Part shown: positions 1 to 64,000 of the stretch, one piece after another
Layout: each line of letters starts with the position of its first letter
How positions within the stretch are numbered: the first letter of the stretch is position 1
DNA from: Dehalogenimonas formicexedens
Lineage (GTDB): Bacteria > Chloroflexota > Dehalococcoidia > Dehalococcoidales > Dehalococcoidaceae
NCBI RefSeq assembly: GCF_001953175.1
Contig: NZ_CP018258.1
Coordinates: forward strand, 248,001 to 312,000
DNA length: 64,000 nucleotides
Direction: 5' to 3'
Notes under the pieces: generated by a model
Databases searched by the model: none
Told to the model about the DNA's origin: nothing
What the model saw: only the letters and a program-made list of their open reading frames with translations
Program-made: the position numbers and the translations under genes

Positions 1-2
1 CT

Positions 3-203
3 ATCAGGCTGTACAAGGAGATAAACGGCGCCGAGCGGAAAGTTTACGAGCAGTCTTTCGACGCTGCCGCCGATGGGCCGGGCTTGCCGGTGGTCAACGG
101 CACCTGGGCAATCCACGGACCGCTCAGGGTCACCGTCCAGAGTAGCGACCCGGCCGATAACGGCCGATCAGTCGATTATGACTTCATGCTGGAGGCGATG
201 TAG
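3..203 (+). CDS. Partial hypothetical protein (C-terminal end), virion-like module
   Basis: An open frame enters from the left edge and stops at TAG 201-203; only the last 66 codons are visible. The visible part is soluble, with no recognisable motif, and ends in YDFMLEAM. The next gene starts at the base after the stop, so the two belong to one transcript. Position and lack of recognisable enzymology fit a structural or accessory protein of the integrated virus-like element that follows. The family is not recognised. Confidence 0.6.
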   Translation: MRLYKEINGAERKVYEQSFDAAADGPGLPVVNGTWAIHGPLRVTVQSSDPADNGRSVDYDFMLEAM

Positions 204-707
204 GTGAGCCTTTTCTTAAGGTCAAAATCAGGAGCGACCAGGCTCTCCGAGATCGAGATCGACGCCGACAAGGACTGGCAGGGGCGGCTTATCCGCAACC
301 TGGGCGGAATCGACTCTTCGATGCAGCCGGGCGACATCATCTACCGCGGTCAGAACATCTTCGAGAGGCTGCCCCTGCAGTATGGCAACGGCTACAACGT
401 CCTTAAGGCCCTGAATCAGGGCGGCGGCAGGCCGGGCTGGCTCGACATCCAGGAGCTCATAGTCTACATGACCGGCGCCGTCAACCGGGTAGCGGCCCTG
501 CCGCTTCTTGAGATGCCGAGGCCGCTCCTGGGCATCGCAACAGCCGAGGACCATTCAGGCGGCGCTTATGCAGCCGTGGCGGCCCGTTCTATTCAGACAC
601 CGGATATTTCCATCATGACCGGCGTCGGGCTCGACGTGAGTGCTGATGAATTGCTGTCGTTCGAATTACCGGTCCCGGTAATCGGAGCGGCCGCGCAAAT
701 TGTTTAG
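204..707 (+). CDS. Hypothetical protein of the virion-like module
   Basis: This 167-aa protein starts with GTG immediately after the previous stop, which suggests translational coupling. It has no signal peptide, membrane span or motif I recognise. The middle (about residues 40-60) contains a phrase of the type GDIIYRGQNIFERLP, and the C-terminus is Ala/Val-rich. It sits directly upstream of a protein with the look of a phage minor structural component. A structural role is inferred from context only. Confidence 0.6.
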   Translation: MSLFLRSKSGATRLSEIEIDADKDWQGRLIRNLGGIDSSMQPGDIIYRGQNIFERLPLQYGNGYNVLKALNQGGGRPGWLDIQELIVYMTGAVNRVAALPLLEMPRPLLGIATAEDHSGGAYAAVAARSIQTPDISIMTGVGLDVSADELLSFELPVPVIGAAAQIV

Positions 708-720
708 GAAGGAGACTCAA

Positions 721-1476
721 GTGACAAACGAGATCTACATCGAAGACCCGAAACTGGAGAGCATGTACCGGCGCTTCGAGAAGTTGGGTACCCGGCTCAA
801 GATGCCGGTCTTCAGGGCTTACCTCGGGATGGAAGTCCGGGACGGGGAGGGAAATATCGTTCATGCCCACCGGCAGAGAAGCCATTCCTGGAACCGGAAC
901 GCCTACAACTTCTTGTTCTCCCAGATGGCTGCCTACGGCCTTACCGGGACCAATGTATTTGAAGCCGGCGCCATATCCCTCAAATGGACTAACAGCAACA
1001 TCTACCCCAACGGCTCCAACTGGGGTTTGAACCAGGTCGCCGGCTGGAATGAGGGCGTCAACGTAAATGCACGGTCAACTGACAGCGGACTGCTTGCAAC
1101 AGCAGGCGCAACGGATAAAGGCATCATCGTCGGCACCAATAACTTTCCTGAATCGTTCGATGGCTACGTATTGGGAGCCGCAATCGCCAACGGCTCCGGT
1201 GCCGGCCAGATGGATTACGCCCAGTCAGACCTCCACTCAATGAGCTATGACGCACCCACCAAGACTCTGACCGATACTCTCATCAGGTTCATCAACAACA
1301 ACTCCGGCGCTTCGATCGGTGTCAACGAGGTCGGACTGTATGGCAGGGTCAAATTCAGCTCGGCTGGAACCGGCTCGATCATGTTTTCCCGCGACGTCCT
1401 GGCATCCACGGTTGATGTGCCTAGCACCGGCCAGCTCAAGGTGACCTATACCATCCAGCTCGCCTATCCGGCGTAA
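721..1476 (+). CDS. Putative phage-type structural protein
   Basis: A 251-aa protein. The GTG at 721 is preferred over an in-frame TTG at 700 because AAGGAG (709-714) sits at good distance before it. The sequence is rich in Gly, Asn, Ser and Thr. It has the look of phage tail or decoration proteins: the C-terminus runs through a set of beta-strand-like segments (IMFSRDVLASTVDV, then LKVTYTIQLAYPA), a pattern common in minor structural proteins. No signal peptide or membrane span is present. It lies between an unknown small protein and a subtilisin-type protease, all on one transcript. The structural role is inference from composition and context. Confidence 0.55.
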   Translation: MTNEIYIEDPKLESMYRRFEKLGTRLKMPVFRAYLGMEVRDGEGNIVHAHRQRSHSWNRNAYNFLFSQMAAYGLTGTNVFEAGAISLKWTNSNIYPNGSNWGLNQVAGWNEGVNVNARSTDSGLLATAGATDKGIIVGTNNFPESFDGYVLGAAIANGSGAGQMDYAQSDLHSMSYDAPTKTLTDTLIRFINNNSGASIGVNEVGLYGRVKFSSAGTGSIMFSRDVLASTVDVPSTGQLKVTYTIQLAYPA

Positions 1477-1485
1477 GGAGGAGAA

Positions 1486-2742
1486 ATGCGCTACGCCCTG
1501 ATTTCCAAGGGTTTATCACTCGACCGTCTCGAGGCTGAGGCGAAGAAGGCTGGCGCCGGGAACATCAGAAAAGCCGAGGTCATCGGCCAGGTCTTCTGCG
1601 AACTCGACCAGGCTCAAGCCGACAGATTGGCCGCTGTCTCCGGCATGGCTCTCAGGCCGCTCAGAGAATATGGTACCAGCCAGATGGCCGCCCAGGCGCC
1701 GGCAGTCGAGAGCATCTCGGATGTCTTCTACCTGCTCAGGAGCTATTTTACCCCGCCGATAACTGGCACCGGCCTCACCGTAGCCGTGCTGGACAGCGGG
1801 GTGAGAAAGACCCACCGGGCGCTCCAGGGCAAAGTGGTTTATGAGGCTAACTTCACCGAGTCCCCGACGTCTGGCGACGTTTTCGGCCACGGCACTCAGG
1901 TGGCCTTCACCGTTGCCGGTGGCTACCACGCGCTGGGCGAAAACTCCGGCGTCTCGCCCGGTGCCGCCATCATGAACATCAAAGTCATCGGCGACGAAGG
2001 CATCGCCTCGGATGAGGCCATCGTGCTAGGCATCGACCGGGTCTGCGACCTGGCTGAGCAGGCGAGAACCTCGGGATTTTTTCCGACCGACGACCTCTAC
2101 CCCAACGTCATCAACCTCTCCCTCGGCGGCGAGGACGACGGCGATCCCGACAACCCGGTGCGGGTCGCCTGCCGGAAGGCAAGTCAAGAATATGGCTTGG
2201 ACATCATCGCCTCCGCGGGCAACACCGGTCCGAAAATGACCACGGTGATGCTGCCGGCTTGCGAGCCGGAAGTCATCGCCGTGGGGGCGGTTGAGACATT
2301 TGGCGAACTCCTTGTCTGGGAGAGATCCTCGCGGGGACCTACTGTCCAGGGCGAAACCAAGCCGGATTTCGTCATCTGGGGCACTAATCTCGAGATGGCC
2401 TCGGACAAGAACGACGAAGACTTTCTGGTGAAATCGGGAACGAGCTTTGCGGCGCCGATGCTGGCTGGCCTAACTGGCCTCCTCTGGGAAAGCGGCCGTA
2501 GGGCTTACGGTGAGGCCTGGCAATACCGCTGGACCCAGGCGCGAGAGGTAGCCCCTTACTTTTCAACCAAGCCGCAGGACGTCCCACTCTCTAAAGACAA
2601 CGCCTACGGATATGGGCTGCCGGCCATGGGCGCCATGCTGGGCCAGGTGATGCAGAGCGCCTCGCCCGTTGCTCAAACCACGGAGATGGTTCAAATGATG
2701 TCGGCCATGATGATGATGGCAGGGGTAATGGGAGCGATGTAA
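1486..2742 (+). CDS. Subtilisin-like serine protease (S8) with Met-rich C-terminal tail
   Basis: A 418-aa subtilase, started by ATG after GGAGG at 1477-1481. The catalytic triad is complete: Asp103 in VLDSGV, His135 in FGHGTQ and Ser320 in SGTSFAAP, with the oxyanion Asn (about 246) in SAGNTG. Residues 1-62 look like an I9-type inhibitory propeptide, so the enzyme is probably self-processed. There is no signal peptide. The last 25 residues form a hydrophobic, very Met-rich tail (MMSAMMMMAGVMGAM), a feature shared with the protein at 4257-4721. Inside this module a role in processing virion or cell-surface proteins is plausible. The substrate cannot be read from the sequence. Confidence 0.9.
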   Translation: MRYALISKGLSLDRLEAEAKKAGAGNIRKAEVIGQVFCELDQAQADRLAAVSGMALRPLREYGTSQMAAQAPAVESISDVFYLLRSYFTPPITGTGLTVAVLDSGVRKTHRALQGKVVYEANFTESPTSGDVFGHGTQVAFTVAGGYHALGENSGVSPGAAIMNIKVIGDEGIASDEAIVLGIDRVCDLAEQARTSGFFPTDDLYPNVINLSLGGEDDGDPDNPVRVACRKASQEYGLDIIASAGNTGPKMTTVMLPACEPEVIAVGAVETFGELLVWERSSRGPTVQGETKPDFVIWGTNLEMASDKNDEDFLVKSGTSFAAPMLAGLTGLLWESGRRAYGEAWQYRWTQAREVAPYFSTKPQDVPLSKDNAYGYGLPAMGAMLGQVMQSASPVAQTTEMVQMMSAMMMMAGVMGAM

Positions 2743-2934
2743 ATGAACAAGGGCATGATTGCGGCAATTGTCATTGAGCTCGTTGGCATCGGCGCCACTG
2801 GAGTCGGCATCGGCATCGAGCTGGTAAGTAGTGTTGATTTCGGGCTTGTGGTGACCACCAGCGGCATCTGCCTTATCGCCATGGGCGGCGTTATCTGGGG
2901 TAAGTTCATCTGCATTAACCGAAAAAAGGATTAA
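2743..2934 (+). CDS. Small membrane protein (two spans)
   Basis: A 63-aa protein starting at the ATG that directly follows the protease stop. It has two hydrophobic stretches (about residues 4-27 and 32-52) separated by a short loop, then a basic end (INRKKD), so the C-terminus is probably cytoplasmic. Size and location next to another small membrane protein and a protease would fit a holin or spanin-like role. No family motif is recognised and the function is open. Confidence 0.6.
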   Translation: MNKGMIAAIVIELVGIGATGVGIGIELVSSVDFGLVVTTSGICLIAMGGVIWGKFICINRKKD

Positions 2935-2939
2935 AGGCC

Positions 2940-3248
2940 GTGGATAGACTATATATCGCCCTTGCCGCCTTATTCGGGGGAATTGTCGCCGCCGCGCTCG
3001 GCTGGCTGGAAAGCGGAGAGGCATTCGACCTGCGCAAATTTGGCGGATCCATCGTCCGGTCTGCGCTTGCCGGAGTGGTAATCAGTCTTGGCTCTAGTCT
3101 TGCTGGTCCAGTCGATATCGCTGTCCTTTTCTACGCCTTCCTGGGCGGCGCCGGGGTCGACGTTATTGGCAACCGCCTGGCAGGGAATTTCGGCAATGGC
3201 AGCTTCCCCATATCATCGAGCCCCGAAGAGGACATCGAGGACAGTTAA
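2940..3248 (+). CDS. Small membrane protein, holin-like in size and topology
   Basis: A 102-aa protein with a GTG start 5 bases after the previous stop. It has hydrophobic segments at about residues 4-23, 43-57 and 60-76 and an acidic C-terminus (SSPEEDIEDS). Three spans and this length resemble phage holins, but similar proteins also occur as capsid-anchoring or membrane components of membrane-containing viruses. The next gene starts one base after its stop, so it is part of the same coupled series. Confidence 0.55.
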   Translation: MDRLYIALAALFGGIVAAALGWLESGEAFDLRKFGGSIVRSALAGVVISLGSSLAGPVDIAVLFYAFLGGAGVDVIGNRLAGNFGNGSFPISSSPEEDIEDS

Positions 3249-3635
3249 ATGGCGCAGTACGCCGACATCATCGCCATCGATGCGCCGTCCGAGGCCGCCT
3301 CGGGAGGCCGGGTGGATTTTACCATTCGGGTGAAAAACACCTACTCGGCGCCGATCGGCATGAAGGTCGAAGCGACGCTTGAATACGGTGTTCCGCCCTG
3401 GCCGAGTGCCATTATCCCGGTGGACTGGGCTAACGTCGATTCCCAAGCCACCTGGCCGTTTTCCGGCTACTTCTACATGCCAGGCCAGAAGGTGACGATT
3501 CATGCCAAAAGCTTCTGGTACGGCGCCGACGGCCAGTGGTATGCCGATGACGAGATGATCAAGACGGTTGATCTCACCTCGGCCGGACCGCCCAGTATTT
3601 CGGACTTTCGCATCGCCGATTTCGTTAAAGTATAG
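3249..3635 (+). CDS. Beta-sandwich-like structural protein with DF-x-KV tail
   Basis: A 128-aa protein, ATG start directly after the preceding stop. The pattern of alternating hydrophobic residues (VDFTIRVKNTY, VTIHAKSFWYG) suggests an Ig-like or CARDB-like beta sandwich. It ends with PSISDFRIADFVKV. Nearly the same ending (PTITEFKISDFAKV) closes the next protein, so the two share a C-terminal tag that may be an assembly or docking signal. No signal peptide is present. A structural role in the virus-like element is inferred. Confidence 0.6.
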   Translation: MAQYADIIAIDAPSEAASGGRVDFTIRVKNTYSAPIGMKVEATLEYGVPPWPSAIIPVDWANVDSQATWPFSGYFYMPGQKVTIHAKSFWYGADGQWYADDEMIKTVDLTSAGPPSISDFRIADFVKV

Positions 3636-3644
3636 GAGGTTACG

Positions 3645-4247
3645 ATGGCTCTCAAGAAACTCGAAATGGAACTTAAACCCTTTACCGCCCTTGGAGAAGG
3701 CGCCGTCGCCCTTGCCGAAGACCCGGTCATGCCGGGGTGGTACGTCGACCCGGCCACTGGCCAGCGCGTCTTCTACGATCCGGTTGCCGGAAAATTCTTC
3801 ACCGCGGCCGGCGGCGTCTATATCCCCCTCGGCTACATGAACCCGGCGCCGAAGCAGGTGGCGGTGGCCCCGGGCGACCGGCTGATGGTCTCCATTTCGT
3901 TCAAGTACACAGGCCCGGCGGTCTCCGGCGTCACTGGCTACTACTGTATCGGAACGAACGGAATGTTCGGTTTCGATGAAAAGCTGGTGCAACTGACGAC
4001 CTTCAGCCTCCCGCAGGTGACTTCCCCGCCGTCTTATCCCAACGTCACCAATTCATTTACGTTCACCATCCCGTCGAACGTCGACACCAACTGGGACGAC
4101 ATCTACGTGAAGATTTTCGGCGGCACGCCTTCCATCGGCGGCCAGGCGACTACCAACTACATCTTCGGCTACGAGAACGCACTCCTCGTAGCTGGAATCC
4201 AGCCGACCATCACCGAATTCAAGATCTCGGACTTCGCCAAGGTCTAG
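3645..4247 (+). CDS. Structural-type protein with the same DF-x-KV tail
   Basis: A 200-aa protein with AGGAGG at 3634-3639 before ATG 3645. Residues about 20-65 contain a short segment in which Tyr/Phe and Pro/Asp alternate (WYVDPATGQRVFYDPVAGKF). That resembles LYLDPVTGNYW in the small protein at 5411-5611. The remainder is beta-rich (residues 75-185). The C-terminus IQPTITEFKISDFAKV is paralogous to that of the preceding protein. No catalytic motif is seen. It is likely a virion or surface component. Confidence 0.6.
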   Translation: MALKKLEMELKPFTALGEGAVALAEDPVMPGWYVDPATGQRVFYDPVAGKFFTAAGGVYIPLGYMNPAPKQVAVAPGDRLMVSISFKYTGPAVSGVTGYYCIGTNGMFGFDEKLVQLTTFSLPQVTSPPSYPNVTNSFTFTIPSNVDTNWDDIYVKIFGGTPSIGGQATTNYIFGYENALLVAGIQPTITEFKISDFAKV

Positions 4248-4256
4248 GAGAAACCA

Positions 4257-4721
4257 GTGGTACTCGATATCGCCTTTGCGCCGATGGAGCTAGCGCCGAC
4301 CAACTTCAATGCCGGGGACGCCGTACGGGTGACAGTGTCCTTCAAGTACGTTGTCGGCGTGAATAAGACGGTGAAATTACTGGCTGGTCCTTACTCGACC
4401 AACCTTTTCGGCAAGCACCTGGTTAACGCTTGCGTCGGGCAGGCGGAGATAACTCTACCGGCCAGCTCGACGAAGGCCGAAGGTACCGGCGTGGTCGATT
4501 TCTTACTGGTGCCCAAGTCAAGCGGCGGCATCGAAGACGGCACTTACGGCCTCAGGGTTTGGATCGAGGACACTGATGCCGTGGCGGAACAGGACAACGT
4601 CATCATCGTCACCGGCAATTCTTCAAGCGGCGATATGCTTTCCGGAATGATGCCGATGCTCATGATGCTTCTAATGATGGGAATGATCATGCCGATGACC
4701 CAGCAAATGGGCGAGGAGTAG
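4257..4721 (+). CDS. Beta-rich protein with Met-rich membrane tail
   Basis: A 154-aa protein with GTG start; GGAG at 4247-4250 supports it. Residues 1-120 look like one beta-sandwich domain. Residues about 126-148 form an extremely Met-rich hydrophobic segment (MLSGMMPMLMMLLMMGMI) followed by a short polar end, suggesting a C-terminal membrane anchor. The protease at 1486-2742 has a similar Met-rich tail. It probably belongs to the same particle or membrane assembly as its upstream neighbours. The precise role is unknown. Confidence 0.6.
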   Translation: MVLDIAFAPMELAPTNFNAGDAVRVTVSFKYVVGVNKTVKLLAGPYSTNLFGKHLVNACVGQAEITLPASSTKAEGTGVVDFLLVPKSSGGIEDGTYGLRVWIEDTDAVAEQDNVIIVTGNSSSGDMLSGMMPMLMMLLMMGMIMPMTQQMGEE

Positions 4722-4726
4722 GGATA

Positions 4727-5407
4727 GTGGGCAAGGCGTACCTGGAGATCGAAGAGGTAGCGAAGCTGGAAAGCGCGGCCGAATACCTTCGAGACCGGCT
4801 ACTCATCCGGCTGCTCTTCCACCTCGGCTGCCGGGTGTCCGAGGCGCTGGCGCTCCGGGTCAAGGACATCGACTTCCGCCGCGGCTCGGTGACCATCGAA
4901 CACCTGAAGTCGCGTATCAAGCTATCTTGTCCAGGCTGCGGCGCCAGGCTGGGCAAAGGGCACAAGTTTTGCCCGGTGTGCGGGGACAAGGTGGAGAAGG
5001 CTGTCGCCCAGGAGAAGGAGCATCATCGCTATCGGACCCTGCCGGTCGATGAAGTGACATTGGGCATGCTCAAAGAGTACATCGGCCGCGGCGGCGCCGT
5101 CGAGAGACACAGTGAAAAATGTCTTTTCGACCTCAGGCGCAACCGCGCCTGGCAGATCGTGAAGGACTGCGCCGAGCGCGCCGGTATCCCGCGCCTGGTG
5201 AACGCCGAAAGCGGCAAGACCCACAACGTCAGCCCGCATCGGCTGCGTGATGCCTTCGCCGTCCATGCAGTGAAGGCCGACGATTCCGGCGACGGGCTAA
5301 GGCTGCTACAAGAGCACCTGGGTCATCGGAGCATTGTCACTACCATGAAATACCGCAAGGTGTCGGGTGAGGAACAGAAAGAATGGTATCAGAAGCTCTG
5401 GAGTTAG
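4727..5407 (+). CDS. Tyrosine recombinase/integrase with inserted zinc ribbon, no N-terminal SAM-like domain
   Basis: A 226-aa site-specific recombinase consisting of the catalytic domain only. The visible catalytic residues are Arg36 (GCRVSEAL), His170 and Arg173 (HRLRD), His199 (LGHRS) and Tyr208 (MKYRKV). Between the second and third conserved boxes there is an insert with four cysteines, C68-x2-C71 and C82-x2-C85 (CPGCG and CPVCG), a typical zinc ribbon. The N-terminal core-binding domain of most integrases (about 90-100 aa) is missing. It lies in the middle of structural genes rather than at an element end. It may act on the element's own DNA (integration, inversion or dimer resolution); which of these cannot be decided here. 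Confidence 0.85.
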   Translation: MGKAYLEIEEVAKLESAAEYLRDRLLIRLLFHLGCRVSEALALRVKDIDFRRGSVTIEHLKSRIKLSCPGCGARLGKGHKFCPVCGDKVEKAVAQEKEHHRYRTLPVDEVTLGMLKEYIGRGGAVERHSEKCLFDLRRNRAWQIVKDCAERAGIPRLVNAESGKTHNVSPHRLRDAFAVHAVKADDSGDGLRLLQEHLGHRSIVTTMKYRKVSGEEQKEWYQKLWS

Positions 5408-5410
5408 CGT

Positions 5411-5611
5411 GTGGAAGAAGAATTCGAAGATGAAATGCTGTCTTTTATGATGAAGGCGATCATCGTGTCGGGCTGCGTCTTCGCTATTTGGCCGTCTCTA
5501 GTGAAATCCTTTTCAGCGTCCCGGGCGGAAACGCCGTTATCCGGCAGGCTCTACCTTGACCCTGTTACCGGGAATTACTGGGTTTATGTACCAGAGGAGG
5601 AAAATTCATGA
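5411..5611 (+). CDS. Small membrane protein, hypothetical
   Basis: A 66-aa protein with GTG start three bases after the integrase stop. An acidic N-terminus (MEEEFEDEM) is followed by one hydrophobic span (about residues 12-33). The C-terminal part contains GRLYLDPVTGNYWVYVP, similar to a segment in the 3645-4247 protein. The gene overlaps the start of the next one by four bases. Its function is unknown. Confidence 0.5.
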   Translation: MEEEFEDEMLSFMMKAIIVSGCVFAIWPSLVKSFSASRAETPLSGRLYLDPVTGNYWVYVPEEENS

Positions 5612-6000
5612 CCTGGAAGAAAATCGTGCTTGAGGGAGAGGTCGCCGTCCTCTCCGACACCGTGCCGGTGGATGCTGATTTCGCCGCCGCCTCAGCCGGC
5701 GTGGCGGACAGCGCATCGAGACAAGACCATAAGCATGACGTGCCGGAGGCCCTCCTGGGCGACCTGGCGGCCGTTGACGGCCAGGCAGCGGCCATAGGCG
5801 CGGCCAACAAGTTCGTGCGCGCCGACCACCGGCATCCCCTGGGGCCTCTCCTGGCAAACCTCAACTGCAACCAGAAACAGCTCATCGGACCGGTGGTGCA
5901 CGTGGCTGCGGCCGCCCCGAATAGCGGCACTGAAGTCGAGGGCCAGATCTACTATAACTCCACAGCCGGTGATAAGCACCCATATATCTGGGTGCCATAA
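5608..6000 (+). CDS. Tail-fibre/collar-like protein
   Basis: A 130-aa protein overlapping the previous gene (ATGA). It contains two His-rich phrases, DHKHDVPEA and DHRHPLGP, and ends with GQIYYNSTAGDKHPYIWVP. Both types of phrase are common in phage tail-fibre and receptor-binding proteins (metal-coordinating DHxH turns and a C-terminal tip). Together with the similar start (MTWKK here and MSWKK in the gene at 6243) it suggests a short-fibre set. The assignment rests on remembered motif style and was not searched. Confidence 0.6.
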   Translation: MTWKKIVLEGEVAVLSDTVPVDADFAAASAGVADSASRQDHKHDVPEALLGDLAAVDGQAAAIGAANKFVRADHRHPLGPLLANLNCNQKQLIGPVVHVAAAAPNSGTEVEGQIYYNSTAGDKHPYIWVP

Positions 6001-6009
6001 GGGGGATAG

Positions 6010-6246
6010 ATGAAAACCAAGGACCTGATGGAACAGTTCGAAAAGACCTACCGCGACGAAAAACTGAAAGAAGCGGAAACCCTCCACAATGCGGTAGCCG
6101 AGTTGCTCTCTGAGCACAAGGCGGAGATCCAGACGGTGTTGTACGTTCTTGAGATGATCCGATTTGAACTGCTTGAGGAAAGGTACCGGAGCATTTTTGC
6201 CGCCGAGCCGAAACCGGGGGAAATCCGCTTCGGGACGCCGCAGTGA
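6010..6246 (+). CDS. Hypothetical small coiled-coil protein
   Basis: A 78-aa, highly charged, helix-forming protein with ATG start and GGGGG (6001-6005) upstream. Residues 1-60 are rich in Glu, Lys and Leu with heptad-like spacing, suggesting a coiled coil. It overlaps the next gene by four bases. It lies between two fibre-like proteins and could be an assembly chaperone or connector; this is context only. Confidence 0.5.
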   Translation: MKTKDLMEQFEKTYRDEKLKEAETLHNAVAELLSEHKAEIQTVLYVLEMIRFELLEERYRSIFAAEPKPGEIRFGTPQ

Positions 6247-6545
6247 GCTGGAAGAAAATGCTCCTTGACGGCGATTCAGGCGGCGGTGCGGTCCTTGAGG
6301 GAACGGTCGATGTCAACCCGCCGAGCATTGCCAAAGCCTCGACTCTCAACATCGATGTCGGTGTAGCCGGGATAACGCCCGGGCACACAGTCTTTGCCCA
6401 GTGCCAGTCTGACCTGGAAACAGGGTTAAGCTGCATCGCCGTCTACTCTCCGGCTAACGGCATTCTCAGGCTCAGGATCAGCAATTGGTCGTCCTCAGCC
6501 ATCGACGGGGCGCAGAGGACCTGGGCTTACCAGGCTTATTCATGA
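6243..6545 (+). CDS. Fibre-like small protein
   Basis: A 100-aa protein with GTG start overlapping the preceding stop. It starts MSWKKMLLDGD, echoing MTWKKIVLEGE of the protein at 5608, so the two are probably related by their N-terminal attachment segment. The rest is beta-rich and ends in TWAYQAYS, typical of phage fibre or baseplate small proteins. It overlaps the next gene by four bases (ATGA). Confidence 0.55.
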   Translation: MSWKKMLLDGDSGGGAVLEGTVDVNPPSIAKASTLNIDVGVAGITPGHTVFAQCQSDLETGLSCIAVYSPANGILRLRISNWSSSAIDGAQRTWAYQAYS

Positions 6546-6865
6546 CTATGGCGTGGAAAATGGCCAGGCTGAAACCTGAAGCCTTGGAAGAGCCGATGCT
6601 TCTTACCGGAGGCTGCAACCGGTGTTATCAGTGCTGCATCTGCTGGATATACGAGCTTCCCGACGGCAGCGCGGCTGAGGCGCCAAGAAAAGGCTGGTGC
6701 CCGCACCTGGACCTGGAAAAGAGAGCCTGCCGGATTTGGGGAGACCGTCCCGAGGGCTGCTGGCGTTTTCCGACACTCAGGGACTTTGAGCTCGGCTGCG
6801 TACCTGAAAGTTGCGGCTTCAGATTAATAAAAGGAGGAAATCATGGGACGTTACGCCAACCATGA
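6542..6865 (+). CDS. YkgJ-like cysteine-cluster protein
   Basis: A 107-aa protein; ATG 6542 overlaps the previous stop and is chosen over an earlier in-frame GTG. It contains GGCNRCYQCCICW, then CPHLD, CRIWGDRPEGCWRFP and two later Cys. That is the arrangement of the YkgJ family (putative Zn- or Fe-S-chelating cysteine cluster). Two longer members occur in the dehalogenase island at 53588 and 59184. Its job in a virus-like module is unknown. It overlaps the next gene by 23 bases. Confidence 0.7.
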   Translation: MTMAWKMARLKPEALEEPMLLTGGCNRCYQCCICWIYELPDGSAAEAPRKGWCPHLDLEKRACRIWGDRPEGCWRFPTLRDFELGCVPESCGFRLIKGGNHGTLRQP

Positions 6866-7148
6866 AGAGTTCGGGGTGAACGCCCCGATCAATTACCGCG
6901 AGGACACGACTAGCGAGGTTTTTCTCGAGGGCATGTCGGCGATCGCGCCGCCTGGTATGAGGCCTAAGAGGAGCCGCGGCGAGAAGTTCGAGGAGAAGAC
7001 CGACTTCAAGGCATCGGCCAGGTGGCACCGTAATTTCGACCTGGCCATGTTTGGCGGATCGGACATCGGCACCAACGATTTCGAGAACCGGCAAATGGGT
7101 CTCGAAAGCAAACGTAATGGCATCAAGCGGATTCCCGGGAGGCGCTAA
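6843..7148 (+). CDS. Hypothetical protein
   Basis: A 101-aa basic, soluble protein with AAAGGAGGAAA just before ATG 6843, a strong ribosome binding site. No motif is recognised. The C-terminal half is rich in Arg, Lys and Asn, which could suit nucleic-acid or particle binding. Its last base is the first base of the ATG of the next gene. Confidence 0.5.
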   Translation: MGRYANHEEFGVNAPINYREDTTSEVFLEGMSAIAPPGMRPKRSRGEKFEEKTDFKASARWHRNFDLAMFGGSDIGTNDFENRQMGLESKRNGIKRIPGRR

Positions 7149-8623
7149 TGACTGGCCAGGTGACAATAACAATTAGAGACAAGGAACTGGTCGCTGCCGT
7201 GGCGGCCACCCCTTGGGAGCTGACGCAAGGCCTGGGCGGCTTGCCCGGGCTCGTGGCGGGAACCGGAATGCTTTTCGACCTCGGATCCCCTCGGTTCATC
7301 GAAGTGACCACCGTCCCGATGCTTTTCCCCTTGGATATCGCTTTTTTTTCAGGCGACTTCAGGGTCACCGAGGTCTATAGGAATGTCTCGCCTGGCTATC
7401 TGGTTACTTCGACATCTCAAGCTCGATATTTTATTGAGGTTAACGCTGGAGAACTGGACGGGATTGAAGTTGGTCACGAGGTCTCGGTCAGCTGGTTGCC
7501 TCTTGAAGAACTTCCGCCGGTCACGCCGGATTTGACGAGCACCATCGGGTTGTTTGGTGGATCACTGGCGACAGGAGCATTCCTGATTGCGCTGTCCCAC
7601 CACTTTGCTGACTCGCTTTTCGATTTTCCCGCTCCTGAGTCACTCGCAGTAGCGGCAAATTCGGCGGCCAAATGCGAGATCGTCACTCCCCGAAGTTACG
7701 ACCTGATGAGCTGGGTCGGCGCGCCGGTACCGAATTACAGCTTCTCAATTGAACCGGAAGCTAAAGAGCGCCGCATCGATGAGGTTCTTAAAAAACTCAA
7801 AGAAGGCGTTGATGGCATCCAGAACAGCAGCCATTTTAGGAACTTCCTGCTCACCATGTCGAAGTTCCATGATTACTCCATCGGCAACCTCATCCTAATT
7901 GCAGCACAGAATCCTGATGCTATCCGCGTAGCCGGCTTCAATACTTGGAAAGATCTCGGCCGCTGGGTGTTGAAAGGTGCGAAGGGTATCGCCATCTTGG
8001 CGCCATGCATGCCGCCGAAATCAGCCCTGAACCCTGAGACGGCTGATCAAGAGGAAGAGAAGAAACAAGACGAGGACAAAGAGAAGCGCGAACTGCTGCG
8101 GCCAATCTATTTCAAGGTGGTCTATGTCTTCGACGTCAGCCAGACCGAAGGCAAGCCGCTGCCCGAGTTTGAAGTGCCGGTGCTCACCGGCGAAGCCAAC
8201 GAGGGGCTTTTCGATGACATCGTTCATCTTGTAAGAGTTCAGGGTGTGATTGTCGGTTTCAACTCCCGTCCGTACCAGGATCCTGCCATCAAAGGCTTCT
8301 TTTCCGGCAAAGAAATCTGGGTCCGGCCTGAGGAATCGCGGGCACAGCAGCTGAAGACGCTGATCCACGAAGTAGCTCATTACTACTCCGAAGGCGTCTT
8401 CCATATTCCGAGGCGCGACGCGGAAACCATCGCCGAGAGCGTTGCCTTCGCGGTTGGCGCCCACTTTGGTTTCGACACCGGAACCAGGTCATTCCCCTAC
8501 GTCGCCCTTTGGGCGCAGGATAAGAAGATCCTTGAGCGAAATCTGGCCTCGATTCGCCAGGTGACTACCAGAATCATCGAAGGCCTCGAATCGCTGGTGA
8601 AACAGCCGGTAGGAGCGGCTTAG
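7148..8623 (+). CDS. DUF192 - ArdC-like - zinc metallopeptidase fusion protein
   Basis: A 491-aa protein that appears to join three parts. Residues about 1-125 match the DUF192 pattern (LTQGLGGLPGL, TGMLFDLG, a VPMLFPLDIAF core, then the YFIEVNAGELDGIEVGHEV ending). Residues about 205-290 resemble the N-terminal DNA-binding domain of ArdC anti-restriction proteins (FHDYSIGNLILIAAQNP and GFNTWKDLGRWVLKGAKGIAIL). Residues about 370-480 carry a zincin motif H407-EVAH-411 as in the ArdC/DUF955 metallopeptidases. A charged linker (EEEKKQDEDKEKRE) separates the last two. ArdC proteins protect incoming DNA from restriction, so an anti-restriction role is likely. The DUF192 fusion is unusual. The gene starts on the last base of the preceding stop. 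Confidence 0.75.
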   Translation: MTGQVTITIRDKELVAAVAATPWELTQGLGGLPGLVAGTGMLFDLGSPRFIEVTTVPMLFPLDIAFFSGDFRVTEVYRNVSPGYLVTSTSQARYFIEVNAGELDGIEVGHEVSVSWLPLEELPPVTPDLTSTIGLFGGSLATGAFLIALSHHFADSLFDFPAPESLAVAANSAAKCEIVTPRSYDLMSWVGAPVPNYSFSIEPEAKERRIDEVLKKLKEGVDGIQNSSHFRNFLLTMSKFHDYSIGNLILIAAQNPDAIRVAGFNTWKDLGRWVLKGAKGIAILAPCMPPKSALNPETADQEEEKKQDEDKEKRELLRPIYFKVVYVFDVSQTEGKPLPEFEVPVLTGEANEGLFDDIVHLVRVQGVIVGFNSRPYQDPAIKGFFSGKEIWVRPEESRAQQLKTLIHEVAHYYSEGVFHIPRRDAETIAESVAFAVGAHFGFDTGTRSFPYVALWAQDKKILERNLASIRQVTTRIIEGLESLVKQPVGAA

Positions 8624-8632
8624 AGCAATACT

Positions 8633-9169
8633 ATGGAAATGGACCTGAAACCGAGCAGGGGTGGCTTTCTCCGGCCGTTCGGCTGCGGCTGGTTTATCCG
8701 GGAGTATCTCTTGGGAAACGGGCCGGAGGGTTCGCCGAGGATCGATCCGGAACACGGCGCCCCTCAGGCCGACCTCAATTACGAGTATAAAGAAGCGCTG
8801 GCCAGGGCGACCGCCAGGGAGCGCGCTGAGCGGATCATCAGTAAGCAGGTGGTCAGGGGTGTCGATATTACCGAAGAATACGCCAAAGAGATCTACCAAA
8901 AGCAGCTACGGAAGGTTTCAAGGAAGTTTACCCATATGAGGTATCACTCGTTCCTGATGTATTTCGGGGTGTTGAAGCGGTTGGGGTGGGTGGAGGCGAC
9001 TGAACTGTCTGAGACTTCTTCATTTCAAGAGAATTACCCGGATGCTCCCCCGCGACTATATTATCGCCTGACGACCAAAGGGAGAGATGCCGGCGACCTG
9101 ATGTGGACAAATCCTCTTTTTACCCTATACCCGGATATTGGCCCAAATCATATCAAGAAATCATATTAG
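8633..9169 (+). CDS. Hypothetical protein, last gene of the + strand module
   Basis: A 178-aa soluble protein starting at ATG 8633, nine bases after the fusion gene. The central part (about residues 45-100) is helical and charged. The C-terminal part (FLMYFGVLKRLGWVEATE to YRLTTKGRDAGDL) has the look of a winged-helix domain (recognition helix, then a beta wing ending in LTTKG). It may be a DNA-binding protein. The facing gene on the opposite strand ends 25 bases downstream. Confidence 0.5.
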   Translation: MEMDLKPSRGGFLRPFGCGWFIREYLLGNGPEGSPRIDPEHGAPQADLNYEYKEALARATARERAERIISKQVVRGVDITEEYAKEIYQKQLRKVSRKFTHMRYHSFLMYFGVLKRLGWVEATELSETSSFQENYPDAPPRLYYRLTTKGRDAGDLMWTNPLFTLYPDIGPNHIKKSY

Positions 9170-9194
9170 TTTGGAGTCCTGCATCAGCTTTCAA

Positions 9195-10916
9195 TCAGGA
9201 ATCGGGAGGAATGCCGGTCAGAGTAAACAAAGGTCCGGTCAATCGCCTCTCCAATTCGATTATTTTGTCGGATAACCTGTGATCCGCCTCGTTTTTCGTC
9301 CATTCTTCCTTAAGATTATCCAATGTTTCGATCTCATCGGTAGAGAGCTCTCTGACAGAGTGATAATCAGAAAGCGTAAACCTCCCACTCGAGAATAAAT
9401 CTAAATATGAGATAAGATTCCGCAGGAATTTGAAAGCAACCATTGCACTGGTATCAGTCATCATCCCTGATCGAGTTACCATAAATTCGTGCTGTTCGTC
9501 AAGGAATCCCTGTAAAGCCTGAGGAGCAACATAAGGCATATTTGGGTCGCTCTTGATGACATTGAAACGAACATTAAATGCGACCTGTCCTCCATCGATC
9601 CTTATTGGTTCTACTGACATACGGTTATAAATAATAGTTTTGAGCGTCTTCTTCAGTTTATTTAAATAAGGCTCTGCGTCATCTTGCCTTTTGTTTGCGA
9701 TGTAGTTGAAAGCTACTTTCAGATGTAATTCGATGATGGTTTTCCATTGTTCGGCAATATCATTCACGTCCACCTTCTCTTCATGCAATAGCATTGCTAC
9801 TTTGTCAATATATTCGGCATTTGCTAGGGGAATGAGGCATTCTAACCACCTTGCTGGGTAGCCTCTTCTCTCACTGCTTCTGCAAGTTGAGAAACTACTT
9901 AATCCGGCCCTGAGAGGGTTGAGATAGTCGTTTTTCAAATATTGTAGTGCGTCCTCAAATTTATAAGGGAGGCAAACGACCCTTCCTTCAAGTGAAGAAG
10001 GTATCTTAGATTGCGGATCGAAATATCTAAGCTTGTTTTGATAGATAAGTCCTGCTTGAGGATCAACAAGCATGACAACGAGTTCCGGGTTCCCTCTGGC
10101 AGCATCAAATAAGATTTTCAACAGATGATCGTCTCTAAATGAATAACCTATCACAATTAGCACCCCGCATTTGTGCAGGATGGTTCTAAAACGAGTTACA
10201 AGTTCTAATAAAGGCTCCTCGTAGCCTGTTTTTTGCATTGGGTATAACATGAGGCTCTCAGCGCGTTCACCAGTTATCAACTTAACGCTTGATTCATCCG
10301 TCATAATCGGGAGTTTCATATACCCCGCCTGATCGCTTCTGAACCAGATCACGGAACCATGCATCTTGAATAGCAAAATATCAGCATCAGCTCGTTCGAA
10401 AACCGCTGGATTCCAATTGATATCAAAACCATCCTGGTATTGAAGCCGATACATGGTACAGAATTGTTCGACACATGTATCGTAATTCAACGAGAATATT
10501 TTAAGCGGTCGATTTTCTTCTACGAAACCGAGTAAAGGTTCAAGGTAGCGAATCATGGTTTGATCATGGATAATCGCTTTGTTCTTGATGAAATCTTTGA
10601 GGTCCTTAACGATCGGATATTTATCAGAATAACCTTCAAGAACGAACTCGGCGTTTTGGAAAAAACGTAGTAATGGCTCTTGATCTTTTGTGTCTAATTT
10701 TGTAAGAGTATCTAACAGTAGTTCAACGTCAATGTCTTTCCCGTGCCAGGATTTCAATATCTCTATAATCTTCTTAACTGTACTTCCAAGCTCGTTCAAC
10801 CGCGTCGCATTCTCAAATTCCTTGACAAATCGGAACGTATCAGGTACTCCTGCGCATACTGATGCCCCGGCACCAAACAGGAAAACTGTTTCAGGCACTA
10901 CCCCTTTATTTTCCAT
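9195..10916 (-). CDS. SIR2-like domain protein, probable defence gene
   Basis: A 573-aa protein. I place the start at ATG 10916 (MENKGVVPETVF) because a G-rich stretch precedes it and the longer reading adds unrelated residues. Residues about 8-20 give FLFGAGASVCAGVP, the NAD-binding GAGAS motif of SIR2-like proteins. Later parts include LKIFSLNYDTCVEQF and VLIVIGYSFRDDHLLKIL, both typical of the SIR2_2 superfamily. The C-terminal 250 residues are helical and not assigned. SIR2-like proteins act in many anti-phage systems (Thoeris, Dsr, Avs) by depleting NAD+. A role as a stand-alone NADase defence gene is inferred. Its base composition is lower in GC than the genes on its left. Confidence 0.8.
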   Translation of the reverse strand: MENKGVVPETVFLFGAGASVCAGVPDTFRFVKEFENATRLNELGSTVKKIIEILKSWHGKDIDVELLLDTLTKLDTKDQEPLLRFFQNAEFVLEGYSDKYPIVKDLKDFIKNKAIIHDQTMIRYLEPLLGFVEENRPLKIFSLNYDTCVEQFCTMYRLQYQDGFDINWNPAVFERADADILLFKMHGSVIWFRSDQAGYMKLPIMTDESSVKLITGERAESLMLYPMQKTGYEEPLLELVTRFRTILHKCGVLIVIGYSFRDDHLLKILFDAARGNPELVVMLVDPQAGLIYQNKLRYFDPQSKIPSSLEGRVVCLPYKFEDALQYLKNDYLNPLRAGLSSFSTCRSSERRGYPARWLECLIPLANAEYIDKVAMLLHEEKVDVNDIAEQWKTIIELHLKVAFNYIANKRQDDAEPYLNKLKKTLKTIIYNRMSVEPIRIDGGQVAFNVRFNVIKSDPNMPYVAPQALQGFLDEQHEFMVTRSGMMTDTSAMVAFKFLRNLISYLDLFSSGRFTLSDYHSVRELSTDEIETLDNLKEEWTKNEADHRLSDKIIELERRLTGPLFTLTGIPPDS

Positions 10917-11326
10917 CTGATGAATGCCCCCTATTATTTGTTGATGACTTGAATGTCTTTGATCCGGCCGAAATCCTCTTCGAGCAAACAGAACCCGAAA
11001 ACAGAGCACGAACGAAAAGCACGGTCTACTGACAGAATGTAAGTCAAGGTCTAGCCTTTCAAGAAAGCCCGTGAGCCACGGAACAGCCTGAGATTCGTTT
11101 TAGGGCATATTATACCACTCACGATAGGCCCGGTTATTGCTTTACAGGTAAGACGTTTTTTTTAAGGCTTAAGGCTGAGACCAGACAGGGTGTAAAACAT
11201 GCTAGTTCTTCGGAGTGTTCAAAATGACTTTTTGTTTGACAATGAAGCTGGAAAAACACGCAAACGAACCTTAACAACTGAACACGAAAAGCCTTGACCT
11301 GAACGCTTGCCCGAAAGGGGGAAAGC
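10917..11326. other. Intergenic stretch between divergent genes
   Basis: About 410 bases separate the SIR2 gene (-) from the sigma-like gene (+). It should hold both promoters. A TTGACA occurs at 11236-11241 on the + strand but no well-spaced -10 follows, so I do not call a promoter. A poly-T run lies at 11156-11162. No credible small gene was seen. Confidence 0.4.
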
Positions 11327-12166
11327 GTGAGTTCAAGTGTAACAGCGTTAGGGGAACACAGCCGGCCTGGGGGTTTCTGTAGCCGGTGTCACAGGGTTTG
11401 GATGCTAAAAGAAAGGCAAGGCGTTTGCCGATGGTGCGGAAAGGTCGCCACCTGTCAGACCACTAAGACAAGCGCCTTGCGTAGCTTCAAGTCTAATCGA
11501 AGCTCAAAACCAAAGCAAGCCGATCCATCCGGCAACGGCTATGACCACTTAAGCGGCAACTGGCTTACCTTCTATACCGTCGCCTCGAAGTTCAGTCACA
11601 AGGCCAAACCGGATGAACGGGATGACCTTCTCCACGACATCATCATTACCCTTGCCGACGTGGAACGGAACAACGGACACAATCCGTTCACCGAAGCGGC
11701 GATGTACCGCATCGCCAGCCGCGCCCAAGCCCTGTACTGGCGGAAGCGTTACCGGATGGACAACGGCCTTACCTGCGGGGATTGTAGCAAGGTACAACGG
11801 CGGAAGTGTAAAGAGGACTGGCTGTTTGCGGCCTGCCCCAAAGCGGTCAAGCTCGAAAGTCTCAATAAGCCGGTTACGGACGACGAAGGCAGTACCACCG
11901 AACTCGGCGATCTGATTGCCGACGACAGGGCATTGGACCTCGATGCCTGGCTGGATGCCAATACGTTCTTGCTCCAATGCCCTGATAGGCTAATCGCCAT
12001 CGCCGAAAAGCGGCGGGACGGGCAGTCTTTGACGCAAGTTGAGCTAAACTACCTTTGCCGGTTTCGGAAACGGGAACAAAAAAGACTGTTTGAAGGTGTT
12101 ATAAATCAGGCCAATTTCGCAACTAATACAGTGGGAGCTTCGGCTATGCCAGCGGTTTGCGGGTAG
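11327..12166 (+). CDS. Zinc-finger protein with sigma-70-like features
   Basis: A 279-aa protein with GTG start and GGGGGAAAG just upstream. Residues about 20-45 hold CSRCH and CRWCG, a likely zinc finger. Residues 85-145 resemble sigma factor region 2 (DERDDLLHDIIITLADV and the following helix with many Arg/Tyr). A second Cys group (CGDCSKVQRRKC) follows. The segment LESLNKPVTDDEGSTTELGDLIADD lies after it, in the style of the linker of sigma-70-family proteins. A clear region 4 helix-turn-helix is not obvious. It could be a divergent sigma factor or element-specific regulator that serves the genes downstream. Not certain. Confidence 0.55.
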   Translation: MSSSVTALGEHSRPGGFCSRCHRVWMLKERQGVCRWCGKVATCQTTKTSALRSFKSNRSSKPKQADPSGNGYDHLSGNWLTFYTVASKFSHKAKPDERDDLLHDIIITLADVERNNGHNPFTEAAMYRIASRAQALYWRKRYRMDNGLTCGDCSKVQRRKCKEDWLFAACPKAVKLESLNKPVTDDEGSTTELGDLIADDRALDLDAWLDANTFLLQCPDRLIAIAEKRRDGQSLTQVELNYLCRFRKREQKRLFEGVINQANFATNTVGASAMPAVCG

Positions 12167-12193
12167 CTAGGAGCTTACTACTAGGCGAAGCCG

Positions 12194-13537
12194 ATGGAGT
12201 TGCCCACCTATCGGATAGCAAGAGGGGGTCGGACAATCGAACAACTGAATATCGAGGGCAAGCGTTCAGGTCAGGGCTTTTTAGCGCACAAGGCGGTACT
12301 GGTCAACGCCTTATCAAGAGCACTCGCCGAAAGGGCGATGTTTCTTGACCTCACTATCGGGCGGAAAGGCTTTCTCACCTACCTTAAGTCTTTAGGCGGG
12401 TCTAACATCGTCAAGATTGTCCCGTCTAACGGCGATGCCAGCGTATCGCGGGTCGCCGGAAAATGCCTCAAGGTGGTCTGCGGAAGTAGCACCAGCTACC
12501 TCGACAACATGGCCTGGGTCGGCGAAAAGACACCCCTTACCCTGTGCGACATCAGGGTAAGCCCTAGAAACTCGGTCAGCCCCAACCTCGGCGCGATAGA
12601 GCTATCGGATGCCCTTTCAAGGGTATTGCCCTTCACCTCGGATGAGACAAGCCGCCCCATTCTCCAATGCGTTCTCTTTCGGGTAAAAGACGGCAAACTA
12701 ACCCTTGTAGCCGCCGACGGCTACCGACTCGCCGTGTTGAGCCTACCCTTCGACGGGGATGAGGGACAGGTGCTCGTTAGCCGCGATGAGCTTTCCGGCG
12801 TCACCGGCGCACTTCGTCGGGCTAGGCGGGTCAGGCTGTCGCTTGAACAAAACGGCGACAAAGACCCGATGAGCCTAGTCCTCGACACGGAGCTAATCCG
12901 CTACACGTGGCGGGGATGCGGCGGGAGTTTCCCGGACTATGAGAAGCTCATACCCGCCGAAACTAACACCCGCGCCAGCTTCGACACCAACGAAGCGATG
13001 AAGGCGGTAAGCACGCTTAAAGTCGTCGCCAACGTCAGAGCCTACGCCTTAGACCTCGCCATCGGGGACGGCAAGGTAGTCGTCGCCAATACCGATGACA
13101 GGGGGACGGCGGAAATACCCGCTGACACCACCGGCGAGCCGATCAAGGTAAGACTTGACGGCGGTTATCTCGCCGAAGCTCTCAGGGCTTGTGGCGGGAT
13201 GGTCGAGCTTAAGGTCAAAGACGCAAGGTCGCCGATGCTTTTCACCGCGCCGGACTATGAGTTGGTGGTCATGCCGATGCTTCTGCCAGAAGCCAAGAAG
13301 CCGGCGGACACGGCCAAGACCGCCGAACCCGCAAAGGCCGACACTGCACCGCCGCCCGCCGAACCCACCGAGCCGAAGGCCGAGACAGTCGAGGCCGTTG
13401 CGCCGGAAGCAACAGCCGAGCCTGTACCCGCCGAGGAAGTCGCCCAAGCCGTCGCCGAGGCCGAGGCCATCACCAAAGCCGAGAAGCCGAAGGCCAAGAA
13501 GCATAGCAAGGCGAAGGAACCAGTCGCCGTAGCCTGA
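12194..13537 (+). CDS. Sliding clamp (DnaN)-like protein with Pro/Ala/Lys/Glu tail
   Basis: A 447-aa protein with AGGAG at 12169-12173 and ATG 12194. Residues about 135-365 follow the DNA polymerase III beta clamp: SRPILQCVLFRV, LTLVAADGYRLAVLSLP (the typical A-DG-RLA motif), then domain 3 up to YELVVMPMLLPE, the clamp C-terminal signature. The first 130 residues are a divergent first domain. The last 80 residues are a low-complexity tail of Pro, Ala, Glu and Lys, ending in Lys-rich repeats, absent from normal clamps. The chromosomal dnaN is expected elsewhere, so this is probably an element-borne clamp for its replication or repair. It follows the sigma-like gene by 27 bases and shares its transcript. 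Confidence 0.8.
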   Translation: MELPTYRIARGGRTIEQLNIEGKRSGQGFLAHKAVLVNALSRALAERAMFLDLTIGRKGFLTYLKSLGGSNIVKIVPSNGDASVSRVAGKCLKVVCGSSTSYLDNMAWVGEKTPLTLCDIRVSPRNSVSPNLGAIELSDALSRVLPFTSDETSRPILQCVLFRVKDGKLTLVAADGYRLAVLSLPFDGDEGQVLVSRDELSGVTGALRRARRVRLSLEQNGDKDPMSLVLDTELIRYTWRGCGGSFPDYEKLIPAETNTRASFDTNEAMKAVSTLKVVANVRAYALDLAIGDGKVVVANTDDRGTAEIPADTTGEPIKVRLDGGYLAEALRACGGMVELKVKDARSPMLFTAPDYELVVMPMLLPEAKKPADTAKTAEPAKADTAPPPAEPTEPKAETVEAVAPEATAEPVPAEEVAQAVAEAEAITKAEKPKAKKHSKAKEPVAVA

Positions 13538-13579
13538 AAAACCTGAAAACTGAAACGCTTGAACTCGCAAAACAGCCGC

Positions 13580-13611
13580 ACATAAAGAGGTGTCAAAGCC
13601 TCTTTTTGTGC
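13580..13611 (+). terminator. Rho-independent terminator after the clamp-like gene
   Basis: Inverted repeat AAAGAGG (13584-13590) / CCTCTTT (13599-13605), extended by flanking CACA/TGTG, with an 8-base loop and a T run, 43 bases after the stop codon. Confidence 0.65.
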
Positions 13612-13622
13612 TTTCTTTTTGT

Positions 13623-13664
13623 AAGGGGGATATTCCTGTCCCATCGCGGCGGGAACATCCCCCT
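13623..13664. repeat. Imperfect inverted repeat between two genes
   Basis: AAGGGGGAT at the left pairs with ATCCCCCTT at the right, with further partial pairing inside (TTCC/GGAA). It could be a second terminator or an RNA structure in the leader of the next gene. Confidence 0.45.
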
Positions 13665-13729
13665 TTCGTTTTGATGAACGGGCAATCCAATCACGAAAAA
13701 GGAAAATATGTAACGAAGGGAATGAAAAT

Positions 13730-14032
13730 ATGGACGCACTATTGTTAATCAATCCTACCATCCCATTAGGCCAGGTGGTGGCCACCCGGGGAGTTTTCGC
13801 CTTGGCTGGTGAGAATTCCATGTTTGCCGAGTTCATGCGCCGTTCCCTGAACCGCCATGCTAAAGGCGACTGGGGCGACCTTGACGAAGCCGATAAGCAG
13901 GAGAACGATCTCAGCCTTAAAAATGGCTTCAGGCTGCTTTCAGCGTACACGGCCGCGGGATTGCCCAAAATTTGGGTGATCACCGAGGCCGACAGGTCGG
14001 CGACGACGATCTTGTTCCCGGACGAATACTAG
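13730..14032 (+). CDS. Small conserved protein of plasmid/ICE type
   Basis: A 100-aa protein, ATG 13730. The pattern is of a family I recall from integrative elements and plasmids: a VVATRGVFAL start, a central GDWGDLDEADKQEND, and an ending IWVITEADRSATTILFPDEY. The family function is unknown to me. Its presence supports the view that 9-14 kb is mobile-element cargo. The recollection was not checked against a database. Confidence 0.65.
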   Translation: MDALLLINPTIPLGQVVATRGVFALAGENSMFAEFMRRSLNRHAKGDWGDLDEADKQENDLSLKNGFRLLSAYTAAGLPKIWVITEADRSATTILFPDEY

Positions 14033-14115
14033 CCCAGACAGTCCCTGTCCGTCGGCACAGGGTCATCAATGCCGGCAAATAGAAGGGCTACTGTGCTCGA
14101 ATTGGAGGTAGAACT

Positions 14116-14412
14116 TTGCCAATCAAATGGAGTGCCCTTAAGGTGAGCGAAGCGATGGACATGGTCGAAGAATTCATCGCTCTGGCTGCCGAACCGTTGG
14201 AACAGGCCAAGCTCGTTGCGATCGCGGCCAAAGCTATTGCCGATATTCCGCAATACATCGACGAGCGTTTGTCTCACCTTACTGACAGTATCGGACGCGT
14301 CGACGATATTAAAAGCTCGATAAAGGCAGTCCGCGAGTTACTGCCCAGCGGAGCCATAGCAGAAGAACAGCAGCGGATCGAAAGCGGCGACCAGCTCGCT
14401 CTGGTAGCCTGA
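14116..14412 (+). CDS. Small helical hypothetical protein
   Basis: A 98-aa protein using TTG 14116 as start, supported by GGAGGTAG at 14104-14111. It is almost entirely helical with heptad-like spacing of Leu, Ile and Ala, acidic overall, without Cys or membrane span. No family is recognised. It is the last + strand gene before the long opposing operon and is followed by a strong terminator. Confidence 0.6.
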   Translation: MPIKWSALKVSEAMDMVEEFIALAAEPLEQAKLVAIAAKAIADIPQYIDERLSHLTDSIGRVDDIKSSIKAVRELLPSGAIAEEQQRIESGDQLALVA

Positions 14413-14452
14413 CGATTACTGGAATAAAAATCAACAGGCTGTACACACACCA

Positions 14453-14485
14453 AAAAAGAGTGGGCTTTTGCTCACTCTTTTTTTT
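14453..14485. terminator. Bidirectional terminator between convergent transcripts
   Basis: AAAAAGAGTG pairs with CACTCTTTTT around a 10-base loop, flanked by A and T runs on both sides. It lies between the + strand gene ending at 14412 and the - strand operon ending at 14534, so it can stop transcription from both directions. Confidence 0.85.
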
Positions 14486-14533
14486 CGATCATGCGCTATC
14501 GATCAGAATGATTATTCAACTCGGGTGGACCCG

Positions 14534-15916
14534 TCATTTAACATACCAGCTTGGCTGATGATTTGTAGCCTTGCCGCCTCCAGCAACAAATTTTAATTTA
14601 ATGCCATACTCTTTCAGTTCTGCTACATGTAAGCGTAGTTCTTCTCCGCCAATAATCCAAAGTGCTCCGGCTTTTTCGCGAAGATCAACAAATGGAATTG
14701 CGTTATCCTCGAGGTATTCGATGATGTCAAAAGATGCTGGTTTGATACTTTTGGATTCACTAGGTGCTCCTTCTTTATCATCTCCTTTCTTCATCGGAAG
14801 GTAGTTAGCGAGTTTACGGCTCCTGGAGGGATGACGAAGCCTGCGAAGAGCTTTAGCTTCTATTTGCCTTATTCGTTCCCGTGTCAAGTCAAAAATGATA
14901 CCTATCTGCTCCAAGGTGTGTTCCCTTTTATTACCCAACCCAAATCGCAGCATTATTACTTCTTTCTCGCGAGGTTTAAGCGTACCTAACACCTCATTTA
15001 TGGTGGACTGCAGCGATTGCTGAAAAGCTTCTTCAACCAACTCTTCAATTTGCCCCCCATCGTCAGCAAACGAGGGACTCGTTTGATCGCACGAATCTAA
15101 TGAAACATAAGTGCCGAAAAGCTGAATTAGGTCTTCAGCCTCTTCTGTTTTACATTCCAATTTCATAACAATTGACTCTATAAGGTTAGGGCAGACAATG
15201 CTATTGATACATTGATCACAATAATGCTGTGTAACAACTTCATGAATCCTATAAAGTTTATCCTTTATATGTACAGGGTAATATACAAGTGGGTTGGGTC
15301 CGGGCGCCGCACGCATAATATTTTGTCTAACCCACCATGGAGCATAGATGGAGAATTTATCATGAACTCCAGGTTCGTACTTGTCCAGTGCCGTGATGAG
15401 GCCAATAGCACCTTCTTGAATCATGTCAGCAAGAGGTAGTGAGTATTGTTTGTGATGCCACAAGGCGGCCCGGACAACTGTTTTCAAATACATCTCTACG
15501 ATTCTACGCCTGGCAAAAGGATTGTTATTTAACGCCTGTGGGATCAATAATTGCCATTCCCTATGTTGGGGCGGCTTAATGAGGCGAAGCTCTTCGATAA
15601 AGTATGATAGGCTTGGGTCGATTTCCATGACCTCTTCGAATAGTTCTCTATAGTTGATTTTACTTCGGTCATACCCGTCATCAGATACCGCAAGAAGATC
15701 ATTTAAATCATCACGAATAACTACTCCAATTGAAAGAAGATGATCACAAAGGCGTTCCACTCCATCAAGCGGAAGCGAATGCTTGCGAATCGCAGCTAGA
15801 ACCGCGTCCTCAGAAACATAGCCTTGTTCTTGATGTAGTTGAATTAGCTGATTAACAATCTCGTCAGGGGGAATTAAACTAGCCACTATTCCGCCTAGCT
15901 TCGGGCCAGACGACAT
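14534..15916 (-). CDS. Sigma-70 family factor, last gene of the DNA modification/defence operon
   Basis: A 460-aa primary-like sigma factor. Residues about 12-70 resemble region 1.1 (a helical QLIQLHQEQGYVSEDAVLAAI). Residues about 150-225 are region 2 (LADMIQEGAIGLITALDKYE and FSIYAPWWVRQNIMRA, the -10 recognition helix). Residues about 320-375 are region 4 (REKEVIMLRFGLGN and TLEQIGIIFDLTRERIRQIE). A Cys group (YCDQCINSIVC) lies between them. After region 4 there is an extra 65-residue module (FVDLREKAGALWIIGGEEL to QPSWYVK). I know such a module from the C-termini of various nucleic-acid enzymes, not from normal sigma factors. The gene overlaps the preceding one by 22 bases, so it is co-translated with the operon. 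It may redirect RNA polymerase to the system's own or stress promoters. Confidence 0.85.
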   Translation of the reverse strand: MSSGPKLGGIVASLIPPDEIVNQLIQLHQEQGYVSEDAVLAAIRKHSLPLDGVERLCDHLLSIGVVIRDDLNDLLAVSDDGYDRSKINYRELFEEVMEIDPSLSYFIEELRLIKPPQHREWQLLIPQALNNNPFARRRIVEMYLKTVVRAALWHHKQYSLPLADMIQEGAIGLITALDKYEPGVHDKFSIYAPWWVRQNIMRAAPGPNPLVYYPVHIKDKLYRIHEVVTQHYCDQCINSIVCPNLIESIVMKLECKTEEAEDLIQLFGTYVSLDSCDQTSPSFADDGGQIEELVEEAFQQSLQSTINEVLGTLKPREKEVIMLRFGLGNKREHTLEQIGIIFDLTRERIRQIEAKALRRLRHPSRSRKLANYLPMKKGDDKEGAPSESKSIKPASFDIIEYLEDNAIPFVDLREKAGALWIIGGEELRLHVAELKEYGIKLKFVAGGGKATNHQPSWYVK

Positions 15917-16419
15917 AGATCCAATATATTGTCTGTGCTAACCAGTTTATTGTACCGGTCATCAAACTCTTCGATAAAGTCGTATAAGTTTTTCAGATAA
16001 TCGTCTTCGTTATTAGCAGTTGCTATGAGCTTTTCATACAAAATATCGACACCGCCCAAGACATAGCGCTCGTATAACTGTTCATCCTGCAAGGCCCGCT
16101 CACTTCCATAATGCCTAAAAGCTTTATCTATTCTTTCGTCTAATTTACCTTCATAGCTTTTATCCAACAGAAGAATCAACCTGTATTGAAACATTAAATC
16201 CTGATATGCTTTAAGAAGCTGCTCCGGGAAGATCTTGGTTGTTGAATCAGATTTGTCTAATTCTGCTGTGCTTCCATAGAGAAATCCCACAATTGGTGCA
16301 ACAAGATAGACATCGAGGTTTCTGGCAAACAATTTAAAATTATCCTTACCAAACCCGGCAGTAAGTTTGATTACTTTATCAGCGTGTGAACCCCTAAATG
16401 AGTATTCTTTGTCAAACAT
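15895..16419 (-). CDS. Defence-operon protein of unknown function (174 aa)
   Basis: A 174-aa soluble protein with GAGGTAG before ATG 16419, four bases after the DndD-like gene. The N-terminus reads DKEYSFRGSHADKVIKLT, then FARNLDVYLVAPIVGFLYG. From memory, proteins of this style accompany Dnd-like helicase/ATPase operons, so it is probably a conserved component. There is no catalytic motif; it is helical with many charged residues. Its end overlaps the start of the sigma gene. A role as a partner of the SMC-like ATPase or as a DndE-like accessory is possible but not shown. Confidence 0.6.
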   Translation of the reverse strand: MFDKEYSFRGSHADKVIKLTAGFGKDNFKLFARNLDVYLVAPIVGFLYGSTAELDKSDSTTKIFPEQLLKAYQDLMFQYRLILLLDKSYEGKLDERIDKAFRHYGSERALQDEQLYERYVLGGVDILYEKLIATANNEDDYLKNLYDFIEEFDDRYNKLVSTDNILDLCRLARS

Positions 16420-16423
16420 GTCA

Positions 16424-18418
16424 CTACCTCGTTATTAAATAAGTTTCGTATTCATTCTTTTTGTCAAAAAGATACCTTTTACCAACTTTGGAGGCCATAT
16501 GCGCTTCAGCAAGTTCACCATCGGTATCTTTGATAAAAAATATCACTTGCTCAGCAACTTGGGGCAATACGTCACATACAGTTTTTATCCGCGTTTTATC
16601 GAAAGATGAAAGGGGAGCATCCATTACAAGAGGATAAGGTTCACAAGAAACGAGTTCGTTTTCAGAGGCTCGCCTTTGCCGAGCCATTTTTGTGACACCA
16701 GAAATAAAAGCAAAGATGACTGAAATACTTTGGCCCATTGATGCCTCTATTTCATCATGGTATCCTTCACAGTCGATGGCGTTAATTTGTATGTTGTATT
16801 TTTCATCGATGGACAGTGAAAGGCCTCCGTTATATATGGTCTTAAATATGTGGTTCACGTTATATTCTAATTGTTCTCGAGTCTCTGCTTCCTTTTCCGT
16901 GTAGAGAGCGCTCAGTATGTTGTACATATACTGGGCGTAAGCCTTATAGATTTCGATCTTTCGATTATTTTCATCTTTTAGGGACAGTTCATTTCGCTCA
17001 GTATTACGCCTATCCCTATTCATTTCGCACCGCCCTTTTTCGCGGTTTAAGTTATCTCTTTCACTTTGAAGGTCCCTCAATGCCTTTTCGTATTTCATCA
17101 GATCTTTTTGGAGTTCACCGACATTGATCATCCCTTGAAGCTTTGTCTCTATTAATACGATTTGCTCCTCGGTCGAAGAATAATCGTTATCGTTTTCACG
17201 TACGAGCGCATACTTCTCCGCAACATTTTCATAAAATAGATTGCTTTGCTGGCTCTTTAATTCGCAGTCCCTGACAAATTGGCCGATAGTACTTCCTAAG
17301 GATTGGGGAGGAATGAATTCTAACACCTTATTAAGGGCTTTATATTCAGGGTTGCCAAATTCTATTTTATTGTCGCACAAACATATGCCTCGTTTGATTA
17401 GGTATTCGATAGTGCGAGCGTGGATATCTGGTATTCCTTTATCAAGCTTCTGAGCTTCAGATAATTGTTGTAAGGCATCTCTCATTAATTTTTTTGAAAA
17501 ATAGCTGGGCGCATGTAGGTTGAAAAATTTTAATAGTGAAGAAGTGTTCGTTGCTTTAGATAGTATTAAACTTTGGAGCCGAATTTTCAAAGTATCCTTT
17601 TCTTTTGCGAGCCTTATGCTGTCCTCGTTTAATTTAATCTTCTCTTCGAGTACAGCGCATTTATCTCGTGCTAAGATATCTTCTTTATCAATCTCTTCAA
17701 TACGGCTTTCGATTTTCGATAAAGAATCGTTTAATTCCTGAATCTCCCGGGTATATTGCGCGATCTTATTGTCACTCCTGGTATCGTAGCTTTCATCGTA
17801 ATTACGGAGTACTGAGGCTTTCGGTCCTCGACCCTTAAGGTGATCTAGGGCAGCGGCGATGGCACTCAACCCCAACAACCCCTTGACGGCTTGGGCGAAT
17901 TCTTGGCTTTTGCCTTTACGAAGCTCTTTGCTCATGGTGCCGATACGTTCACCGTCAAAGAAGAAATATCTTGAAAGCTCCTTCGGCAGGAGCTCTTTCA
18001 TCGTCATTTCCGTCTTTAGCTCATCAACATATTCTCGTTGGCCATCTTTATTCTTGTAGGCAATTACGAAAATCGGCTGGTTGGGCCGTTTGATAATCCC
18101 AGCCCCGTCCTTCTGATACCTTTGTTCTCGTATTATGGTGTACTCTACTCCGTTGTGTTCAAGTGCCAATTCTGCTTTGACAGTCTCTTCAGTATTGGGT
18201 AGCATCGCCGATGCTGTTGCTTTGCATAACATCGACTTATCTTCAAAATCCGTATCCCCATATAAACACCAGGTAAAAGCTTGGGCAAACGTCGTTTTTC
18301 CGGATCCCATTACTCCCATTATAACTGTCACATTTTTTTCTGGGTCAACTGAAAAATAAACCGTCTGATCCCCTCTGAACTGTCGAAAATTCCGTAATTT
18401 TAACGATTTTAGTAGCAC
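16424..18418 (-). CDS. DndD-like SMC/Rad50-type ATPase
   Basis: A 664-aa protein starting with GTG 18418. The N-terminus has MLLKSLKLRNFRQFRGDQ followed by Walker A GVMGSGKTTFAQ (about residues 35-46). The C-terminal part holds an ABC signature-like SMGQSISVIFAF and Walker B/D-loop LVMDAPLSSFD. In between lie long coiled coils (about residues 210-300 and 400-500) around a small hook region with CLC (about residue 350). This is the layout of DndD and RecF/Rad50-like ATPases. DndD belongs to the DNA phosphorothioation complex, where it is thought to use ATP for DNA handling. Here it lies between a 59-aa ORF and a 174-aa gene, with overlap on one side and 4 bases on the other. Confidence 0.85.
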   Translation of the reverse strand: MLLKSLKLRNFRQFRGDQTVYFSVDPEKNVTVIMGVMGSGKTTFAQAFTWCLYGDTDFEDKSMLCKATASAMLPNTEETVKAELALEHNGVEYTIIREQRYQKDGAGIIKRPNQPIFVIAYKNKDGQREYVDELKTEMTMKELLPKELSRYFFFDGERIGTMSKELRKGKSQEFAQAVKGLLGLSAIAAALDHLKGRGPKASVLRNYDESYDTRSDNKIAQYTREIQELNDSLSKIESRIEEIDKEDILARDKCAVLEEKIKLNEDSIRLAKEKDTLKIRLQSLILSKATNTSSLLKFFNLHAPSYFSKKLMRDALQQLSEAQKLDKGIPDIHARTIEYLIKRGICLCDNKIEFGNPEYKALNKVLEFIPPQSLGSTIGQFVRDCELKSQQSNLFYENVAEKYALVRENDNDYSSTEEQIVLIETKLQGMINVGELQKDLMKYEKALRDLQSERDNLNREKGRCEMNRDRRNTERNELSLKDENNRKIEIYKAYAQYMYNILSALYTEKEAETREQLEYNVNHIFKTIYNGGLSLSIDEKYNIQINAIDCEGYHDEIEASMGQSISVIFAFISGVTKMARQRRASENELVSCEPYPLVMDAPLSSFDKTRIKTVCDVLPQVAEQVIFFIKDTDGELAEAHMASKVGKRYLFDKKNEYETYLITR

Positions 18419-18588
18419 TTCGCTTCTTCCTCAATCATTTTCTTAATCAGTTTTACCATTTCAACATCGTTATATTGCCTGGTTTTTATATTAACTTTTT
18501 CTTTCATGATCAGCTTACGAAGTAAGATGTCGATTTTCCGAGTGTCTATTTCTACTCCATTCACTGTAACAATTTCGCCATTATTCAT
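18409..18588 (-). CDS. 59-aa small protein nested over two gene junctions
   Basis: A short frame starts at ATG 18588 (inside the last codons of the helicase gene) and stops with TAA at 18409, ten bases inside the DndD-like gene. It encodes 59 residues starting MNNGEIVTVNGVEIDTRKI and ending in EEEAKCY; it is highly charged and helical. Without it the 162 bases between the two large genes would be the longest empty stretch of the operon. Overlap at both ends (8 and 10 bases) fits translational coupling. I recall that comparable modification operons carry a small protein annotated as DNA modification system-associated; this link is from memory. It is probably a real subunit or adaptor. Confidence 0.75.
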   Translation of the reverse strand: MNNGEIVTVNGVEIDTRKIDILLRKLIMKEKVNIKTRQYNDVEMVKLIKKMIEEEAKCY

Positions 18589-20770
18589 AGGTTAACTCCT
18601 CTTCGTAACCGTATTCTTTGTCTTGTATTCGGTAAACTGACTTGATTGAGTCGATGATTGATTGAGCTTCGATCATATTCATGGCAATACTCGCGAAATC
18701 TTCAGCTCTCTTTGTTTCGCTTTTGACCAACGCAAGATCCCTGTTCACTTGGGCCTGAGTGAGTGATGGGACTTGATCGAGCGCTCTTGGGAGTGTGATG
18801 AAGTCGAATATTTCAGCGTGATCCTTTCCTTCTGCTAAACGCAACACACGTCCACGCCTCTGAATGTATTCTTTTGGATTAGTAGTGCTCGCAAGAATGA
18901 AAGCGATCTTAATATTCGGGATGTTTACACCTTCATCAAGGCATTTAATGGCAATCAGCGCTTGAAGGGTTTCTCCCGCAGCGAATTCCCTTTTGAGACG
19001 AGCACGCTCTTCAACATCCTCTTTAGATGTGAATTGAGACACGTTCATATTCAGTTTGTTCCCAAGTAGATCCGTGACGACATCTATTTGGCGCAAATCC
19101 TCATCATCAACCGGAGTAGAATCTTGATTTTCAGCAAGAATCTTTGTAGCCCCACAGTAGACTAATATATGATTATCGTGAATATATGGCGATATGCAGT
19201 ATCCTAGTTGTGTTATTTTATTCTCCGCGCCCGCCACAAGACGGGCTCGCGCCAAAGTAAGCATTTTCCCTCTTTCGCTCAACGTAGTCTTGCCGTCTTT
19301 TCCCTTGACTACACACTTTCCGATCTCGTAAGTGAGCTCAGAGTACTTATTCAATTCTCCTTCGCTGAGTGCGGTAATAACGGGATAGTATTTATAATTC
19401 GTAAGCTTTTTTTCCTGAATGGCTCTTTCTATCGGATATTCAATACACTTTTCGCCGAAGTAAGAATAGAGAGCAGAAGTACCTTCGATATCACGATGAC
19501 GTTCGAAAGTCGCAGACAGAGCTAAACGAAAAGGAAAAATCTCACTCAACAACTGACTTAACGCCGTGGCCCCGAAATTATGTGCCTCATCAACTAATAG
19601 CACGGCGTTGCTACGGATCCTCTGGACCTGTTTCTGAACAAAATCAGACGCGAATGTTGCATTAGTACAAATAAAACAAAAGAACTCTTTATTATTTACC
19701 TTTATTTTTTGGTCTCTAATGGCGTTGTCCAACCGGCTCTTCCAATCTTTTTGAGAGGAAGCGGAATAGCCGATTATGGGATCAACATTGAACTGCAACA
19801 GATCTTCGACCCACTGCTCAACGAGATGTTGATACGGACACACTATGAAGATTGCCAGGTTACCGGAGACAGCTTGACTAAGCCTCGCTAGCGCTCCGAG
19901 TCCTGTATAGGTTTTCCCGGTGCCGGTCGCCATATCAAAAATGCCTTTATATCCGCGCTTTTCCCATTCGTCGATAGCCATTTTCTGATAATCATGCAAT
20001 TCGACTTTGTGGGGTATGACCACGCCCAAGCATTTCATCTTGGAGCGTTTTTGAGAATCGACGAATCCATTTAACTCTAGCTGTTCAGCATCGAAGTTAG
20101 GTGGATACTTTTTATAGCGTTCGATTATTTCCCGTTTCAACTCAGGAAATGGTATTATGCGAACATTTGGTTCGCAATCATTCCAAATAGATATAAAAGC
20201 TCTCTCTTTGGCTAGAACACGATCTGGCTCTCTCCAAGAGCAAAACACATCGATGGCTTCATAATTGACTTTAATTCCTGATACAGATTCATTCATGGAC
20301 CCTGAAAAAGCTACTTTGTTCCCTAAGGCGTCAGTGAAGATGCCCATCTTTTCATGATAAATCCCGGTATTATTAGCATCTTCCACGAACGCGATTTTAA
20401 TATCGAGAGTATCATTGGCAATCAGATGGGCCAAAATATTTAGTCGTTCGAGTTCATAATCGTTTCTTGCATTCTGAAGTTCACGTAGTACAGCCTGTTT
20501 TACGATCTGTTCTCTAATCTCGTAGCCTTTTCGGATAGCACAAATATCTTCGTCTGATAAATAAGGTGAAGCTACCAGCTGAATCTTACCGCCATTTCTT
20601 ACTAGGCCTGATATTCCTTTTGACACTTCCACAAGTGCTGAAGAAGAAAAAAAACCGACGGCTCGTTGGTATAACGTAGCCGCCGACAAAAGAGGAATGT
20701 AAAACTCATTCGAGATATCGTCGAGAAGTGAGCGATACTCTTTTTTTATCAGGATATCTTCAAAACTCAT
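18581..20770 (-). CDS. PLD-domain DEAD/DEAH helicase (restriction/defence type)
   Basis: A 729-aa superfamily 2 helicase. The N-terminal 230 residues form a phospholipase D-like domain with IYHEKMGIFTDALGNK and GSMNES (HxK...N type), related to PLD nucleases. The helicase part has Walker A ATGTGKTYTG (about residue 280), DEAH in LLVDEAHNFG, motif III LALSATFERH and motif VI QRRGRVLRL. Such PLD-SF2 proteins occur in restriction systems, where they may cut or translocate DNA lacking the protective mark. Its position in the operon makes it the best candidate for the effector. It starts 67 bases after the sulfurtransferase gene, the widest gap in the operon. Confidence 0.85.
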   Translation of the reverse strand: MSFEDILIKKEYRSLLDDISNEFYIPLLSAATLYQRAVGFFSSSALVEVSKGISGLVRNGGKIQLVASPYLSDEDICAIRKGYEIREQIVKQAVLRELQNARNDYELERLNILAHLIANDTLDIKIAFVEDANNTGIYHEKMGIFTDALGNKVAFSGSMNESVSGIKVNYEAIDVFCSWREPDRVLAKERAFISIWNDCEPNVRIIPFPELKREIIERYKKYPPNFDAEQLELNGFVDSQKRSKMKCLGVVIPHKVELHDYQKMAIDEWEKRGYKGIFDMATGTGKTYTGLGALARLSQAVSGNLAIFIVCPYQHLVEQWVEDLLQFNVDPIIGYSASSQKDWKSRLDNAIRDQKIKVNNKEFFCFICTNATFASDFVQKQVQRIRSNAVLLVDEAHNFGATALSQLLSEIFPFRLALSATFERHRDIEGTSALYSYFGEKCIEYPIERAIQEKKLTNYKYYPVITALSEGELNKYSELTYEIGKCVVKGKDGKTTLSERGKMLTLARARLVAGAENKITQLGYCISPYIHDNHILVYCGATKILAENQDSTPVDDEDLRQIDVVTDLLGNKLNMNVSQFTSKEDVEERARLKREFAAGETLQALIAIKCLDEGVNIPNIKIAFILASTTNPKEYIQRRGRVLRLAEGKDHAEIFDFITLPRALDQVPSLTQAQVNRDLALVKSETKRAEDFASIAMNMIEAQSIIDSIKSVYRIQDKEYGYEEELTYE

Positions 20771-20837
20771 GATACATTCTACTCGACGATTTAGAGCAGA
20801 TCTTCCTCACAAAAGCCTGGTCCTTTAAGAGGTTAGA

Positions 20838-21614
20838 CTACAACGTACATACTAGACATGGTCGTTCCCAACTGTCATCCTCCAATATCTCCGCAAGCGT
20901 GATGTGCGCGACAAGGTTGCGTTCCATTCGGCGGGCATGTTCGGTTTTTATCGTCGCAACTCTCTCGGGGCGAGACAATTCTTCTAGACTCTCGTTGTCG
21001 CACCAGGTGAATCGCCGGCCTGAACTCTCATCATATTTTTCGTATTGGCTGGCTAACTCAAATAGGTGGGGATGATGCTCGAGAAGCCCAACCCATTCGA
21101 TCTTCTGCTGGAAGAAACAAAAAAAGCAGCCTGATCTTGAACGCCACGTCCGATATTGTGGCATTCCTATTCCAGATTCTTCGAGGATCCGAACGATATC
21201 GGGATAGCCGAGACCATCTTCCTTAAAAGGAAAAAGCGCCTTGATGTTCGGCTTTGTTGAAATATAGCCTTCTCTGTCTTCATCAGCGCGGATTCCAACG
21301 TAACTGGTGACAGCAGAATCTCCCACATATCGTTCAAACGGGTGCAATTTAAGATGCCGGGTACACCAACGCATCCTGGACGATGGAAGATAACCACGGA
21401 AAATCTCTAGCCAGTGGTCAAACCCCCTGCCATCCTTTAATGTGACAATCGTTTTTCCTAAAATGCCTTCTAGCCGCGCCAGGTATTCATAAGTTTCGGG
21501 TAGTTCTTTCTCCGTGTCGCAAAAGACGTACTCCATCCCAGGCACTTTGTCTCGCATGTAGATCGCGAGCGCCGCGCTATCTTTTCCACCGGAAACACAC
21601 AGAATATGACGCAC
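20838..21614 (-). CDS. PAPS reductase/DndC-like sulfurtransferase
   Basis: A 258-aa adenine nucleotide alpha-hydrolase-type enzyme. The PP-loop SGGKDSAALAIY is at residues 8-19. Cysteines in RWCTRHLK, SGCFFCFF and PCLVC make a plausible iron-sulfur cluster or persulfide set, as in DndC and BrxP. DndC activates DNA with ATP and inserts sulfur into the backbone. A cysteine desulfurase (DndA) would have to supply sulfur; none is in the operon, so a host IscS/SufS-type enzyme is expected to serve. The start is GTG 21614, 12 bases after the ATPase gene. It is the gene that makes DNA sulfur modification the leading hypothesis. Confidence 0.85.
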   Translation of the reverse strand: MRHILCVSGGKDSAALAIYMRDKVPGMEYVFCDTEKELPETYEYLARLEGILGKTIVTLKDGRGFDHWLEIFRGYLPSSRMRWCTRHLKLHPFERYVGDSAVTSYVGIRADEDREGYISTKPNIKALFPFKEDGLGYPDIVRILEESGIGMPQYRTWRSRSGCFFCFFQQKIEWVGLLEHHPHLFELASQYEKYDESSGRRFTWCDNESLEELSRPERVATIKTEHARRMERNLVAHITLAEILEDDSWERPCLVCTL

Positions 21615-21626
21615 TAGCCTGCACCT

Positions 21627-24600
21627 CTAATTCGGCTTACTATGTGATAAGGTTGGCTTACGCCTAAATGAACGCTCAGTTGGCTCGCGTTCAGATGATA
21701 CAGCTTGCCGCGCGACTTCGGCAACTGCCCCCAGCCATACCTTCGTATCGACATCCGTTGCGTATTTCCGGATTATCTCCTTAGCAATACGTTCAGCCTT
21801 CCTTTTTTCGGAGTGAGTCAGTCTAACGATGCCACGGACACCCTCAACATCTTTTTTATCGATGGTGACCAGATATCCAGCATCGCTATCCTGTAGACTT
21901 GCTTTTAAATCCAACATCGACTCAATGGATCGAGCTTTAGTCGAGAGCTGGGCAACGAGTCGAACAAAAGACTCTTCTTCTGCTCGACTCCAGCGATTAG
22001 GTGGTTGGCCAACAATCCCCGCAGCTATGGATTCAATGAACTCCATAGGTGGTAGGTTCGTATCGATAGCCCGGTTTATCACGATGCGAAAACCCGGATC
22101 TGTCACATATTCCGACAATATTGAAGCCCGTTTAGGAATTGAGGTTCTCCAATTCATATCGTTATTGGAGATATCGAAGACTTTAAATATGCTGCCCTTA
22201 ATCCGCTCGATTAATGCTGGATAGCATGTGATAAGTGATTTGAACGCGCTATTGAGAGCATTAAAGAAATTTTCGATATTATCTTGGTTATTGTTAGACG
22301 GTTGCATCTCAAAAGGTATACAATCCAAAGCAACGGGTAATTCGACAAAAAGTAGCCTTTCGGGACTTTTAGCTCGCATAATTACATCCCGGGCGACAAT
22401 TGCCGGTCGTGGTAACGCCTGGGTTATCTCCGTATAATGGTTTAGTGTGGCCATTCGGGCGTAGAGTGAACGCACCACCGGTAGGAGATGATTCCCAACT
22501 CCGAAGCCTCTCGAAAATCGTTCGACAACTGCAGCGCGCTCTCCACTCACCTTAAAACTTACAATAGAAAAATTCTTTGGATTGCGAATTAGGCGCTCCA
22601 TCACGGGTGGTGTCAGATCGGGAATAAAGTGGTCTGTCTCATATAAGGCCATCGTCGTTGAATTGGCATGAAAGCATGCATAGAAGAGAACTGGAACGAA
22701 ACCATCCGCGACACCAAAGGGCGGATCGCATAATTCGGTGAATAATGAATCTAGGGGTTTTGGTCGGAGCGAGTCCGAGCTAGAGGCGTCTACGACATGA
22801 TCCCATGCTTTTTGGAGTCCTTTGTCTTTATGACTTGGTCTGCCAAATTCCCACTCGTCGGAGCTATTCTTGCGGTGAATCTCACTTTGTTTGAGAACGG
22901 ATTCGTAGATACTTCGTTCAGGTGGATGGCCGCTGAGCCCGAGCCGTTCTTCTCTGCTATGTACCATCATCGCTTCGATGAGGTTTCTCCGGGCCGCGGC
23001 AGTAGCAGTAGATAACGACCTACGATTAATCAATTCGTTTTGGATTGTCGGGGCATAGGGGTAAATCGCGTCAGCAGCCCTTGAAACAAGCTCGGCGAGG
23101 GCCTTGCCGGAAATAATGTTTTGACGTTCTCCTCTCCAGAACACTACCGCATGCCTGTTGGGGGTTGTAAAAAGCCTGTTCCATTCAGATCGAAATGCGA
23201 TACTTGCTTCAAGTTGGCGCTCTCCAAGTTCCTGCCTTGCCACCCGATCTCCAGAAAGTCCGGGTGTATTATGCTTAACCCAATTGAGAGCAGCGACATC
23301 ACGAGCGGCATCAATCAGTTGATCTGTTTCTTTTGCAATAATCACGATTGAGGCTTCGTGTGTCACTGTCTTGAGATGACTCTCGGTCGCCATATGCTGT
23401 TCATCAGTCTCTACAAGGCAACAAATAACGTGACCGTCTGCCGAGTCCTTGAGTTTAAGTGCCTTCTCTAGGTCTAACTGTCCAGTAGGGATTACTGAAA
23501 ATATCCTTGTCATTCCTTTGACAAATGAATGTCTTCGAGCAACGACTGATTGGGCCGGGCAGAGTTCCTTAGCGACAAAAAGGGAAAGTGATCGAGTGGG
23601 GATTGATTGATAAGCAGTGGTCAATCGTTCTCCAATGTCGACGTCGCTGCCTTCGTAGAGTCGATAGGAACTACGAAATCTCCGGTATACAACCAGGCGC
23701 CTCGTTTCAAAGGCGTTCAAAGCATTTCTTAATCCTTCTGCCTTGAATGCTTTGGAGACAAGCGCCAATTCAAGAACCTCATATGAGGCAGGCAAACGTG
23801 AGGAGTCTCCAACTAGATTGAGAATGGCGATACTTTTAAGCGTGGCCAACTCAACCTCTGTGGAATTACCTAAACGTGCGAGCGTATCCTCTGTCTCACT
23901 CCATGCCCGCGTGACTTGGAGACTCGGGGCTCCCCCAATCAATGTGTGAAAGCAGTAATCGTAAATCTCAGGCAATCGAAGGAATGGAGGATTGTCAGGT
24001 TCGAATGTTTGGTTTTGAAGCCAGGTAATCAGAGAGAAAGGTTCATCTGCCGAAAGAAAAGAAAACAAGGAACGCTCGTTTTGACCAAAACGTCTGAAGA
24101 GCGTTGGAAGTAGAAGTACCACAATAGGATGTAATGGATAACAGGCGACACAAAGGTTTTCAAAATCTGTCTCAGATCCGCGCGGGGCGAAAGAGGAACA
24201 AGCACGGGCAATATCGCAAATATGTCGGTTATTTCTTATCTCGTCGCTCCTGTTCCCATTCATAGCGGCTGCTGTGAGCTGCAATGCGTCCAGACCGTCA
24301 AGCGAACAGGGTACGTCAAAGAAACGCTGCTGGACCTTACTCCATTCCTTCTGTTGCCTCCTACCAAGTCGAGATGCGTATTGAGAAAACTGCTGATGAA
24401 GTATGGTAATAAACCACAATGGGTTGTCTTGACACCGGGATGCAGCCTCAGCCAACTCCTGAAGCACATTGATGTCATTCTTTTCCGGATTTAGTGCTGC
24501 GTGTTCGAGGAGTTTGCCGAGCTCATCGATTATTATTATCAATCCCCGGGAATGGTCTCGTGTCTTGGCCAAACCAGCTAATGCTTCGAACAAAGCTACT

Positions 24601-25103
24601 ATCTGGCGGGTGCTCGGTTCAGGCGAATTTAAAGTTTCGCCGTGATCAACCGATAAGGCTTTCAAAAGCGTTTGCCGTCCTGATAGTTCAAGCGATCGTT
24701 TCAGGCTCCTTACGAGGCAATTTGCAAGGTTCTCTCTGCCCCCAGTAGCTAAGACCGTAACGTAACCTTCGCCATCAGGTGGGAGCAGTTTATCAGCGAG
24801 TGCCCCTAATACGGGACGAGCTTTTTCCCTAAGCCCATTTGTCTGGTGTTGTTCCTGTATTTTCGCGAAAAACAGAGCAAGGGCGGATTTTCCAGAACCA
24901 TATGGCCCCGATATGCATTGAGATCGGTATGCAGGATCTTCGATACCTCGGCTAAGTAGAGAAAGTGCAGCTAATGCGCTGCGAGTTACTATGTACCCAT
25001 CAGCTGCGTCTTTACTATGGAAATCCCTTTCTAGGTGAACCGACCTTAGGAAACGGGGGCGAAGTGAAATTTGATGGATAAGTGGAGTGTTACTTACTTC
25101 CAT
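21627..25103 (-). CDS. Giant P-loop ATPase of the modification/defence operon
   Basis: A 1158-aa protein with GGAGG before ATG 25103. Walker A is GPYGSGKSALALFFAK (about residues 66-81), Walker B is LIIIIDELGKLLE (about residue 190), followed by a sensor-like ITILHQQF. This is the style of large ATPases of the BrxC/PglY or DUF499-type group, which are central in BREX. The remaining 900 residues are mostly helical with no catalytic motif I can name. Together with the PAPS reductase-like enzyme it recalls type 4 BREX (BrxP with BrxC), but no PglZ or BrxL gene is present. It may act as the DNA-scanning or switching component. Confidence 0.75.
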   Translation of the reverse strand: MEVSNTPLIHQISLRPRFLRSVHLERDFHSKDAADGYIVTRSALAALSLLSRGIEDPAYRSQCISGPYGSGKSALALFFAKIQEQHQTNGLREKARPVLGALADKLLPPDGEGYVTVLATGGRENLANCLVRSLKRSLELSGRQTLLKALSVDHGETLNSPEPSTRQIVALFEALAGLAKTRDHSRGLIIIIDELGKLLEHAALNPEKNDINVLQELAEAASRCQDNPLWFITILHQQFSQYASRLGRRQQKEWSKVQQRFFDVPCSLDGLDALQLTAAAMNGNRSDEIRNNRHICDIARACSSFAPRGSETDFENLCVACYPLHPIVVLLLPTLFRRFGQNERSLFSFLSADEPFSLITWLQNQTFEPDNPPFLRLPEIYDYCFHTLIGGAPSLQVTRAWSETEDTLARLGNSTEVELATLKSIAILNLVGDSSRLPASYEVLELALVSKAFKAEGLRNALNAFETRRLVVYRRFRSSYRLYEGSDVDIGERLTTAYQSIPTRSLSLFVAKELCPAQSVVARRHSFVKGMTRIFSVIPTGQLDLEKALKLKDSADGHVICCLVETDEQHMATESHLKTVTHEASIVIIAKETDQLIDAARDVAALNWVKHNTPGLSGDRVARQELGERQLEASIAFRSEWNRLFTTPNRHAVVFWRGERQNIISGKALAELVSRAADAIYPYAPTIQNELINRRSLSTATAAARRNLIEAMMVHSREERLGLSGHPPERSIYESVLKQSEIHRKNSSDEWEFGRPSHKDKGLQKAWDHVVDASSSDSLRPKPLDSLFTELCDPPFGVADGFVPVLFYACFHANSTTMALYETDHFIPDLTPPVMERLIRNPKNFSIVSFKVSGERAAVVERFSRGFGVGNHLLPVVRSLYARMATLNHYTEITQALPRPAIVARDVIMRAKSPERLLFVELPVALDCIPFEMQPSNNNQDNIENFFNALNSAFKSLITCYPALIERIKGSIFKVFDISNNDMNWRTSIPKRASILSEYVTDPGFRIVINRAIDTNLPPMEFIESIAAGIVGQPPNRWSRAEEESFVRLVAQLSTKARSIESMLDLKASLQDSDAGYLVTIDKKDVEGVRGIVRLTHSEKRKAERIAKEIIRKYATDVDTKVWLGAVAEVARQAVSSEREPTERSFRRKPTLSHSKPN

Positions 25104-26037
25104 AGTAAGCCTCCAAGAAGCACATAGAATTCAATGGTGCGGCGTGTTCTTTTATGACACTTCGGGTCAAAGGAGTATCAGAAAATCGATAAGCGCCTCC
25201 ACTAAGTGACTCTAGCTGATCTAAATAAGACAGCACAGAATCTTCATCGAGTTTGAATACTAAAGACGGGCTGCCTTCAGAGCTGATGATATCATGGACC
25301 TCCAGGGTATCTCTGTCACCGGCTTTAGTTTTCCAGAACTCAATAAGGGAATAGGTAAAAATAGCGGCAGGTAAAGAGTTTTTTGGCCCAACCCGGAAAC
25401 GAATCCTTTCTCCGTCTGGTTCTTGTAGGAGAAGGCCTAAACTGGTGAGCGGGCATTCTATTGGATCATCACCGAAGGCTGGATTACTACCACGTTCAAC
25501 GTATGTATGGATAAAGCAATCGATGTCTCGCTTAATTGTTGAATCAGAGATATCCATCCAACCTAGGGTCTGGAGATGTCTGGTCAAGGATTCTACCATG
25601 GCTGCTCGGGTGAACGTATATTCAAAAAACCTGTTAAATGCCCAGTACCAAGTCGCTGTTCGGGTATTAGTGCAGGCAAGCTTCCAATGCAGTAGCCATA
25701 ATGTCGCATCGTCCTCCAGATAAGGGTCCCATCCCCCATCAGCCAATAGTTTGTTTCCGATATCTGAAGGCAATAGACGTCTCCCCCGAGATCCGCTCTC
25801 TTCTTCGGCAATTTCTGTTGCTAGGCACCAATATCGAATGGAGCGAACCATATTTTTCCCAACCCCCAGGGTCACGATGGCATCGTCGTTTTGGAATACT
25901 TCGGGATTTTTCCGGACACCATCCAAGCCTTTTTTAAGCCATGAATATCGGAAGGCGAACGTCTCGTGACCAGAAAAGCATTTTTGAAACGGTATCTGTA
26001 GTTTATCACCGGGATTGATTATTTGAACAGCTGCCAT
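25090..26037 (-). CDS. DUF4007 family protein
   Basis: A 315-aa protein. I choose ATG 26037 because GGAAGG lies 5 bases before it; an in-frame GTG at 26073 would overlap the HTH gene but has a poor site. The DUF4007 signature is clear: FSGHETFAFRYSWLKKGLD, then DDAIVTLGVGKNMVRSIRYW, then LLADGGWDPYLEDDATLWLL. The rest looks like winged-helix and helical segments, suggesting DNA binding. From memory, DUF4007 genes sit beside PAPS reductase-like genes in modification systems. It may recognise the site to be modified; this is inference. Its end overlaps the ATPase start by 14 bases. Confidence 0.85.
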   Translation of the reverse strand: MAAVQIINPGDKLQIPFQKCFSGHETFAFRYSWLKKGLDGVRKNPEVFQNDDAIVTLGVGKNMVRSIRYWCLATEIAEEESGSRGRRLLPSDIGNKLLADGGWDPYLEDDATLWLLHWKLACTNTRTATWYWAFNRFFEYTFTRAAMVESLTRHLQTLGWMDISDSTIKRDIDCFIHTYVERGSNPAFGDDPIECPLTSLGLLLQEPDGERIRFRVGPKNSLPAAIFTYSLIEFWKTKAGDRDTLEVHDIISSEGSPSLVFKLDEDSVLSYLDQLESLSGGAYRFSDTPLTRSVIKEHAAPLNSMCFLEAYYGSK

Positions 26038-26053
26038 ATTTGCCTTCCAAACA

Positions 26054-26251
26054 TTAAACGATCGTTTTGACACTCTCGGAACGTTTTTCGGATGCGAACA
26101 CCCATTCGTCTATCTCATTTCTCCTGAATTTCCACAGGCGACCCAATTTGTGTGCGGGAAGACCTTTTCGTTCAATCCACTTGTATAGGGTGTCTCTTTT
26201 AACTCCGAGGTAGTTAGCCACCTCATCCACCGACAGCCAACGATTTTCCAT
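26054..26251 (-). CDS. Excisionase/MerR-type helix-turn-helix protein, first gene of the operon
   Basis: A 65-aa DNA-binding protein with the classical pattern WLSVDEVANYLGVKRDTLYKW (helix-turn-helix) and GRLWKFRRNEIDEWV (wing and second helix), as in excisionases and small MerR-type regulators. ATG 26251 gives the usual length; an in-frame ATG at 26281 is also possible and would fit the promoter. As the first gene of the operon it is a likely regulator of its own promoter (26326-26354). It could also be a left-over excisionase of the element that carried the operon. Confidence 0.8.
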   Translation of the reverse strand: MENRWLSVDEVANYLGVKRDTLYKWIERKGLPAHKLGRLWKFRRNEIDEWVFASEKRSESVKTIV

Positions 26252-26325
26252 AGTTAGACTCTCAAACAAGCTCGGTATCACTGGAAGACATTCTAGGAAT
26301 CATCCAGTCCTACGCGGTCGCCGTA

Positions 26326-26354
26326 ATTATAAGTTGACGCGCAATTTCAGTCAA
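26326..26354 (-). promoter_or_regulatory. Strong sigma-70 promoter of the defence operon
   Basis: Read on the - strand: TTGACT (-35), exactly 17 bases, TATAAT (-10). Transcription would start about 26319, 40-70 bases before the first gene. A region this close to consensus suggests constitutive expression by the housekeeping sigma factor unless repressed by the first gene product. Confidence 0.8.
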
Positions 26355-26493
26355 TACCTATTATATTGGCATTACTATGAGTATATACTGTTATATTGTG
26401 ATATATCGGACACCCAAGCCAAATTAGGATAGCTCCGTAGAATGTTCAGTCCCCCCCGTTTTGCAAAGTACGTTTTACTGATACAATCGGAGC

Positions 26494-27396
26494 ATGAGTA
26501 CCAGGTTACCTGTTGGAATAAATCCTTCGGCGCTATGCTTCGACGGAGAGAGTATTTGGGTAGCCAATGCTGGCAGCAACAGAATCACAAAGCTACGAGC
26601 GAGTGACGGAAGTATTGTTGGGAGTTATCCGGCGGCCGGTCGACATCCCTGTGCCCTTTGTTTCGATGGAATGTCGATTTGGGTGGCCAATAGCGGTAGT
26701 AATTCTGTCTCGAGACTGCGCGCGACTGATGGAAGGTTCCAGGGGAGTTATCCAATTGAAGGTCAGCACCCTTGCGCTATTTGCTACGATGGCGCAGACG
26801 TTTGGATCGCTAATTATCTAAGCGAGTCCGTATCGAGGTTATCGGCGACTAATGGTAACCTTCGTGGAAATTATCGTATCCCCTCAGACGACGTTCGAAG
26901 GAGTAAGCCATGCGCCATCTGTTTTGATGGCAAACATATATGGGTAGCAGACGTCAGTAGAAATAACCTCTATAAGCTTCGAGCGACGGATGGAGCCTTA
27001 ATGGGGTGTTATGGAGATGGTGAATCAGGATTTCATCAGCCCTGTGCGCTTTGTTTTGATGGCAATAATATTTGGGTAGCCAATAATCATACTGATAGCG
27101 TCGCGAAATTGTCGACCGATGATGGACCACATATAAAACATTATTCAGTGGCTCTCTCCGGTCGCCACCGACCAGTTGCTCTTTGCTTCGATGGTCGCAA
27201 TATTTGGGTGGCTAATAATAAGAGCAATAGCGTCACTAAATTGCGTGCAGGAGATGGAGGCCTATTAGAAAACTACCCAGTCATAGGCATTAGCGCGAAG
27301 AACTGTCATCCGCGTTCTATCTGCTTTGATGGGTTAAAAATCTGGGTAGCAAACAATAACGATAGCAGCGTCACAGCTTTCGACGTGGAGAACTAG
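26494..27396 (+). CDS. Seven-repeat beta-propeller protein with CFDG motif
   Basis: A 300-aa protein made of seven imperfect repeats of about 41-46 residues. Each repeat contains P-x-A-L/I-CFDG-x-x-IWVAN, then 7-8 residues, then KLRA-DG and a YP-like ending. This is an NHL/YVTN-type propeller with one repeat per blade and a complete seven-blade ring. A Cys precedes each FDG. There is no signal peptide, so it is probably cytoplasmic. It is transcribed away from the defence operon. Function unknown; propellers of this type usually bind proteins or ligands. A TACAAT box 7 bases before the ATG suggests a leaderless or nearly leaderless mRNA. Confidence 0.75.
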   Translation: MSTRLPVGINPSALCFDGESIWVANAGSNRITKLRASDGSIVGSYPAAGRHPCALCFDGMSIWVANSGSNSVSRLRATDGRFQGSYPIEGQHPCAICYDGADVWIANYLSESVSRLSATNGNLRGNYRIPSDDVRRSKPCAICFDGKHIWVADVSRNNLYKLRATDGALMGCYGDGESGFHQPCALCFDGNNIWVANNHTDSVAKLSTDDGPHIKHYSVALSGRHRPVALCFDGRNIWVANNKSNSVTKLRAGDGGLLENYPVIGISAKNCHPRSICFDGLKIWVANNNDSSVTAFDVEN

Positions 27397-27589
27397 ACAT
27401 AATCTGAACTCAAATTCCGAACTTAACGGGCAAGCTCAGCCAACATCAAACGCTATCTCAAATACCGGAGTTCTGTCTGTCGTACACCGTAGCCCACCAC
27501 TTCAGACCCTCTCTCGAGTCAACCCCGGCCTTATCGAGCGTCCTCAATTCTAGAAAACGCCAGATAGAGCGGAAAGTATCTCGCCCGCT

Positions 27590-29344
27590 ATGAATTTTTC
27601 CGGTTTCAATGTAAATCTCGGTTGGGTCAAAGTCAGGCTGGATGCTATTTGGCTCTTGATAATCCCGTTGCTGTTTTGGGGGATCACCGATTTCTACGTG
27701 CCCTTGATGGGATCGATGTCGAACCTTCAGACCTGGACGATCGCTGGCGCAATAGTTCTTCTTGTTCTGATCTCACTCCTGGCCCATGTCGCGGGGCACG
27801 CTATAGCCGCGAAGCTGCTAGGAGACAGCTTACCAAAGAGGACCCCGATTTATTTGATCGCCGAACCTGCGCAAGCTTGGCCTCTTGCCCGAAGCCCCGG
27901 CCGGGAGGCTATTTCAGCGGCCGCAGGACCGATAGCAGAAATGCTTCTGGCTGTCGCCGCTTTCATGGTCTGGAACCAGCAGATCAACCCTTATGTAAGC
28001 TCGGTGGCCTTATTCCTGGCCGTTTTCAACCTTTTTGTAGCAGTATTCAATTTGATACCGGCTTTTCCTTTAGATGGCGGGCGATTACTAAGGGCGATCC
28101 TGTGGGGGCTGTTCGACGCACCGGTTCGAGGCACATGGCTTGCTAAATGGGCGGGCTTCTGGGGGATCATCGCCGTTACCTTTTGGGGGATAGTTCTCAT
28201 ATCTCAACAGGCCAGCCTGGAGTGGCCGGCGGGGCTGATAGCATTTTCTCAAGCAGCATTAATGGCAATTTCCTTTGTCTCAGTAAAAGTCCCACTGCAA
28301 CCATCTTTTGAAGAAATATCTACACGCAAGCATGGACTGGTGACGTCAGCCAGCCTGGCGGTTCTCTCGATCATGCCTTTGGGAGCTATCACGGTCGGTT
28401 TGATGCCGATGAATTACGGACTTTATGCGCCGGGAGTCACCGCACCGGTTGAACCGATGGTCAGGGTTCCCGTTGAATACAGTCACTCTTCAGACGGCAG
28501 CTTAATGCTTACGTCTGTCATTCCCCAGGCACCGATCTTATTTACGGAGTGGGTGTGGGGCTGTTTCGATAAGTCTGTGAGGCTGGCGCCGGAGGAAGAA
28601 ATTTTCCCGCCGAATCAATCGGTCCGTTCACAGGCCGAGGAGGGGCACCACATGCTCTTCGACAGCCAGACCACGGCGACGGTCGTTGGCCTGCGCCTTG
28701 CCGGGTATCCGGTCACTGTTAAAAGTGACGGAGTACTGGTCGAATCCATACTGGCCGACAGCCCGGCACACAGCGTACTCTTAGAAGGCGACGTGATAAC
28801 CGGACTGAACCAGCAACCGGTCAACTCCGTCATCGAACTCCAAAATCTGATGCAGGGGCAAAAGGAGGGCGCTGAAATCCGGCTAACGGTCCTGCGCCGG
28901 GGTGTGACGCTGGATGTGCTGGTTGAGACGCTTCCGCCTGCGTTTGTCGGTGGTCCGGTGCGCATCGGGATCGGCGGCGAGACTCACGTGACCGGTTTCA
29001 CGTTGCCCTTTTCGGTAGATATAACGCCGGAAAAAATCATCGGCGGACCTTCAGCGGGGCTGATGTTTACCCTTGCGGTTTATGACCGAGTCACGGCAGA
29101 CGACTTGACGAAGGGGTATCGGATAGCTGGAACCGGAACGATCGATATTAACGGGAACGTGGGGGCGATCGGCGGCGTCCAGCAGAAGGTGGCGGCGGCA
29201 GAGAGGGCGGGCGCCAGGTACTTTCTAACTCCGGCGGAAAACTTCGCGGATGCTTCAAAAGCGGCCGAGAACATTATCGTAATTCAGGTTAAAACCGCTC
29301 AGGCTGCTATCGATTTTTTGAACAGTTTACCTCCGGCGGGATGA
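27590..29344 (+). CDS. S2P-like (M50) - PDZ - Lon-type protease fusion
   Basis: A 584-aa membrane protein with three parts. Residues 1-230 contain about six membrane spans and M50 elements: H66-VAGH-70 and the second motif FPLDGGR with Asp162. The catalytic Glu of HExxH is replaced by Val. Residues about 370-445 form a PDZ domain (GVLVESILADSPAH, GDVITGLNQQPV). Residues about 450-580 are a Lon (S16) proteolytic domain with the Ser488/Lys533 dyad (GGPSAG and GGVQQK). YlbL-type proteins join PDZ and Lon, but fusion to an S2P-like domain is unusual. If the S2P part is inactive it may only recruit or hold membrane substrates. It is probably a membrane quality-control or signalling protease. Confidence 0.8.
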   Translation: MNFSGFNVNLGWVKVRLDAIWLLIIPLLFWGITDFYVPLMGSMSNLQTWTIAGAIVLLVLISLLAHVAGHAIAAKLLGDSLPKRTPIYLIAEPAQAWPLARSPGREAISAAAGPIAEMLLAVAAFMVWNQQINPYVSSVALFLAVFNLFVAVFNLIPAFPLDGGRLLRAILWGLFDAPVRGTWLAKWAGFWGIIAVTFWGIVLISQQASLEWPAGLIAFSQAALMAISFVSVKVPLQPSFEEISTRKHGLVTSASLAVLSIMPLGAITVGLMPMNYGLYAPGVTAPVEPMVRVPVEYSHSSDGSLMLTSVIPQAPILFTEWVWGCFDKSVRLAPEEEIFPPNQSVRSQAEEGHHMLFDSQTTATVVGLRLAGYPVTVKSDGVLVESILADSPAHSVLLEGDVITGLNQQPVNSVIELQNLMQGQKEGAEIRLTVLRRGVTLDVLVETLPPAFVGGPVRIGIGGETHVTGFTLPFSVDITPEKIIGGPSAGLMFTLAVYDRVTADDLTKGYRIAGTGTIDINGNVGAIGGVQQKVAAAERAGARYFLTPAENFADASKAAENIIVIQVKTAQAAIDFLNSLPPAG

Positions 29345-29415
29345 TCGAACAATCCAGCTCGAAACGGGATAACAAAGAACCTTCCATACAAGCTAACGAC
29401 GATCAAAAATAATTG

Positions 29416-29444
29416 TTGTCAAACGATTAACTCAGGAGTATGAT
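29416..29444 (+). promoter_or_regulatory. Sigma-70 promoter of the surface protein gene
   Basis: TTGTCA, 17 bases, TATGAT; predicted start near 29451, about 40 bases before the ATG at 29492. Confidence 0.65.
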
Positions 29445-29491
29445 TCTTCGAAAGTAAACGTGAGGGGCGATGCCGGGAGATGTAGTTGGGC

Positions 29492-32400
29492 ATGAAAAAT
29501 CGTCCCTTTCATCTGGCCTCCGGTTTCATCAAAATCCTTTTTGTAACGGTCCTCTGTTTATCATTTTCCATTCCGGCTCATCTCTACGCCGACAGGCAAT
29601 TTACCATAACGCCAAGTGCTGGAACGGGCGGCATAATCACTCCCCCGAACCCCCAGAACGTGCCCGAGGGGAATAGCAAATCGTTCACGATTACGGCGAA
29701 CTTGGGTTACCATATCGCGGAGGTGTTGGTGGATGGCGCCTCGGTCGGGGCTGTGGTTTTATACACTTTTACCAACGTCACCGCCGATCATACCATCGCT
29801 GCCAGTTTCTCCCAAGATACGCCGCAGACCTTCACCATCACGGCGAGCGCGGGCGCCAATGGAGCGATCGATCCGTCCGGGGCGGTGGCCGTCGCTTCCG
29901 GGGGCAGTCAGGTTTTCAATATCACAGCCGGGGCGGGTTTTCATGTAATGGATGTACTGGTCGATGGCGGCTCGATAGGGCCGGCGGTTTCATATACCTT
30001 TACCGATGTAATAGCCGATCACACCATTGAAGCAAGTTTTGCACCCGACGTAACACAGAATTTCACCATAACGGCGAGTGCCGGGGCAAACGGAACCATT
30101 GATCCGCCGGGAGCTATAACTGTCGTTTCTGGAGGGAGCCAAACCTTCAACATTAACCCCGGAACCGGTTTTCATGTCCTGGATGTGCTGGTTGACGATA
30201 TTTCAGCAGGGGCGGTGACGTCCTACACGTTTACAAACCTAACTGCAAATCACACTATCGCGGCCAGTTTTACCGCTGATTCCTACACTCTGACCTACAC
30301 TGCCGGCCCGGGCGGCACGGTCAGCGGCATCACATCCCAGATGGTGAATTACGGTGAGAGCGGGACACCGGTCGCCGCGGTACCCGGCACCGGCTACCAT
30401 TTCGTCACCTGGAGCGATGGTATTCTTACTGACAGCCGCACCGACGCGAACGTTGTCGCTGATATATCGGTGAGCGCCAGTTTCGCTCCGGACGTTGCGC
30501 CGAAACTAACGATCACTCCGACGGCAGGCGCGGGAGGCACCATCAACCCGTCCGCTGCTGTGACAGTGACCCCGGGCGGGAGCCAGGTTTTCGCCATCAC
30601 CGCTGATGCCGGCTATTATATTTTGGATGTACTGGTCGATGGGGTTTCGATAGGGGCGATGGCCTCTTACATTTTTACCAACGTGGTTGCCGACCACACC
30701 ATTACAGCCAGTTTTGCCGTAAACACATACACCTTGACCTATACTGCCGATGCTCATGGAACGATAAACGGAGGGTCACCTCAGGTTGTGAATTTCGGCG
30801 GCAGCGGCACGCCGGTAACTGCGGCGCCGGACATCGGGTACCACTTCATCTGCTGGAGCGACGGGGTCCTGACCGCAAGCCGCACCGACGCGAACGTAAC
30901 CGCTGAAATATCGGTAAGCGCCAGTTTTGCCCCGGATATTCACACCGTGGTATTCGATTCACAAGGGGGCTCCGCGATCAGTTCGCAGTCGGTTTCGTAC
31001 GGCGGATTGGTGGTTTTGCCCACTCCACCCGCACGGGATGCCCATGTCTTCGCCGGCTGGTATAAAGAAGCCGCTTGCACCAGCCAATGGAATTTTAACA
31101 CCGATATCGTTACAGACAATACGACAATTTATGCCAATTGGACGGCTTCGAGCGGTGGCGGCGGAGACGGGGGGGGATTTGGATCTCAGGTGGTGGGAAT
31201 CGGGTTGGCGGGGACCTCACCCTTTATGGACGGAAACGGAAAAGTTATCGCTGCCGGCAGTGTCGAGACCTCGGACGGGAACCTCAAACTTGATATTCCG
31301 GTAGGCGTCTCTATCTGGAATGCCGCAGGCGCAGCACAGCCATTCCTTACGGCAGCAATTCTGTCCAATCCACCCCCAAGCCTACCCCAGGACACCCTTG
31401 TTTCAGCTTATGAGATGGGACCCAACGGAGTTACGTTCACGCCGGCGATATCGATGATATTCCACTACACTGACGATCAGGTGCCGCCCGGTTCCCGTGA
31501 ATCCGACTTAGTCATCGCCTGGTGGAACGGGTCGACTTGGGTCGAGCTGGCAGGAACCGTTGATACCGAGGCAAAAACCGTCACCGCTTCAGTAAGCCAT
31601 TTCACCAGTTTCGCCCTGTTTGCTCCGGAGCCTCCCAAATTGCCCTCGCCGATCCTTGCGATTAACACTCCCAGCGGCGGCACATCAACAGCGCAAGGCA
31701 CGGTGACCGTAACCGCATCCGTCGGTAATCTGAAGTTATTAACCGGCGAGCGCTCCAACGTTCCAGGGGAAGGCCGAATCATTTACTACTTAGACGTAAG
31801 TATCCCGATCATCCAGGGCAAATCCGCGTTGACTGCCCCGGGAACTTATGCCGAGGGAACATCGGAATCATATATCTGGGACAACCTGGCACCGGGCAGC
31901 CACACCCTGGGGATCCAGCTTATCCAGAATGACGGGACCCCGTTTGACCCGCCGGTGGTTTCAACGATTTCGATCAACGTCCTGGCGCCATCCATTTCAA
32001 CTTCTGCGCCAGAGGTCCCAAACCTGTCAATTCCGGGACTCAGCGCAGCCGGGTCTACCGGCAGTTTTAACCCGCTGCTCCTCTCCGCGCTGCTTCTACC
32101 GGCCACAGTTATGATGATATTCATGCTCTCCAGGAGAGCGGGGACGCAGCCTCGAAGGGTAGTTCCGGTTCCCATCGAGCCATCCGCCCCGGTTTTAAGA
32201 CCGAAACCAGTGACGATACCCGAAAAGATTGCCCGACAACCAATTGATGCCCCGGTGAAAATTCAGAACCAGCCCGAGACTTCTAAGCAGGTTGAGAAAC
32301 CTGTTCTCGCTCGGGTAGAAGAACTGGGAGAGTATATTATTCGTTTGCATAATACCGGTTCAGGCGCCCTGTCGGCTATAAGGGATTATATTCAACACAC

Positions 32401-32563
32401 GCCCGAGATCAAGTTGCTGACTTTGAATAACTGCTATTCCGACGTCCAGATGTGCCTAAACGTGAGTAAGGACACCGCGCTGGTGAGTTTTCTTTCCAGG
32501 ATGCTGATTAACTGCTCTGTCCGAAGGGAAGGGCGCATCATCCTGGTGAACGGCAAGAATTAA
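29492..32563 (+). CDS. Large repeat-rich surface protein with membrane anchor and cytoplasmic tail
   Basis: A 1023-aa exported protein. The N-terminus (MKNRPFHLASGFIKILFVTVLCLSF in two parts) is a signal peptide ending near residue 31. Four repeats of about 75 residues (SAGANG...VLVDG...YTFTN...DHTIAASF) alternate with two InlB-like repeats (TYTAGPGGT...WSDG...ISVSASFAPD), then one Listeria-Bacteroides repeat (VFDSQGG...FAGWYK...TIYANWTA). A further beta domain (GEGRIIYYLDV...GSHTLGIQL) resembles the repeats of the lipoprotein at 43299-44204. Near residue 865 one membrane span (LLSALLLPATVMMIFML) precedes a basic 140-residue cytoplasmic tail. Probably an adhesin or cell-surface organiser. Confidence 0.8.
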   Translation: MKNRPFHLASGFIKILFVTVLCLSFSIPAHLYADRQFTITPSAGTGGIITPPNPQNVPEGNSKSFTITANLGYHIAEVLVDGASVGAVVLYTFTNVTADHTIAASFSQDTPQTFTITASAGANGAIDPSGAVAVASGGSQVFNITAGAGFHVMDVLVDGGSIGPAVSYTFTDVIADHTIEASFAPDVTQNFTITASAGANGTIDPPGAITVVSGGSQTFNINPGTGFHVLDVLVDDISAGAVTSYTFTNLTANHTIAASFTADSYTLTYTAGPGGTVSGITSQMVNYGESGTPVAAVPGTGYHFVTWSDGILTDSRTDANVVADISVSASFAPDVAPKLTITPTAGAGGTINPSAAVTVTPGGSQVFAITADAGYYILDVLVDGVSIGAMASYIFTNVVADHTITASFAVNTYTLTYTADAHGTINGGSPQVVNFGGSGTPVTAAPDIGYHFICWSDGVLTASRTDANVTAEISVSASFAPDIHTVVFDSQGGSAISSQSVSYGGLVVLPTPPARDAHVFAGWYKEAACTSQWNFNTDIVTDNTTIYANWTASSGGGGDGGGFGSQVVGIGLAGTSPFMDGNGKVIAAGSVETSDGNLKLDIPVGVSIWNAAGAAQPFLTAAILSNPPPSLPQDTLVSAYEMGPNGVTFTPAISMIFHYTDDQVPPGSRESDLVIAWWNGSTWVELAGTVDTEAKTVTASVSHFTSFALFAPEPPKLPSPILAINTPSGGTSTAQGTVTVTASVGNLKLLTGERSNVPGEGRIIYYLDVSIPIIQGKSALTAPGTYAEGTSESYIWDNLAPGSHTLGIQLIQNDGTPFDPPVVSTISINVLAPSISTSAPEVPNLSIPGLSAAGSTGSFNPLLLSALLLPATVMMIFMLSRRAGTQPRRVVPVPIEPSAPVLRPKPVTIPEKIARQPIDAPVKIQNQPETSKQVEKPVLARVEELGEYIIRLHNTGSGALSAIRDYIQHTPEIKLLTLNNCYSDVQMCLNVSKDTALVSFLSRMLINCSVRREGRIILVNGKN

Positions 32564-32603
32564 GCCGGCTAAAACTCGTAAATAATATTTTGAGGTGGTT
32601 TAC

Positions 32604-33383
32604 ATGGAAAACATCACTGAAAACCCGAAATTATTTTCTCCGGACCTGCCATCAGTCATAGAACGCGTCAGCGAGAACCTGAGTAAGGTTATCGAGGATG
32701 AAGGGGAGCGCATGCGGCAAAAAGTGGGCATGGAAACAGCCCCCATCATTGCCAGGGCCCGTCAGGAGTATAAAGAATTGATGTTCCATTTCCTGGCCGA
32801 GCAGGCCGAAACGGTCAGGCAGGAAGCGGCGATGACCTCGATCGATATCGTCGCCAAGGCGATGGAGGAGAAAGAACGCATTCTTGAAGATGCCCGGTTA
32901 CATGCCCAGATGCAGATCGAATCGTTGATCGCCCTGGAACGGGACCGGGCGGAAAAAGAGATATCCGACCACGTCGCGCTGTCCAAGCACAACGCCGATT
33001 ACGCTGCTGAAGAATACAAGCAGATCGCCAGGGAAAAGGCGGACCATGAGTGCATCCGGCTCATCGCCGAAGCCCAGGACAAGGCGGAGAATCTCATCAT
33101 CGAATCGCACGAGCGGGCCAAGCGGCAGGCGTCGGAAGTTGCCAAGGCGGAGGTAAAACGCATCCTCGAGGGCGCCAGGAAAGAAGCCTCCGGGATCGTA
33201 GAAGACGCCAGGCAAAGGGCGGAAAACGAATCGAAAGCCCGTCTCGAACGAGCCAATGTCGAAGCCAAGGCACTTGCTTCGAAGGTTGCCAACGAGGCAT
33301 TGAAAGAAGCCCTGACGAAATTGGGAACCAAGCTCAAAGAATCGTTCGACAAGACTATTTCCGATACCGACGGCAACGAATAG
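32604..33383 (+). CDS. Coiled-coil protein, Ala/Glu/Lys-rich
   Basis: A 259-aa protein; TGAGGTGG just before ATG 32604 fixes the start. Nearly the whole length (residues 20-245) is a continuous helical, heptad-patterned stretch rich in Ala, Glu, Lys and Arg (for example EGARKEASGIVEDARQRAE). That looks like V-type ATPase E-subunit stalks, flotillin-type or DivIVA-like filaments. No membrane span. It follows the surface protein gene by 40 bases. Its tail and that protein's cytoplasmic end may interact; this is a guess from proximity. Confidence 0.6.
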   Translation: MENITENPKLFSPDLPSVIERVSENLSKVIEDEGERMRQKVGMETAPIIARARQEYKELMFHFLAEQAETVRQEAAMTSIDIVAKAMEEKERILEDARLHAQMQIESLIALERDRAEKEISDHVALSKHNADYAAEEYKQIAREKADHECIRLIAEAQDKAENLIIESHERAKRQASEVAKAEVKRILEGARKEASGIVEDARQRAENESKARLERANVEAKALASKVANEALKEALTKLGTKLKESFDKTISDTDGNE

Positions 33384-33426
33384 GACACTTTTTCAGGTTA
33401 GAATCCGGCTGCCAAAACAACCGGTT

Positions 33427-34113
33427 TCACCTTGCCAAAAGGTTGAGCTTGCCAAGGATGATCAGGCCACCCACCGAAATCAGGGCAATACCCCCCGCGA
33501 CGTAAAACCAGAGGGTGAGCCGGTTCAAACGGCGAAGCAGCGGCACCAGAGTGCCTGCGGCTAATCCGACGGCCAAAAAAGGTATGCCCAGCCCGAGAGA
33601 GTATATCCCAAGTAGCGAGCTTCCCTGCCAGGCGGTACCGCTACTCATCGAAAGAGTGAGGATGCTGGCCAGGATGGGGCTGACGCATGGCGTCCAGGCA
33701 ACCGTGAACACGGCGCCGGTGAGAAACGAGCGCATGTAGCCACGGGGGCCGACCCGGAGATCGAGGCGTTTCTCAAAATTAATCTGAGGGAAACGCGCCG
33801 CCGCCAACATGTATAAGCCCAACAGTACCAACACGGTCCCGGAGATATACCTGACGGCAGGAGTAAACGGATTGACGACGGTACCGGTAAAGGCGGCTAG
33901 AGCGCCCAGGGCGGTAAACACGAGGCTGAAACCGGCCACAAAACTGAGTGAATGAAGGAATAAACCCCTGCGGTTGATCGCTGAACTCCGGGCATCCAGA
34001 AACTCAGGGCCGGCCAGGGAGGCAAGATAGACCGGCACCATCGGCAGCACACAGGGAGAAAGAAACGACAAAATCCCCCCGCCGAGAGCCGCCCAAAAAT
34101 CCACGTTGGCCAT
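33427..34113 (-). CDS. ccdA: CcdA-type thiol-disulfide transmembrane transporter
   Basis: A 228-aa protein with six membrane spans. It has the two redox cysteines of the CcdA/DsbD-beta family: FLSPCVLPMVPVY near the N-terminus and WTPCVSPILASI in the middle. It moves electrons from cytoplasmic thioredoxin across the membrane to an extracytoplasmic thiol protein. Its gene lies 8 bases after the thioredoxin-like lipoprotein gene, so that lipoprotein is the obvious electron acceptor. The pair may maintain reduced thiols outside the cell. Confidence 0.9.
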   Translation of the reverse strand: MANVDFWAALGGGILSFLSPCVLPMVPVYLASLAGPEFLDARSSAINRRGLFLHSLSFVAGFSLVFTALGALAAFTGTVVNPFTPAVRYISGTVLVLLGLYMLAAARFPQINFEKRLDLRVGPRGYMRSFLTGAVFTVAWTPCVSPILASILTLSMSSGTAWQGSSLLGIYSLGLGIPFLAVGLAAGTLVPLLRRLNRLTLWFYVAGGIALISVGGLIILGKLNLLAR

Positions 34114-34121
34114 CGTGCGTT

Positions 34122-34889
34122 TTACGGTTTGGAGCTGAGAGCCGCCTGAAGGACCTCGCCATTGGCAGCTTTAAGATATACCACTGCCTTCAGATTGGCC
34201 GAAGTTCCGTTGTAGGCAGAGCTGATGTTGAACTGCTGGGAGGCTCCTGCCGCCAGGCCGGCGACGGTTATCGGGGCCGGGAGGTCGCGCACGGTGTAGT
34301 GGTGCTCGTCGAATCCCAGGTCTTCGAATAAGACAACGTATAATTTGGCGTTGGAAATGGATGAGGCGCCTGTATTGGTGACGGTGGTGCTCACGCTAAT
34401 GCTACCGGAGGTTTTCATCGTCGATGCTATAGCCACAACAGGCGTTTTGGCCAGTTCCCGATCGATGACTGCTTTCTGCTGGACGTAACTTGCGTCGCTG
34501 CCGCCTATGATTAAGTTGCCGCCGTTAAGATACATCGAGGGGAAGCCCCGGACGTTGTATTCGGCGGCCTTGGCTTCTGTGGATGGGGTGGCGTATTTAT
34601 CACCGGAATGGTATTGCAATACCAGCAGTTTGCCGGGGCCGAGTTCTGAGGCATTCTTTTCGATCGCTCGCGACGCGAACGGGCAGTAGCTTCACCAATC
34701 CCCGGTGAACATTTCCGCCAGCACGACCCGCGTTTGGGCTTGCAGAGACGAAGGTGCGGGACCTGTGACGCCCGGACTTTGGCTCGAAGGCGTCGGATTT
34801 TGAAGGGAGCTGCCGCAACCGGCCAGGAAAGCGACGACGGCCAGAATCCCGGTCACAGCGACGATCCGGTTGTGAAATCCGAGCTTCAT
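34122..34889 (-). CDS. Thioredoxin-like lipoprotein with in-frame TGA (candidate selenoprotein)
   Basis: The whole frame codes for 255 residues if TGA at 34692-34694 (codon 66) is read through. ATG 34889 is preceded by a GGGGGGGA site. The N-terminus has a lipoprotein signal with LAGC at the lipobox. Next comes EMFTGDW-(TGA)-SYCPFAS: the TGA takes the place of the first Cys of the WCxxC thioredoxin active site, giving U-S-Y-C. Downstream, RGFPSMYLNGG matches the thioredoxin cis-Pro region, and about 100 residues of a beta-rich C-terminal domain follow. Codon usage and frame continue unchanged after the TGA. A hairpin follows at SECIS distance. Neighbouring ccdA would supply electrons. The alternative is a nonsense mutation or an assembly error. 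Confidence 0.75.
34665..34691 (-). promoter_or_regulatory. Candidate bacterial SECIS hairpin after the TGA
   Basis: On the - strand, 10 bases after the TGA, CGTTCGC (34681-34675) pairs with GCGAGCG (34671-34665) around a GTC loop: 7 base pairs with one U-G wobble. The loop begins 17 bases after the TGA and its first base is G, matching the general bacterial SECIS rules known to me (short loop with G near its start, about 16-37 bases from UGA). Confidence 0.55.
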
Positions 34890-35133
34890 ATCCCCCCCGA
34901 GATGGTTCTGCCATTCAGCATACCTCAAGGGGGTATTTTTGTCACTGCCTGCCGAAATAGGGGCCGGTTACGTCGAAAACAAATACCCTCGTCTGGGATT
35001 CGCCTCTGGCTTATTCCAAAAGATATTTCTGGCGATATCGGGTGGTAACAGCCGACGGAACTGGTATTTGGTCGGCATGGCACCTTTTTACCACCGAGGG
35101 CAGATATCTGTCCGATGAAATCCACACCGCCTC

Positions 35134-35985
35134 CTAGGCGGGCCGGCAGGAAGCTGAGGTGCTGTCCAGGGCTTCAGCCGGCTGAAGAATCGTTGCCAGC
35201 CATTTTTTCGAATCCGGGCGGTCCGCCTGGCAGGCTTCTTCGGGGAAGACGTTGTAGATCGGGTACTTGAGTTCTTCCCCGCCGCGAAAGTAAAAGACCC
35301 GTTTGAGATGTCTCTTCACCCTTTCGGCGGCTTCGTCCATTTCAGCCGGGGTGGGACGGCGCCATGGATTCACGCCCGCCGGGAAGTACGGCAACAGAAT
35401 GAATGGCATGTTCGGGTCGCGTGAAGCAACATGAACCGCAATGCGCTCGATTTCGCCGGAGTCGATATAATCAGGTATTAATACGGTGTCGACAACCAAC
35501 TTTTTACCCATCGCTATCAACTTGTCGAAGTTTTCCAGTGTCCGCTGATTGGAAACTCCCGTGTAGTCGACATGGAGGCTGTCATCAAGCGCTTTGAGAC
35601 CGATCTCGATTGTATCGGTGTGGGACAGGTCCGGGAGTGCGCAGGCATTGGTTACCAGAGTGACGGTGGCCCCGTACCGCTCGTGGATCATCCGGGTAAA
35701 GGCGGAATACGCCGGATCCAAGCCGGCCTCCTGCCCCTCAATAACTACCGTTTTAAATTCCAGGCCATCCAGGATTCGCTGGACTTCCGGGAGACTCAAG
35801 AAATGGCACGGTGGTTTGGCGGCGCCATCAGATTTAAGCTTGAGCAAGTTCCTGAAATCCAGCATCGGACTGTAGATCCGGTCAACGCAATAGCAGCCCC
35901 TGCATTTGAAATTGCAGCCCCAGAAATGGACGCAAACGTCCTTTTGTTCCGGGGTGTAGGTGATATGAAAAATCCTGGTGTTCAT
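35134..35985 (-). CDS. Radical SAM protein (second of a tandem pair)
   Basis: A 283-aa protein with the radical SAM motif CNFKCRGC near residue 24 (C-x3-C-x2-C). It starts MNTRIFHITYTPEQKD, almost the same as its neighbour at 36029-36865 (MNTRIYHIAYTPELKE), so the pair arose by duplication. GLDPAYSAFTRMIHERYG and RPTPAEMDEAAERVKRHL are shared too. It is the last gene of an rdhAB operon, 43 bases after its paralogue. Substrate unknown; it may be an activase-like or modification enzyme linked to dehalogenase maturation. Confidence 0.8.
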   Translation of the reverse strand: MNTRIFHITYTPEQKDVCVHFWGCNFKCRGCYCVDRIYSPMLDFRNLLKLKSDGAAKPPCHFLSLPEVQRILDGLEFKTVVIEGQEAGLDPAYSAFTRMIHERYGATVTLVTNACALPDLSHTDTIEIGLKALDDSLHVDYTGVSNQRTLENFDKLIAMGKKLVVDTVLIPDYIDSGEIERIAVHVASRDPNMPFILLPYFPAGVNPWRRPTPAEMDEAAERVKRHLKRVFYFRGGEELKYPIYNVFPEEACQADRPDSKKWLATILQPAEALDSTSASCRPA

Positions 35986-36028
35986 GTTTCAGATTGTTGT
36001 TCAGAGGCTAATTTCAATGAGGCTTCGA

Positions 36029-36865
36029 TCAGGCGATCACTGGATCAGCGTCCGGACTACCCAGAAGGTCTGAGAGGGAGGTCATGTCCCCGGTGTTCTC
36101 CAGTTCTCCGGCACCCTCCGGGAAAGCGCTGAACACTTTGAACTTGAGTTCCTCGTTACCTCGGAAAAAGAAGACCTTATCAAGGTGCTTTTTTGCGGTC
36201 TCGCCGACCCTTTCCATCTCCTCGACCGTCGGTCGCCGCCAGGGGTTGTCCCCGGACTTGAAGTAAGGCAGGATGACAAAGAGCATGTCTTTTTTAACGC
36301 CGGCGATGTACCGGGCAATCCGTTCGATCTCATTGATATCTATCAAGCCGGGGATGAAGACGGACTCGACAAAAGTGTCTTTTCCGGCAGCGACCAGTTT
36401 TTCCAGGTTCTCCAGGACAGTTTTGTTGGAAACGCCCGCGTAAAAAATATTCAAATGGTCAGACACAGCCTTGATGCCAATCTCTACCCGATCGACGTCG
36501 GTCAGATCAGGCAATTGCAGTCCGTTGGACAGCAGCAGATTTCTGGTGTGATAGCGTTCGTGCAACATCCGGGTGATGTTGGCGAACTCCGGGTCGAGTC
36601 CGGCCTCCTGCCCTTCCAGGACTACCGAGGTAAAATCGTATTTGTCGAGAATAGACACCAGTTCGTCCATGGTTAAGAATTTCTCAGGCGCCGGAGCAAG
36701 TCCGGCCGGTTCTTCGATATGCTTGCCCAGGAAATCCGGTAGCATCGGGGAGTAAATGCGGCGTTTGCAATAGCAGCCGCGGCATTCAATATTGCAGCCC
36801 CAGAAGAAGAGACAGATCTCCTTCAGTTCCGGGGTGTAGGCGATGTGATAAATCCTGGTGTTCAT
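36029..36865 (-). CDS. Radical SAM protein (first of a tandem pair)
   Basis: A 278-aa protein with C-x3-C-x2-C in WGCNIECRGCYC near residue 24, and GQEAGLDPEFANITRM further on. Its start codon overlaps the stop of the 58-aa membrane protein (ATGA), so it is translationally coupled to the rdhAB operon upstream. It aligns along its whole length with the following gene product. Short length and lack of a SPASM domain resemble small activating enzymes. The target is not known. Confidence 0.8.
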   Translation of the reverse strand: MNTRIYHIAYTPELKEICLFFWGCNIECRGCYCKRRIYSPMLPDFLGKHIEEPAGLAPAPEKFLTMDELVSILDKYDFTSVVLEGQEAGLDPEFANITRMLHERYHTRNLLLSNGLQLPDLTDVDRVEIGIKAVSDHLNIFYAGVSNKTVLENLEKLVAAGKDTFVESVFIPGLIDINEIERIARYIAGVKKDMLFVILPYFKSGDNPWRRPTVEEMERVGETAKKHLDKVFFFRGNEELKFKVFSAFPEGAGELENTGDMTSLSDLLGSPDADPVIA

Positions 36866-37038
36866 ATATGTTTTTTGACTTTCGCGTTCATTCGGGGGGA
36901 ACGGTCACTTCCGGGGGCGGCAATATCACCCCAACTCGGCGCTGACTCGTACCATTCCGGGACTACTCTTTGGGCGATAAGGCACGTCGCAGCGCACATG
37001 ACCGAACCGGCGGCAAAGAGCCATAACAAGGTCATCAT
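36862..37038 (-). CDS. 58-aa membrane protein in the rdhAB operon
   Basis: A short frame from ATG 37038 (a double ATG) to TGA at 36862-36864. It encodes 58 residues: a hydrophobic N-terminal span (about residues 2-24, with several Cys) followed by a polar tail ending in KVKKHI. It begins 7 bases after the preceding stop and its TGA overlaps the radical SAM start. This tight fit on both sides supports a real gene. It may anchor or assist a partner at the membrane; no family is recognised. Confidence 0.65.
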   Translation of the reverse strand: MMTLLWLFAAGSVMCAATCLIAQRVVPEWYESAPSWGDIAAPGSDRSPRMNAKVKKHI

Positions 37039-37045
37039 GGCAAAA

Positions 37046-37438
37046 TCAACTCTTAAAAAAGACCGGGGGCACGGCAGCCGGGCCGGTGTCGTCTTTATTC
37101 TCAGAGTTGACGGTTGAGTTTTCGCCCTCTTTGTAAACGCCCAATTTTTTGAATTCCTCGATGATCAGCTCAGCGTTTTCGGTGAATGTCACCAATGGTT
37201 CTACCTTGAACTCGGAGAGGCAGTACATCGGGAAATCGATCAGGTTTTTAATGAGTTCTTCGTGGGATGACACGTTGAAGATCAAGAAACCGCCGCCGGC
37301 AGCGAAGCTGTAGGCGCTTTCCAGGATGCCTTCGGATTGCTTCTGCCTGATCCATTCCTCGCTTTTGCGCAGGAACATGACCTTGGTATTGTAGTCCTCG
37401 GGATATACTATCTGTTTGCCGGTGGCGTAGTATTTCAT
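37046..37438 (-). CDS. Muconolactone isomerase-like small protein
   Basis: A 130-aa soluble protein. Residues about 20-90 follow the pattern of muconolactone isomerase-like dimeric alpha-beta barrels (MFLRKSEEWIRQKQSEGILE, then GGGFLIFNVSSHEELIKNL, then a MYCLSEFKVEPL ending). The remaining 35 residues are a polar tail. It follows rdhB by 60 bases with a hairpin in between. Proteins of this fold bind small aromatic or redox cofactors; an enzymatic role in dehalogenation is not shown. Confidence 0.6.
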   Translation of the reverse strand: MKYYATGKQIVYPEDYNTKVMFLRKSEEWIRQKQSEGILESAYSFAAGGGFLIFNVSSHEELIKNLIDFPMYCLSEFKVEPLVTFTENAELIIEEFKKLGVYKEGENSTVNSENKDDTGPAAVPPVFFKS

Positions 37439-37464
37439 CTTATTCCTCGATATCCGACTGGTTC

Positions 37465-37492
37465 AGCCGGAGGGAGTACCCTCCCTCCGGCT
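37465..37492 (-). terminator. Intra-operon hairpin after rdhB
   Basis: AGCCGGAGGGAG pairs with CTCCCTCCGGCT around a 4-base loop, 6 bases after the rdhB stop. No T run follows on the - strand, so it is more likely a transcript-stabilising or attenuating element than a full terminator. Confidence 0.6.
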
Positions 37493-37498
37493 CCGAAC

Positions 37499-37774
37499 CT
37501 ATTTGGCGGGTTGCTTCGTTCGAACGATCAACTGCCAGGTTAAAACCAGCAGGATCAGGGCGGGCAAACCGCTGATGAGCAGGAACCATCTAGCCGCGAC
37601 CGGCCAGAACTCGGCGATAGAACCAAAGTAGTTCTGGGCCGTGAAAAGGACCAGTATCATGGCGATGATACCGGTCAGCCAGGCGTACCATTTGACGGCA
37701 TAACCCTTATTCTTAAAAAAGCTTGCCATCAAAAAGAGGAACGCCGCGGCGATAGCACCGGAAACTAACCACAT
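37499..37774 (-). CDS. rdhB: Reductive dehalogenase anchor protein RdhB
   Basis: A 91-aa protein with three membrane spans (about residues 2-20, 30-48 and 58-80). Size, location 60 bases downstream of rdhA on the same strand, and a WYAW stretch agree with RdhB, the integral membrane protein that anchors the catalytic subunit to the outer face of the membrane. It is the only rdhB seen in the window. Confidence 0.85.
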   Translation of the reverse strand: MWLVSGAIAAAFLFLMASFFKNKGYAVKWYAWLTGIIAMILVLFTAQNYFGSIAEFWPVAARWFLLISGLPALILLVLTWQLIVRTKQPAK

Positions 37775-37834
37775 ATAGAATTCTCCTTCTTGTTACAGGC
37801 GCCATTCGCAGCGCCCGGCTGTTTTCAGCCTCGT

Positions 37835-39331
37835 TTATTTGGCGTATCCACCCTTGGCGGCGCCGATGGTGCTGTCCTGTCCGTACACCGGGAGCGACAT
37901 CTTCCACCAGTCGTCTGGTTCGTAGATACCGTAGCTCATCTTCTCCTCCATGGTGGCGAAGAACGAGTTGAAGATGCTCGTCTGAGATACGGTTGTCCTT
38001 ACCAGGGCGTGGATCATGGCAGCCTTGTCGTTGCCCATCGGGCACTGGATCCAGCACATGCGGCCACCCTTCTGCGGCCAGCAGTCGCCGCCACAGGCTT
38101 CGCGGTTAGTGGCGCAGGCTACCCAGTTGAGCCAGAAAGCTTTGGGGCCGGGATTGTGGAAGGTCGACGTCAGACCGTCGGTGGTCGGAATATCGTAGGT
38201 GGGCTCTTTGTCAAGGGAGATAGCTCTGCCCATGCAATGCTTGGCGCAGGTGGCGCAGCCAGCGCAGAACTTCCAGATGCCCGCGTCCATGGGTTTGGTG
38301 GGCGACATGGCGAAGTCAGTCAGCATGGTAAAGTCGTTGTGATGCGGACCGTTCTCCGATGTCAGGGTGTAGTTATTCTGCCGCGAGGCCTCGGCATAAC
38401 CGGTTAACGGGCCCATGATGCCGGTATGAAGCGGCATGGACTGATCGCCGGTGTTACCAAAGATGTGGTAACCGAGTACGTTCAGGAAACCAGCCATGCG
38501 GTTCCGCAGAAAAGAAGCTTTATCGACGATGGAGTTGTTGCTGTTGGATATCGCCGACGGGCATTTCCGCGCCTCCGGAGAGGCGGCTTCGGAGAAGGCG
38601 ACGCCGTAGATTTGAACGTTTGTCGGGATAACCCACTTTTCCTTCGAGACACCGGTGGGATCCGCGGCAATGTAGGGGGCGTCGACGTTCTCAAAAGTGT
38701 ACATCGAGTTGGTACCGGTGGTGGAATAAAGATCAAACAACTGGTTCCGCCAGTGGTCTTCGATTTCGGTGACACCGAGCCAGGTGTAGCCGTAGTACCT
38801 CATGGCCGAATAGAACATGTTGTAGGCTTCCTCCGGCGTTCCGGTCCATTTTGGCAAGCCCAGGCTGGTGTTGGTGCTGCCGTAGCTTTTGCTGTCGGAG
38901 TACGTGCCGGTGAACGTCCAGGTGGGATAGGTGGCCCGGTTGTTTTTACCGTTGTTCAGCGCCTGGAATTTCTGTGAATAACCCGGGTCCTGGTTGGCGA
39001 GCCGGGCGGCTGCCATGGCGTTACCGGCAGCTTTGCGGTCGTCTACGCCATTGTTGTATGAGGGGTACTGCTGGAGCACACCGGTACTCTGCGACTGAGT
39101 CCGGCCGTTGTAGCGTTTCATCACGCCCCAATCGATTTCGATGGTCGGATTGAAAAGGTCGCGCTCCTTCACGTACCAGTCCCGCTTGAAGCCGGGCCCG
39201 GTCGCCGCCAACTCATCCAGATCGTGGAACTGGGGGACGGTAAGGGCGGCGGCTGCCCCGATGCCGGCGCCGGCTAAGCCGAGAGCCTTCATGAAGTCCC
39301 GGCGCGTAACCGTGCTGTGAAATACTGACAT
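37835..39331 (-). CDS. rdhA: Reductive dehalogenase catalytic subunit RdhA
   Basis: A 498-aa protein. The Tat leader TRRDFMKALGLAGAG lies at residues 9-23, so the folded enzyme is exported. Near the C-terminus are two iron-sulfur cluster motifs: CAGCATCAKHC (C-x2-C-x2-C-x3-C) and an unusual long one, ACGGDCWPQKGGRMCWIQCP. RdhA enzymes hold a corrinoid plus two [4Fe-4S] clusters and remove halogen from organohalides as terminal electron acceptors. The WTGTPEE motif shared with the other four RdhA proteins is present. The substrate cannot be told from sequence. It heads an operon with rdhB, an isomerase-like gene, a small membrane protein and two radical SAM genes. Confidence 0.9.
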   Translation of the reverse strand: MSVFHSTVTRRDFMKALGLAGAGIGAAAALTVPQFHDLDELAATGPGFKRDWYVKERDLFNPTIEIDWGVMKRYNGRTQSQSTGVLQQYPSYNNGVDDRKAAGNAMAAARLANQDPGYSQKFQALNNGKNNRATYPTWTFTGTYSDSKSYGSTNTSLGLPKWTGTPEEAYNMFYSAMRYYGYTWLGVTEIEDHWRNQLFDLYSTTGTNSMYTFENVDAPYIAADPTGVSKEKWVIPTNVQIYGVAFSEAASPEARKCPSAISNSNNSIVDKASFLRNRMAGFLNVLGYHIFGNTGDQSMPLHTGIMGPLTGYAEASRQNNYTLTSENGPHHNDFTMLTDFAMSPTKPMDAGIWKFCAGCATCAKHCMGRAISLDKEPTYDIPTTDGLTSTFHNPGPKAFWLNWVACATNREACGGDCWPQKGGRMCWIQCPMGNDKAAMIHALVRTTVSQTSIFNSFFATMEEKMSYGIYEPDDWWKMSLPVYGQDSTIGAAKGGYAK

Positions 39332-39355
39332 TCTATTTTCCTTTCGTTACATTTA

Positions 39356-39418
39356 CCGGTCTTTCCCGATTGTCTTCCGGTCTTTTCCCAGTGTCACCCG
39401 GTCTCTCTCGGGTGTCAG
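39356..39418. repeat. Three tandem 21-bp repeats in front of rdhA
   Basis: Units at 39356-39376, 39377-39397 and 39398-39418 all start CCGGTCT and keep a pyrimidine run followed by (G/T)GTC-like ends. On the rdhA strand each unit ends in AGACCGG. They lie 25 bases before the rdhA ATG. A 21-bp period is two turns of the helix. Confidence 0.8.
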
Positions 39419-39467
39419 GATCATCGAGCCTCCATATTATGTGTCGCGGGATAAGCTTGTTACTTGC

Positions 39468-41249
39468 TCAGCCATTGAAATACGATCTGACCATTGCCAG
39501 CCCGGTATCGCTGGTACACAGCGGCTGCGATTCACGGCTTTCGTCCCGGTAGACCGTGATGCCTTTGAGACCCTGTTCATAAGCCATCATGAATACTCCG
39601 GCGATGTCTTCCTGGGTGGCGTCGTGGGGGAAGTTCACCGTTTTGGACACGGCGTTATCGGTGTGTCTCTGGAACGCCGCTTGGATGCGGACATGCCACT
39701 GGGGAGAAACCCGGTGAGCCGTTACGAATACCTTGCGTACATCCTCCGGGATCTCTTTCCGGGCGTGGAGATGGTTGGAAGCCACCAGTTGTTCGATGAG
39801 TTCCCGGTTAAAGAATCCGCGTTCCCGCGCTAACTTTTCGAAATAGGGATTGATCTCAAGCAGGTTCTCTCCGTCAAGGATATTACGGACGAAAACCGCG
39901 GCGAAGATTGGTTCGATGCCTGAAGATACACCTGCGATTATTGATAATGTGCCGGTAGGGGCGATGGTGATGCAAGAAGCGTTCCTCATGGCAACGCCCC
40001 GGCTTTCGTGGACACTGCCTGCATAAGCCGGGAAAACCCCTCTTTCCCGGGCAAGCTCATGGGAGGCTCCATGGGCTCTACTGGATATGAATTCCATAAT
40101 TTCTTCAGCAAGCGTGATCGCCCTGGTCGAGTTGTAAGGAATGCCGAGCTGAATCAGCATGTCGGCGAAACCCATGACCCCCAGCCCAATCTTTCTTGTA
40201 GATTTGGTGGCGGTCTCGATAGCGGGCACCGGGAATTTGTTAATATCGATGACGTTATCAAGGAACCGGACGGCGACCGGTACCAGCCGGTCGAGTTTGT
40301 CATAATCCACGGCGAGTTCGCCGTTTTCATTCTTGAGCATCCGAGCCAGGTTGATCGACCCAAGGGTGCAGGATTCATAGGGCAGCATTGCCTGTTCACC
40401 GCAACCGGTAACGGTTTCGATCCTGCCCAGAGCCGGCGTCGGATTGTCGCAGTTGATCCGGTCGGAAAAGACCAGTCCCGGATCGCCGGTACGCCAGGCC
40501 TGGTCGACGATGCGATCGAAAACCATCCTTGCGTTGAGACGCCTAACTTCCTGACGGGTGCTGGGATCAACCAGGTAGTAATCTGCGCCTAACCTTACCC
40601 GAGCCATGAAATCGTCGGAAACAGAGACCGAGTTGTAGAAATTAGTCAGCGCTTGGGGATTGTTTTTAGCTTTAATGAAATCAAGGATGTCAGGATGAGT
40701 CACATCCATTACCACCGAGTTGCAGCCCCGCCTCACCCCGCCCTGCCGGATATAGTCGGCAGCCCCGGCAATGACATGGATCAGGGCGACAGGCCCACCC
40801 GCGGCATCGAGATGCTCACCGACCGGGCTGCCCTTGGGTCGTATATGGGAGACGTTGAAACCGATGCCACCGCCGCTCTTGTGAATCAACGCGGTATATT
40901 TCACTGCATCGAAGCTTTCTTCGATCGAATCCGGCACCGGCAGGACAAAACAAGAAGCCAGCTGCCCAGCCTGGGTGCCCGCGTTAAGAAGGGTCGGTGA
41001 ATTGGGCAGGAATTCAAGACCGGCTATAATCCGGTAGAATTCATCTGCTACCGCGCCGGTGTCTGCCTTTGCATTGTAAAGGCGCTCCGCTATAGCCACG
41101 GCATCAGCAACCCTTCGGAACATGCCTTCAGGGGTCTCGATAATGGCGCCGCACCTGTCGCGTTTGAGATACCTTTTTTCGAGGACCCTCAATGCGTTTG
41201 GGCTCAGACCGAGCGGCAATTGGGTTAATGTTTTCAAAACTATGCTCAC
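39468..41249 (-). CDS. nrdJ: Adenosylcobalamin-dependent (class II) ribonucleotide reductase
   Basis: A 593-aa protein. It has LPNSPTLLNAG, SGGGIGFNVSHIRPKGSPV, TGCGEQAMLPYESCTLGSINL (thiyl radical Cys in CGEQ) and APTGTLSIIAGVSSGIEP, the usual NrdJ set. It reduces ribonucleotides to deoxyribonucleotides using coenzyme B12, fitting a strict anaerobe. The C-terminus ends soon after KGITVYRDESRESQPLC; the terminal CxxC or CPEC pair that shuttles reducing equivalents in many NrdJ proteins is not seen. GTG is used as start. It reads in the same direction as rdhA, 136 bases upstream. Confidence 0.9.
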   Translation of the reverse strand: MSIVLKTLTQLPLGLSPNALRVLEKRYLKRDRCGAIIETPEGMFRRVADAVAIAERLYNAKADTGAVADEFYRIIAGLEFLPNSPTLLNAGTQAGQLASCFVLPVPDSIEESFDAVKYTALIHKSGGGIGFNVSHIRPKGSPVGEHLDAAGGPVALIHVIAGAADYIRQGGVRRGCNSVVMDVTHPDILDFIKAKNNPQALTNFYNSVSVSDDFMARVRLGADYYLVDPSTRQEVRRLNARMVFDRIVDQAWRTGDPGLVFSDRINCDNPTPALGRIETVTGCGEQAMLPYESCTLGSINLARMLKNENGELAVDYDKLDRLVPVAVRFLDNVIDINKFPVPAIETATKSTRKIGLGVMGFADMLIQLGIPYNSTRAITLAEEIMEFISSRAHGASHELARERGVFPAYAGSVHESRGVAMRNASCITIAPTGTLSIIAGVSSGIEPIFAAVFVRNILDGENLLEINPYFEKLARERGFFNRELIEQLVASNHLHARKEIPEDVRKVFVTAHRVSPQWHVRIQAAFQRHTDNAVSKTVNFPHDATQEDIAGVFMMAYEQGLKGITVYRDESRESQPLCTSDTGLAMVRSYFNG

Positions 41250-41757
41250 TCCCCGGATGGCGTGTCTGAAAAATGATCACCGGAGGAAGCTCGGGCCAAT
41301 ATATTCATGACTGCCACCCGTGATCCTGGGAACAGTTTTAGTATCGACGAGTTGAAACTCCGGCCAGACGTGTTCGATTTCATATTTAAGTTACTATCAA
41401 TATCCTATATCTTATGATAACTAATTAATGTGACTTATATCACCGATGCTAAGCCGGGCTGAACCTTTTTTTTCGAGCGAACATCAGTTGGCAACAGGAT
41501 GAACATCAGCAGGATATTAAAACAGGATAAGAATGATATTTAGAATATACATAAATTATACCCCGGGAAATTGATAGTGCCATCCGCTAAGATACGTATT
41601 TTTAATGAGAGTTCACTTGCTTACGGTGAATGATCGAAACGATATGCGACATAATGTTACCGCGGGCAGTAACAACCTGGCTTGTGGATGGCATCATTGG
41701 AAGTTCGACCGAAGAAATGGTCTTTAATCTCGCCGGTATTTCTGAGAAAATGGGACT
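41250..41757. other. AT-rich divergent intergenic region
   Basis: About 510 bases between nrdJ (-) and a ferredoxin-like gene (+), very AT-rich at 41380-41450. It must contain both promoters. One CRP/FNR-like palindrome is listed separately. A short + frame at 41630-41833 lacks any sign of being a gene. Confidence 0.5.
41428..41445. promoter_or_regulatory. CRP/FNR-family-like binding site
   Basis: ATGTGACTTATATCACCG contains TGTGA and TCAC with six bases between them, as in CRP-type operators. It lies about 180 bases upstream of nrdJ and 315 bases upstream of the ferredoxin-like gene. Confidence 0.4.
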
Positions 41758-42603
41758 ATGTGTGAGTTCTGCCATCAGCACGGGGAGGGCCAACGGTGGT
41801 ACCTTCAGGCCAAAAACTATTCTGAAGACCTGATGAGCGATCTTCGCCGCAGGGAGTTTATCACCGATTTCATCCGGCATCCCGAACGGTCGGCCGACGG
41901 CATTGAGAAACTGGGAAAGTTGAAAACATTGCCGGGATTTGTTCAAGCCGTCGTTAATCCTTATATAACCAACCGGCAGATGAAAAGCCACTTCGGTCAG
42001 GTGGTCCCGATTGAAGAATGCGAAAAGATCTTCGATTCGCTGGGTTCGATAGTCAGAATAGCCTGCTATTGCCGCCATAGCACTCTTGGCAGAGAACACC
42101 GGTATTGCTATTGCCTGAGTATGGCGCCAAACGGCGGAATGATGGCCGACTTAATACGGCAGGTGGACGTTTCCTACCTGACCGGCCCGGATACTTCAGG
42201 TCTGGAAATCCTTACCAAACGGGAGGCGTTGGCAAGTCTAAAACAGCATGAAAAAGAGGGGCTTTGTCACACAGTCTGGACGTTTGTTACGCCGTTTATC
42301 GGCGCGATCTGCAATTGCGACAGGACCGATTGCCTGGCGATGAGAGCGACGGTAGGCTACGGTTTCCCAATAATGTTCAGGTCGGAGTTTATCGCCGAAA
42401 TTATTCCGGGACGGTGCACCGGCTGCCGCAGGTGCATGCAGGTTTGCCAGTTTGGCGCCATCGGTTTCAGCGCCGGGGAAAAGAAATCCAGGATCGACCC
42501 GGCGCGATGTTATGGCTGCGGCATCTGCCGGTCATCATGCGAAAGCGCCGCTATCGTTCTTCAAAAAAGGGCGGGCCACCCGGTTGCCGGGAAGCTCTGG
42601 TAA
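41758..42603 (+). CDS. Cysteine-rich 4Fe-4S ferredoxin-type protein
   Basis: A 281-aa protein. It starts MCEFCHQHGEGQRWYLQAK, a conserved beginning for a family I know from anaerobes. The C-terminal 60 residues contain two ferredoxin motifs, CTGCRRCMQVC and CYGCGICRSSC, each followed by a further Cys. Other Cys lie in CYCRHS and CYCLS (about residues 100-120) and in ICNCDRTDC. It can hold several clusters and probably transfers electrons in the cytoplasm. It has no neighbour on the same strand. Confidence 0.75.
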   Translation: MCEFCHQHGEGQRWYLQAKNYSEDLMSDLRRREFITDFIRHPERSADGIEKLGKLKTLPGFVQAVVNPYITNRQMKSHFGQVVPIEECEKIFDSLGSIVRIACYCRHSTLGREHRYCYCLSMAPNGGMMADLIRQVDVSYLTGPDTSGLEILTKREALASLKQHEKEGLCHTVWTFVTPFIGAICNCDRTDCLAMRATVGYGFPIMFRSEFIAEIIPGRCTGCRRCMQVCQFGAIGFSAGEKKSRIDPARCYGCGICRSSCESAAIVLQKRAGHPVAGKLW

Positions 42604-42737
42604 CCCGGAGACGCCATGCCCCCTGCTAAACGGAATCCAGTGTCGTAAGCTCTCAGGAGTCGTTCGAATCCGTGGGGCTTACACCGGCACGGGGCACGAT
42701 AACAAAAAAATCCCTGCTTGATTGTGCCTGATGCGAT

Positions 42738-42983
42738 TTATATTCTGGACTTCGGGTCTTTCCCCGTATCGCAATAGAAGGTCTCCTTGAATCCATTGAC
42801 TTTCCAGACCAGACAAGTGGGGCACAGGCAACTGACCCGCTTGATCTCCAACGGGCTTTTGCCCCTTTCACAGTAAACCCGCGGATCGTTTTTCCCCGGG
42901 TAGGTCGGACAGCTCCGACAACGGCAGAACAAGGCGCTGTTAAAACCGAGAATGGCCTTTTTTACAGGGTTGGAGTTATCCAT
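42738..42983 (-). CDS. DUF2769-type cysteine-rich small protein
   Basis: An 81-aa protein with eight Cys in pairs: CRCRSCPTYP, YCERG, CLCPTC and YCDTG. This order matches the DUF2769 family (metal-binding, function unknown), frequent in methanogens and other anaerobes. It is probably a zinc- or iron-binding protein. Convergent with the ferredoxin-type gene on the left. Confidence 0.65.
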   Translation of the reverse strand: MDNSNPVKKAILGFNSALFCRCRSCPTYPGKNDPRVYCERGKSPLEIKRVSCLCPTCLVWKVNGFKETFYCDTGKDPKSRI

Positions 42984-43251
42984 TCGATTCAGCCGGCTCC
43001 TTCATTCATTTTTTCAGACCTTAGTTTTTAGGCACGATGGCGAAATATTCGATTTTGTCACTCTTCCGCACCCGGTATTCCCGCGCGGTTGGCATTGGCG
43101 ACGAAAAACCGTGTCGCCGCGCATAATTTTGATCATGCCCAAGCGCCTCCACAGCATAGCCCAGAAAACAGCGGGTTACTATCCGTAGTTTTACCTAATT
43201 TTCCCAAAAGCTCGATAACGATCATTCGGCGCCGCTTCTGCGCGATGAAGA

Positions 43252-43279
43252 AGAGAGGGAGGCGGCTGCCTCCCTCTCT
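43252..43279 (-). terminator. Terminator of the lipoprotein gene
   Basis: A 12-bp stem (AGAGAGGGAGGC with its complement) and a 4-base loop, 20 bases after the stop codon on the - strand, with T-rich bases following. Confidence 0.75.
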
Positions 43280-43298
43280 CTTTGACCGGCTGAGGCTA

Positions 43299-44204
43299 TT
43301 ACGGGTTAAGGACTATCAAGGTGATATTGACCAGGATGGCCGGGGACAGCGGGGTGTTGTCGGTATTGACCAACTGGACCCAGAAAACATGCGGGCCGGG
43401 ACTGACATTTTTCCAGGTATTGGTCAATGAAGTGGTGGCGACGAATGTGCCGGATGAGGTCAGGGCTGATTGCCCCACAATGGTTGAAGGAATGGCATCA
43501 AGGTAATAAACGAGGTGCCCGTAGGGGGCTTGCCCGCTTTGTCCAGCCGGGACCAGATTGAATCCGGTTACCTTGACCCCGATGGTGATGTCCGGCCCGT
43601 TGATAATTGGCCTTTCACCCGGATGCGCGGGGTCGAAATCGAAGGTGGGCGTGATGATGGCCAGGTCCGCGCCGGGTGCGCTTGTCGGTTGACCGGTTGA
43701 AACCGGCGCTCCTTCAACAATGACCATGACATCGTCAAAAGCAGGGACGTTAAGGGGGGTGTTGTCCGAATTGACCAGCATTACGTAAAAGACGTGAGGA
43801 CCGGTTGGTACATTTTGCCAGGTGTGGCTCTTCGAGGTAGTGGAAACGTAGGTGCCGGGATCGGTTAGAGCTGGCTGCCCGGCGCGTATGAGCGGCACCA
43901 CATCCCGATAGTAGATGATGTGCCCATAAGGCGCCTGCCCGGTTTGCCCTTCGGGCACCAGGTTGAAGCCGGTGACATCGACGGTTATGGTGACGCTGCC
44001 AGGCCCCGCAATGACCGGCCTCTCACCCGGATGGGCCGGATCAAAATGGAATACGGGTGAGGTGATGCTGATGGCCGGTCCCTGGACCGCGGGCCCGGTG
44101 GTCGAGGTTTGGTTATTGCTCCCATTAGTGCAGGCAAAGGGCGCCATCAGCAGCGCAAGCGCAGAGAAAAGAGCGAGCATTTTGACGACTTTAGCATATT
44201 TCAT
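43299..44204 (-). CDS. Lipoprotein with two tandem beta domains
   Basis: A 301-aa lipoprotein; ATG 44204 is preceded by GGGAGGA. Signal peptide and lipobox: LALLMAPFAC, so lipidation at Cys about 25. Two repeats of about 125 residues follow, each containing FDPAHPGERP, TGFNLVP, GQAPYGH, YYLDA or YYRDV and WKNVSPGPHVF. The same pattern (YYLDV, then WDNLAPGSHTL) occurs once in the surface protein at 29492-32563. It probably is an extracytoplasmic binding or structural protein. Confidence 0.75.
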   Translation of the reverse strand: MKYAKVVKMLALFSALALLMAPFACTNGSNNQTSTTGPAVQGPAISITSPVFHFDPAHPGERPVIAGPGSVTITVDVTGFNLVPEGQTGQAPYGHIIYYRDVVPLIRAGQPALTDPGTYVSTTSKSHTWQNVPTGPHVFYVMLVNSDNTPLNVPAFDDVMVIVEGAPVSTGQPTSAPGADLAIITPTFDFDPAHPGERPIINGPDITIGVKVTGFNLVPAGQSGQAPYGHLVYYLDAIPSTIVGQSALTSSGTFVATTSLTNTWKNVSPGPHVFWVQLVNTDNTPLSPAILVNITLIVLNP

Positions 44205-44439
44205 ACCGTCCTCCCGGATTAACGTATATACACATCGTAATGACAATCAGAGGTTTGGGTAATTAGTGAAAGCACCTATTTTTTCTTGATTCGGTACCTA
44301 CTCCGGGCGATCACACGATGTTTCGGGTAGAGTGAACTCTCATACTCTGGTGTTTACGGCATGTCATTTTGGGCCGGCTGCTTTTGGTGGCACAATGAAC
44401 GGGAGCGCAGGTAGTTTTCAGGAGTTGCAAAATAAGCCT

Positions 44440-45096
44440 ATGTGCTTCTCAGCAGTAGCCAGTTTTACCGGCGGTGCGGTGATTTCCGGGGTCGGAATCG
44501 CCGCCCAACGTGAAAGGATCAGACCGGAGCAGCGGCTTTTCGCAAGCATACCCTTGATTTTCGCCCTGCAGCAGTTCGCAGAGGGAGTCCTCTGGCTGAC
44601 TCTGAGATCAGGCGGCCACATCGCTATCCAAAATACCGCCACCTATGTTTTTCTGACAGTCGCACTGGCAGCCTGGCCGACTCTTGTTCCGCTATCTGTA
44701 TTACTGATGGAGAAAGTTAAAGCACGCAGAATATTCCTGGCGTTTTTGGTTGCTGCCGGAGGGATCGTCTCAGTTTTGAACGCATACAGCCTGTTGAACT
44801 ACCCGGTAACGGTTCAAATCCAGGGTTCGCATATTCAATATAACAATAGTTTCCCAACTTCGTGGGGACTTATTCCGATTCTTTACGGCATTTCCGTCAT
44901 CTTACCACTGTGGGTTTCGTCGGTTAAGCACGTTTGGCTGCTGGGATTGGCGATAGCCGTTTCCCTGATGGTGACGGTGATCTTCTATACCCAATATGTT
45001 ACCTCTGTATGGTGTTTTTTCGCCGCCCTGATGAGCGTCATCATTATTTGGATACTGCGGACCTCTCGAAATTCAGCCAGGATCGAATCATCATAA
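44440..45096 (+). CDS. DUF6629-type integral membrane protein
   Basis: A 218-aa protein. ATG 44440 gives the family start MCFSAVASFTGGAVISG. Six or seven hydrophobic spans follow, with LQQFAEGVLWL in the second and SWGLIPILYGISVILPLW later. The family name is from memory of this N-terminus; its function is unknown. It converges on plsY, 20 bases apart. Confidence 0.7.
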   Translation: MCFSAVASFTGGAVISGVGIAAQRERIRPEQRLFASIPLIFALQQFAEGVLWLTLRSGGHIAIQNTATYVFLTVALAAWPTLVPLSVLLMEKVKARRIFLAFLVAAGGIVSVLNAYSLLNYPVTVQIQGSHIQYNNSFPTSWGLIPILYGISVILPLWVSSVKHVWLLGLAIAVSLMVTVIFYTQYVTSVWCFFAALMSVIIIWILRTSRNSARIESS

Positions 45097-45116
45097 AAGC
45101 GATCGACCAGGCAGGC

Positions 45117-45740
45117 CTAAAAAGAATCGGGGTTCGAGGCTTTTTTGTCGTCAGACGGGGTTTCAGGGCAGGGATGAGGAACCATACCCGCCAGTTTTTG
45201 CCGCTCTTTGGTGAGGTAGATGATCCCCAGGATCACCGGCAACATCACTGAATAGATTGTCAGTTGTTTCGAAACGCCGGTGTACCAGCAGAGCGGGCTC
45301 AACGGCGCGAACAAAACGATGCTCGTTTTGATGACGCTTTTAGTCCAGATCAAGGTGCCGACGGCGAACGTGCCTGCAATGATCATCGGCAGGGGAATGA
45401 GTGTCGTCAACACGCCGATCGCGGTAGCCTCGCCGCGGCCGCCCCGGAAGCCCAGAAACACTGACCAGGTGTGTCCCAGAACACATACTGTGCCTGCCCA
45501 CAGCATCGCCGGCAGAGTACCGACAAGCGATGACGCTAGGCCGATCACCAGCGCCCCTTTAAGCGAATCGACGATAAATACCAAAAGGCCGTATTTGAGG
45601 CCATAAGAGCGGGCAACGTTCTGGGATCCGCCGTTGCCATCGCCCAAAGTCATAATATCGGGGCGCCCAAGCAACCGCCCGGTTATGTAGGCGGTTGGAA
45701 ATGCGCCGATAAAATAGCTGGTTATGATTAGCCAAATCAT
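45117..45740 (-). CDS. plsY: Acyl phosphate:glycerol-3-phosphate acyltransferase PlsY
   Basis: A 207-aa membrane protein with five spans and PlsY motifs: SYFIGAFPTAYITGRL, GDGNGGSQNVARSYG (motif 1, normally GSGNPGATN-), GHTWSVFLGFRGGRGEAT (motif 2) and a third in the C-terminal part. It makes lysophosphatidic acid from acyl phosphate in the first step of phospholipid synthesis. Motif 1 is unusual at several positions, so a specialised paralogue is possible. Confidence 0.85.
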   Translation of the reverse strand: MIWLIITSYFIGAFPTAYITGRLLGRPDIMTLGDGNGGSQNVARSYGLKYGLLVFIVDSLKGALVIGLASSLVGTLPAMLWAGTVCVLGHTWSVFLGFRGGRGEATAIGVLTTLIPLPMIIAGTFAVGTLIWTKSVIKTSIVLFAPLSPLCWYTGVSKQLTIYSVMLPVILGIIYLTKERQKLAGMVPHPCPETPSDDKKASNPDSF

Positions 45741-45887
45741 CTGTTTTATGCGCCGGATCGACCAGGCTTCTTCGCCTTTAATATATCATCCCTGGGCGCG
45801 AGGCGAAATGATCGAAAAGCAGTGGAACGGTCTGGGCCGGAAATCCGGGTCATTAAGGGCTGCAAGGTGTTTGTAATATATTTAGAG

Positions 45888-47309
45888 ATGATGGAAGTCA
45901 GCGTGTCTAATCATCACGGAACTCCCCGCATATTCCTGTTTTTTATTGCGGTAATCCTCAAATTAACCGCGTCCGCCGTATCGGGTGCGGCGTTCGTAGT
46001 GCATTCCGGTTTACTCTACACCTTGGGCATCGTCCTGTGGCTTTTTTGGTTTGCTTTACTATGGTTCATAGCTTTACCTGTCACCGACGCTTTACTCAAG
46101 AAACACGGGCGGCGGCTAAAAAAGGTCGCGATCGCAATCATAGCATTCGTCATATTGCTCTCAGGGCTTGAGTTTTTCGGAGCGATGACCGGGAAAATAG
46201 GAGATTTCCAATCAAATTTTCTGGGCGCCGATACTCATAACCTGTTGGGGGCATTGCAAACCGGCTACGGCTACAACGATTCCACGGTGCTTTGCCAGCA
46301 AGCTTCGGAGAACCTGCTGCAAGGCAAGAACCCGTACCAATCGTCAAACATCGTCGCCGGGGGCATCGAATTTGGAGTCCCTTACGATAGACTCACGCCG
46401 ATTCAAACGGGTAGGTTCACCGGCAGTTTTCCATACCCCACCGGGCCGGAAATGGAGACTGTGTGGGACGAGGCCGTCCTGAATCCGGCTGACCCGCCTC
46501 CGGAGTTCGAATCCGGAATGAACTACCCTGCCGCCAGTTTCGTTTTACCGGCTCTCTTCGTAGCGGCAGGAATAACTGACATCCGCTGGATCTACCTGCT
46601 GTTTGTGCTCGCGGGGGTAATCTTTGTTGTCTGGAAATCACCGCCGAAACTGCGCCTGTGGCTTTTGGCGGGGATTATCGCCAGCGTGGAAATCTGGAAC
46701 TCACTAGCCAGTGGCGAGACGGGGATTTTGTTCTTCCCGTTCCTCCTGGCGAGTTGGGTAATGTGGAGAAAAAACTGGTGGTTATCGGCAATTTTCATGG
46801 GGATCGCGATAAGCATCAAACAGTTACCGTGGTTTTTTGTGCCGTTTTATCTGATCCTCATTTTCCGGTTTTTTGGAGTCCGGCGGACATTCTTAACTTC
46901 GGCAATCGTGCTGGGAGTGTTTGCGGCTTTCAATCTGCCGTTCATTATGAGCGATCCGGGCTTGTGGCTCCATTCGATAACAGCACCGATGATCGATCGC
47001 TTCTTCCCCATCGGGGTCGGGTTTGTATCGCTGGAGATCAGCGGCTATTTGAAAATCGATTCCAGGTTGTTTTTCGGGGCTCTTGAGCTTGCCGCCGGAT
47101 TGGCTGGAATGATCTGGTATTATTTGAATTGCCGCAGGTATCCCTACACGGGACTAATCCTGGCCGTTTTGCCGCTCTTTTTCGCCTGGAGGAGCCTATG
47201 GTCGTATTTCTTCTATTTTGACGTAATTATTCTGGCTATGATCATCTCCGATGAATACGCCGAAAATAAAAAACCGCTAACATCGGCCTTGGTGTACCCG
47301 CCCTCCTGA
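45888..47309 (+). CDS. Polytopic glycosyltransferase-like membrane protein (GT87 type)
   Basis: A 473-aa protein with about ten membrane spans. An external loop (residues about 85-190) holds GYNDSTVLCQQASENLLQGKNPY, typical of GT-C mannosyl/arabinosyltransferases, and later come GETGILFFPFLLAS, KQLPWFFVPF and FAAFNLPF. Such enzymes use polyprenyl-phosphate sugars outside the membrane. The start could be ATG 45888 or 45891; an earlier GTG frame exists but has no ribosome site. Confidence 0.7.
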   Translation: MMEVSVSNHHGTPRIFLFFIAVILKLTASAVSGAAFVVHSGLLYTLGIVLWLFWFALLWFIALPVTDALLKKHGRRLKKVAIAIIAFVILLSGLEFFGAMTGKIGDFQSNFLGADTHNLLGALQTGYGYNDSTVLCQQASENLLQGKNPYQSSNIVAGGIEFGVPYDRLTPIQTGRFTGSFPYPTGPEMETVWDEAVLNPADPPPEFESGMNYPAASFVLPALFVAAGITDIRWIYLLFVLAGVIFVVWKSPPKLRLWLLAGIIASVEIWNSLASGETGILFFPFLLASWVMWRKNWWLSAIFMGIAISIKQLPWFFVPFYLILIFRFFGVRRTFLTSAIVLGVFAAFNLPFIMSDPGLWLHSITAPMIDRFFPIGVGFVSLEISGYLKIDSRLFFGALELAAGLAGMIWYYLNCRRYPYTGLILAVLPLFFAWRSLWSYFFYFDVIILAMIISDEYAENKKPLTSALVYPPS

Positions 47310-47428
47310 ACTAGCGCCATCAGCCAATAATTTTGACTGCCTGACGGCTCTTTATGCCATTTTTAGTTGCCGTTTCCGCGTGATAGAGTGATTCAGGGAT
47401 AGTGAAAACAACCATAATCTGACGGAAT

Positions 47429-49330
47429 GTGCGACCGATGACGTTTTCGAAAAGAATTGCAGGTGTTCTCGCAATATTGGGGGCGATAGTTCTTTCAGGC
47501 TGTGTCGGTTCCGGGAACGCGATAAGCATCAGCCTGGGAGAAGCCATCAACCTTTCCCAATCGAATTCATTCAGCAAAGTGGCGATAGACACCGGTTCCG
47601 GAACAATGTCGATGACTGTCGAGGCTCAAACGCCAATCCCCATCACTGACAGCAATGGCACGGCTGCCACAGCTTCCAACGGATCGGTTTTGACTGCGAA
47701 CATCGATTCATTGAATATGGCGGATCTGAAATCTCTCGGGTTTGTTTTCCCGGTGAACACATCCACCAATGCCGCGGCCAGCAATCTGACTTCCCTTTTG
47801 ATTTACCTCGGCATCCCGGCGCTGTTTATCCTGATGTTCATATTTTTTGCCCGCCGACAGGCTGCCGGTGGAGATGTCGCCGGTTTCGGGCGCAGCGGCG
47901 CGAAGCTATTGTCACCGGACCGGCCTAAAGTCACTTTCGCGGACGTTGCGGGGGTGGAAGAAGCCAAACAAGACCTGCAGGAAGTGGTTGAATTCTTGAA
48001 GGACAGGGCTAAATTCCAGGCTATTGGCGCGACTATTCCCAAGGGTGTGCTGCTGGTCGGTCCGCCCGGCACCGGCAAAACCCTCCTTGCACGGGCATTA
48101 GCCGGGGAGGCGGGCGTCCCCTTCTTTTCGATCAGCGGCAGCGAATTCGTCGAGTTGTTCGTGGGGGTGGGAGCCGCCAGGGTGCGGAGCCTGTTCTCCG
48201 AAGCTAAAAAAATGGCGCCCTGCATCATTTTCATCGATGAACTGGACGCCGTTGGCCGCCAAAGAGCGGGCAACATCCCGGGGAGCCACGAGGAAAGAGA
48301 GCAGACACTTAATCAGATCCTGGTGGAGATGGACGGATTCGACCCGAACATCGGCGTGATAGTCCTCGCCGCCACGAACCGGGTCGATGTTCTTGATCAG
48401 GCGCTCCTACGGCCGGGACGTTTCGACCGCAGGGTCACGCTTGACCGCCCCGACACTAACGGCCGGATCGCTATCCTGAAGATCCACTCAAAAGGCAAAG
48501 CCCTGGCAAAGGACGTGGATCTTGAATTAATCGTTAAACAGACCCATGGTTTCAGCGGCGCCGATTTGGCGGAACTCATGAACGAAGCGGCGATTTTGGC
48601 GGTCCGGCGGAATAAAAAGATTATTGGAATGGAAGAACTCGCCGACTCGATCGACCGGGTTTTAGCCGGTCCGGAGAGGAAAAGCCTGGCGATCAGACCA
48701 CGGGACAAAGAATTGACAGCCTACCACGAGGCCGGCCATGCCCTGGTTGCCCGGAACCTGCCAAATATTGATCCTGTCCTGAAGATCTCGATAGTTGCCC
48801 GTGGGTCTATGGGGGGTTACACCAGGTTCTTGGAGGAAGACCGTTATTTTATCACCGAGTCCCAGTTCCGCAGCACCTTGGCCACGTTCATGGCCGGCCA
48901 TGCCGCAGAGCAGATGATCTTCAACGAAGTTTCCACCGGCCCTCACGGCGACATCAAGCAAGCCACCGATATCGCCAGGAAAATGATCACCGAGTACAGC
49001 ATGAGCGATAAGCTGGGTTTCAGAACCTACGGTCAAACCACCGTGCAGGGTTACCTTGGAATCGGTCCTCCGGAAACAAAAGATTATAGCGAGGATACCG
49101 CCAGGCAGATCGACGATGAAGTGCGGGTGATCCTCGAGAACGCACACGATACCGCCCGAAAAATCCTTTCGGAAAATCGGCCCAGGCTCGACCACCTGGC
49201 AGGCATCCTCCTGACCAAGGAAACTCTGGAGGGACCGGAGTTGGAGAAAGCGTTTACGGAGCCGATCACCGAAAAGCCGGCGGCGAATCCTGCCGATTCA
49301 ACCGGGCCGACCGGTCAATCCCAGAGTTGA
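47429..49330 (+). CDS. ftsH: ATP-dependent zinc metalloprotease FtsH
   Basis: A 633-aa membrane AAA+ protease. Motifs: Walker [14 protein letters not shown] (about residue 210), Walker [35 protein letters not shown] and zinc site HEAGHA (about residue 435). It degrades membrane and regulatory proteins. The N-terminus is odd: [12 protein letters not shown] looks like a lipobox, followed by a Ser/Thr/Asn-rich external segment of about 100 residues and one span before the AAA module. Start GTG 47429 or ATG 47438. Confidence 0.9.
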
Positions 49331-49931
49331 CCGCCAGGCAACCGACAGTTCCGTGCGACCCAACTTTGTCGCCATCCAAATACCCCATAAGTTTTAATCA
49401 TTGGCGGGCGAAAACAGCATTTCTTTTCACATTAGTTAAATACCCTAAAGTCGCCAACTTTAGAACTTGACATAACGAAATATCAGGCTAAAAACGACAC
49501 GAGGCGCTTGACAACCCCAGGGAACGCCCGTGCTATAATACTTGCATGATTGGAAACAGCACGCTTGTCCTCCGTCCCCGTAAAGCGGGAATCGGGGGGC
49601 GAGGTATTGATAGCAATGGAGAATTGGTATTATTCGGCCAGGCCGGCGTTTTGAGGGGCTTGCGGTTGGTTTTCCTTTGTTTTTGGATCCAATCTCACGA
49701 TTGGGCTAAAGCTGAAAAGAATGATTCGTTTCTTCATAAAACTTTTATCAAAAAGACTAAAAACGAATATTTACCGCTGGTTGTTGACCCTGGAATTTAG
49801 AATTTGGGGCTTATTTCAGATTTCGAGCGTGGATTTTGGCGCCTGGTGGGGGCGAACGCGGGGTCTGGCCAGATGGACAAAACACATAGTTTGTCCTATC
49901 ATATTATTCATACTTGTATGAGGATGCTGTG
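49331..49931. other. Long leader or intergenic region before the AbrB-type gene
   Basis: 600 bases without a credible gene. It holds TTGACA at 49508-49513 and TATAAT at 49534-49539, a 20-base spacer, so the pair is not ideal. A + frame at 49546-49800 (84 codons) follows immediately but has no recognisable content. If the promoter works, the AbrB gene has a leader of almost 400 bases. Confidence 0.45.
49875..49896. promoter_or_regulatory. Inverted repeat upstream of the AbrB-type gene
   Basis: GGACAAA and TTTGTCC, a perfect 7-base inverted repeat with an 8-base spacer, 36 bases before ATG 49932. AbrB-type regulators often control their own promoters, so this is a candidate operator. Confidence 0.5.
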
Positions 49932-50163
49932 ATGGAGCACGATTTTAACGGGGTCTGGTCGCCGAAATTCTATGGTTCAACAACAATCGGTGAACGCGGC
50001 CAAATGGTTATTCCCGCGGAAGCCCGGAAAGATTTTGACATTACGCCGGCATCCAAACTGCTGGTGTTCGGCAGTGGTGGTCAAAGCCGAAAACATCACC
50101 GGGTTTCTGACCAAGGCATCCGAAATGCTCAGGGCGCTTGAAAATGCATCTTTGAGCAGCTAA
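49932..50163 (+). pseudogene. AbrB/SpoVT-type regulator with frameshift
   Basis: The first frame encodes MEHDFNGVWSPKFYGSTTIG, then ERGQMVIPAEARKDFDI and SKLLVFGSG, the complete swapped-hairpin AbrB DNA-binding domain. It then runs out of family sequence. From about 50080, skipping one base restores VKAENITGFLTKASEMLRAL, the expected C-terminus, ending at 50163. The break is near the repeated GGTGGTC (50070-50082). The product may be a truncated but DNA-binding protein, a pseudogene, or the result of a sequencing error or programmed slip. It precedes the RND exporter. Confidence 0.7.
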
Positions 50164-50213
50164 TGCTTTCAATTGTCGTCCCGCATCTCAAATTTCGACC
50201 AAAAGGGGTATAA

Positions 50214-52514
50214 GTGGACGCGTTTTTTAAAGGTCTCGGCAGGTTCATCGAAGAAAAAAGAACGCTGGTAATCGTCGCCAGTATCGTTCTTCTGCTAGGT
50301 GCCATGGTCGGCGCAACCCGTTTGACCTGGGCTACCGGCATGGAAACGATGATGGACGCAAATTCCCAGGTCTACAAGGACTACCAGGAATTCAACGATA
50401 ATTTCGGCGCTGACGCGATCATCGTTCTGGCCCGCGCTGACGGACTTAACAACCTCCTTAATCTGGCGAATATCACCGAACTGGACTCTATCGAACAGCA
50501 ATTGAGCGGAGAAGACGGGGTATTGTCGGTCGTAGGCCCCGGCTTCGCGCTGAGGCAAGCGATGGCCCAGGTGACTGGTTCGGCGGTATTGCCTCCCGAC
50601 CAGGCTACCTTGAACGCGATACTGCTCGACAACGGCGCGGTGCGTCCGGAGATGAAGAACTTTTTCCCGACGGACACCATTGGCATTGTCATAATAACGA
50701 TGAAAGGCGGCGCAACCCAGGCGCAGATCGATGCGCTGGTGTCGGATGCCAACACAGCCATCGACAACGCCTCCTTTTCAGGCGTCCAGGGATCGGTGAC
50801 CGGGGCTTCGGTCATTTTTGCCGAGATGCAGACGCTCATGAGCAAGAGCATGAGCACGATGATCAGCATCTCCATGCTGTTGATGCTCGTTATCCTGGCT
50901 GTCGTATTCTCGGTCAGGGGTTTCTTTGCCTGGCGCTGGCTGCCATTGGGGGCTGTTGTTATCGGTAGTGTTTACGCTTTCGGCATGATGGGTTGGTTGT
51001 CGGTGCCGATAACCATGGTCAGCATGGCTATTCTACCCATCCTGATCGGCCTGGGCGTCGATTACGCCGTACAGTTCCACAACCGGTATGACGAAGAGGC
51101 CAGGCGAGGCGAGACCGTAGGCGAGGCGATCATCGATTCGGTCCGGCACATCGGTCCGGCTATCGCCATTGCCATCATCGCGGCCGCGCTGGGTTTCGTA
51201 GCGCTGTTCATCTCGCCGGTGCCGATGATCCGCCAGTTCGGCCAGATGCTGGTTATCGGCATCGTTGCCTGTTATCTTGTCTCCCTGTTCATCCTGTTGC
51301 CGATCCTTTACATCCACGACCGGGGCAAGGCCGACAAAGCCATCGGCAAAAACGGTAAGGTTGCCGCCGAAGGACGGGCTGGAGTTGTCGAGCGCAGCCT
51401 GGGTAAATTGGCTCCCTGGGTCATCCGCAACCCGGTGGCGATAATCACCGTCGCCGCACTCTTTACCGTGCTGGGCGTGGCTCTGGATAACAAGATTCCG
51501 ACCGAAACCGACGAAAACAAGTATATCTCCCAGGACCTTCCCTTGATGAAGGATTTCAACGAACTGGCCCAGCTTTCCGGCGGTTCGGCCGCGTTTAACA
51601 TCATGATCAAAGGCGCCAATGTCACCTCACCCGAAGCGCTCAACTGGATGCTGGGGGTGGAAGGCAAGATCCTGTCTCAATCAGCCGTCCCGGTCGTTGG
51701 AGCCACCGGTATTGCCGACACTGTCGCCCAAATTAACCAGGGGCAGATACCGCCGACCCAGGCCGCGGTGGACCAGGCGCTCGGCTATGTGCCTGCCTTA
51801 CTCAAGGGCAATTTGCTCACGCCGGACGATGCCATGGCTAACATCACGGTACGGACGGGTCCGGGTATCAGCACCGACCAGCTCAAGGAACTGAAAAACG
51901 CTATCGAAGGCTACATTACATCACCACCCGCCGGCATAAAAGCTACTGTCACCGGGCAGGGAGTCATCGGTCTGGAGATAATGAATTCACTGACCTCCGG
52001 GCGAACCGAAATGACCCTCCTTGGGATCGCCCTGGTCTTCCTCGGCCTCTTCCTGCTGTTCAGGTTCAACGGGGCCAGGGCTCTGATCGCTACTCTGCCT
52101 GTCGCCATGATCATCGGCTGGTCCAGCATCGTCATGTACCTTGGGCACATCAAGTACACCGCGCTTACCGCCACCCTGGGATCCCTGATCATCGGAATTG
52201 GCGTCGAATTCACCATTCTGATCATGATGCGTTACAACGAGGAGCGTAAAAAAGGGGAAGCGCCGGAAGTGGCTATGACTACAGCCATGACCAAGATCGG
52301 CAGGGCGGTCATCACCTCCGGTCTGACGGTGGTGGGCGGCTTCGGCGCCCTCCTTTTCGCCCGGGATTTTCCGATCCTGACCGATTTCGGCGCGGTAACC
52401 ATGATCAACGTCGGATTTGCCCTGGTCTCAAGCCTGGTGGTATTGCCGACAATCATCGTGGCGGTGGATAAGAGGAAAAGCGTGCCAGTTAAGGTCGCGG
52501 CACAGATCGGCTAA
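50214..52514 (+). CDS. RND superfamily exporter (MMPL type)
   Basis: A 766-aa protein with the double six-span layout of MMPL/RND exporters. Each half has one span, a large external loop, then five spans. Residues about 275-300 include LPILIGLGVDYAVQFHNRYDEEARRG, and the second half has a matching LGSLIIGIGVEFTILIMMRYNEERKKGE; Asp and Glu at these places are proton-relay residues. It probably exports a lipid or hydrophobic compound. It starts with GTG 50214, 50 bases after the regulator remnant. Confidence 0.85.
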   Translation: MDAFFKGLGRFIEEKRTLVIVASIVLLLGAMVGATRLTWATGMETMMDANSQVYKDYQEFNDNFGADAIIVLARADGLNNLLNLANITELDSIEQQLSGEDGVLSVVGPGFALRQAMAQVTGSAVLPPDQATLNAILLDNGAVRPEMKNFFPTDTIGIVIITMKGGATQAQIDALVSDANTAIDNASFSGVQGSVTGASVIFAEMQTLMSKSMSTMISISMLLMLVILAVVFSVRGFFAWRWLPLGAVVIGSVYAFGMMGWLSVPITMVSMAILPILIGLGVDYAVQFHNRYDEEARRGETVGEAIIDSVRHIGPAIAIAIIAAALGFVALFISPVPMIRQFGQMLVIGIVACYLVSLFILLPILYIHDRGKADKAIGKNGKVAAEGRAGVVERSLGKLAPWVIRNPVAIITVAALFTVLGVALDNKIPTETDENKYISQDLPLMKDFNELAQLSGGSAAFNIMIKGANVTSPEALNWMLGVEGKILSQSAVPVVGATGIADTVAQINQGQIPPTQAAVDQALGYVPALLKGNLLTPDDAMANITVRTGPGISTDQLKELKNAIEGYITSPPAGIKATVTGQGVIGLEIMNSLTSGRTEMTLLGIALVFLGLFLLFRFNGARALIATLPVAMIIGWSSIVMYLGHIKYTALTATLGSLIIGIGVEFTILIMMRYNEERKKGEAPEVAMTTAMTKIGRAVITSGLTVVGGFGALLFARDFPILTDFGAVTMINVGFALVSSLVVLPTIIVAVDKRKSVPVKVAAQIG

Positions 52515-52542
52515 TCCGCAACCAATATACCTGTGTGGGCTG

Positions 52543-52573
52543 AACGGCGGCGCGCGTTGTCCGCGCCGCCGTT
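52543..52573 (+). terminator. Terminator of the exporter gene
   Basis: An 11-12 bp GC-rich stem (ACGGCGGCGCG and its complement) with a 7-base loop, 28 bases after the stop codon, followed by T-rich sequence. Confidence 0.8.
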
Positions 52574-52640
52574 TGCCTTTGCCCTGGCAGGCCATGTACG
52601 CGGATATGGAGCGGCTATTTGAATGGCGATATAAATCGAT

Positions 52641-52672
52641 TTGACGCCAAAAACGGTATCATATACGATACC
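52641..52672 (+). promoter_or_regulatory. Promoter with palindrome across its -10 box (response regulator gene)
   Basis: TTGACG, 17 bases, TACGAT. The palindrome GGTATC-ATATAC-GATACC (52655-52672) covers the -10 box, so binding there should block transcription. The gene starts at 52750. Confidence 0.55.
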
Positions 52673-52749
52673 TCAGGCAACAACTGCTTCGAAAATTACC
52701 TGAGTTCAAGCACCGCCGGATTTAAATTTTCCAATGAAAAGCCCCTGTT

Positions 52750-53448
52750 ATGAAGATACTAATTATCGAAGATGATCCGGGATCGGCTGAGTTCATCCGA
52801 TTAGCGGTGCAACTTGGCTTCCCGGGTGTGGAGCTATACACGGCCCAATCAGGTGGCGAAGGGATCGATTTATTCGGACAAAACAACCCCGACGTGGTGC
52901 TCGTCGACCTGCGATTACCGGATATCCACGGGTTTGATGTAGTAAAACAGATCCGTTCGTCTTCCAGCGTGCCTATCGTAATCCTGTCTGTCATTGGAGA
53001 TGAAGAAGCGGTATCTAGAGGCCTGGATTCCGGGGCGGATGCGTATATGATAAAACCTTTAAAACAGGCCGAGCTGATCGGACGCATAAAAGCCTTGTTT
53101 CGCAAAACCTCGTCGGAGAGCACCGAACAATCACTGCGTTTCGGAATGTTGAGACTCAATGTCGAAGACCGGTCTCTAGCGTACGCCGATAAAGAGGTAT
53201 TTCTGACCGATATCGAGACCAGGATAATGAAGTTATTGATCGAAAGGCAGGGGCTTCTGGCCGGTTATGAGGACCTTTCCCGGGAAATTTGGGGATCGAC
53301 TAATCCCAAATCGCCGAATGCCCTCAAGGTTCATATCAGGCATTTAAGGGAAAAATTAGAAACCGATCCCGATAACCCGAAGCTGATCCAGAACCAATTC
53401 GGTCAAGGTTATTACCTGGTTAAACCCCAGCAGTACTTGAGACCTTAA
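52750..53448 (+). CDS. OmpR/PhoB-type response regulator
   Basis: A 232-aa protein. Residues 1-115 form the receiver domain: acidic pair EDD near the start, phospho-acceptor Asp in VVLVDLRLPD (about residue 52), Thr/Ser in ILSVIG and Lys in MIKPLK. Residues 135-230 form the winged-helix DNA-binding domain (LLIERQGLLAGYEDLSREIWG, VHIRHLREKLE, GQGYYLVK). No histidine kinase lies nearby, so it is an orphan in this window. It lies 140 bases before the dehalogenase island promoter and could control it. Confidence 0.9.
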   Translation: MKILIIEDDPGSAEFIRLAVQLGFPGVELYTAQSGGEGIDLFGQNNPDVVLVDLRLPDIHGFDVVKQIRSSSSVPIVILSVIGDEEAVSRGLDSGADAYMIKPLKQAELIGRIKALFRKTSSESTEQSLRFGMLRLNVEDRSLAYADKEVFLTDIETRIMKLLIERQGLLAGYEDLSREIWGSTNPKSPNALKVHIRHLREKLETDPDNPKLIQNQFGQGYYLVKPQQYLRP

Positions 53449-53528
53449 GCCTCCGGCGCTATTCTTATTTTCGTTTACTTGGACGGCGGCTGCCCGGGGT
53501 GCTAAATCATAACATTCGGTTAACTAAT

Positions 53529-53574
53529 ATACGCATATACACGTATTGACCGCCTTTCAGCCGTAGGTAATAAT
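53529..53574 (+). promoter_or_regulatory. Promoter with ATACG-N8-CGTAT operator (YkgJ-rdhA operon)
   Basis: Inverted repeat ATACG (53529-53533) and CGTAT (53542-53546), spacer 8. Its last T is the first base of the -35 TTGACC (53546-53551); a TAATAA -10 follows after 16 bases. The same arrangement is found at 55895-55940. Confidence 0.75.
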
Positions 53575-53587
53575 ACGTTACTCAGTA

Positions 53588-54310
53588 TTGTCGGAAACTT
53601 ATCTTCAGTTTTTGATTTTCACGGAGAGCCAAATAACAGACAGTAGTGCTATTTTTTCAAACGGTAGCATCGTAACCAGTGACGAGCTAGAACGCCATTG
53701 GGACGAAATAGCCGTATCGACGGAACTCAAATCCGTTATGGGTCTCGACCTTTTGACTCCGGAATCCAGCCCCAACCCCAGCAGCGCCTCACTAATGGCA
53801 TTCCTGCCCTTATATATTGTCGCGACTTTCCACAAATGCCGGCAATGCGGCAACTGCTGCCGCCCTAACTACCGCAAATGGGACAAGGGCGTTGTCCTGT
53901 CGCGGCAGGAGGCGGTATCGCTGGAGCCAAAGTGCCGCTTGATCAAGAAGAACAGCCAATATATTTTGCCTTACCCATGTGTTTTTTTGAAGACAAAAGG
54001 CTGCGCTCAATATGAAGAAAGGCCCTATGGTTGCAGAATGTTCCCCCTGACTTCAGTTAAAAGCACGGACGGTCTAGAACGCCGCGGCATCATCATGCTT
54101 TGCCCGGCAGCAAAAGAGCTGTATGTCACGGCGACCCTGTTTTTACAGGATCTATACCGCACCCTGGAGACCGCGCGCCAACAGGGTCAAGTCAGGTTCA
54201 ACATGCAAGACCTTGAAAATTTGAAGTTAGGTTATGAACACAACCAGGTCGGTCCGGACGCGCTGAATTATATGAAAAAATTAGCTTTTGAGTATAACAG
54301 GAGCGTTTGA
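53588..54310 (+). CDS. YkgJ-family cysteine-cluster protein in front of rdhA
   Basis: A 240-aa protein, TTG start. It has HKCRQCGNCCRPNYRKW, LPYPCVFL, CAQYEERPYGCRMFP and later CPAAKELY, the YkgJ order of eight or so Cys thought to bind zinc or an iron-sulfur cluster. It is paralogous to the protein at 59184-59903 over its full length. It lies 88 bases before an rdhA with no terminator between, so both are probably one operon under the operator at 53529. It may help cofactor assembly or sense redox state; this is not established. Confidence 0.75.
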   Translation: MSETYLQFLIFTESQITDSSAIFSNGSIVTSDELERHWDEIAVSTELKSVMGLDLLTPESSPNPSSASLMAFLPLYIVATFHKCRQCGNCCRPNYRKWDKGVVLSRQEAVSLEPKCRLIKKNSQYILPYPCVFLKTKGCAQYEERPYGCRMFPLTSVKSTDGLERRGIIMLCPAAKELYVTATLFLQDLYRTLETARQQGQVRFNMQDLENLKLGYEHNQVGPDALNYMKKLAFEYNRSV

Positions 54311-54398
54311 TTAAGGCAGGAGGTGTTAAGGGCAAAACAACAATTATGGGCGTCACAAGCCTTCAGATTACAGAATTTAGAATAATTAGGAGGGTATC

Positions 54399-55814
54399 TT
54401 GGGCAAATTTCATAGTACAATGAGCCGCCGGCAATTCATGGAAGCCCTGGGACTGGCTGGCGCCGGACTCGGCGCGGCTGCAATCGCAGCGCCTACTTTT
54501 CACGATATGGACGAAGTCCTGGCTTCTTCTTCGAACTCGTCCTGGAAAAACCCGTGGTGGGTGAAAAATAGGGAAGCGGAAAATCCCACGGTCGAGATTG
54601 ATTGGTCCCGGATTCAGCGCTACGACATGAACCAGGTTCAAACCGGAGACTACCAGGCCATTCAAGACAAGACCAATGCCATGATCAAAGAAATGTGGGG
54701 CTCCAACGACAGCAAGGAGCTCTACAAAAAATGGGCCCAGGAAGGAGTCCAGGGTCTGAGGCTCCGGGAACAGGCTGTCTCTAACGCCATCGGCGCGGTT
54801 CAAAACGGCGCGAAAAGCGGTTACACCGGCATCACGCCTGATGGATTGGGCGTGCCGCGCTGGCAGGGCACCCCTGAAGAGAACATGCACATGATGCACG
54901 TTGTCAGCCGTTTCTTCGGTTCGATCACCCAAAGCGCCACCCAGCTAACCGACAATACGAAAAAGTTGATTTTCTCCAAAGTCGGCAATCGGACAAACGT
55001 ATTCAAAGACGTCGACCAGGCTTCCCAGACCGCTACTGAAAGCATCCTGCCGAATAAAGCTAACTATGCGTTCGCATGGGGCACCCGACATCCCTCGGAT
55101 GCCCTAAAAACCGGTCCCGGCGTGGTAAACAATCCTTACGGCTATTTCTTCTCGACCAACGCCGGCGTCCGCATCCGGCAGTTCGTTCAGAATATCGGTT
55201 ACCTGGCGGTTTCGAGCCAACCTAACCTGGCCGGTTCATCTGCTTTTCCTGCTGTGACGGGCATGGGCGAAATGTCCCGGGCTGGTTCCGAACTGATGAT
55301 TCCCCAGCACGGAAACGTTCTTCGCTACATCGACCTGATGTTGACGGACCTGCCTCTTGAATCGACTCCCCCCATCGATGCCGGAATGACCAGGTTCTGC
55401 TACACCTGTAAGAAATGCGCCATCCACTGCCCGACTCAAAGCATTTCCCTGGAAGATCCTTCCTGGGATACCACTGGCCCCTGGAACAACCCAGGCATGA
55501 AGCACTGGTACTTCAATTACCCGAGCTGCAATCCCTTCAAATCAAGCTTCACGCCGGGTTACTGCGGCTTGTGTCTGACCATCTGCACGTTTACCAAATA
55601 CGAAGACGCCATGATTCACAATATCGTGAAAGGCACCTCTTCAACGACCCCCGTGTTCAACGCGTTTTTCCACAAAATGGACGATGCCATGGGCTACGGG
55701 CGGAACCGCGGCGGCCTGGAAGCCCATCAGGACGATACCTACGTCGACGATTGGTGGAACATTATCGGACCGGAACTCGGTTTCCTCACCCATCGGGGCA
55801 ATTTCCCGGGCTAA
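54399..55814 (+). CDS. rdhA: Reductive dehalogenase catalytic subunit RdhA
   Basis: A 471-aa protein starting with TTG 54399 behind AGGAGGG. Tat leader: MSRRQFMEALGLAGAG (residues 8-23). WQGTPEENMHMMH, the MPL-like segment before the clusters, CYTCKKCAIHCPTQS (cluster 1) and CGLCLTICTF with an upstream Cys (cluster 2) are all present. It is an exported corrinoid/Fe-S enzyme for organohalide respiration. No rdhB follows; a terminator stands 23 bases after the stop. Confidence 0.9.
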   Translation: MGKFHSTMSRRQFMEALGLAGAGLGAAAIAAPTFHDMDEVLASSSNSSWKNPWWVKNREAENPTVEIDWSRIQRYDMNQVQTGDYQAIQDKTNAMIKEMWGSNDSKELYKKWAQEGVQGLRLREQAVSNAIGAVQNGAKSGYTGITPDGLGVPRWQGTPEENMHMMHVVSRFFGSITQSATQLTDNTKKLIFSKVGNRTNVFKDVDQASQTATESILPNKANYAFAWGTRHPSDALKTGPGVVNNPYGYFFSTNAGVRIRQFVQNIGYLAVSSQPNLAGSSAFPAVTGMGEMSRAGSELMIPQHGNVLRYIDLMLTDLPLESTPPIDAGMTRFCYTCKKCAIHCPTQSISLEDPSWDTTGPWNNPGMKHWYFNYPSCNPFKSSFTPGYCGLCLTICTFTKYEDAMIHNIVKGTSSTTPVFNAFFHKMDDAMGYGRNRGGLEAHQDDTYVDDWWNIIGPELGFLTHRGNFPG

Positions 55815-55836
55815 AGCTAAAGAGTTCATTGGCAAA

Positions 55837-55867
55837 GTTAAGAGGCAGGATCATCCTGCCTCTTAAC
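55837..55867 (+). terminator. Terminator between two rdhA genes
   Basis: A perfect stem of about 15 bp (GTTAAGAGGCAGGAT and its complement) with minimal loop, followed by TATTTTAAT. Confidence 0.85.
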
Positions 55868-55893
55868 TATTTTAATAACCATAGCTTAACCAA

Positions 55894-55940
55894 AATACGC
55901 ATACACACGTATTTACTGTTTTACCTCTCCGACATATAAT
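55894..55940 (+). promoter_or_regulatory. Promoter with ATACG-N8-CGTAT operator (rdhA at 55980)
   Basis: AATACG (55894-55899) and CGTATT (55908-55913) with spacer 8; -35 TTTACT at 55912-55917, 17 bases, -10 TATAAT at 55935-55940. The repeat overlaps the -35 in exactly the same register as at 53529. Confidence 0.8.
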
Positions 55941-55979
55941 GAAAATGTTAAGTAATGTAATTTATACGAAGGAGAGTAT

Positions 55980-57383
55980 ATGGCTAAGTTTCACAGTACA
56001 ATGTCCAGACGCGAATTCATGAAGGGCTTGGGTATCGCCGGAGTCGGTCTAGGCGCCGCTGCTACCGCCGCCCCGATGTTCCATGATCTGGATGAGCTTG
56101 CCGCATCCGGCACTAACACCATGGGGCACCCCTGGTGGGTTAAGGAACTTGAGGTTGAAAAACCCGATGTCGAGATCGACTGGGATACTTTCAAACCTTT
56201 CAGCAAAGCCAAGAATCCCATGCCCGTTATTCACCCGGAAGCATCTGCTGCGAATAAAGTCCGTGATGACGGCTTGCAGATTCCGGCCTTCGCGAACAAG
56301 ACGCCGGGCGATTCCCTCAGGGACTATGCCTTCGCTACCGGTTCCAGCTTTATCGGTCCCGATGCCCCGTGGGACGGCCCCGCCGGAGCTGCTTTACCGG
56401 CCAACGCCAAGGGTGTAGCCTGGGACGATACGCCGGAAAACAACTTGCAGATGATGCGGGCAGCCCTGCATACCTACGGCGCGGTTCTCACCGGCGCTAT
56501 CGCCGTGGATGATACCACCAAGAATATCTTTGACGCTTCCGGCTTCGTTTTTGACGACAGCCCCGTGGGTAGCCAGGACGCTAATAAGGTCTATCACATT
56601 CCCAGCAAGAGCAAATACATGCTGACCTTTGCGGTCAAGCAGAACTATATTCAGACCGTACACCTGTTGCGGGAAGACTCTCAATACCGCGGCGGCTACG
56701 GCACCAAGTTGGCACTGGGCAATCAGGCTATCGGCCATGCCTATTCCAACTCTTCCCAGGTCGGTTATATGGCGATGCGCATGGTCAAGACGCTGGGATA
56801 CGGCGCCTATAAGGCCGGTGTGACTGCCAATGTTCCGCTGGGCATATTCTCGGGTTTCGGCGAACAGGCCCGCACTTCGCACTTATACACTCCGCGGTTC
56901 GGTGAGATGATCCGTTACACCAACTATTTCTTCACCGATCTGCCGCTGGCCCCGTCAAAGCCGATCAGCTTCGGCGGATATGAATTCTGCAAATCATGCA
57001 AACGCTGCGCTGAGCGCTGCCCGTCCGAATCTCTCTCTTTGGAAAACGAGCGCCAGTGGGATACCAGATCCCCCGGCAACCGCCCCGGTTTCAAAGGCTG
57101 GTTCATGGACTGGCAATCCTGCATCGATTTCGGCTCACCGGGCGCCTGCGGTAACTGCCAGGCAACCTGCCCCTTCAACCACCCATCCGATGGCATCATC
57201 CATCCTGTTGTCCGCGCCACGGCGGCGACCACGGGCATGTTCGACGGGTTCTTTGCCAAGATGGACAGGGTCTTCGATTACGCGAAAGCCAGAACCCCCG
57301 CGGAACTCGAGGGTTGGTGGAGCCGCGATCTCGAAAAATATGAAGCCGACACGACTCTCGGCGCCGGCACAAGCAAGTGGTAA
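55980..57383 (+). CDS. rdhA: Reductive dehalogenase catalytic subunit RdhA
   Basis: A 467-aa protein, ATG with GAAGGAGAG upstream. Tat leader SRREFMKGLGIAGVG; DTPEENLQMM in place of the usual GTPEEN; cluster motifs CKSCKRCAERCPSES and ACGNCQATCPF with an upstream CIDF. An exported corrinoid-dependent dehalogenase. Monocistronic between its operator-controlled promoter and a strong terminator, and without rdhB. Separate control from the preceding rdhA but by the same operator suggests that both respond to one signal. Confidence 0.9.
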   Translation: MAKFHSTMSRREFMKGLGIAGVGLGAAATAAPMFHDLDELAASGTNTMGHPWWVKELEVEKPDVEIDWDTFKPFSKAKNPMPVIHPEASAANKVRDDGLQIPAFANKTPGDSLRDYAFATGSSFIGPDAPWDGPAGAALPANAKGVAWDDTPENNLQMMRAALHTYGAVLTGAIAVDDTTKNIFDASGFVFDDSPVGSQDANKVYHIPSKSKYMLTFAVKQNYIQTVHLLREDSQYRGGYGTKLALGNQAIGHAYSNSSQVGYMAMRMVKTLGYGAYKAGVTANVPLGIFSGFGEQARTSHLYTPRFGEMIRYTNYFFTDLPLAPSKPISFGGYEFCKSCKRCAERCPSESLSLENERQWDTRSPGNRPGFKGWFMDWQSCIDFGSPGACGNCQATCPFNHPSDGIIHPVVRATAATTGMFDGFFAKMDRVFDYAKARTPAELEGWWSRDLEKYEADTTLGAGTSKW

Positions 57384-57413
57384 TAAACTAAACAAATAAA
57401 TAGTCGTTTATCG

Positions 57414-57450
57414 AATTACCGGGGGGACTATCCCCCCGGTAATTTTTTTT
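57414..57450 (+). terminator. Strong terminator after rdhA
   Basis: AATTACCGGGGGGA with its complement TCCCCCCGGTAATT and a T8 run, 30 bases after the stop codon. Confidence 0.95.
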
Positions 57451-57651
57451 GTGGTTAATCACAGCCTCGCCCTGAGATCAACAATTGGGAAAGCGTGATC
57501 GAACCAAACGTTTTCGGATCTGACAGTATCGCCGATTGAAACCGGGATACTCCCAGGGGAGGGCATGGATGCGTTTAAGACACGTTGATGAAATTACCGG
57601 TAAAAACAGATCTAAGGCAGGATCTATCGATCTTCAGAAAGACTACGATTG

Positions 57652-59121
57652 TCACCTGCCGGGTTGATTGAGCGTAGGTTTTTTCGGTCTTGCCTTCCTG
57701 ACAATTCTCCCCAGCCACGATTCCGAACCGTTGGTAGGGTCGAGCAGCACATCGATGTAATATTTGCCCAGGTCCCACACAGAGCGAAAGAATTCACCCG
57801 GCCGCTGGAAGGCCATTTTGAAAAAAGCCGGATTATGCCGCAGCATGAACCTCACTCTGCGGGTGGCATAACTGCGCCGGAAGACGCTCATGGCATCATC
57901 CATCATCTTCTGGGGTATCTGCGATAAATTGATTTCATTGGCGCATTTGATTGGGAAATAGGTCCACTCATGAAGCGTTTTCGGCAGGGCCACTAAACCG
58001 TGTTCGACACAATAGTCGAACAGCTTTGTTTCAGGATAAGGCACGAATTTCATATACAGATACGGCGGGTTGTCCAGGCGTCTGAGGAGGTTCAGGCTTT
58101 CGTTGAAATCCTCAACGGTTTCGCTCGGAAATCCATAATACATGAAAATGGTCGGAATGATCCGGTGCTTGACCAGCAACCAGAAAGTCTGCTCCATCTC
58201 CGCGACGGTCCCCTTGTTGACGAATGAAAGAATGCGCTGGCTGCCGCTCTCTATCTCCAATAATACCGAGGCGCAACCTGATCTGGCCATGAGTTTCACG
58301 GTTTCTTCGTCGAGGCCGCCGGAAACCGGCGCATTCCAGGTGATCTTCCATTTCTTGGCGATGACTAGATTGCAGAAATCTCGCAACCTCTGACGGTTCA
58401 ACACGAAGCGTTCCCCGGAAAAATAGATATGCTTAACACCGTATTCCTGGTGCAGTCTTTCCATCTGGGCGACGATGCGCTCTGCGGAGAGGTCGCACAT
58501 GTCGCCTCCCCAGAATGAAGCATCGGAACAGAAAGTACATTTGTAGGGGCAGCCACGGGAAGTGTTGAGGGTTATGTCAGAGTATCTTTTGATATCGATG
58601 AGGTGCCAGGCGGGGTCGGGTAGGCTATCCAGGTCCGGCAGGAATGAGCGAGGGGGATTTATTACCGTCCGTTCCTGCCCGTCCTTCCAGGCCAACCCCT
58701 GGATGGAATCTATCTCGGGCTTGCCTTTTTCCAGGCTCTCGGCCAGCTCCGCGAGGGTGATTTCGCCAGCGCCGATGACTACATAATCGACACAAGGTTC
58801 GGCAAGCACTTCTGCCGGGTACGCCGACGGATGGCGGAAACCCCAGACGATTTTTACACCCGGGAGCAGTTTCTTGAATTCGCACGATTTGAATAAAGCG
58901 TCGTCAATGTTGGGCCCGGTGGCAACGCTAAAACCGATGAGGTCCGGTGCGAAGGCAACAAAATCCGTGGGTTGCCGTTTGTCCAGGTTACTATCGATCA
59001 GCCTGACCGTGTGCCCTCTGGATTCAAGCATCCCACCGATAGACAGCATTTCATCGGGGAACTTGGTATATCCAGGCATGTTGCCATATGATCGGGAGGG
59101 GATTATAAGCAGTATTTTCAT
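57652..59121 (-). CDS. B12-binding-domain radical SAM protein
   Basis: A 489-aa protein. Residues 1-150 are a cobalamin-binding-type Rossmann domain (MLESRGHTVRLIDSN, PDLIGFSVATG, DYVVIGAGEITLAEL). Around residue 190 NTSRGCPYKCTFCSD gives the C-x3-C-x2-C motif. The C-terminal 150 residues are a helical extension with NPAFFKMAFQRP. Such proteins methylate or rearrange unreactive carbon atoms. It follows a YkgJ paralogue by 62 bases in the same direction inside a dehalogenase island. The substrate is unknown; a cofactor-modifying role for the dehalogenases is speculation. Confidence 0.8.
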   Translation of the reverse strand: MKILLIIPSRSYGNMPGYTKFPDEMLSIGGMLESRGHTVRLIDSNLDKRQPTDFVAFAPDLIGFSVATGPNIDDALFKSCEFKKLLPGVKIVWGFRHPSAYPAEVLAEPCVDYVVIGAGEITLAELAESLEKGKPEIDSIQGLAWKDGQERTVINPPRSFLPDLDSLPDPAWHLIDIKRYSDITLNTSRGCPYKCTFCSDASFWGGDMCDLSAERIVAQMERLHQEYGVKHIYFSGERFVLNRQRLRDFCNLVIAKKWKITWNAPVSGGLDEETVKLMARSGCASVLLEIESGSQRILSFVNKGTVAEMEQTFWLLVKHRIIPTIFMYYGFPSETVEDFNESLNLLRRLDNPPYLYMKFVPYPETKLFDYCVEHGLVALPKTLHEWTYFPIKCANEINLSQIPQKMMDDAMSVFRRSYATRRVRFMLRHNPAFFKMAFQRPGEFFRSVWDLGKYYIDVLLDPTNGSESWLGRIVRKARPKKPTLNQPGR

Positions 59122-59183
59122 TTCGGTCGACTACGACAACACCTTAATCAATTTATTTTGTATAACCAATTTTCTGTTTAATT

Positions 59184-59903
59184 TTACATAATAGAATTGC
59201 GCCAGACATTGGCGCGGTGATTCACGTATACCTGATCTTCCTCTGAGATAATTCTACTCTCGAAGTCATGTTTTGCCGCCTCGAGATCATGGAGTGTCAG
59301 GCAGGTGTTCAATTCGCGATTCCCTTTGACAAGCTTTTCCAGGAAAAGGTTGACCACCACGTACAGTTTTCTGGCTGCCGGACAGTGCATAAGAATTCCC
59401 AGTCCCTCTTCGCCGGTAGACTCATCGTACCATCGGTTAAAAGGGAAGCAGCGGCACCCAAAAGGCCTGAGAGAGTAACGCAGGCATTGGTTTTCAACCA
59501 GCAAGGGGCAGGGGTATTTCAAATATGATTTATCTCGCCGCTTGGTTATCCTGCACACATTTTGTAGTTGGGCAGCCTCCGCGTCAGAGATCGTTACCCC
59601 TAGATCCCAAGAGAGGTAATTAGGCCGGCAACACTGGCCGCACCGCTCGCACTTGAGAAAACTAGCCACCAGATATAACGGAATAAAATCGATGAAAGCC
59701 TTGTCCGCTTTATCGGCACAGCTTGTATTGAAGCGCAATCTCGGGATGCCGATAATTCGCTTGTTTCCGTGTCGCGTTAGTTCAGAATCCCAGTTTTGCT
59801 CCAGTAGAGCTTCGGTTAAGGATCCAATGGAGCTCGGGATGATTGGTGAAGCCGAAGGGAGGAAACTCCTTCTCTCCTGTTCAATAATCTTCCGGATATC
59901 CAT
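59184..59903 (-). CDS. YkgJ-family cysteine-cluster protein (paralogue)
   Basis: A 239-aa protein; ATG 59903 gives the better length, an upstream ATG frame to 59975 adds unrelated residues. CERCGQCCRPNYLSWD, KYPCPLL, CLRYSLRPFGCRCFPF and CPAARKLYV match the protein at 53588-54310 residue by residue. It is upstream of a radical SAM gene, as the other is upstream of an rdhA, so duplication within the island is likely. Function as there. Confidence 0.75.
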   Translation of the reverse strand: MDIRKIIEQERRSFLPSASPIIPSSIGSLTEALLEQNWDSELTRHGNKRIIGIPRLRFNTSCADKADKAFIDFIPLYLVASFLKCERCGQCCRPNYLSWDLGVTISDAEAAQLQNVCRITKRRDKSYLKYPCPLLVENQCLRYSLRPFGCRCFPFNRWYDESTGEEGLGILMHCPAARKLYVVVNLFLEKLVKGNRELNTCLTLHDLEAAKHDFESRIISEEDQVYVNHRANVWRNSIM

Positions 59904-60048
59904 GTGTATCGCGTGTATTTTAACATAAAGTGAATATTTTCTGAATCGGTAAAGCACAAAAATGAGATAATTCATCGTTTTATGGTTTTAAATACCTCTG
60001 AGCATTTGGAATATTTTGCTCCCTCCCCCGTCACTGCAATTACCATTT

Positions 60049-60077
60049 TTGACGCCAACTTGACCTCGCCCTATAAT
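60049..60077 (+). promoter_or_regulatory. Sigma-70 promoter of the SPASM radical SAM gene
   Basis: TTGACG, 17 bases, TATAAT; predicted start about 60084, 28 bases before GTG 60112. One of the closest matches to consensus in the window. Confidence 0.8.
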
Positions 60078-60111
60078 CGATACGCCAATTACGATTATCC
60101 GGGGGACCTTT

Positions 60112-61401
60112 GTGAATCTGATTATCGCTAGACCCTGCAGCAACTCATGCCCGTACTGCTTTGAAACGGGAGAGCGGCGCGGCGGCCAGAATGATTTCAT
60201 CACCATGGCAAATGTTCAAATTCTCGCCGAGTGGGCTCGCAAAACACACCTGGATTACCTGTCGATTCTTGGGGGAGAGCCGTTTTTACACCCTGAACTT
60301 ACTTCAATACTGAGCACTTTCCGGAGGATAAGCCCCTCGACCGGATTCCGGATACTCACCGGGGGCGTGTTTAAGAGCAGATTGCTGGATGATCTGTCCC
60401 CGGATTCGGCTGGCTTGATTTTCAATATTAACGAGCCGCGAGACTACGTCAACCCCAAGCATTTTTCCAAAGTTATTAATAATGTGGAAACCGCCATACG
60501 CCGCGGATTCCGAGTCATCCTGGGATTTAATGTATGGAGAACGGATTTTGATCCCACATTCATGCCCCGCCTGGCCCACAGCCTGGCTCGGACGAATTTT
60601 CGCTGGACCGTTGCCAATCCGCAAAAATATACCCAATCCAAAGTGCTTTCTCCTGGTCAATACCAGACCGTCGCGGAACGGTGCATTCAAATGTTGGAGA
60701 CTTCGACCAGCCTCGGCATCGAAGCGTTACTTGATTGTCCGCTGCCGCTATGTTTTTTCAACGATGAACAACTCGCCTGGGTGAAACAATACCATGAAGG
60801 AACGGCCTCAAGGCTGGGTGTCTGCGATCCGATCATCGATGTTACTCCGGAGCTTGAAGCTTTGCGTTGTTTTGCGCTGTCTAAAGTAGGCCGGGTTAAA
60901 GTCACCGATTTTTCTTCAGAACAGGAAATCCGGGACTGGTTCCTTCAGCGGGTCGATTATCAGCTGCTTGGAAACGGCTGTTTCGAACGTTGCGCTGATT
61001 GCCACCATTTCAAGACCGGCCGCTGTTATGGCGGGTGCCTGGCTTGGCACAAGGCTGAGGCAGACCTGACCGCCGAGCCACCGGGGATAGAGTTGGCAAT
61101 AAAGATGCAAGACGCCATGGATAAAGAGCAACCAGCCGCCGCTTTAGAGTTTTACGATGCTGCCGGTTTTTGGGCTAAAGCTGCCGCGTCAACCTATATC
61201 GCCGCCACCGCCGCCGCCAAATTGGAAAAATGGGAACTGGTTTTCCGCTATTCGGCAATCGTTCAGGACACTTCCAGTAATCCCGAACTCAAACGTCTCG
61301 CGCTTGAGTTACTAAGGGATGTTCCTCTAAATACCAGGGTACAAATCGAAACCGCGATAGAGAAAAAGCATCCTTTCGTGGGAATTCCCGACGCCAATTA
61401 A
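60112..61401 (+). CDS. Radical SAM/SPASM-type protein
   Basis: A 429-aa protein. CSNSCPYC (residues about 9-16) is the radical SAM cluster motif, ILGGEPFLHPEL the GGE motif. Near residues 295-325 CFERCADCHHFKTGRCYGGCLAW is a SPASM-like auxiliary cluster segment. A C-terminal helical domain of about 90 residues follows, resembling TPR-like helices (AAASTYIAATAAAKLEKWE). SPASM enzymes modify peptides or proteins. It lies in the dehalogenase island with its own promoter and terminator. Its target is unknown. Confidence 0.8.
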   Translation: MNLIIARPCSNSCPYCFETGERRGGQNDFITMANVQILAEWARKTHLDYLSILGGEPFLHPELTSILSTFRRISPSTGFRILTGGVFKSRLLDDLSPDSAGLIFNINEPRDYVNPKHFSKVINNVETAIRRGFRVILGFNVWRTDFDPTFMPRLAHSLARTNFRWTVANPQKYTQSKVLSPGQYQTVAERCIQMLETSTSLGIEALLDCPLPLCFFNDEQLAWVKQYHEGTASRLGVCDPIIDVTPELEALRCFALSKVGRVKVTDFSSEQEIRDWFLQRVDYQLLGNGCFERCADCHHFKTGRCYGGCLAWHKAEADLTAEPPGIELAIKMQDAMDKEQPAAALEFYDAAGFWAKAAASTYIAATAAAKLEKWELVFRYSAIVQDTSSNPELKRLALELLRDVPLNTRVQIETAIEKKHPFVGIPDAN

Positions 61402-61402
61402 T

Positions 61403-61438
61403 CTAAAACGGGGTGAATTAAATTTCACCCCGTTTTAG
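61403..61438. terminator. Bidirectional terminator between convergent genes
   Basis: CTAAAACGGGGTGAA and its complement around a short AT loop; long stem with A/T-rich ends suits both the radical SAM gene (+) and the rdhA ending at 61496 (-). Confidence 0.85.
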
Positions 61439-61495
61439 AATTTGGGCGGAATCGGGACCACCGGCGACCACGATGGGGCTCAGGGTTAAGTGGGA

Positions 61496-62923
61496 CTACT
61501 TCGCGTCATACCGTACCCACTGTCCCTGGGTTATATCTTGATCGAATGGGAGCATATCTCGTTTCCACCATTCATCCGGAGACAACTCGGTATTATAACC
61601 GAAGAATTCGTCCATGGTGGTGAAAAACCCGTTGAAGATGGATGTGTTGGATAGAGTGACATGGACAAATTTATGGATCAGGGCTTCTTCGAGCTTGGAA
61701 AAAGTGCAAGCTCGCATGCAAGTATTCCAATTTCCTAAACGACAAATATTAACGTCGCTTCCGTTCCCGTTCGCCCTGCAAGTGGCGCCGTTCACCTGAA
61801 ATCGTTTTGCTCCGATGTTGTTAAAGACACCTAATGTCTCGTAGGTTGGTTCTTTTTCAAGGGAAAGAGATTGGGTTGGGCATGCTCGGGCGCATTTCAT
61901 GCAAGTGGCGCAAAACCGGAAGATGCCGGCATCAATGGGTTTTGTCGGTGTCAATGGCATGTCCGTAAAAATCATTCCGGGCCGGGGGGAAGGACCAGCG
62001 ATTGGAGCAATGGCACTCAACATTCTTGATTGTTCATGACTCCCGCCCAGTACCGCGAAACCGGTTTTGGTCGTCAACGATTGATTGGAAGTTTGGCCTA
62101 CTGATTGGTAACCGAGGCCCCTGGTAAATTCCATGAGCTGGCTCTGCATATTGAAGAAATGTTCGTAACAACGAGCTAAATCACCAAGAGGTTCAGCCAC
62201 CCGGGTATTTGTTCTGACGGAACCCGGAACATAAAACACCACAACATAACGAACCGAATTGGGGATTGATTTTTTGGTTGCGCTCAAAGCCGGGACCGGA
62301 ATGTCTTCGAATTCAATCTTCCTACCGTCATGATCGTAAGACCAGACCAGTTTTTGTGTGGTGGCAGTGTCCAATTCGACGACGTTAAAATGGGTTGCAC
62401 CCCAAATTTTGGCGGCGTTTCGAAGCATGCGGTAGTTTTCCTCGGGTGAACCTTGCCACTTCGGCACTCCACGACTTTCCGGAGTAGCGGCCTTTTGGGG
62501 TCCCAGAAAGCTGTACGTGGTACCCATAGCCCCTCGGGCAGTCGTAATCGCTTTGTCGCGCAGCGCGTAACCTGGCTTATTTTGTTTAAAATATTTATCG
62601 CTTACTTCGTTGTAAAGGGCATTTTGGGCATTGAGGACCTCAAGTCCTTTTGCGGCATCGCCGTTTCCAAAGTATTTCGCCAGTCCGTCCTGGAAGGCGC
62701 CGTTTCTTTGATCATACCTCTCCATCAGCTGGTAATCGATATCCACTACCGGCTTATCGACTTCTTTAACCCACCATGGTTGAGATCGATCCGGGTCAGA
62801 GCTTGCCAATTCGTCCAAATCATTGAATCGGGGAGCTAATGCCGACGCGCCGATCCCTGCTCCAGTCAGTCCCAGGCCTTTCATGAATGCTCTTCGGCTG
62901 ATGGTTGAATGAAATCCTGACAT
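61496..62923 (-). CDS. rdhA: Reductive dehalogenase catalytic subunit RdhA
   Basis: A 475-aa protein with GGAGGGAGG before ATG 62923. Tat leader SRRAFMKGLGLTGAG; WQGSPEENYRML; MPLTPTKPIDAGIFRFC, then CATCMKCARACPTQS (cluster 1) and a widely spaced second cluster, CRANGNGSDVNICR then CMRACTF. Exported corrinoid/Fe-S dehalogenase. No rdhB nearby. It follows another rdhA on the same strand after a terminator-like palindrome. Confidence 0.9.
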   Translation of the reverse strand: MSGFHSTISRRAFMKGLGLTGAGIGASALAPRFNDLDELASSDPDRSQPWWVKEVDKPVVDIDYQLMERYDQRNGAFQDGLAKYFGNGDAAKGLEVLNAQNALYNEVSDKYFKQNKPGYALRDKAITTARGAMGTTYSFLGPQKAATPESRGVPKWQGSPEENYRMLRNAAKIWGATHFNVVELDTATTQKLVWSYDHDGRKIEFEDIPVPALSATKKSIPNSVRYVVVFYVPGSVRTNTRVAEPLGDLARCYEHFFNMQSQLMEFTRGLGYQSVGQTSNQSLTTKTGFAVLGGSHEQSRMLSAIAPIAGPSPRPGMIFTDMPLTPTKPIDAGIFRFCATCMKCARACPTQSLSLEKEPTYETLGVFNNIGAKRFQVNGATCRANGNGSDVNICRLGNWNTCMRACTFSKLEEALIHKFVHVTLSNTSIFNGFFTTMDEFFGYNTELSPDEWWKRDMLPFDQDITQGQWVRYDAK

Positions 62924-62997
62924 CTAAACCTCCCTCCTACGATATTTCTCGCATTTTGATCTGCTTGGATCCGATTCCGTGAGAACTACCGATGCAA

Positions 62998-63026
62998 TCA
63001 ACACGGGAGGCTATCTCCCGTGTTGA
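62998..63026 (-). terminator. Terminator-like palindrome between two rdhA genes
   Basis: TCAACACGGGAG and its complement with a 5-base centre, 39 bases after the stop of the upstream rdhA; no T run, so it may need a helper factor or act as an RNA stabiliser. Confidence 0.6.
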
Positions 63027-63064
63027 TTGACACAAACCTAACTTTTCAACGTATCCGTCGATAC

Positions 63065-64000
63065 TTAGTAAAGGTAGGTCTTATCGAATTGGAACGTAGG
63101 CACATCATGTGTCCACCATTCATCCGGGTTCCGGGTTCCAAACCCGAAAGCATCGTGCATGTTGGCGAAGAAGCTGTTGAAGATAGGAGTAACAGACTGA
63201 GTACCTCTCACTATCTGATGAATCAATGCTTCATTGCCCCCATTGAAGACGCAGGTACCATGGCAGTTTTTGCATCTCGGGCAGCGGAAGTTGAACAATC
63301 TCCATCCCTTGTATCCGGGAACATAATTCTTCAACCGCTCTTCTTCGGGGCTCTCATGATCCCACCTCTTGTCCCCGAACGGCATGCTTTCGTAAGGACA
63401 CATACTGGCGCAAGTCATGCATTTAACGCAGAAACGAGCGATGCCTGCATCGACCGGCTTGGTTGGCGCCAATGGCATATCGGTGACAATACGACCCATC
63501 CATCTGAACAGGTTGCCGTGACTATAGGATGTGGCCACCATCGAAGACCTGGAGTGTTCGGCAATGCCGCTCATAGCTGCGACGCTGTCAGAATTTGTAC
63601 AGTTGCCCGCCTCGATGTGTAGGTAACCCATGGAGCCCATAAAGTAATGGACATTCGCTTGCACTTTATGCCCATGGCAATAGCCGCTATAAGTAGGAGC
63701 GGGAGCATGTCGAACGTAATCTGTCGCTTCCAAACAAGAATACATAACCACGTATTTAGCTTTATTTGGGATTACGGATTCACTCTTGTCTTCCGAAGGT
63801 TGATCGACGTCTTTGAAGTTGAACGGCGCGCCGGAGGTTGAATTCTTATGGAAGAGCTTGCGTGATTTATCGTCGATCTCCATAACCCGAACGCGGGTGG
63901 CGCCGAAAAACTTGAAAGCGTTGGTAAGGGTCTGAAGATTTTCTTCCGGAGTACCCTGCCATTTTGTCGTTCCCCGGCTTTCCGGTGTAGGGATTGTTAC
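63065..64000 (-). CDS. rdhA: Reductive dehalogenase catalytic subunit RdhA (N-terminus outside the window)
   Basis: The open frame runs to the right edge; 311 codons are visible. The visible N-terminal part has RGTTKWQGTPEENLQTL, the RdhA motif. Later come MPLAPTKPVDAGIARFC, CVKCMTCASMCPYES (cluster 1) and CPRCKNCHGTCVF (cluster 2), then WWTHDVPTFQFDKTYLY at the end. The leader and first third lie beyond 64000. Family assignment is secure; no rdhB follows. Confidence 0.9.
   Translation of the reverse strand, partial: VTIPTPESRGTTKWQGTPEENLQTLTNAFKFFGATRVRVMEIDDKSRKLFHKNSTSGAPFNFKDVDQPSEDKSESVIPNKAKYVVMYSCLEATDYVRHAPAPTYSGYCHGHKVQANVHYFMGSMGYLHIEAGNCTNSDSVAAMSGIAEHSRSSMVATSYSHGNLFRWMGRIVTDMPLAPTKPVDAGIARFCVKCMTCASMCPYESMPFGDKRWDHESPEEERLKNYVPGYKGWRLFNFRCPRCKNCHGTCVFNGGNEALIHQIVRGTQSVTPIFNSFFANMHDAFGFGTRNPDEWWTHDVPTFQFDKTYLY

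Follow-up and report, generated by a model that had tools for sequence, protein, structure and literature searches.

A probable selenocysteine-containing thioredoxin-like lipoprotein encoded next to ccdA in Dehalogenimonas formicexedens

The lipoprotein gene and its surroundings

We analyzed a stretch of 64,000 nucleotides (hereafter the window) from Dehalogenimonas formicexedens, a genome of Dehalogenimonas type that consists of a single contig of 2,092,789 bp. The window carries, on its minus strand, a gene for a thioredoxin-like lipoprotein whose frame is crossed by one TGA, followed by ccdA. The features of this locus are:

33427-34113, minus strand: ccdA (DsbD_TM family), encoding a thiol-electron transporter (PF02683, E 9e-23), directly downstream of the lipoprotein gene and on the same strand
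34122-34889, minus strand: gene of a thioredoxin-like lipoprotein predicted to contain selenocysteine, 255 codons plus stop, supported by translation with TGA read as U, by homologues with a single TGA at the same site, and by dN/dS
34134-34436, minus strand: predicted C-terminal beta-sandwich (Ig-like), residues 152-252, from AlphaFold strands of mostly high pLDDT and the Foldseek match to HBP35
34539-34541, minus strand: Pro117 of GFP, the presumed cis-proline, invariant in the homologue alignment (A2), with its position in the fold taken from the AlphaFold model
34665-34681, minus strand: SECIS-like hairpin of 7 bp whose loop, GUC, lies 17 nt from the TGA, identified by folding and by synonymous-site identity in four species
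34683-34685, minus strand: codon 69 (TGC), resolving cysteine of the UxxC motif, invariant in the same alignment
34692-34694, minus strand: TGA within the frame at codon 66, the predicted selenocysteine and first redox position of W-U-S-Y-C, from translation and alignment
34815-34817, minus strand: Cys25, the cysteine of the lipobox LAGC and predicted site of lipid attachment, from the sequence

The lipoprotein frame (34889-34122, minus strand) contains exactly one TGA, at codon 66, in the context ...EMFTGDW-U-SYCPF.... With this codon read as U, the translation starts MKLGFHNRIVAVTGILAVVAFLAGC...TRVVLAEMFTGDWUSYCPFASRAIEK.... A preliminary description of this DNA had reported a continuous 255-codon frame with a lone TGA at the first redox position of the thioredoxin motif, a lipobox before it, and a cis-proline region and an intact C-terminal domain after it. 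Translation recovers this frame, the lipobox and the GFP motif are both found in the sequence, and the C-terminal domain appears as a beta-sandwich in the AlphaFold model. The coordinates that had been given for the gene, the TGA and the hairpin are all correct. In the four members of the genus that carry the gene, this genome included, a cysteine occupies the position of Cys25. The window holds eight long frames with a single TGA, and the combination of a hairpin and a UxxC motif is found only in the lipoprotein frame.

Upstream of the lipoprotein gene and on the same strand lie two adjoining genes for radical SAM proteins (35134-35985 and 36029-36865, minus strand). A few genes upstream there is also a reductive dehalogenase with a twin-arginine signal (37835-39331, minus strand; TIGR02486, 201 bits), near which a small protein (37046-37438, minus strand) has weak similarity to muconolactone delta-isomerase (23 bits). 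On the plus strand, a frame of 1025 residues (29486-32563) has many similar repeats, and its C-terminal third contains a hydrophobic stretch; it probably encodes a surface protein.

Conservation of the TGA and the means to decode it

The genes selA, selB, selC and selD, which the preliminary description had proposed to look for and of which it regarded selB and selC as indispensable, are all present in this genome, clustered within 5 kb (2,056-2,061 kb). The tRNA-Sec (selC) scores 70 bits and is likewise called as tRNA-SeC by ARAGORN, and the matches to selD, selA and selB all exceed the curated cut-offs. The genome's own SelD carries an in-frame TGA at its usual selenocysteine site. Within the window, Rfam and ARAGORN gave no match. 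The selCDAB operon of Dehalogenimonas has already been published (PMC13390414), and we found selA in all eight genomes of the genus that were examined, as well as in the two genomes outside the genus that have homologues with the TGA.

The lipoprotein gene occurs in four of the eight genomes of the genus, with 57-70% identity, and each copy has exactly one TGA, at the same codon. Outside the genus, the aligned site has a TGA in both copies found in G303, a Chloroflexi MAG, and in one copy from Anaerolineaceae UBA5311 (G548). Seven sequences including the query thus have the TGA (six relatives), and two homologues have TGT (Cys) instead, which makes a classical Sec/Cys pair. These two, from KSB1 and Bacteroidales (motifs WCGYC and WCSVC, respectively), were clear matches in a scan with the seven-sequence alignment; an initial protein-only scan of the genome contigs had found no homologue. 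A search centered on the class of G303, which comprised one genome, gave no further homologue. Four short or partial matches (L033-L036, E 2e-5 to 1e-3) had no TGA. Two others were discarded as chance matches: one (L020, in G126; E 9e-4) has seven internal stops and one from Myxococcaceae (L057) lacks the thioredoxin motif. The alignment of homologues suggested in the preliminary description hence places the TGA in three congeners and in distant Chloroflexota, and Cys in other phyla. Neither of the observations that it had set against its own reading, loss of selB/selC or reads with TGT/TGC at the codon, holds here.

The two homologues of G303 form a tandem pair (L038, 7718-11091, minus strand), where one is fused to several invasin/Big_1 Ig-like repeats and the other has GUSGC instead of WUGYC. 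In G548, a second frame with a single TGA and the motif VEUWHC lies directly upstream of the homologue (L039, 5356-6180, minus strand). It had no match in Pfam or NCBIfam and is a candidate further selenoprotein.

Within the genus, dN/dS from 15 codons before the TGA through the stop ranges from 0.13 to 0.19, with dS mostly above 1. The sequence beyond the TGA therefore experiences strong selection at the protein level.

The hairpin CGUUCGC-GUC-GCGAGCG (34681-34665, minus strand) begins 10 nt 3' of the TGA and has a folding energy of -8.3 kcal/mol. The published bSECIS model asks for a loop of 3-9 nt, a stem of 4-16 bp, a G within loop positions 1-2, a spacing of 16-37 nt, and an energy of at most -7.5 kcal/mol (PMC13188914). 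The hairpin, whose loop starts with G, fits this model throughout, in agreement with the earlier statement that a 7-bp hairpin with a G-first loop lies at a distance acceptable for SECIS elements. Taken alone, it is weak evidence, since strict-rule hairpins occur 3' of 79 of the 2202 TGAs in the window (3.6%). The strict rule is also neither necessary nor highly specific, since the G548 homologue and this genome's SelD do not follow it. The conservation of the hairpin adds to this picture: its six codons are identical in the four Dehalogenimonas species, whereas this is true of 26 of 98 codons elsewhere that are conserved and degenerate (Fisher p = 6e-4). One of the G303 features, a hairpin at the same place with two base pairs altered on both sides, suggests covariation, but this comprises three distinct sequences only and was matched by 56 of 500 shuffles.

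These data bear on three other readings of the TGA. The codon is a standard stop that would leave a remnant of 65 residues, and the gene might thus be a pseudogene in which a nonsense mutation or a sequencing error fell on the active-site codon. Yet the TGA is shared with three congeners and with homologues in other families, the low dN/dS spans the region after it, and synonymous sites within the hairpin are conserved. The conservation of the TGA and of the downstream region already refutes this reading, whose probability we consider negligible; the same observations uphold the earlier view that a chance nonsense mutation at the redox residue is unlikely. A suppressor or near-cognate tRNA that inserts Trp or Cys at the UGA, for which no evidence emerged, is very improbable, given a standard tRNA-Sec with SelA, SelB and SelD in the genome and, for Trp, homologues that have Cys at the site. 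The locus might also encode a short lipoprotein and, as a second protein, a C-terminal part with its own start, e.g., the TTG at 34619, where a mechanical ORF caller yields a frame of 165 aa. We give this equally little weight, as TRVVLAEMFTGDW-U-xYCPFASRAIEK forms a continuous thioredoxin motif across the TGA that is near-invariant in the genus.

The gene, its conservation, the selenocysteine machinery and the neighborhood are supported by the sequence and by comparison between genomes. As the machinery is complete and six related genes have a TGA at the same active-site position, the lipoprotein gene very probably encodes a selenoprotein in which the TGA is read as selenocysteine, the insertion of which we infer from these data.

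Association with ccdA and proposed function

This genome has no DsbD_TM match other than the ccdA gene. It forms a pair with the lipoprotein gene in this genome (G000) and in G200 only. In the two other congeners with the selenoprotein gene (G083 and G189), ccdA lies elsewhere and is followed by a gene for a TlpA/ResA-like Cys lipoprotein; this arrangement is also found in three congeners that lack the selenoprotein gene (G146, G124 and G135). The TlpA orthologue is absent from G000 and G200, where only weak partial matches were found, and these are the only genomes that have ccdA without TlpA. One genome, G068, had no match to ccdA, to the TlpA protein or to the selenoprotein. The link to CcdA is therefore lineage-specific, as ccdA is not adjacent to the gene in G083 and G189. 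The proposal of the preliminary description that the adjacent CcdA delivers electrons to the lipoprotein is thus in line with the linkage in G000 and G200 and does not extend to G083 and G189. From gene content, the selenoprotein appears to replace the TlpA/ResA-like Cys protein as the partner of CcdA in G000 and G200.

Radical SAM proteins recur in this context. G083 has a homologue of the first one (37% identity to 35134-35985) that is divergent beside ccdA, and similar proteins are found beside ccdA in G189, G146 and G135; no radical SAM pair was seen in the neighborhood of G200 that we examined. Both arrangements thus link radical SAM proteins with ccdA and a lipoprotein of thioredoxin type.

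These observations are best explained by the following mechanism. The UGA at codon 66 would be recoded by SelB and tRNA-Sec, directed by the hairpin immediately downstream. Judging from known pathways, the product would be exported and lipid-anchored, with the active site Sec66-Ser-Tyr-Cys69. CcdA would pass electrons from cytoplasmic thioredoxin over the membrane to reduce the Se-S bond. The selenolate of Sec66 might then attack disulfides or other oxidized groups of proteins outside the membrane. The substrates might include exported enzymes of organohalide respiration. We moderately favor such a CcdA-driven extracytoplasmic reductase, for which electron flow and substrates are deduced from the gene context.

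A selenoprotein with another electron partner, i.e., an enzyme of peroxide or organohalide stress, or a thiol oxidase, is a somewhat less probable but serious alternative. Two of the four members of the genus that carry the gene have no adjacent ccdA, and inspection by eye of the large ORFs flanking the G303 homologues revealed no ccdA-like frame. Moreover, HBP35, the closest structural match (see below), complements an Escherichia coli dsbA mutant, i.e., has an oxidizing role (PMC2907840). Against this stands the position of the gene next to the sole ccdA, together with the missing TlpA partner, in both species that have the pair.

In the papers on Dehalogenimonas genomes that we consulted, formate dehydrogenase and SelD are the only proteins reported to contain selenocysteine (PMC4918011, PMC7729418, PMC13390414). 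If our reading is correct, it adds an exported redox selenoprotein to Dehalogenimonas, a gene that ordinary annotation would end at the TGA. The genus would also offer a natural comparison of Sec and Cys, as the same ccdA has a seleno-thioredoxin beside it in one set of species and a TlpA protein with Cys in the other. Selenium supply could then influence the extracytoplasmic redox balance of bacteria used in the clean-up of chlorinated solvents.

Relation to known thioredoxin-like proteins

The AlphaFold model, which has a mean pLDDT of 76.9 and is mostly unreliable for residues 1-48, predicts a thioredoxin-like domain followed by a C-terminal beta-sandwich. Its best match in the PDB is HBP35 of Porphyromonas gingivalis (5y1a; Foldseek E 1.3e-10, TMq 0.62, 247 columns), and an Omp28 domain is also among the matches. 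Matches to a potassium channel and to glycosidases, with TM-scores of 0.2-0.3, were set aside as resemblance of the beta-sandwich only.

Searches for protein families gave sub-threshold matches only, to Omp28 lipoprotein, DUF1223, thioredoxin and NF045500. The Omp28 lipoprotein models stay under their cut-offs (NF033782, 42.7 vs 150 bits; PF11551, 29.6 vs 34.9 bits), as does thioredoxin PF00085 (15.9 vs 23.5 bits). NF045500 matches the thioredoxin part (profile positions 39-133 of 377) with 30 bits vs a cut-off of 200 (E 3e-7), and the relatives score 18-37 bits. This model is GOS_C, a selenoprotein with a thioredoxin fold and a UxxC motif (first described in PMC2398784; listed in PMC13188914). 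By sequence, the predicted selenoprotein is of this thioredoxin-fold UxxC kind, related to GOS_C but far below the family cut-off. Our literature search returned no paper combining Omp28 and selenoprotein, and the two papers combining CcdA, selenoprotein and thioredoxin appear to concern unrelated topics.

It is an evenly balanced proposition that these genes form a Chloroflexota-centered subfamily of lipid-anchored seleno-thioredoxins, outside the catalogue at the family cut-off, which replaced the Cys TlpA-type acceptor of CcdA in some organohalide-respiring Dehalogenimonas and would place the greater reactivity of selenium on the outer side of the membrane, where dehalogenases work.

Four known systems are close to this lipoprotein. 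It shares with GOS_C the thioredoxin-like fold, the predicted UxxC selenocysteine motif and the relationship to Omp28, whereas the GOS_C model has 377 positions and the present protein has 255 aa and matches the profile only in part. Bacterial selenothioredoxins (Trx, PF00085) also combine a thioredoxin fold with UxxC at the active site, but the lipoprotein is predicted to be exported and lipid-anchored, with an extra beta-sandwich domain. The TlpA/ResA-like lipoproteins resemble it in having a thioredoxin active site, in being lipoproteins, and in lying beside ccdA in five congeners; they belong to another family, have Cys only (in CPPC, CPGC or CPEC motifs), and are encoded downstream of ccdA. 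Finally, HBP35 has the arrangement of a thioredoxin domain and a beta-sandwich that is predicted for the lipoprotein, and its active-site pair Cys48/Cys51, which gives insulin-reducing (thioredoxin) activity (PMC2907840), has the same xxYC spacing as Sec66/Cys69. It differs in having Cys instead of Sec, in its identity of 16% to the lipoprotein, in reaching the cell surface through a secretion system of Bacteroidetes, and in the binding of hemin by its own C-terminal part.
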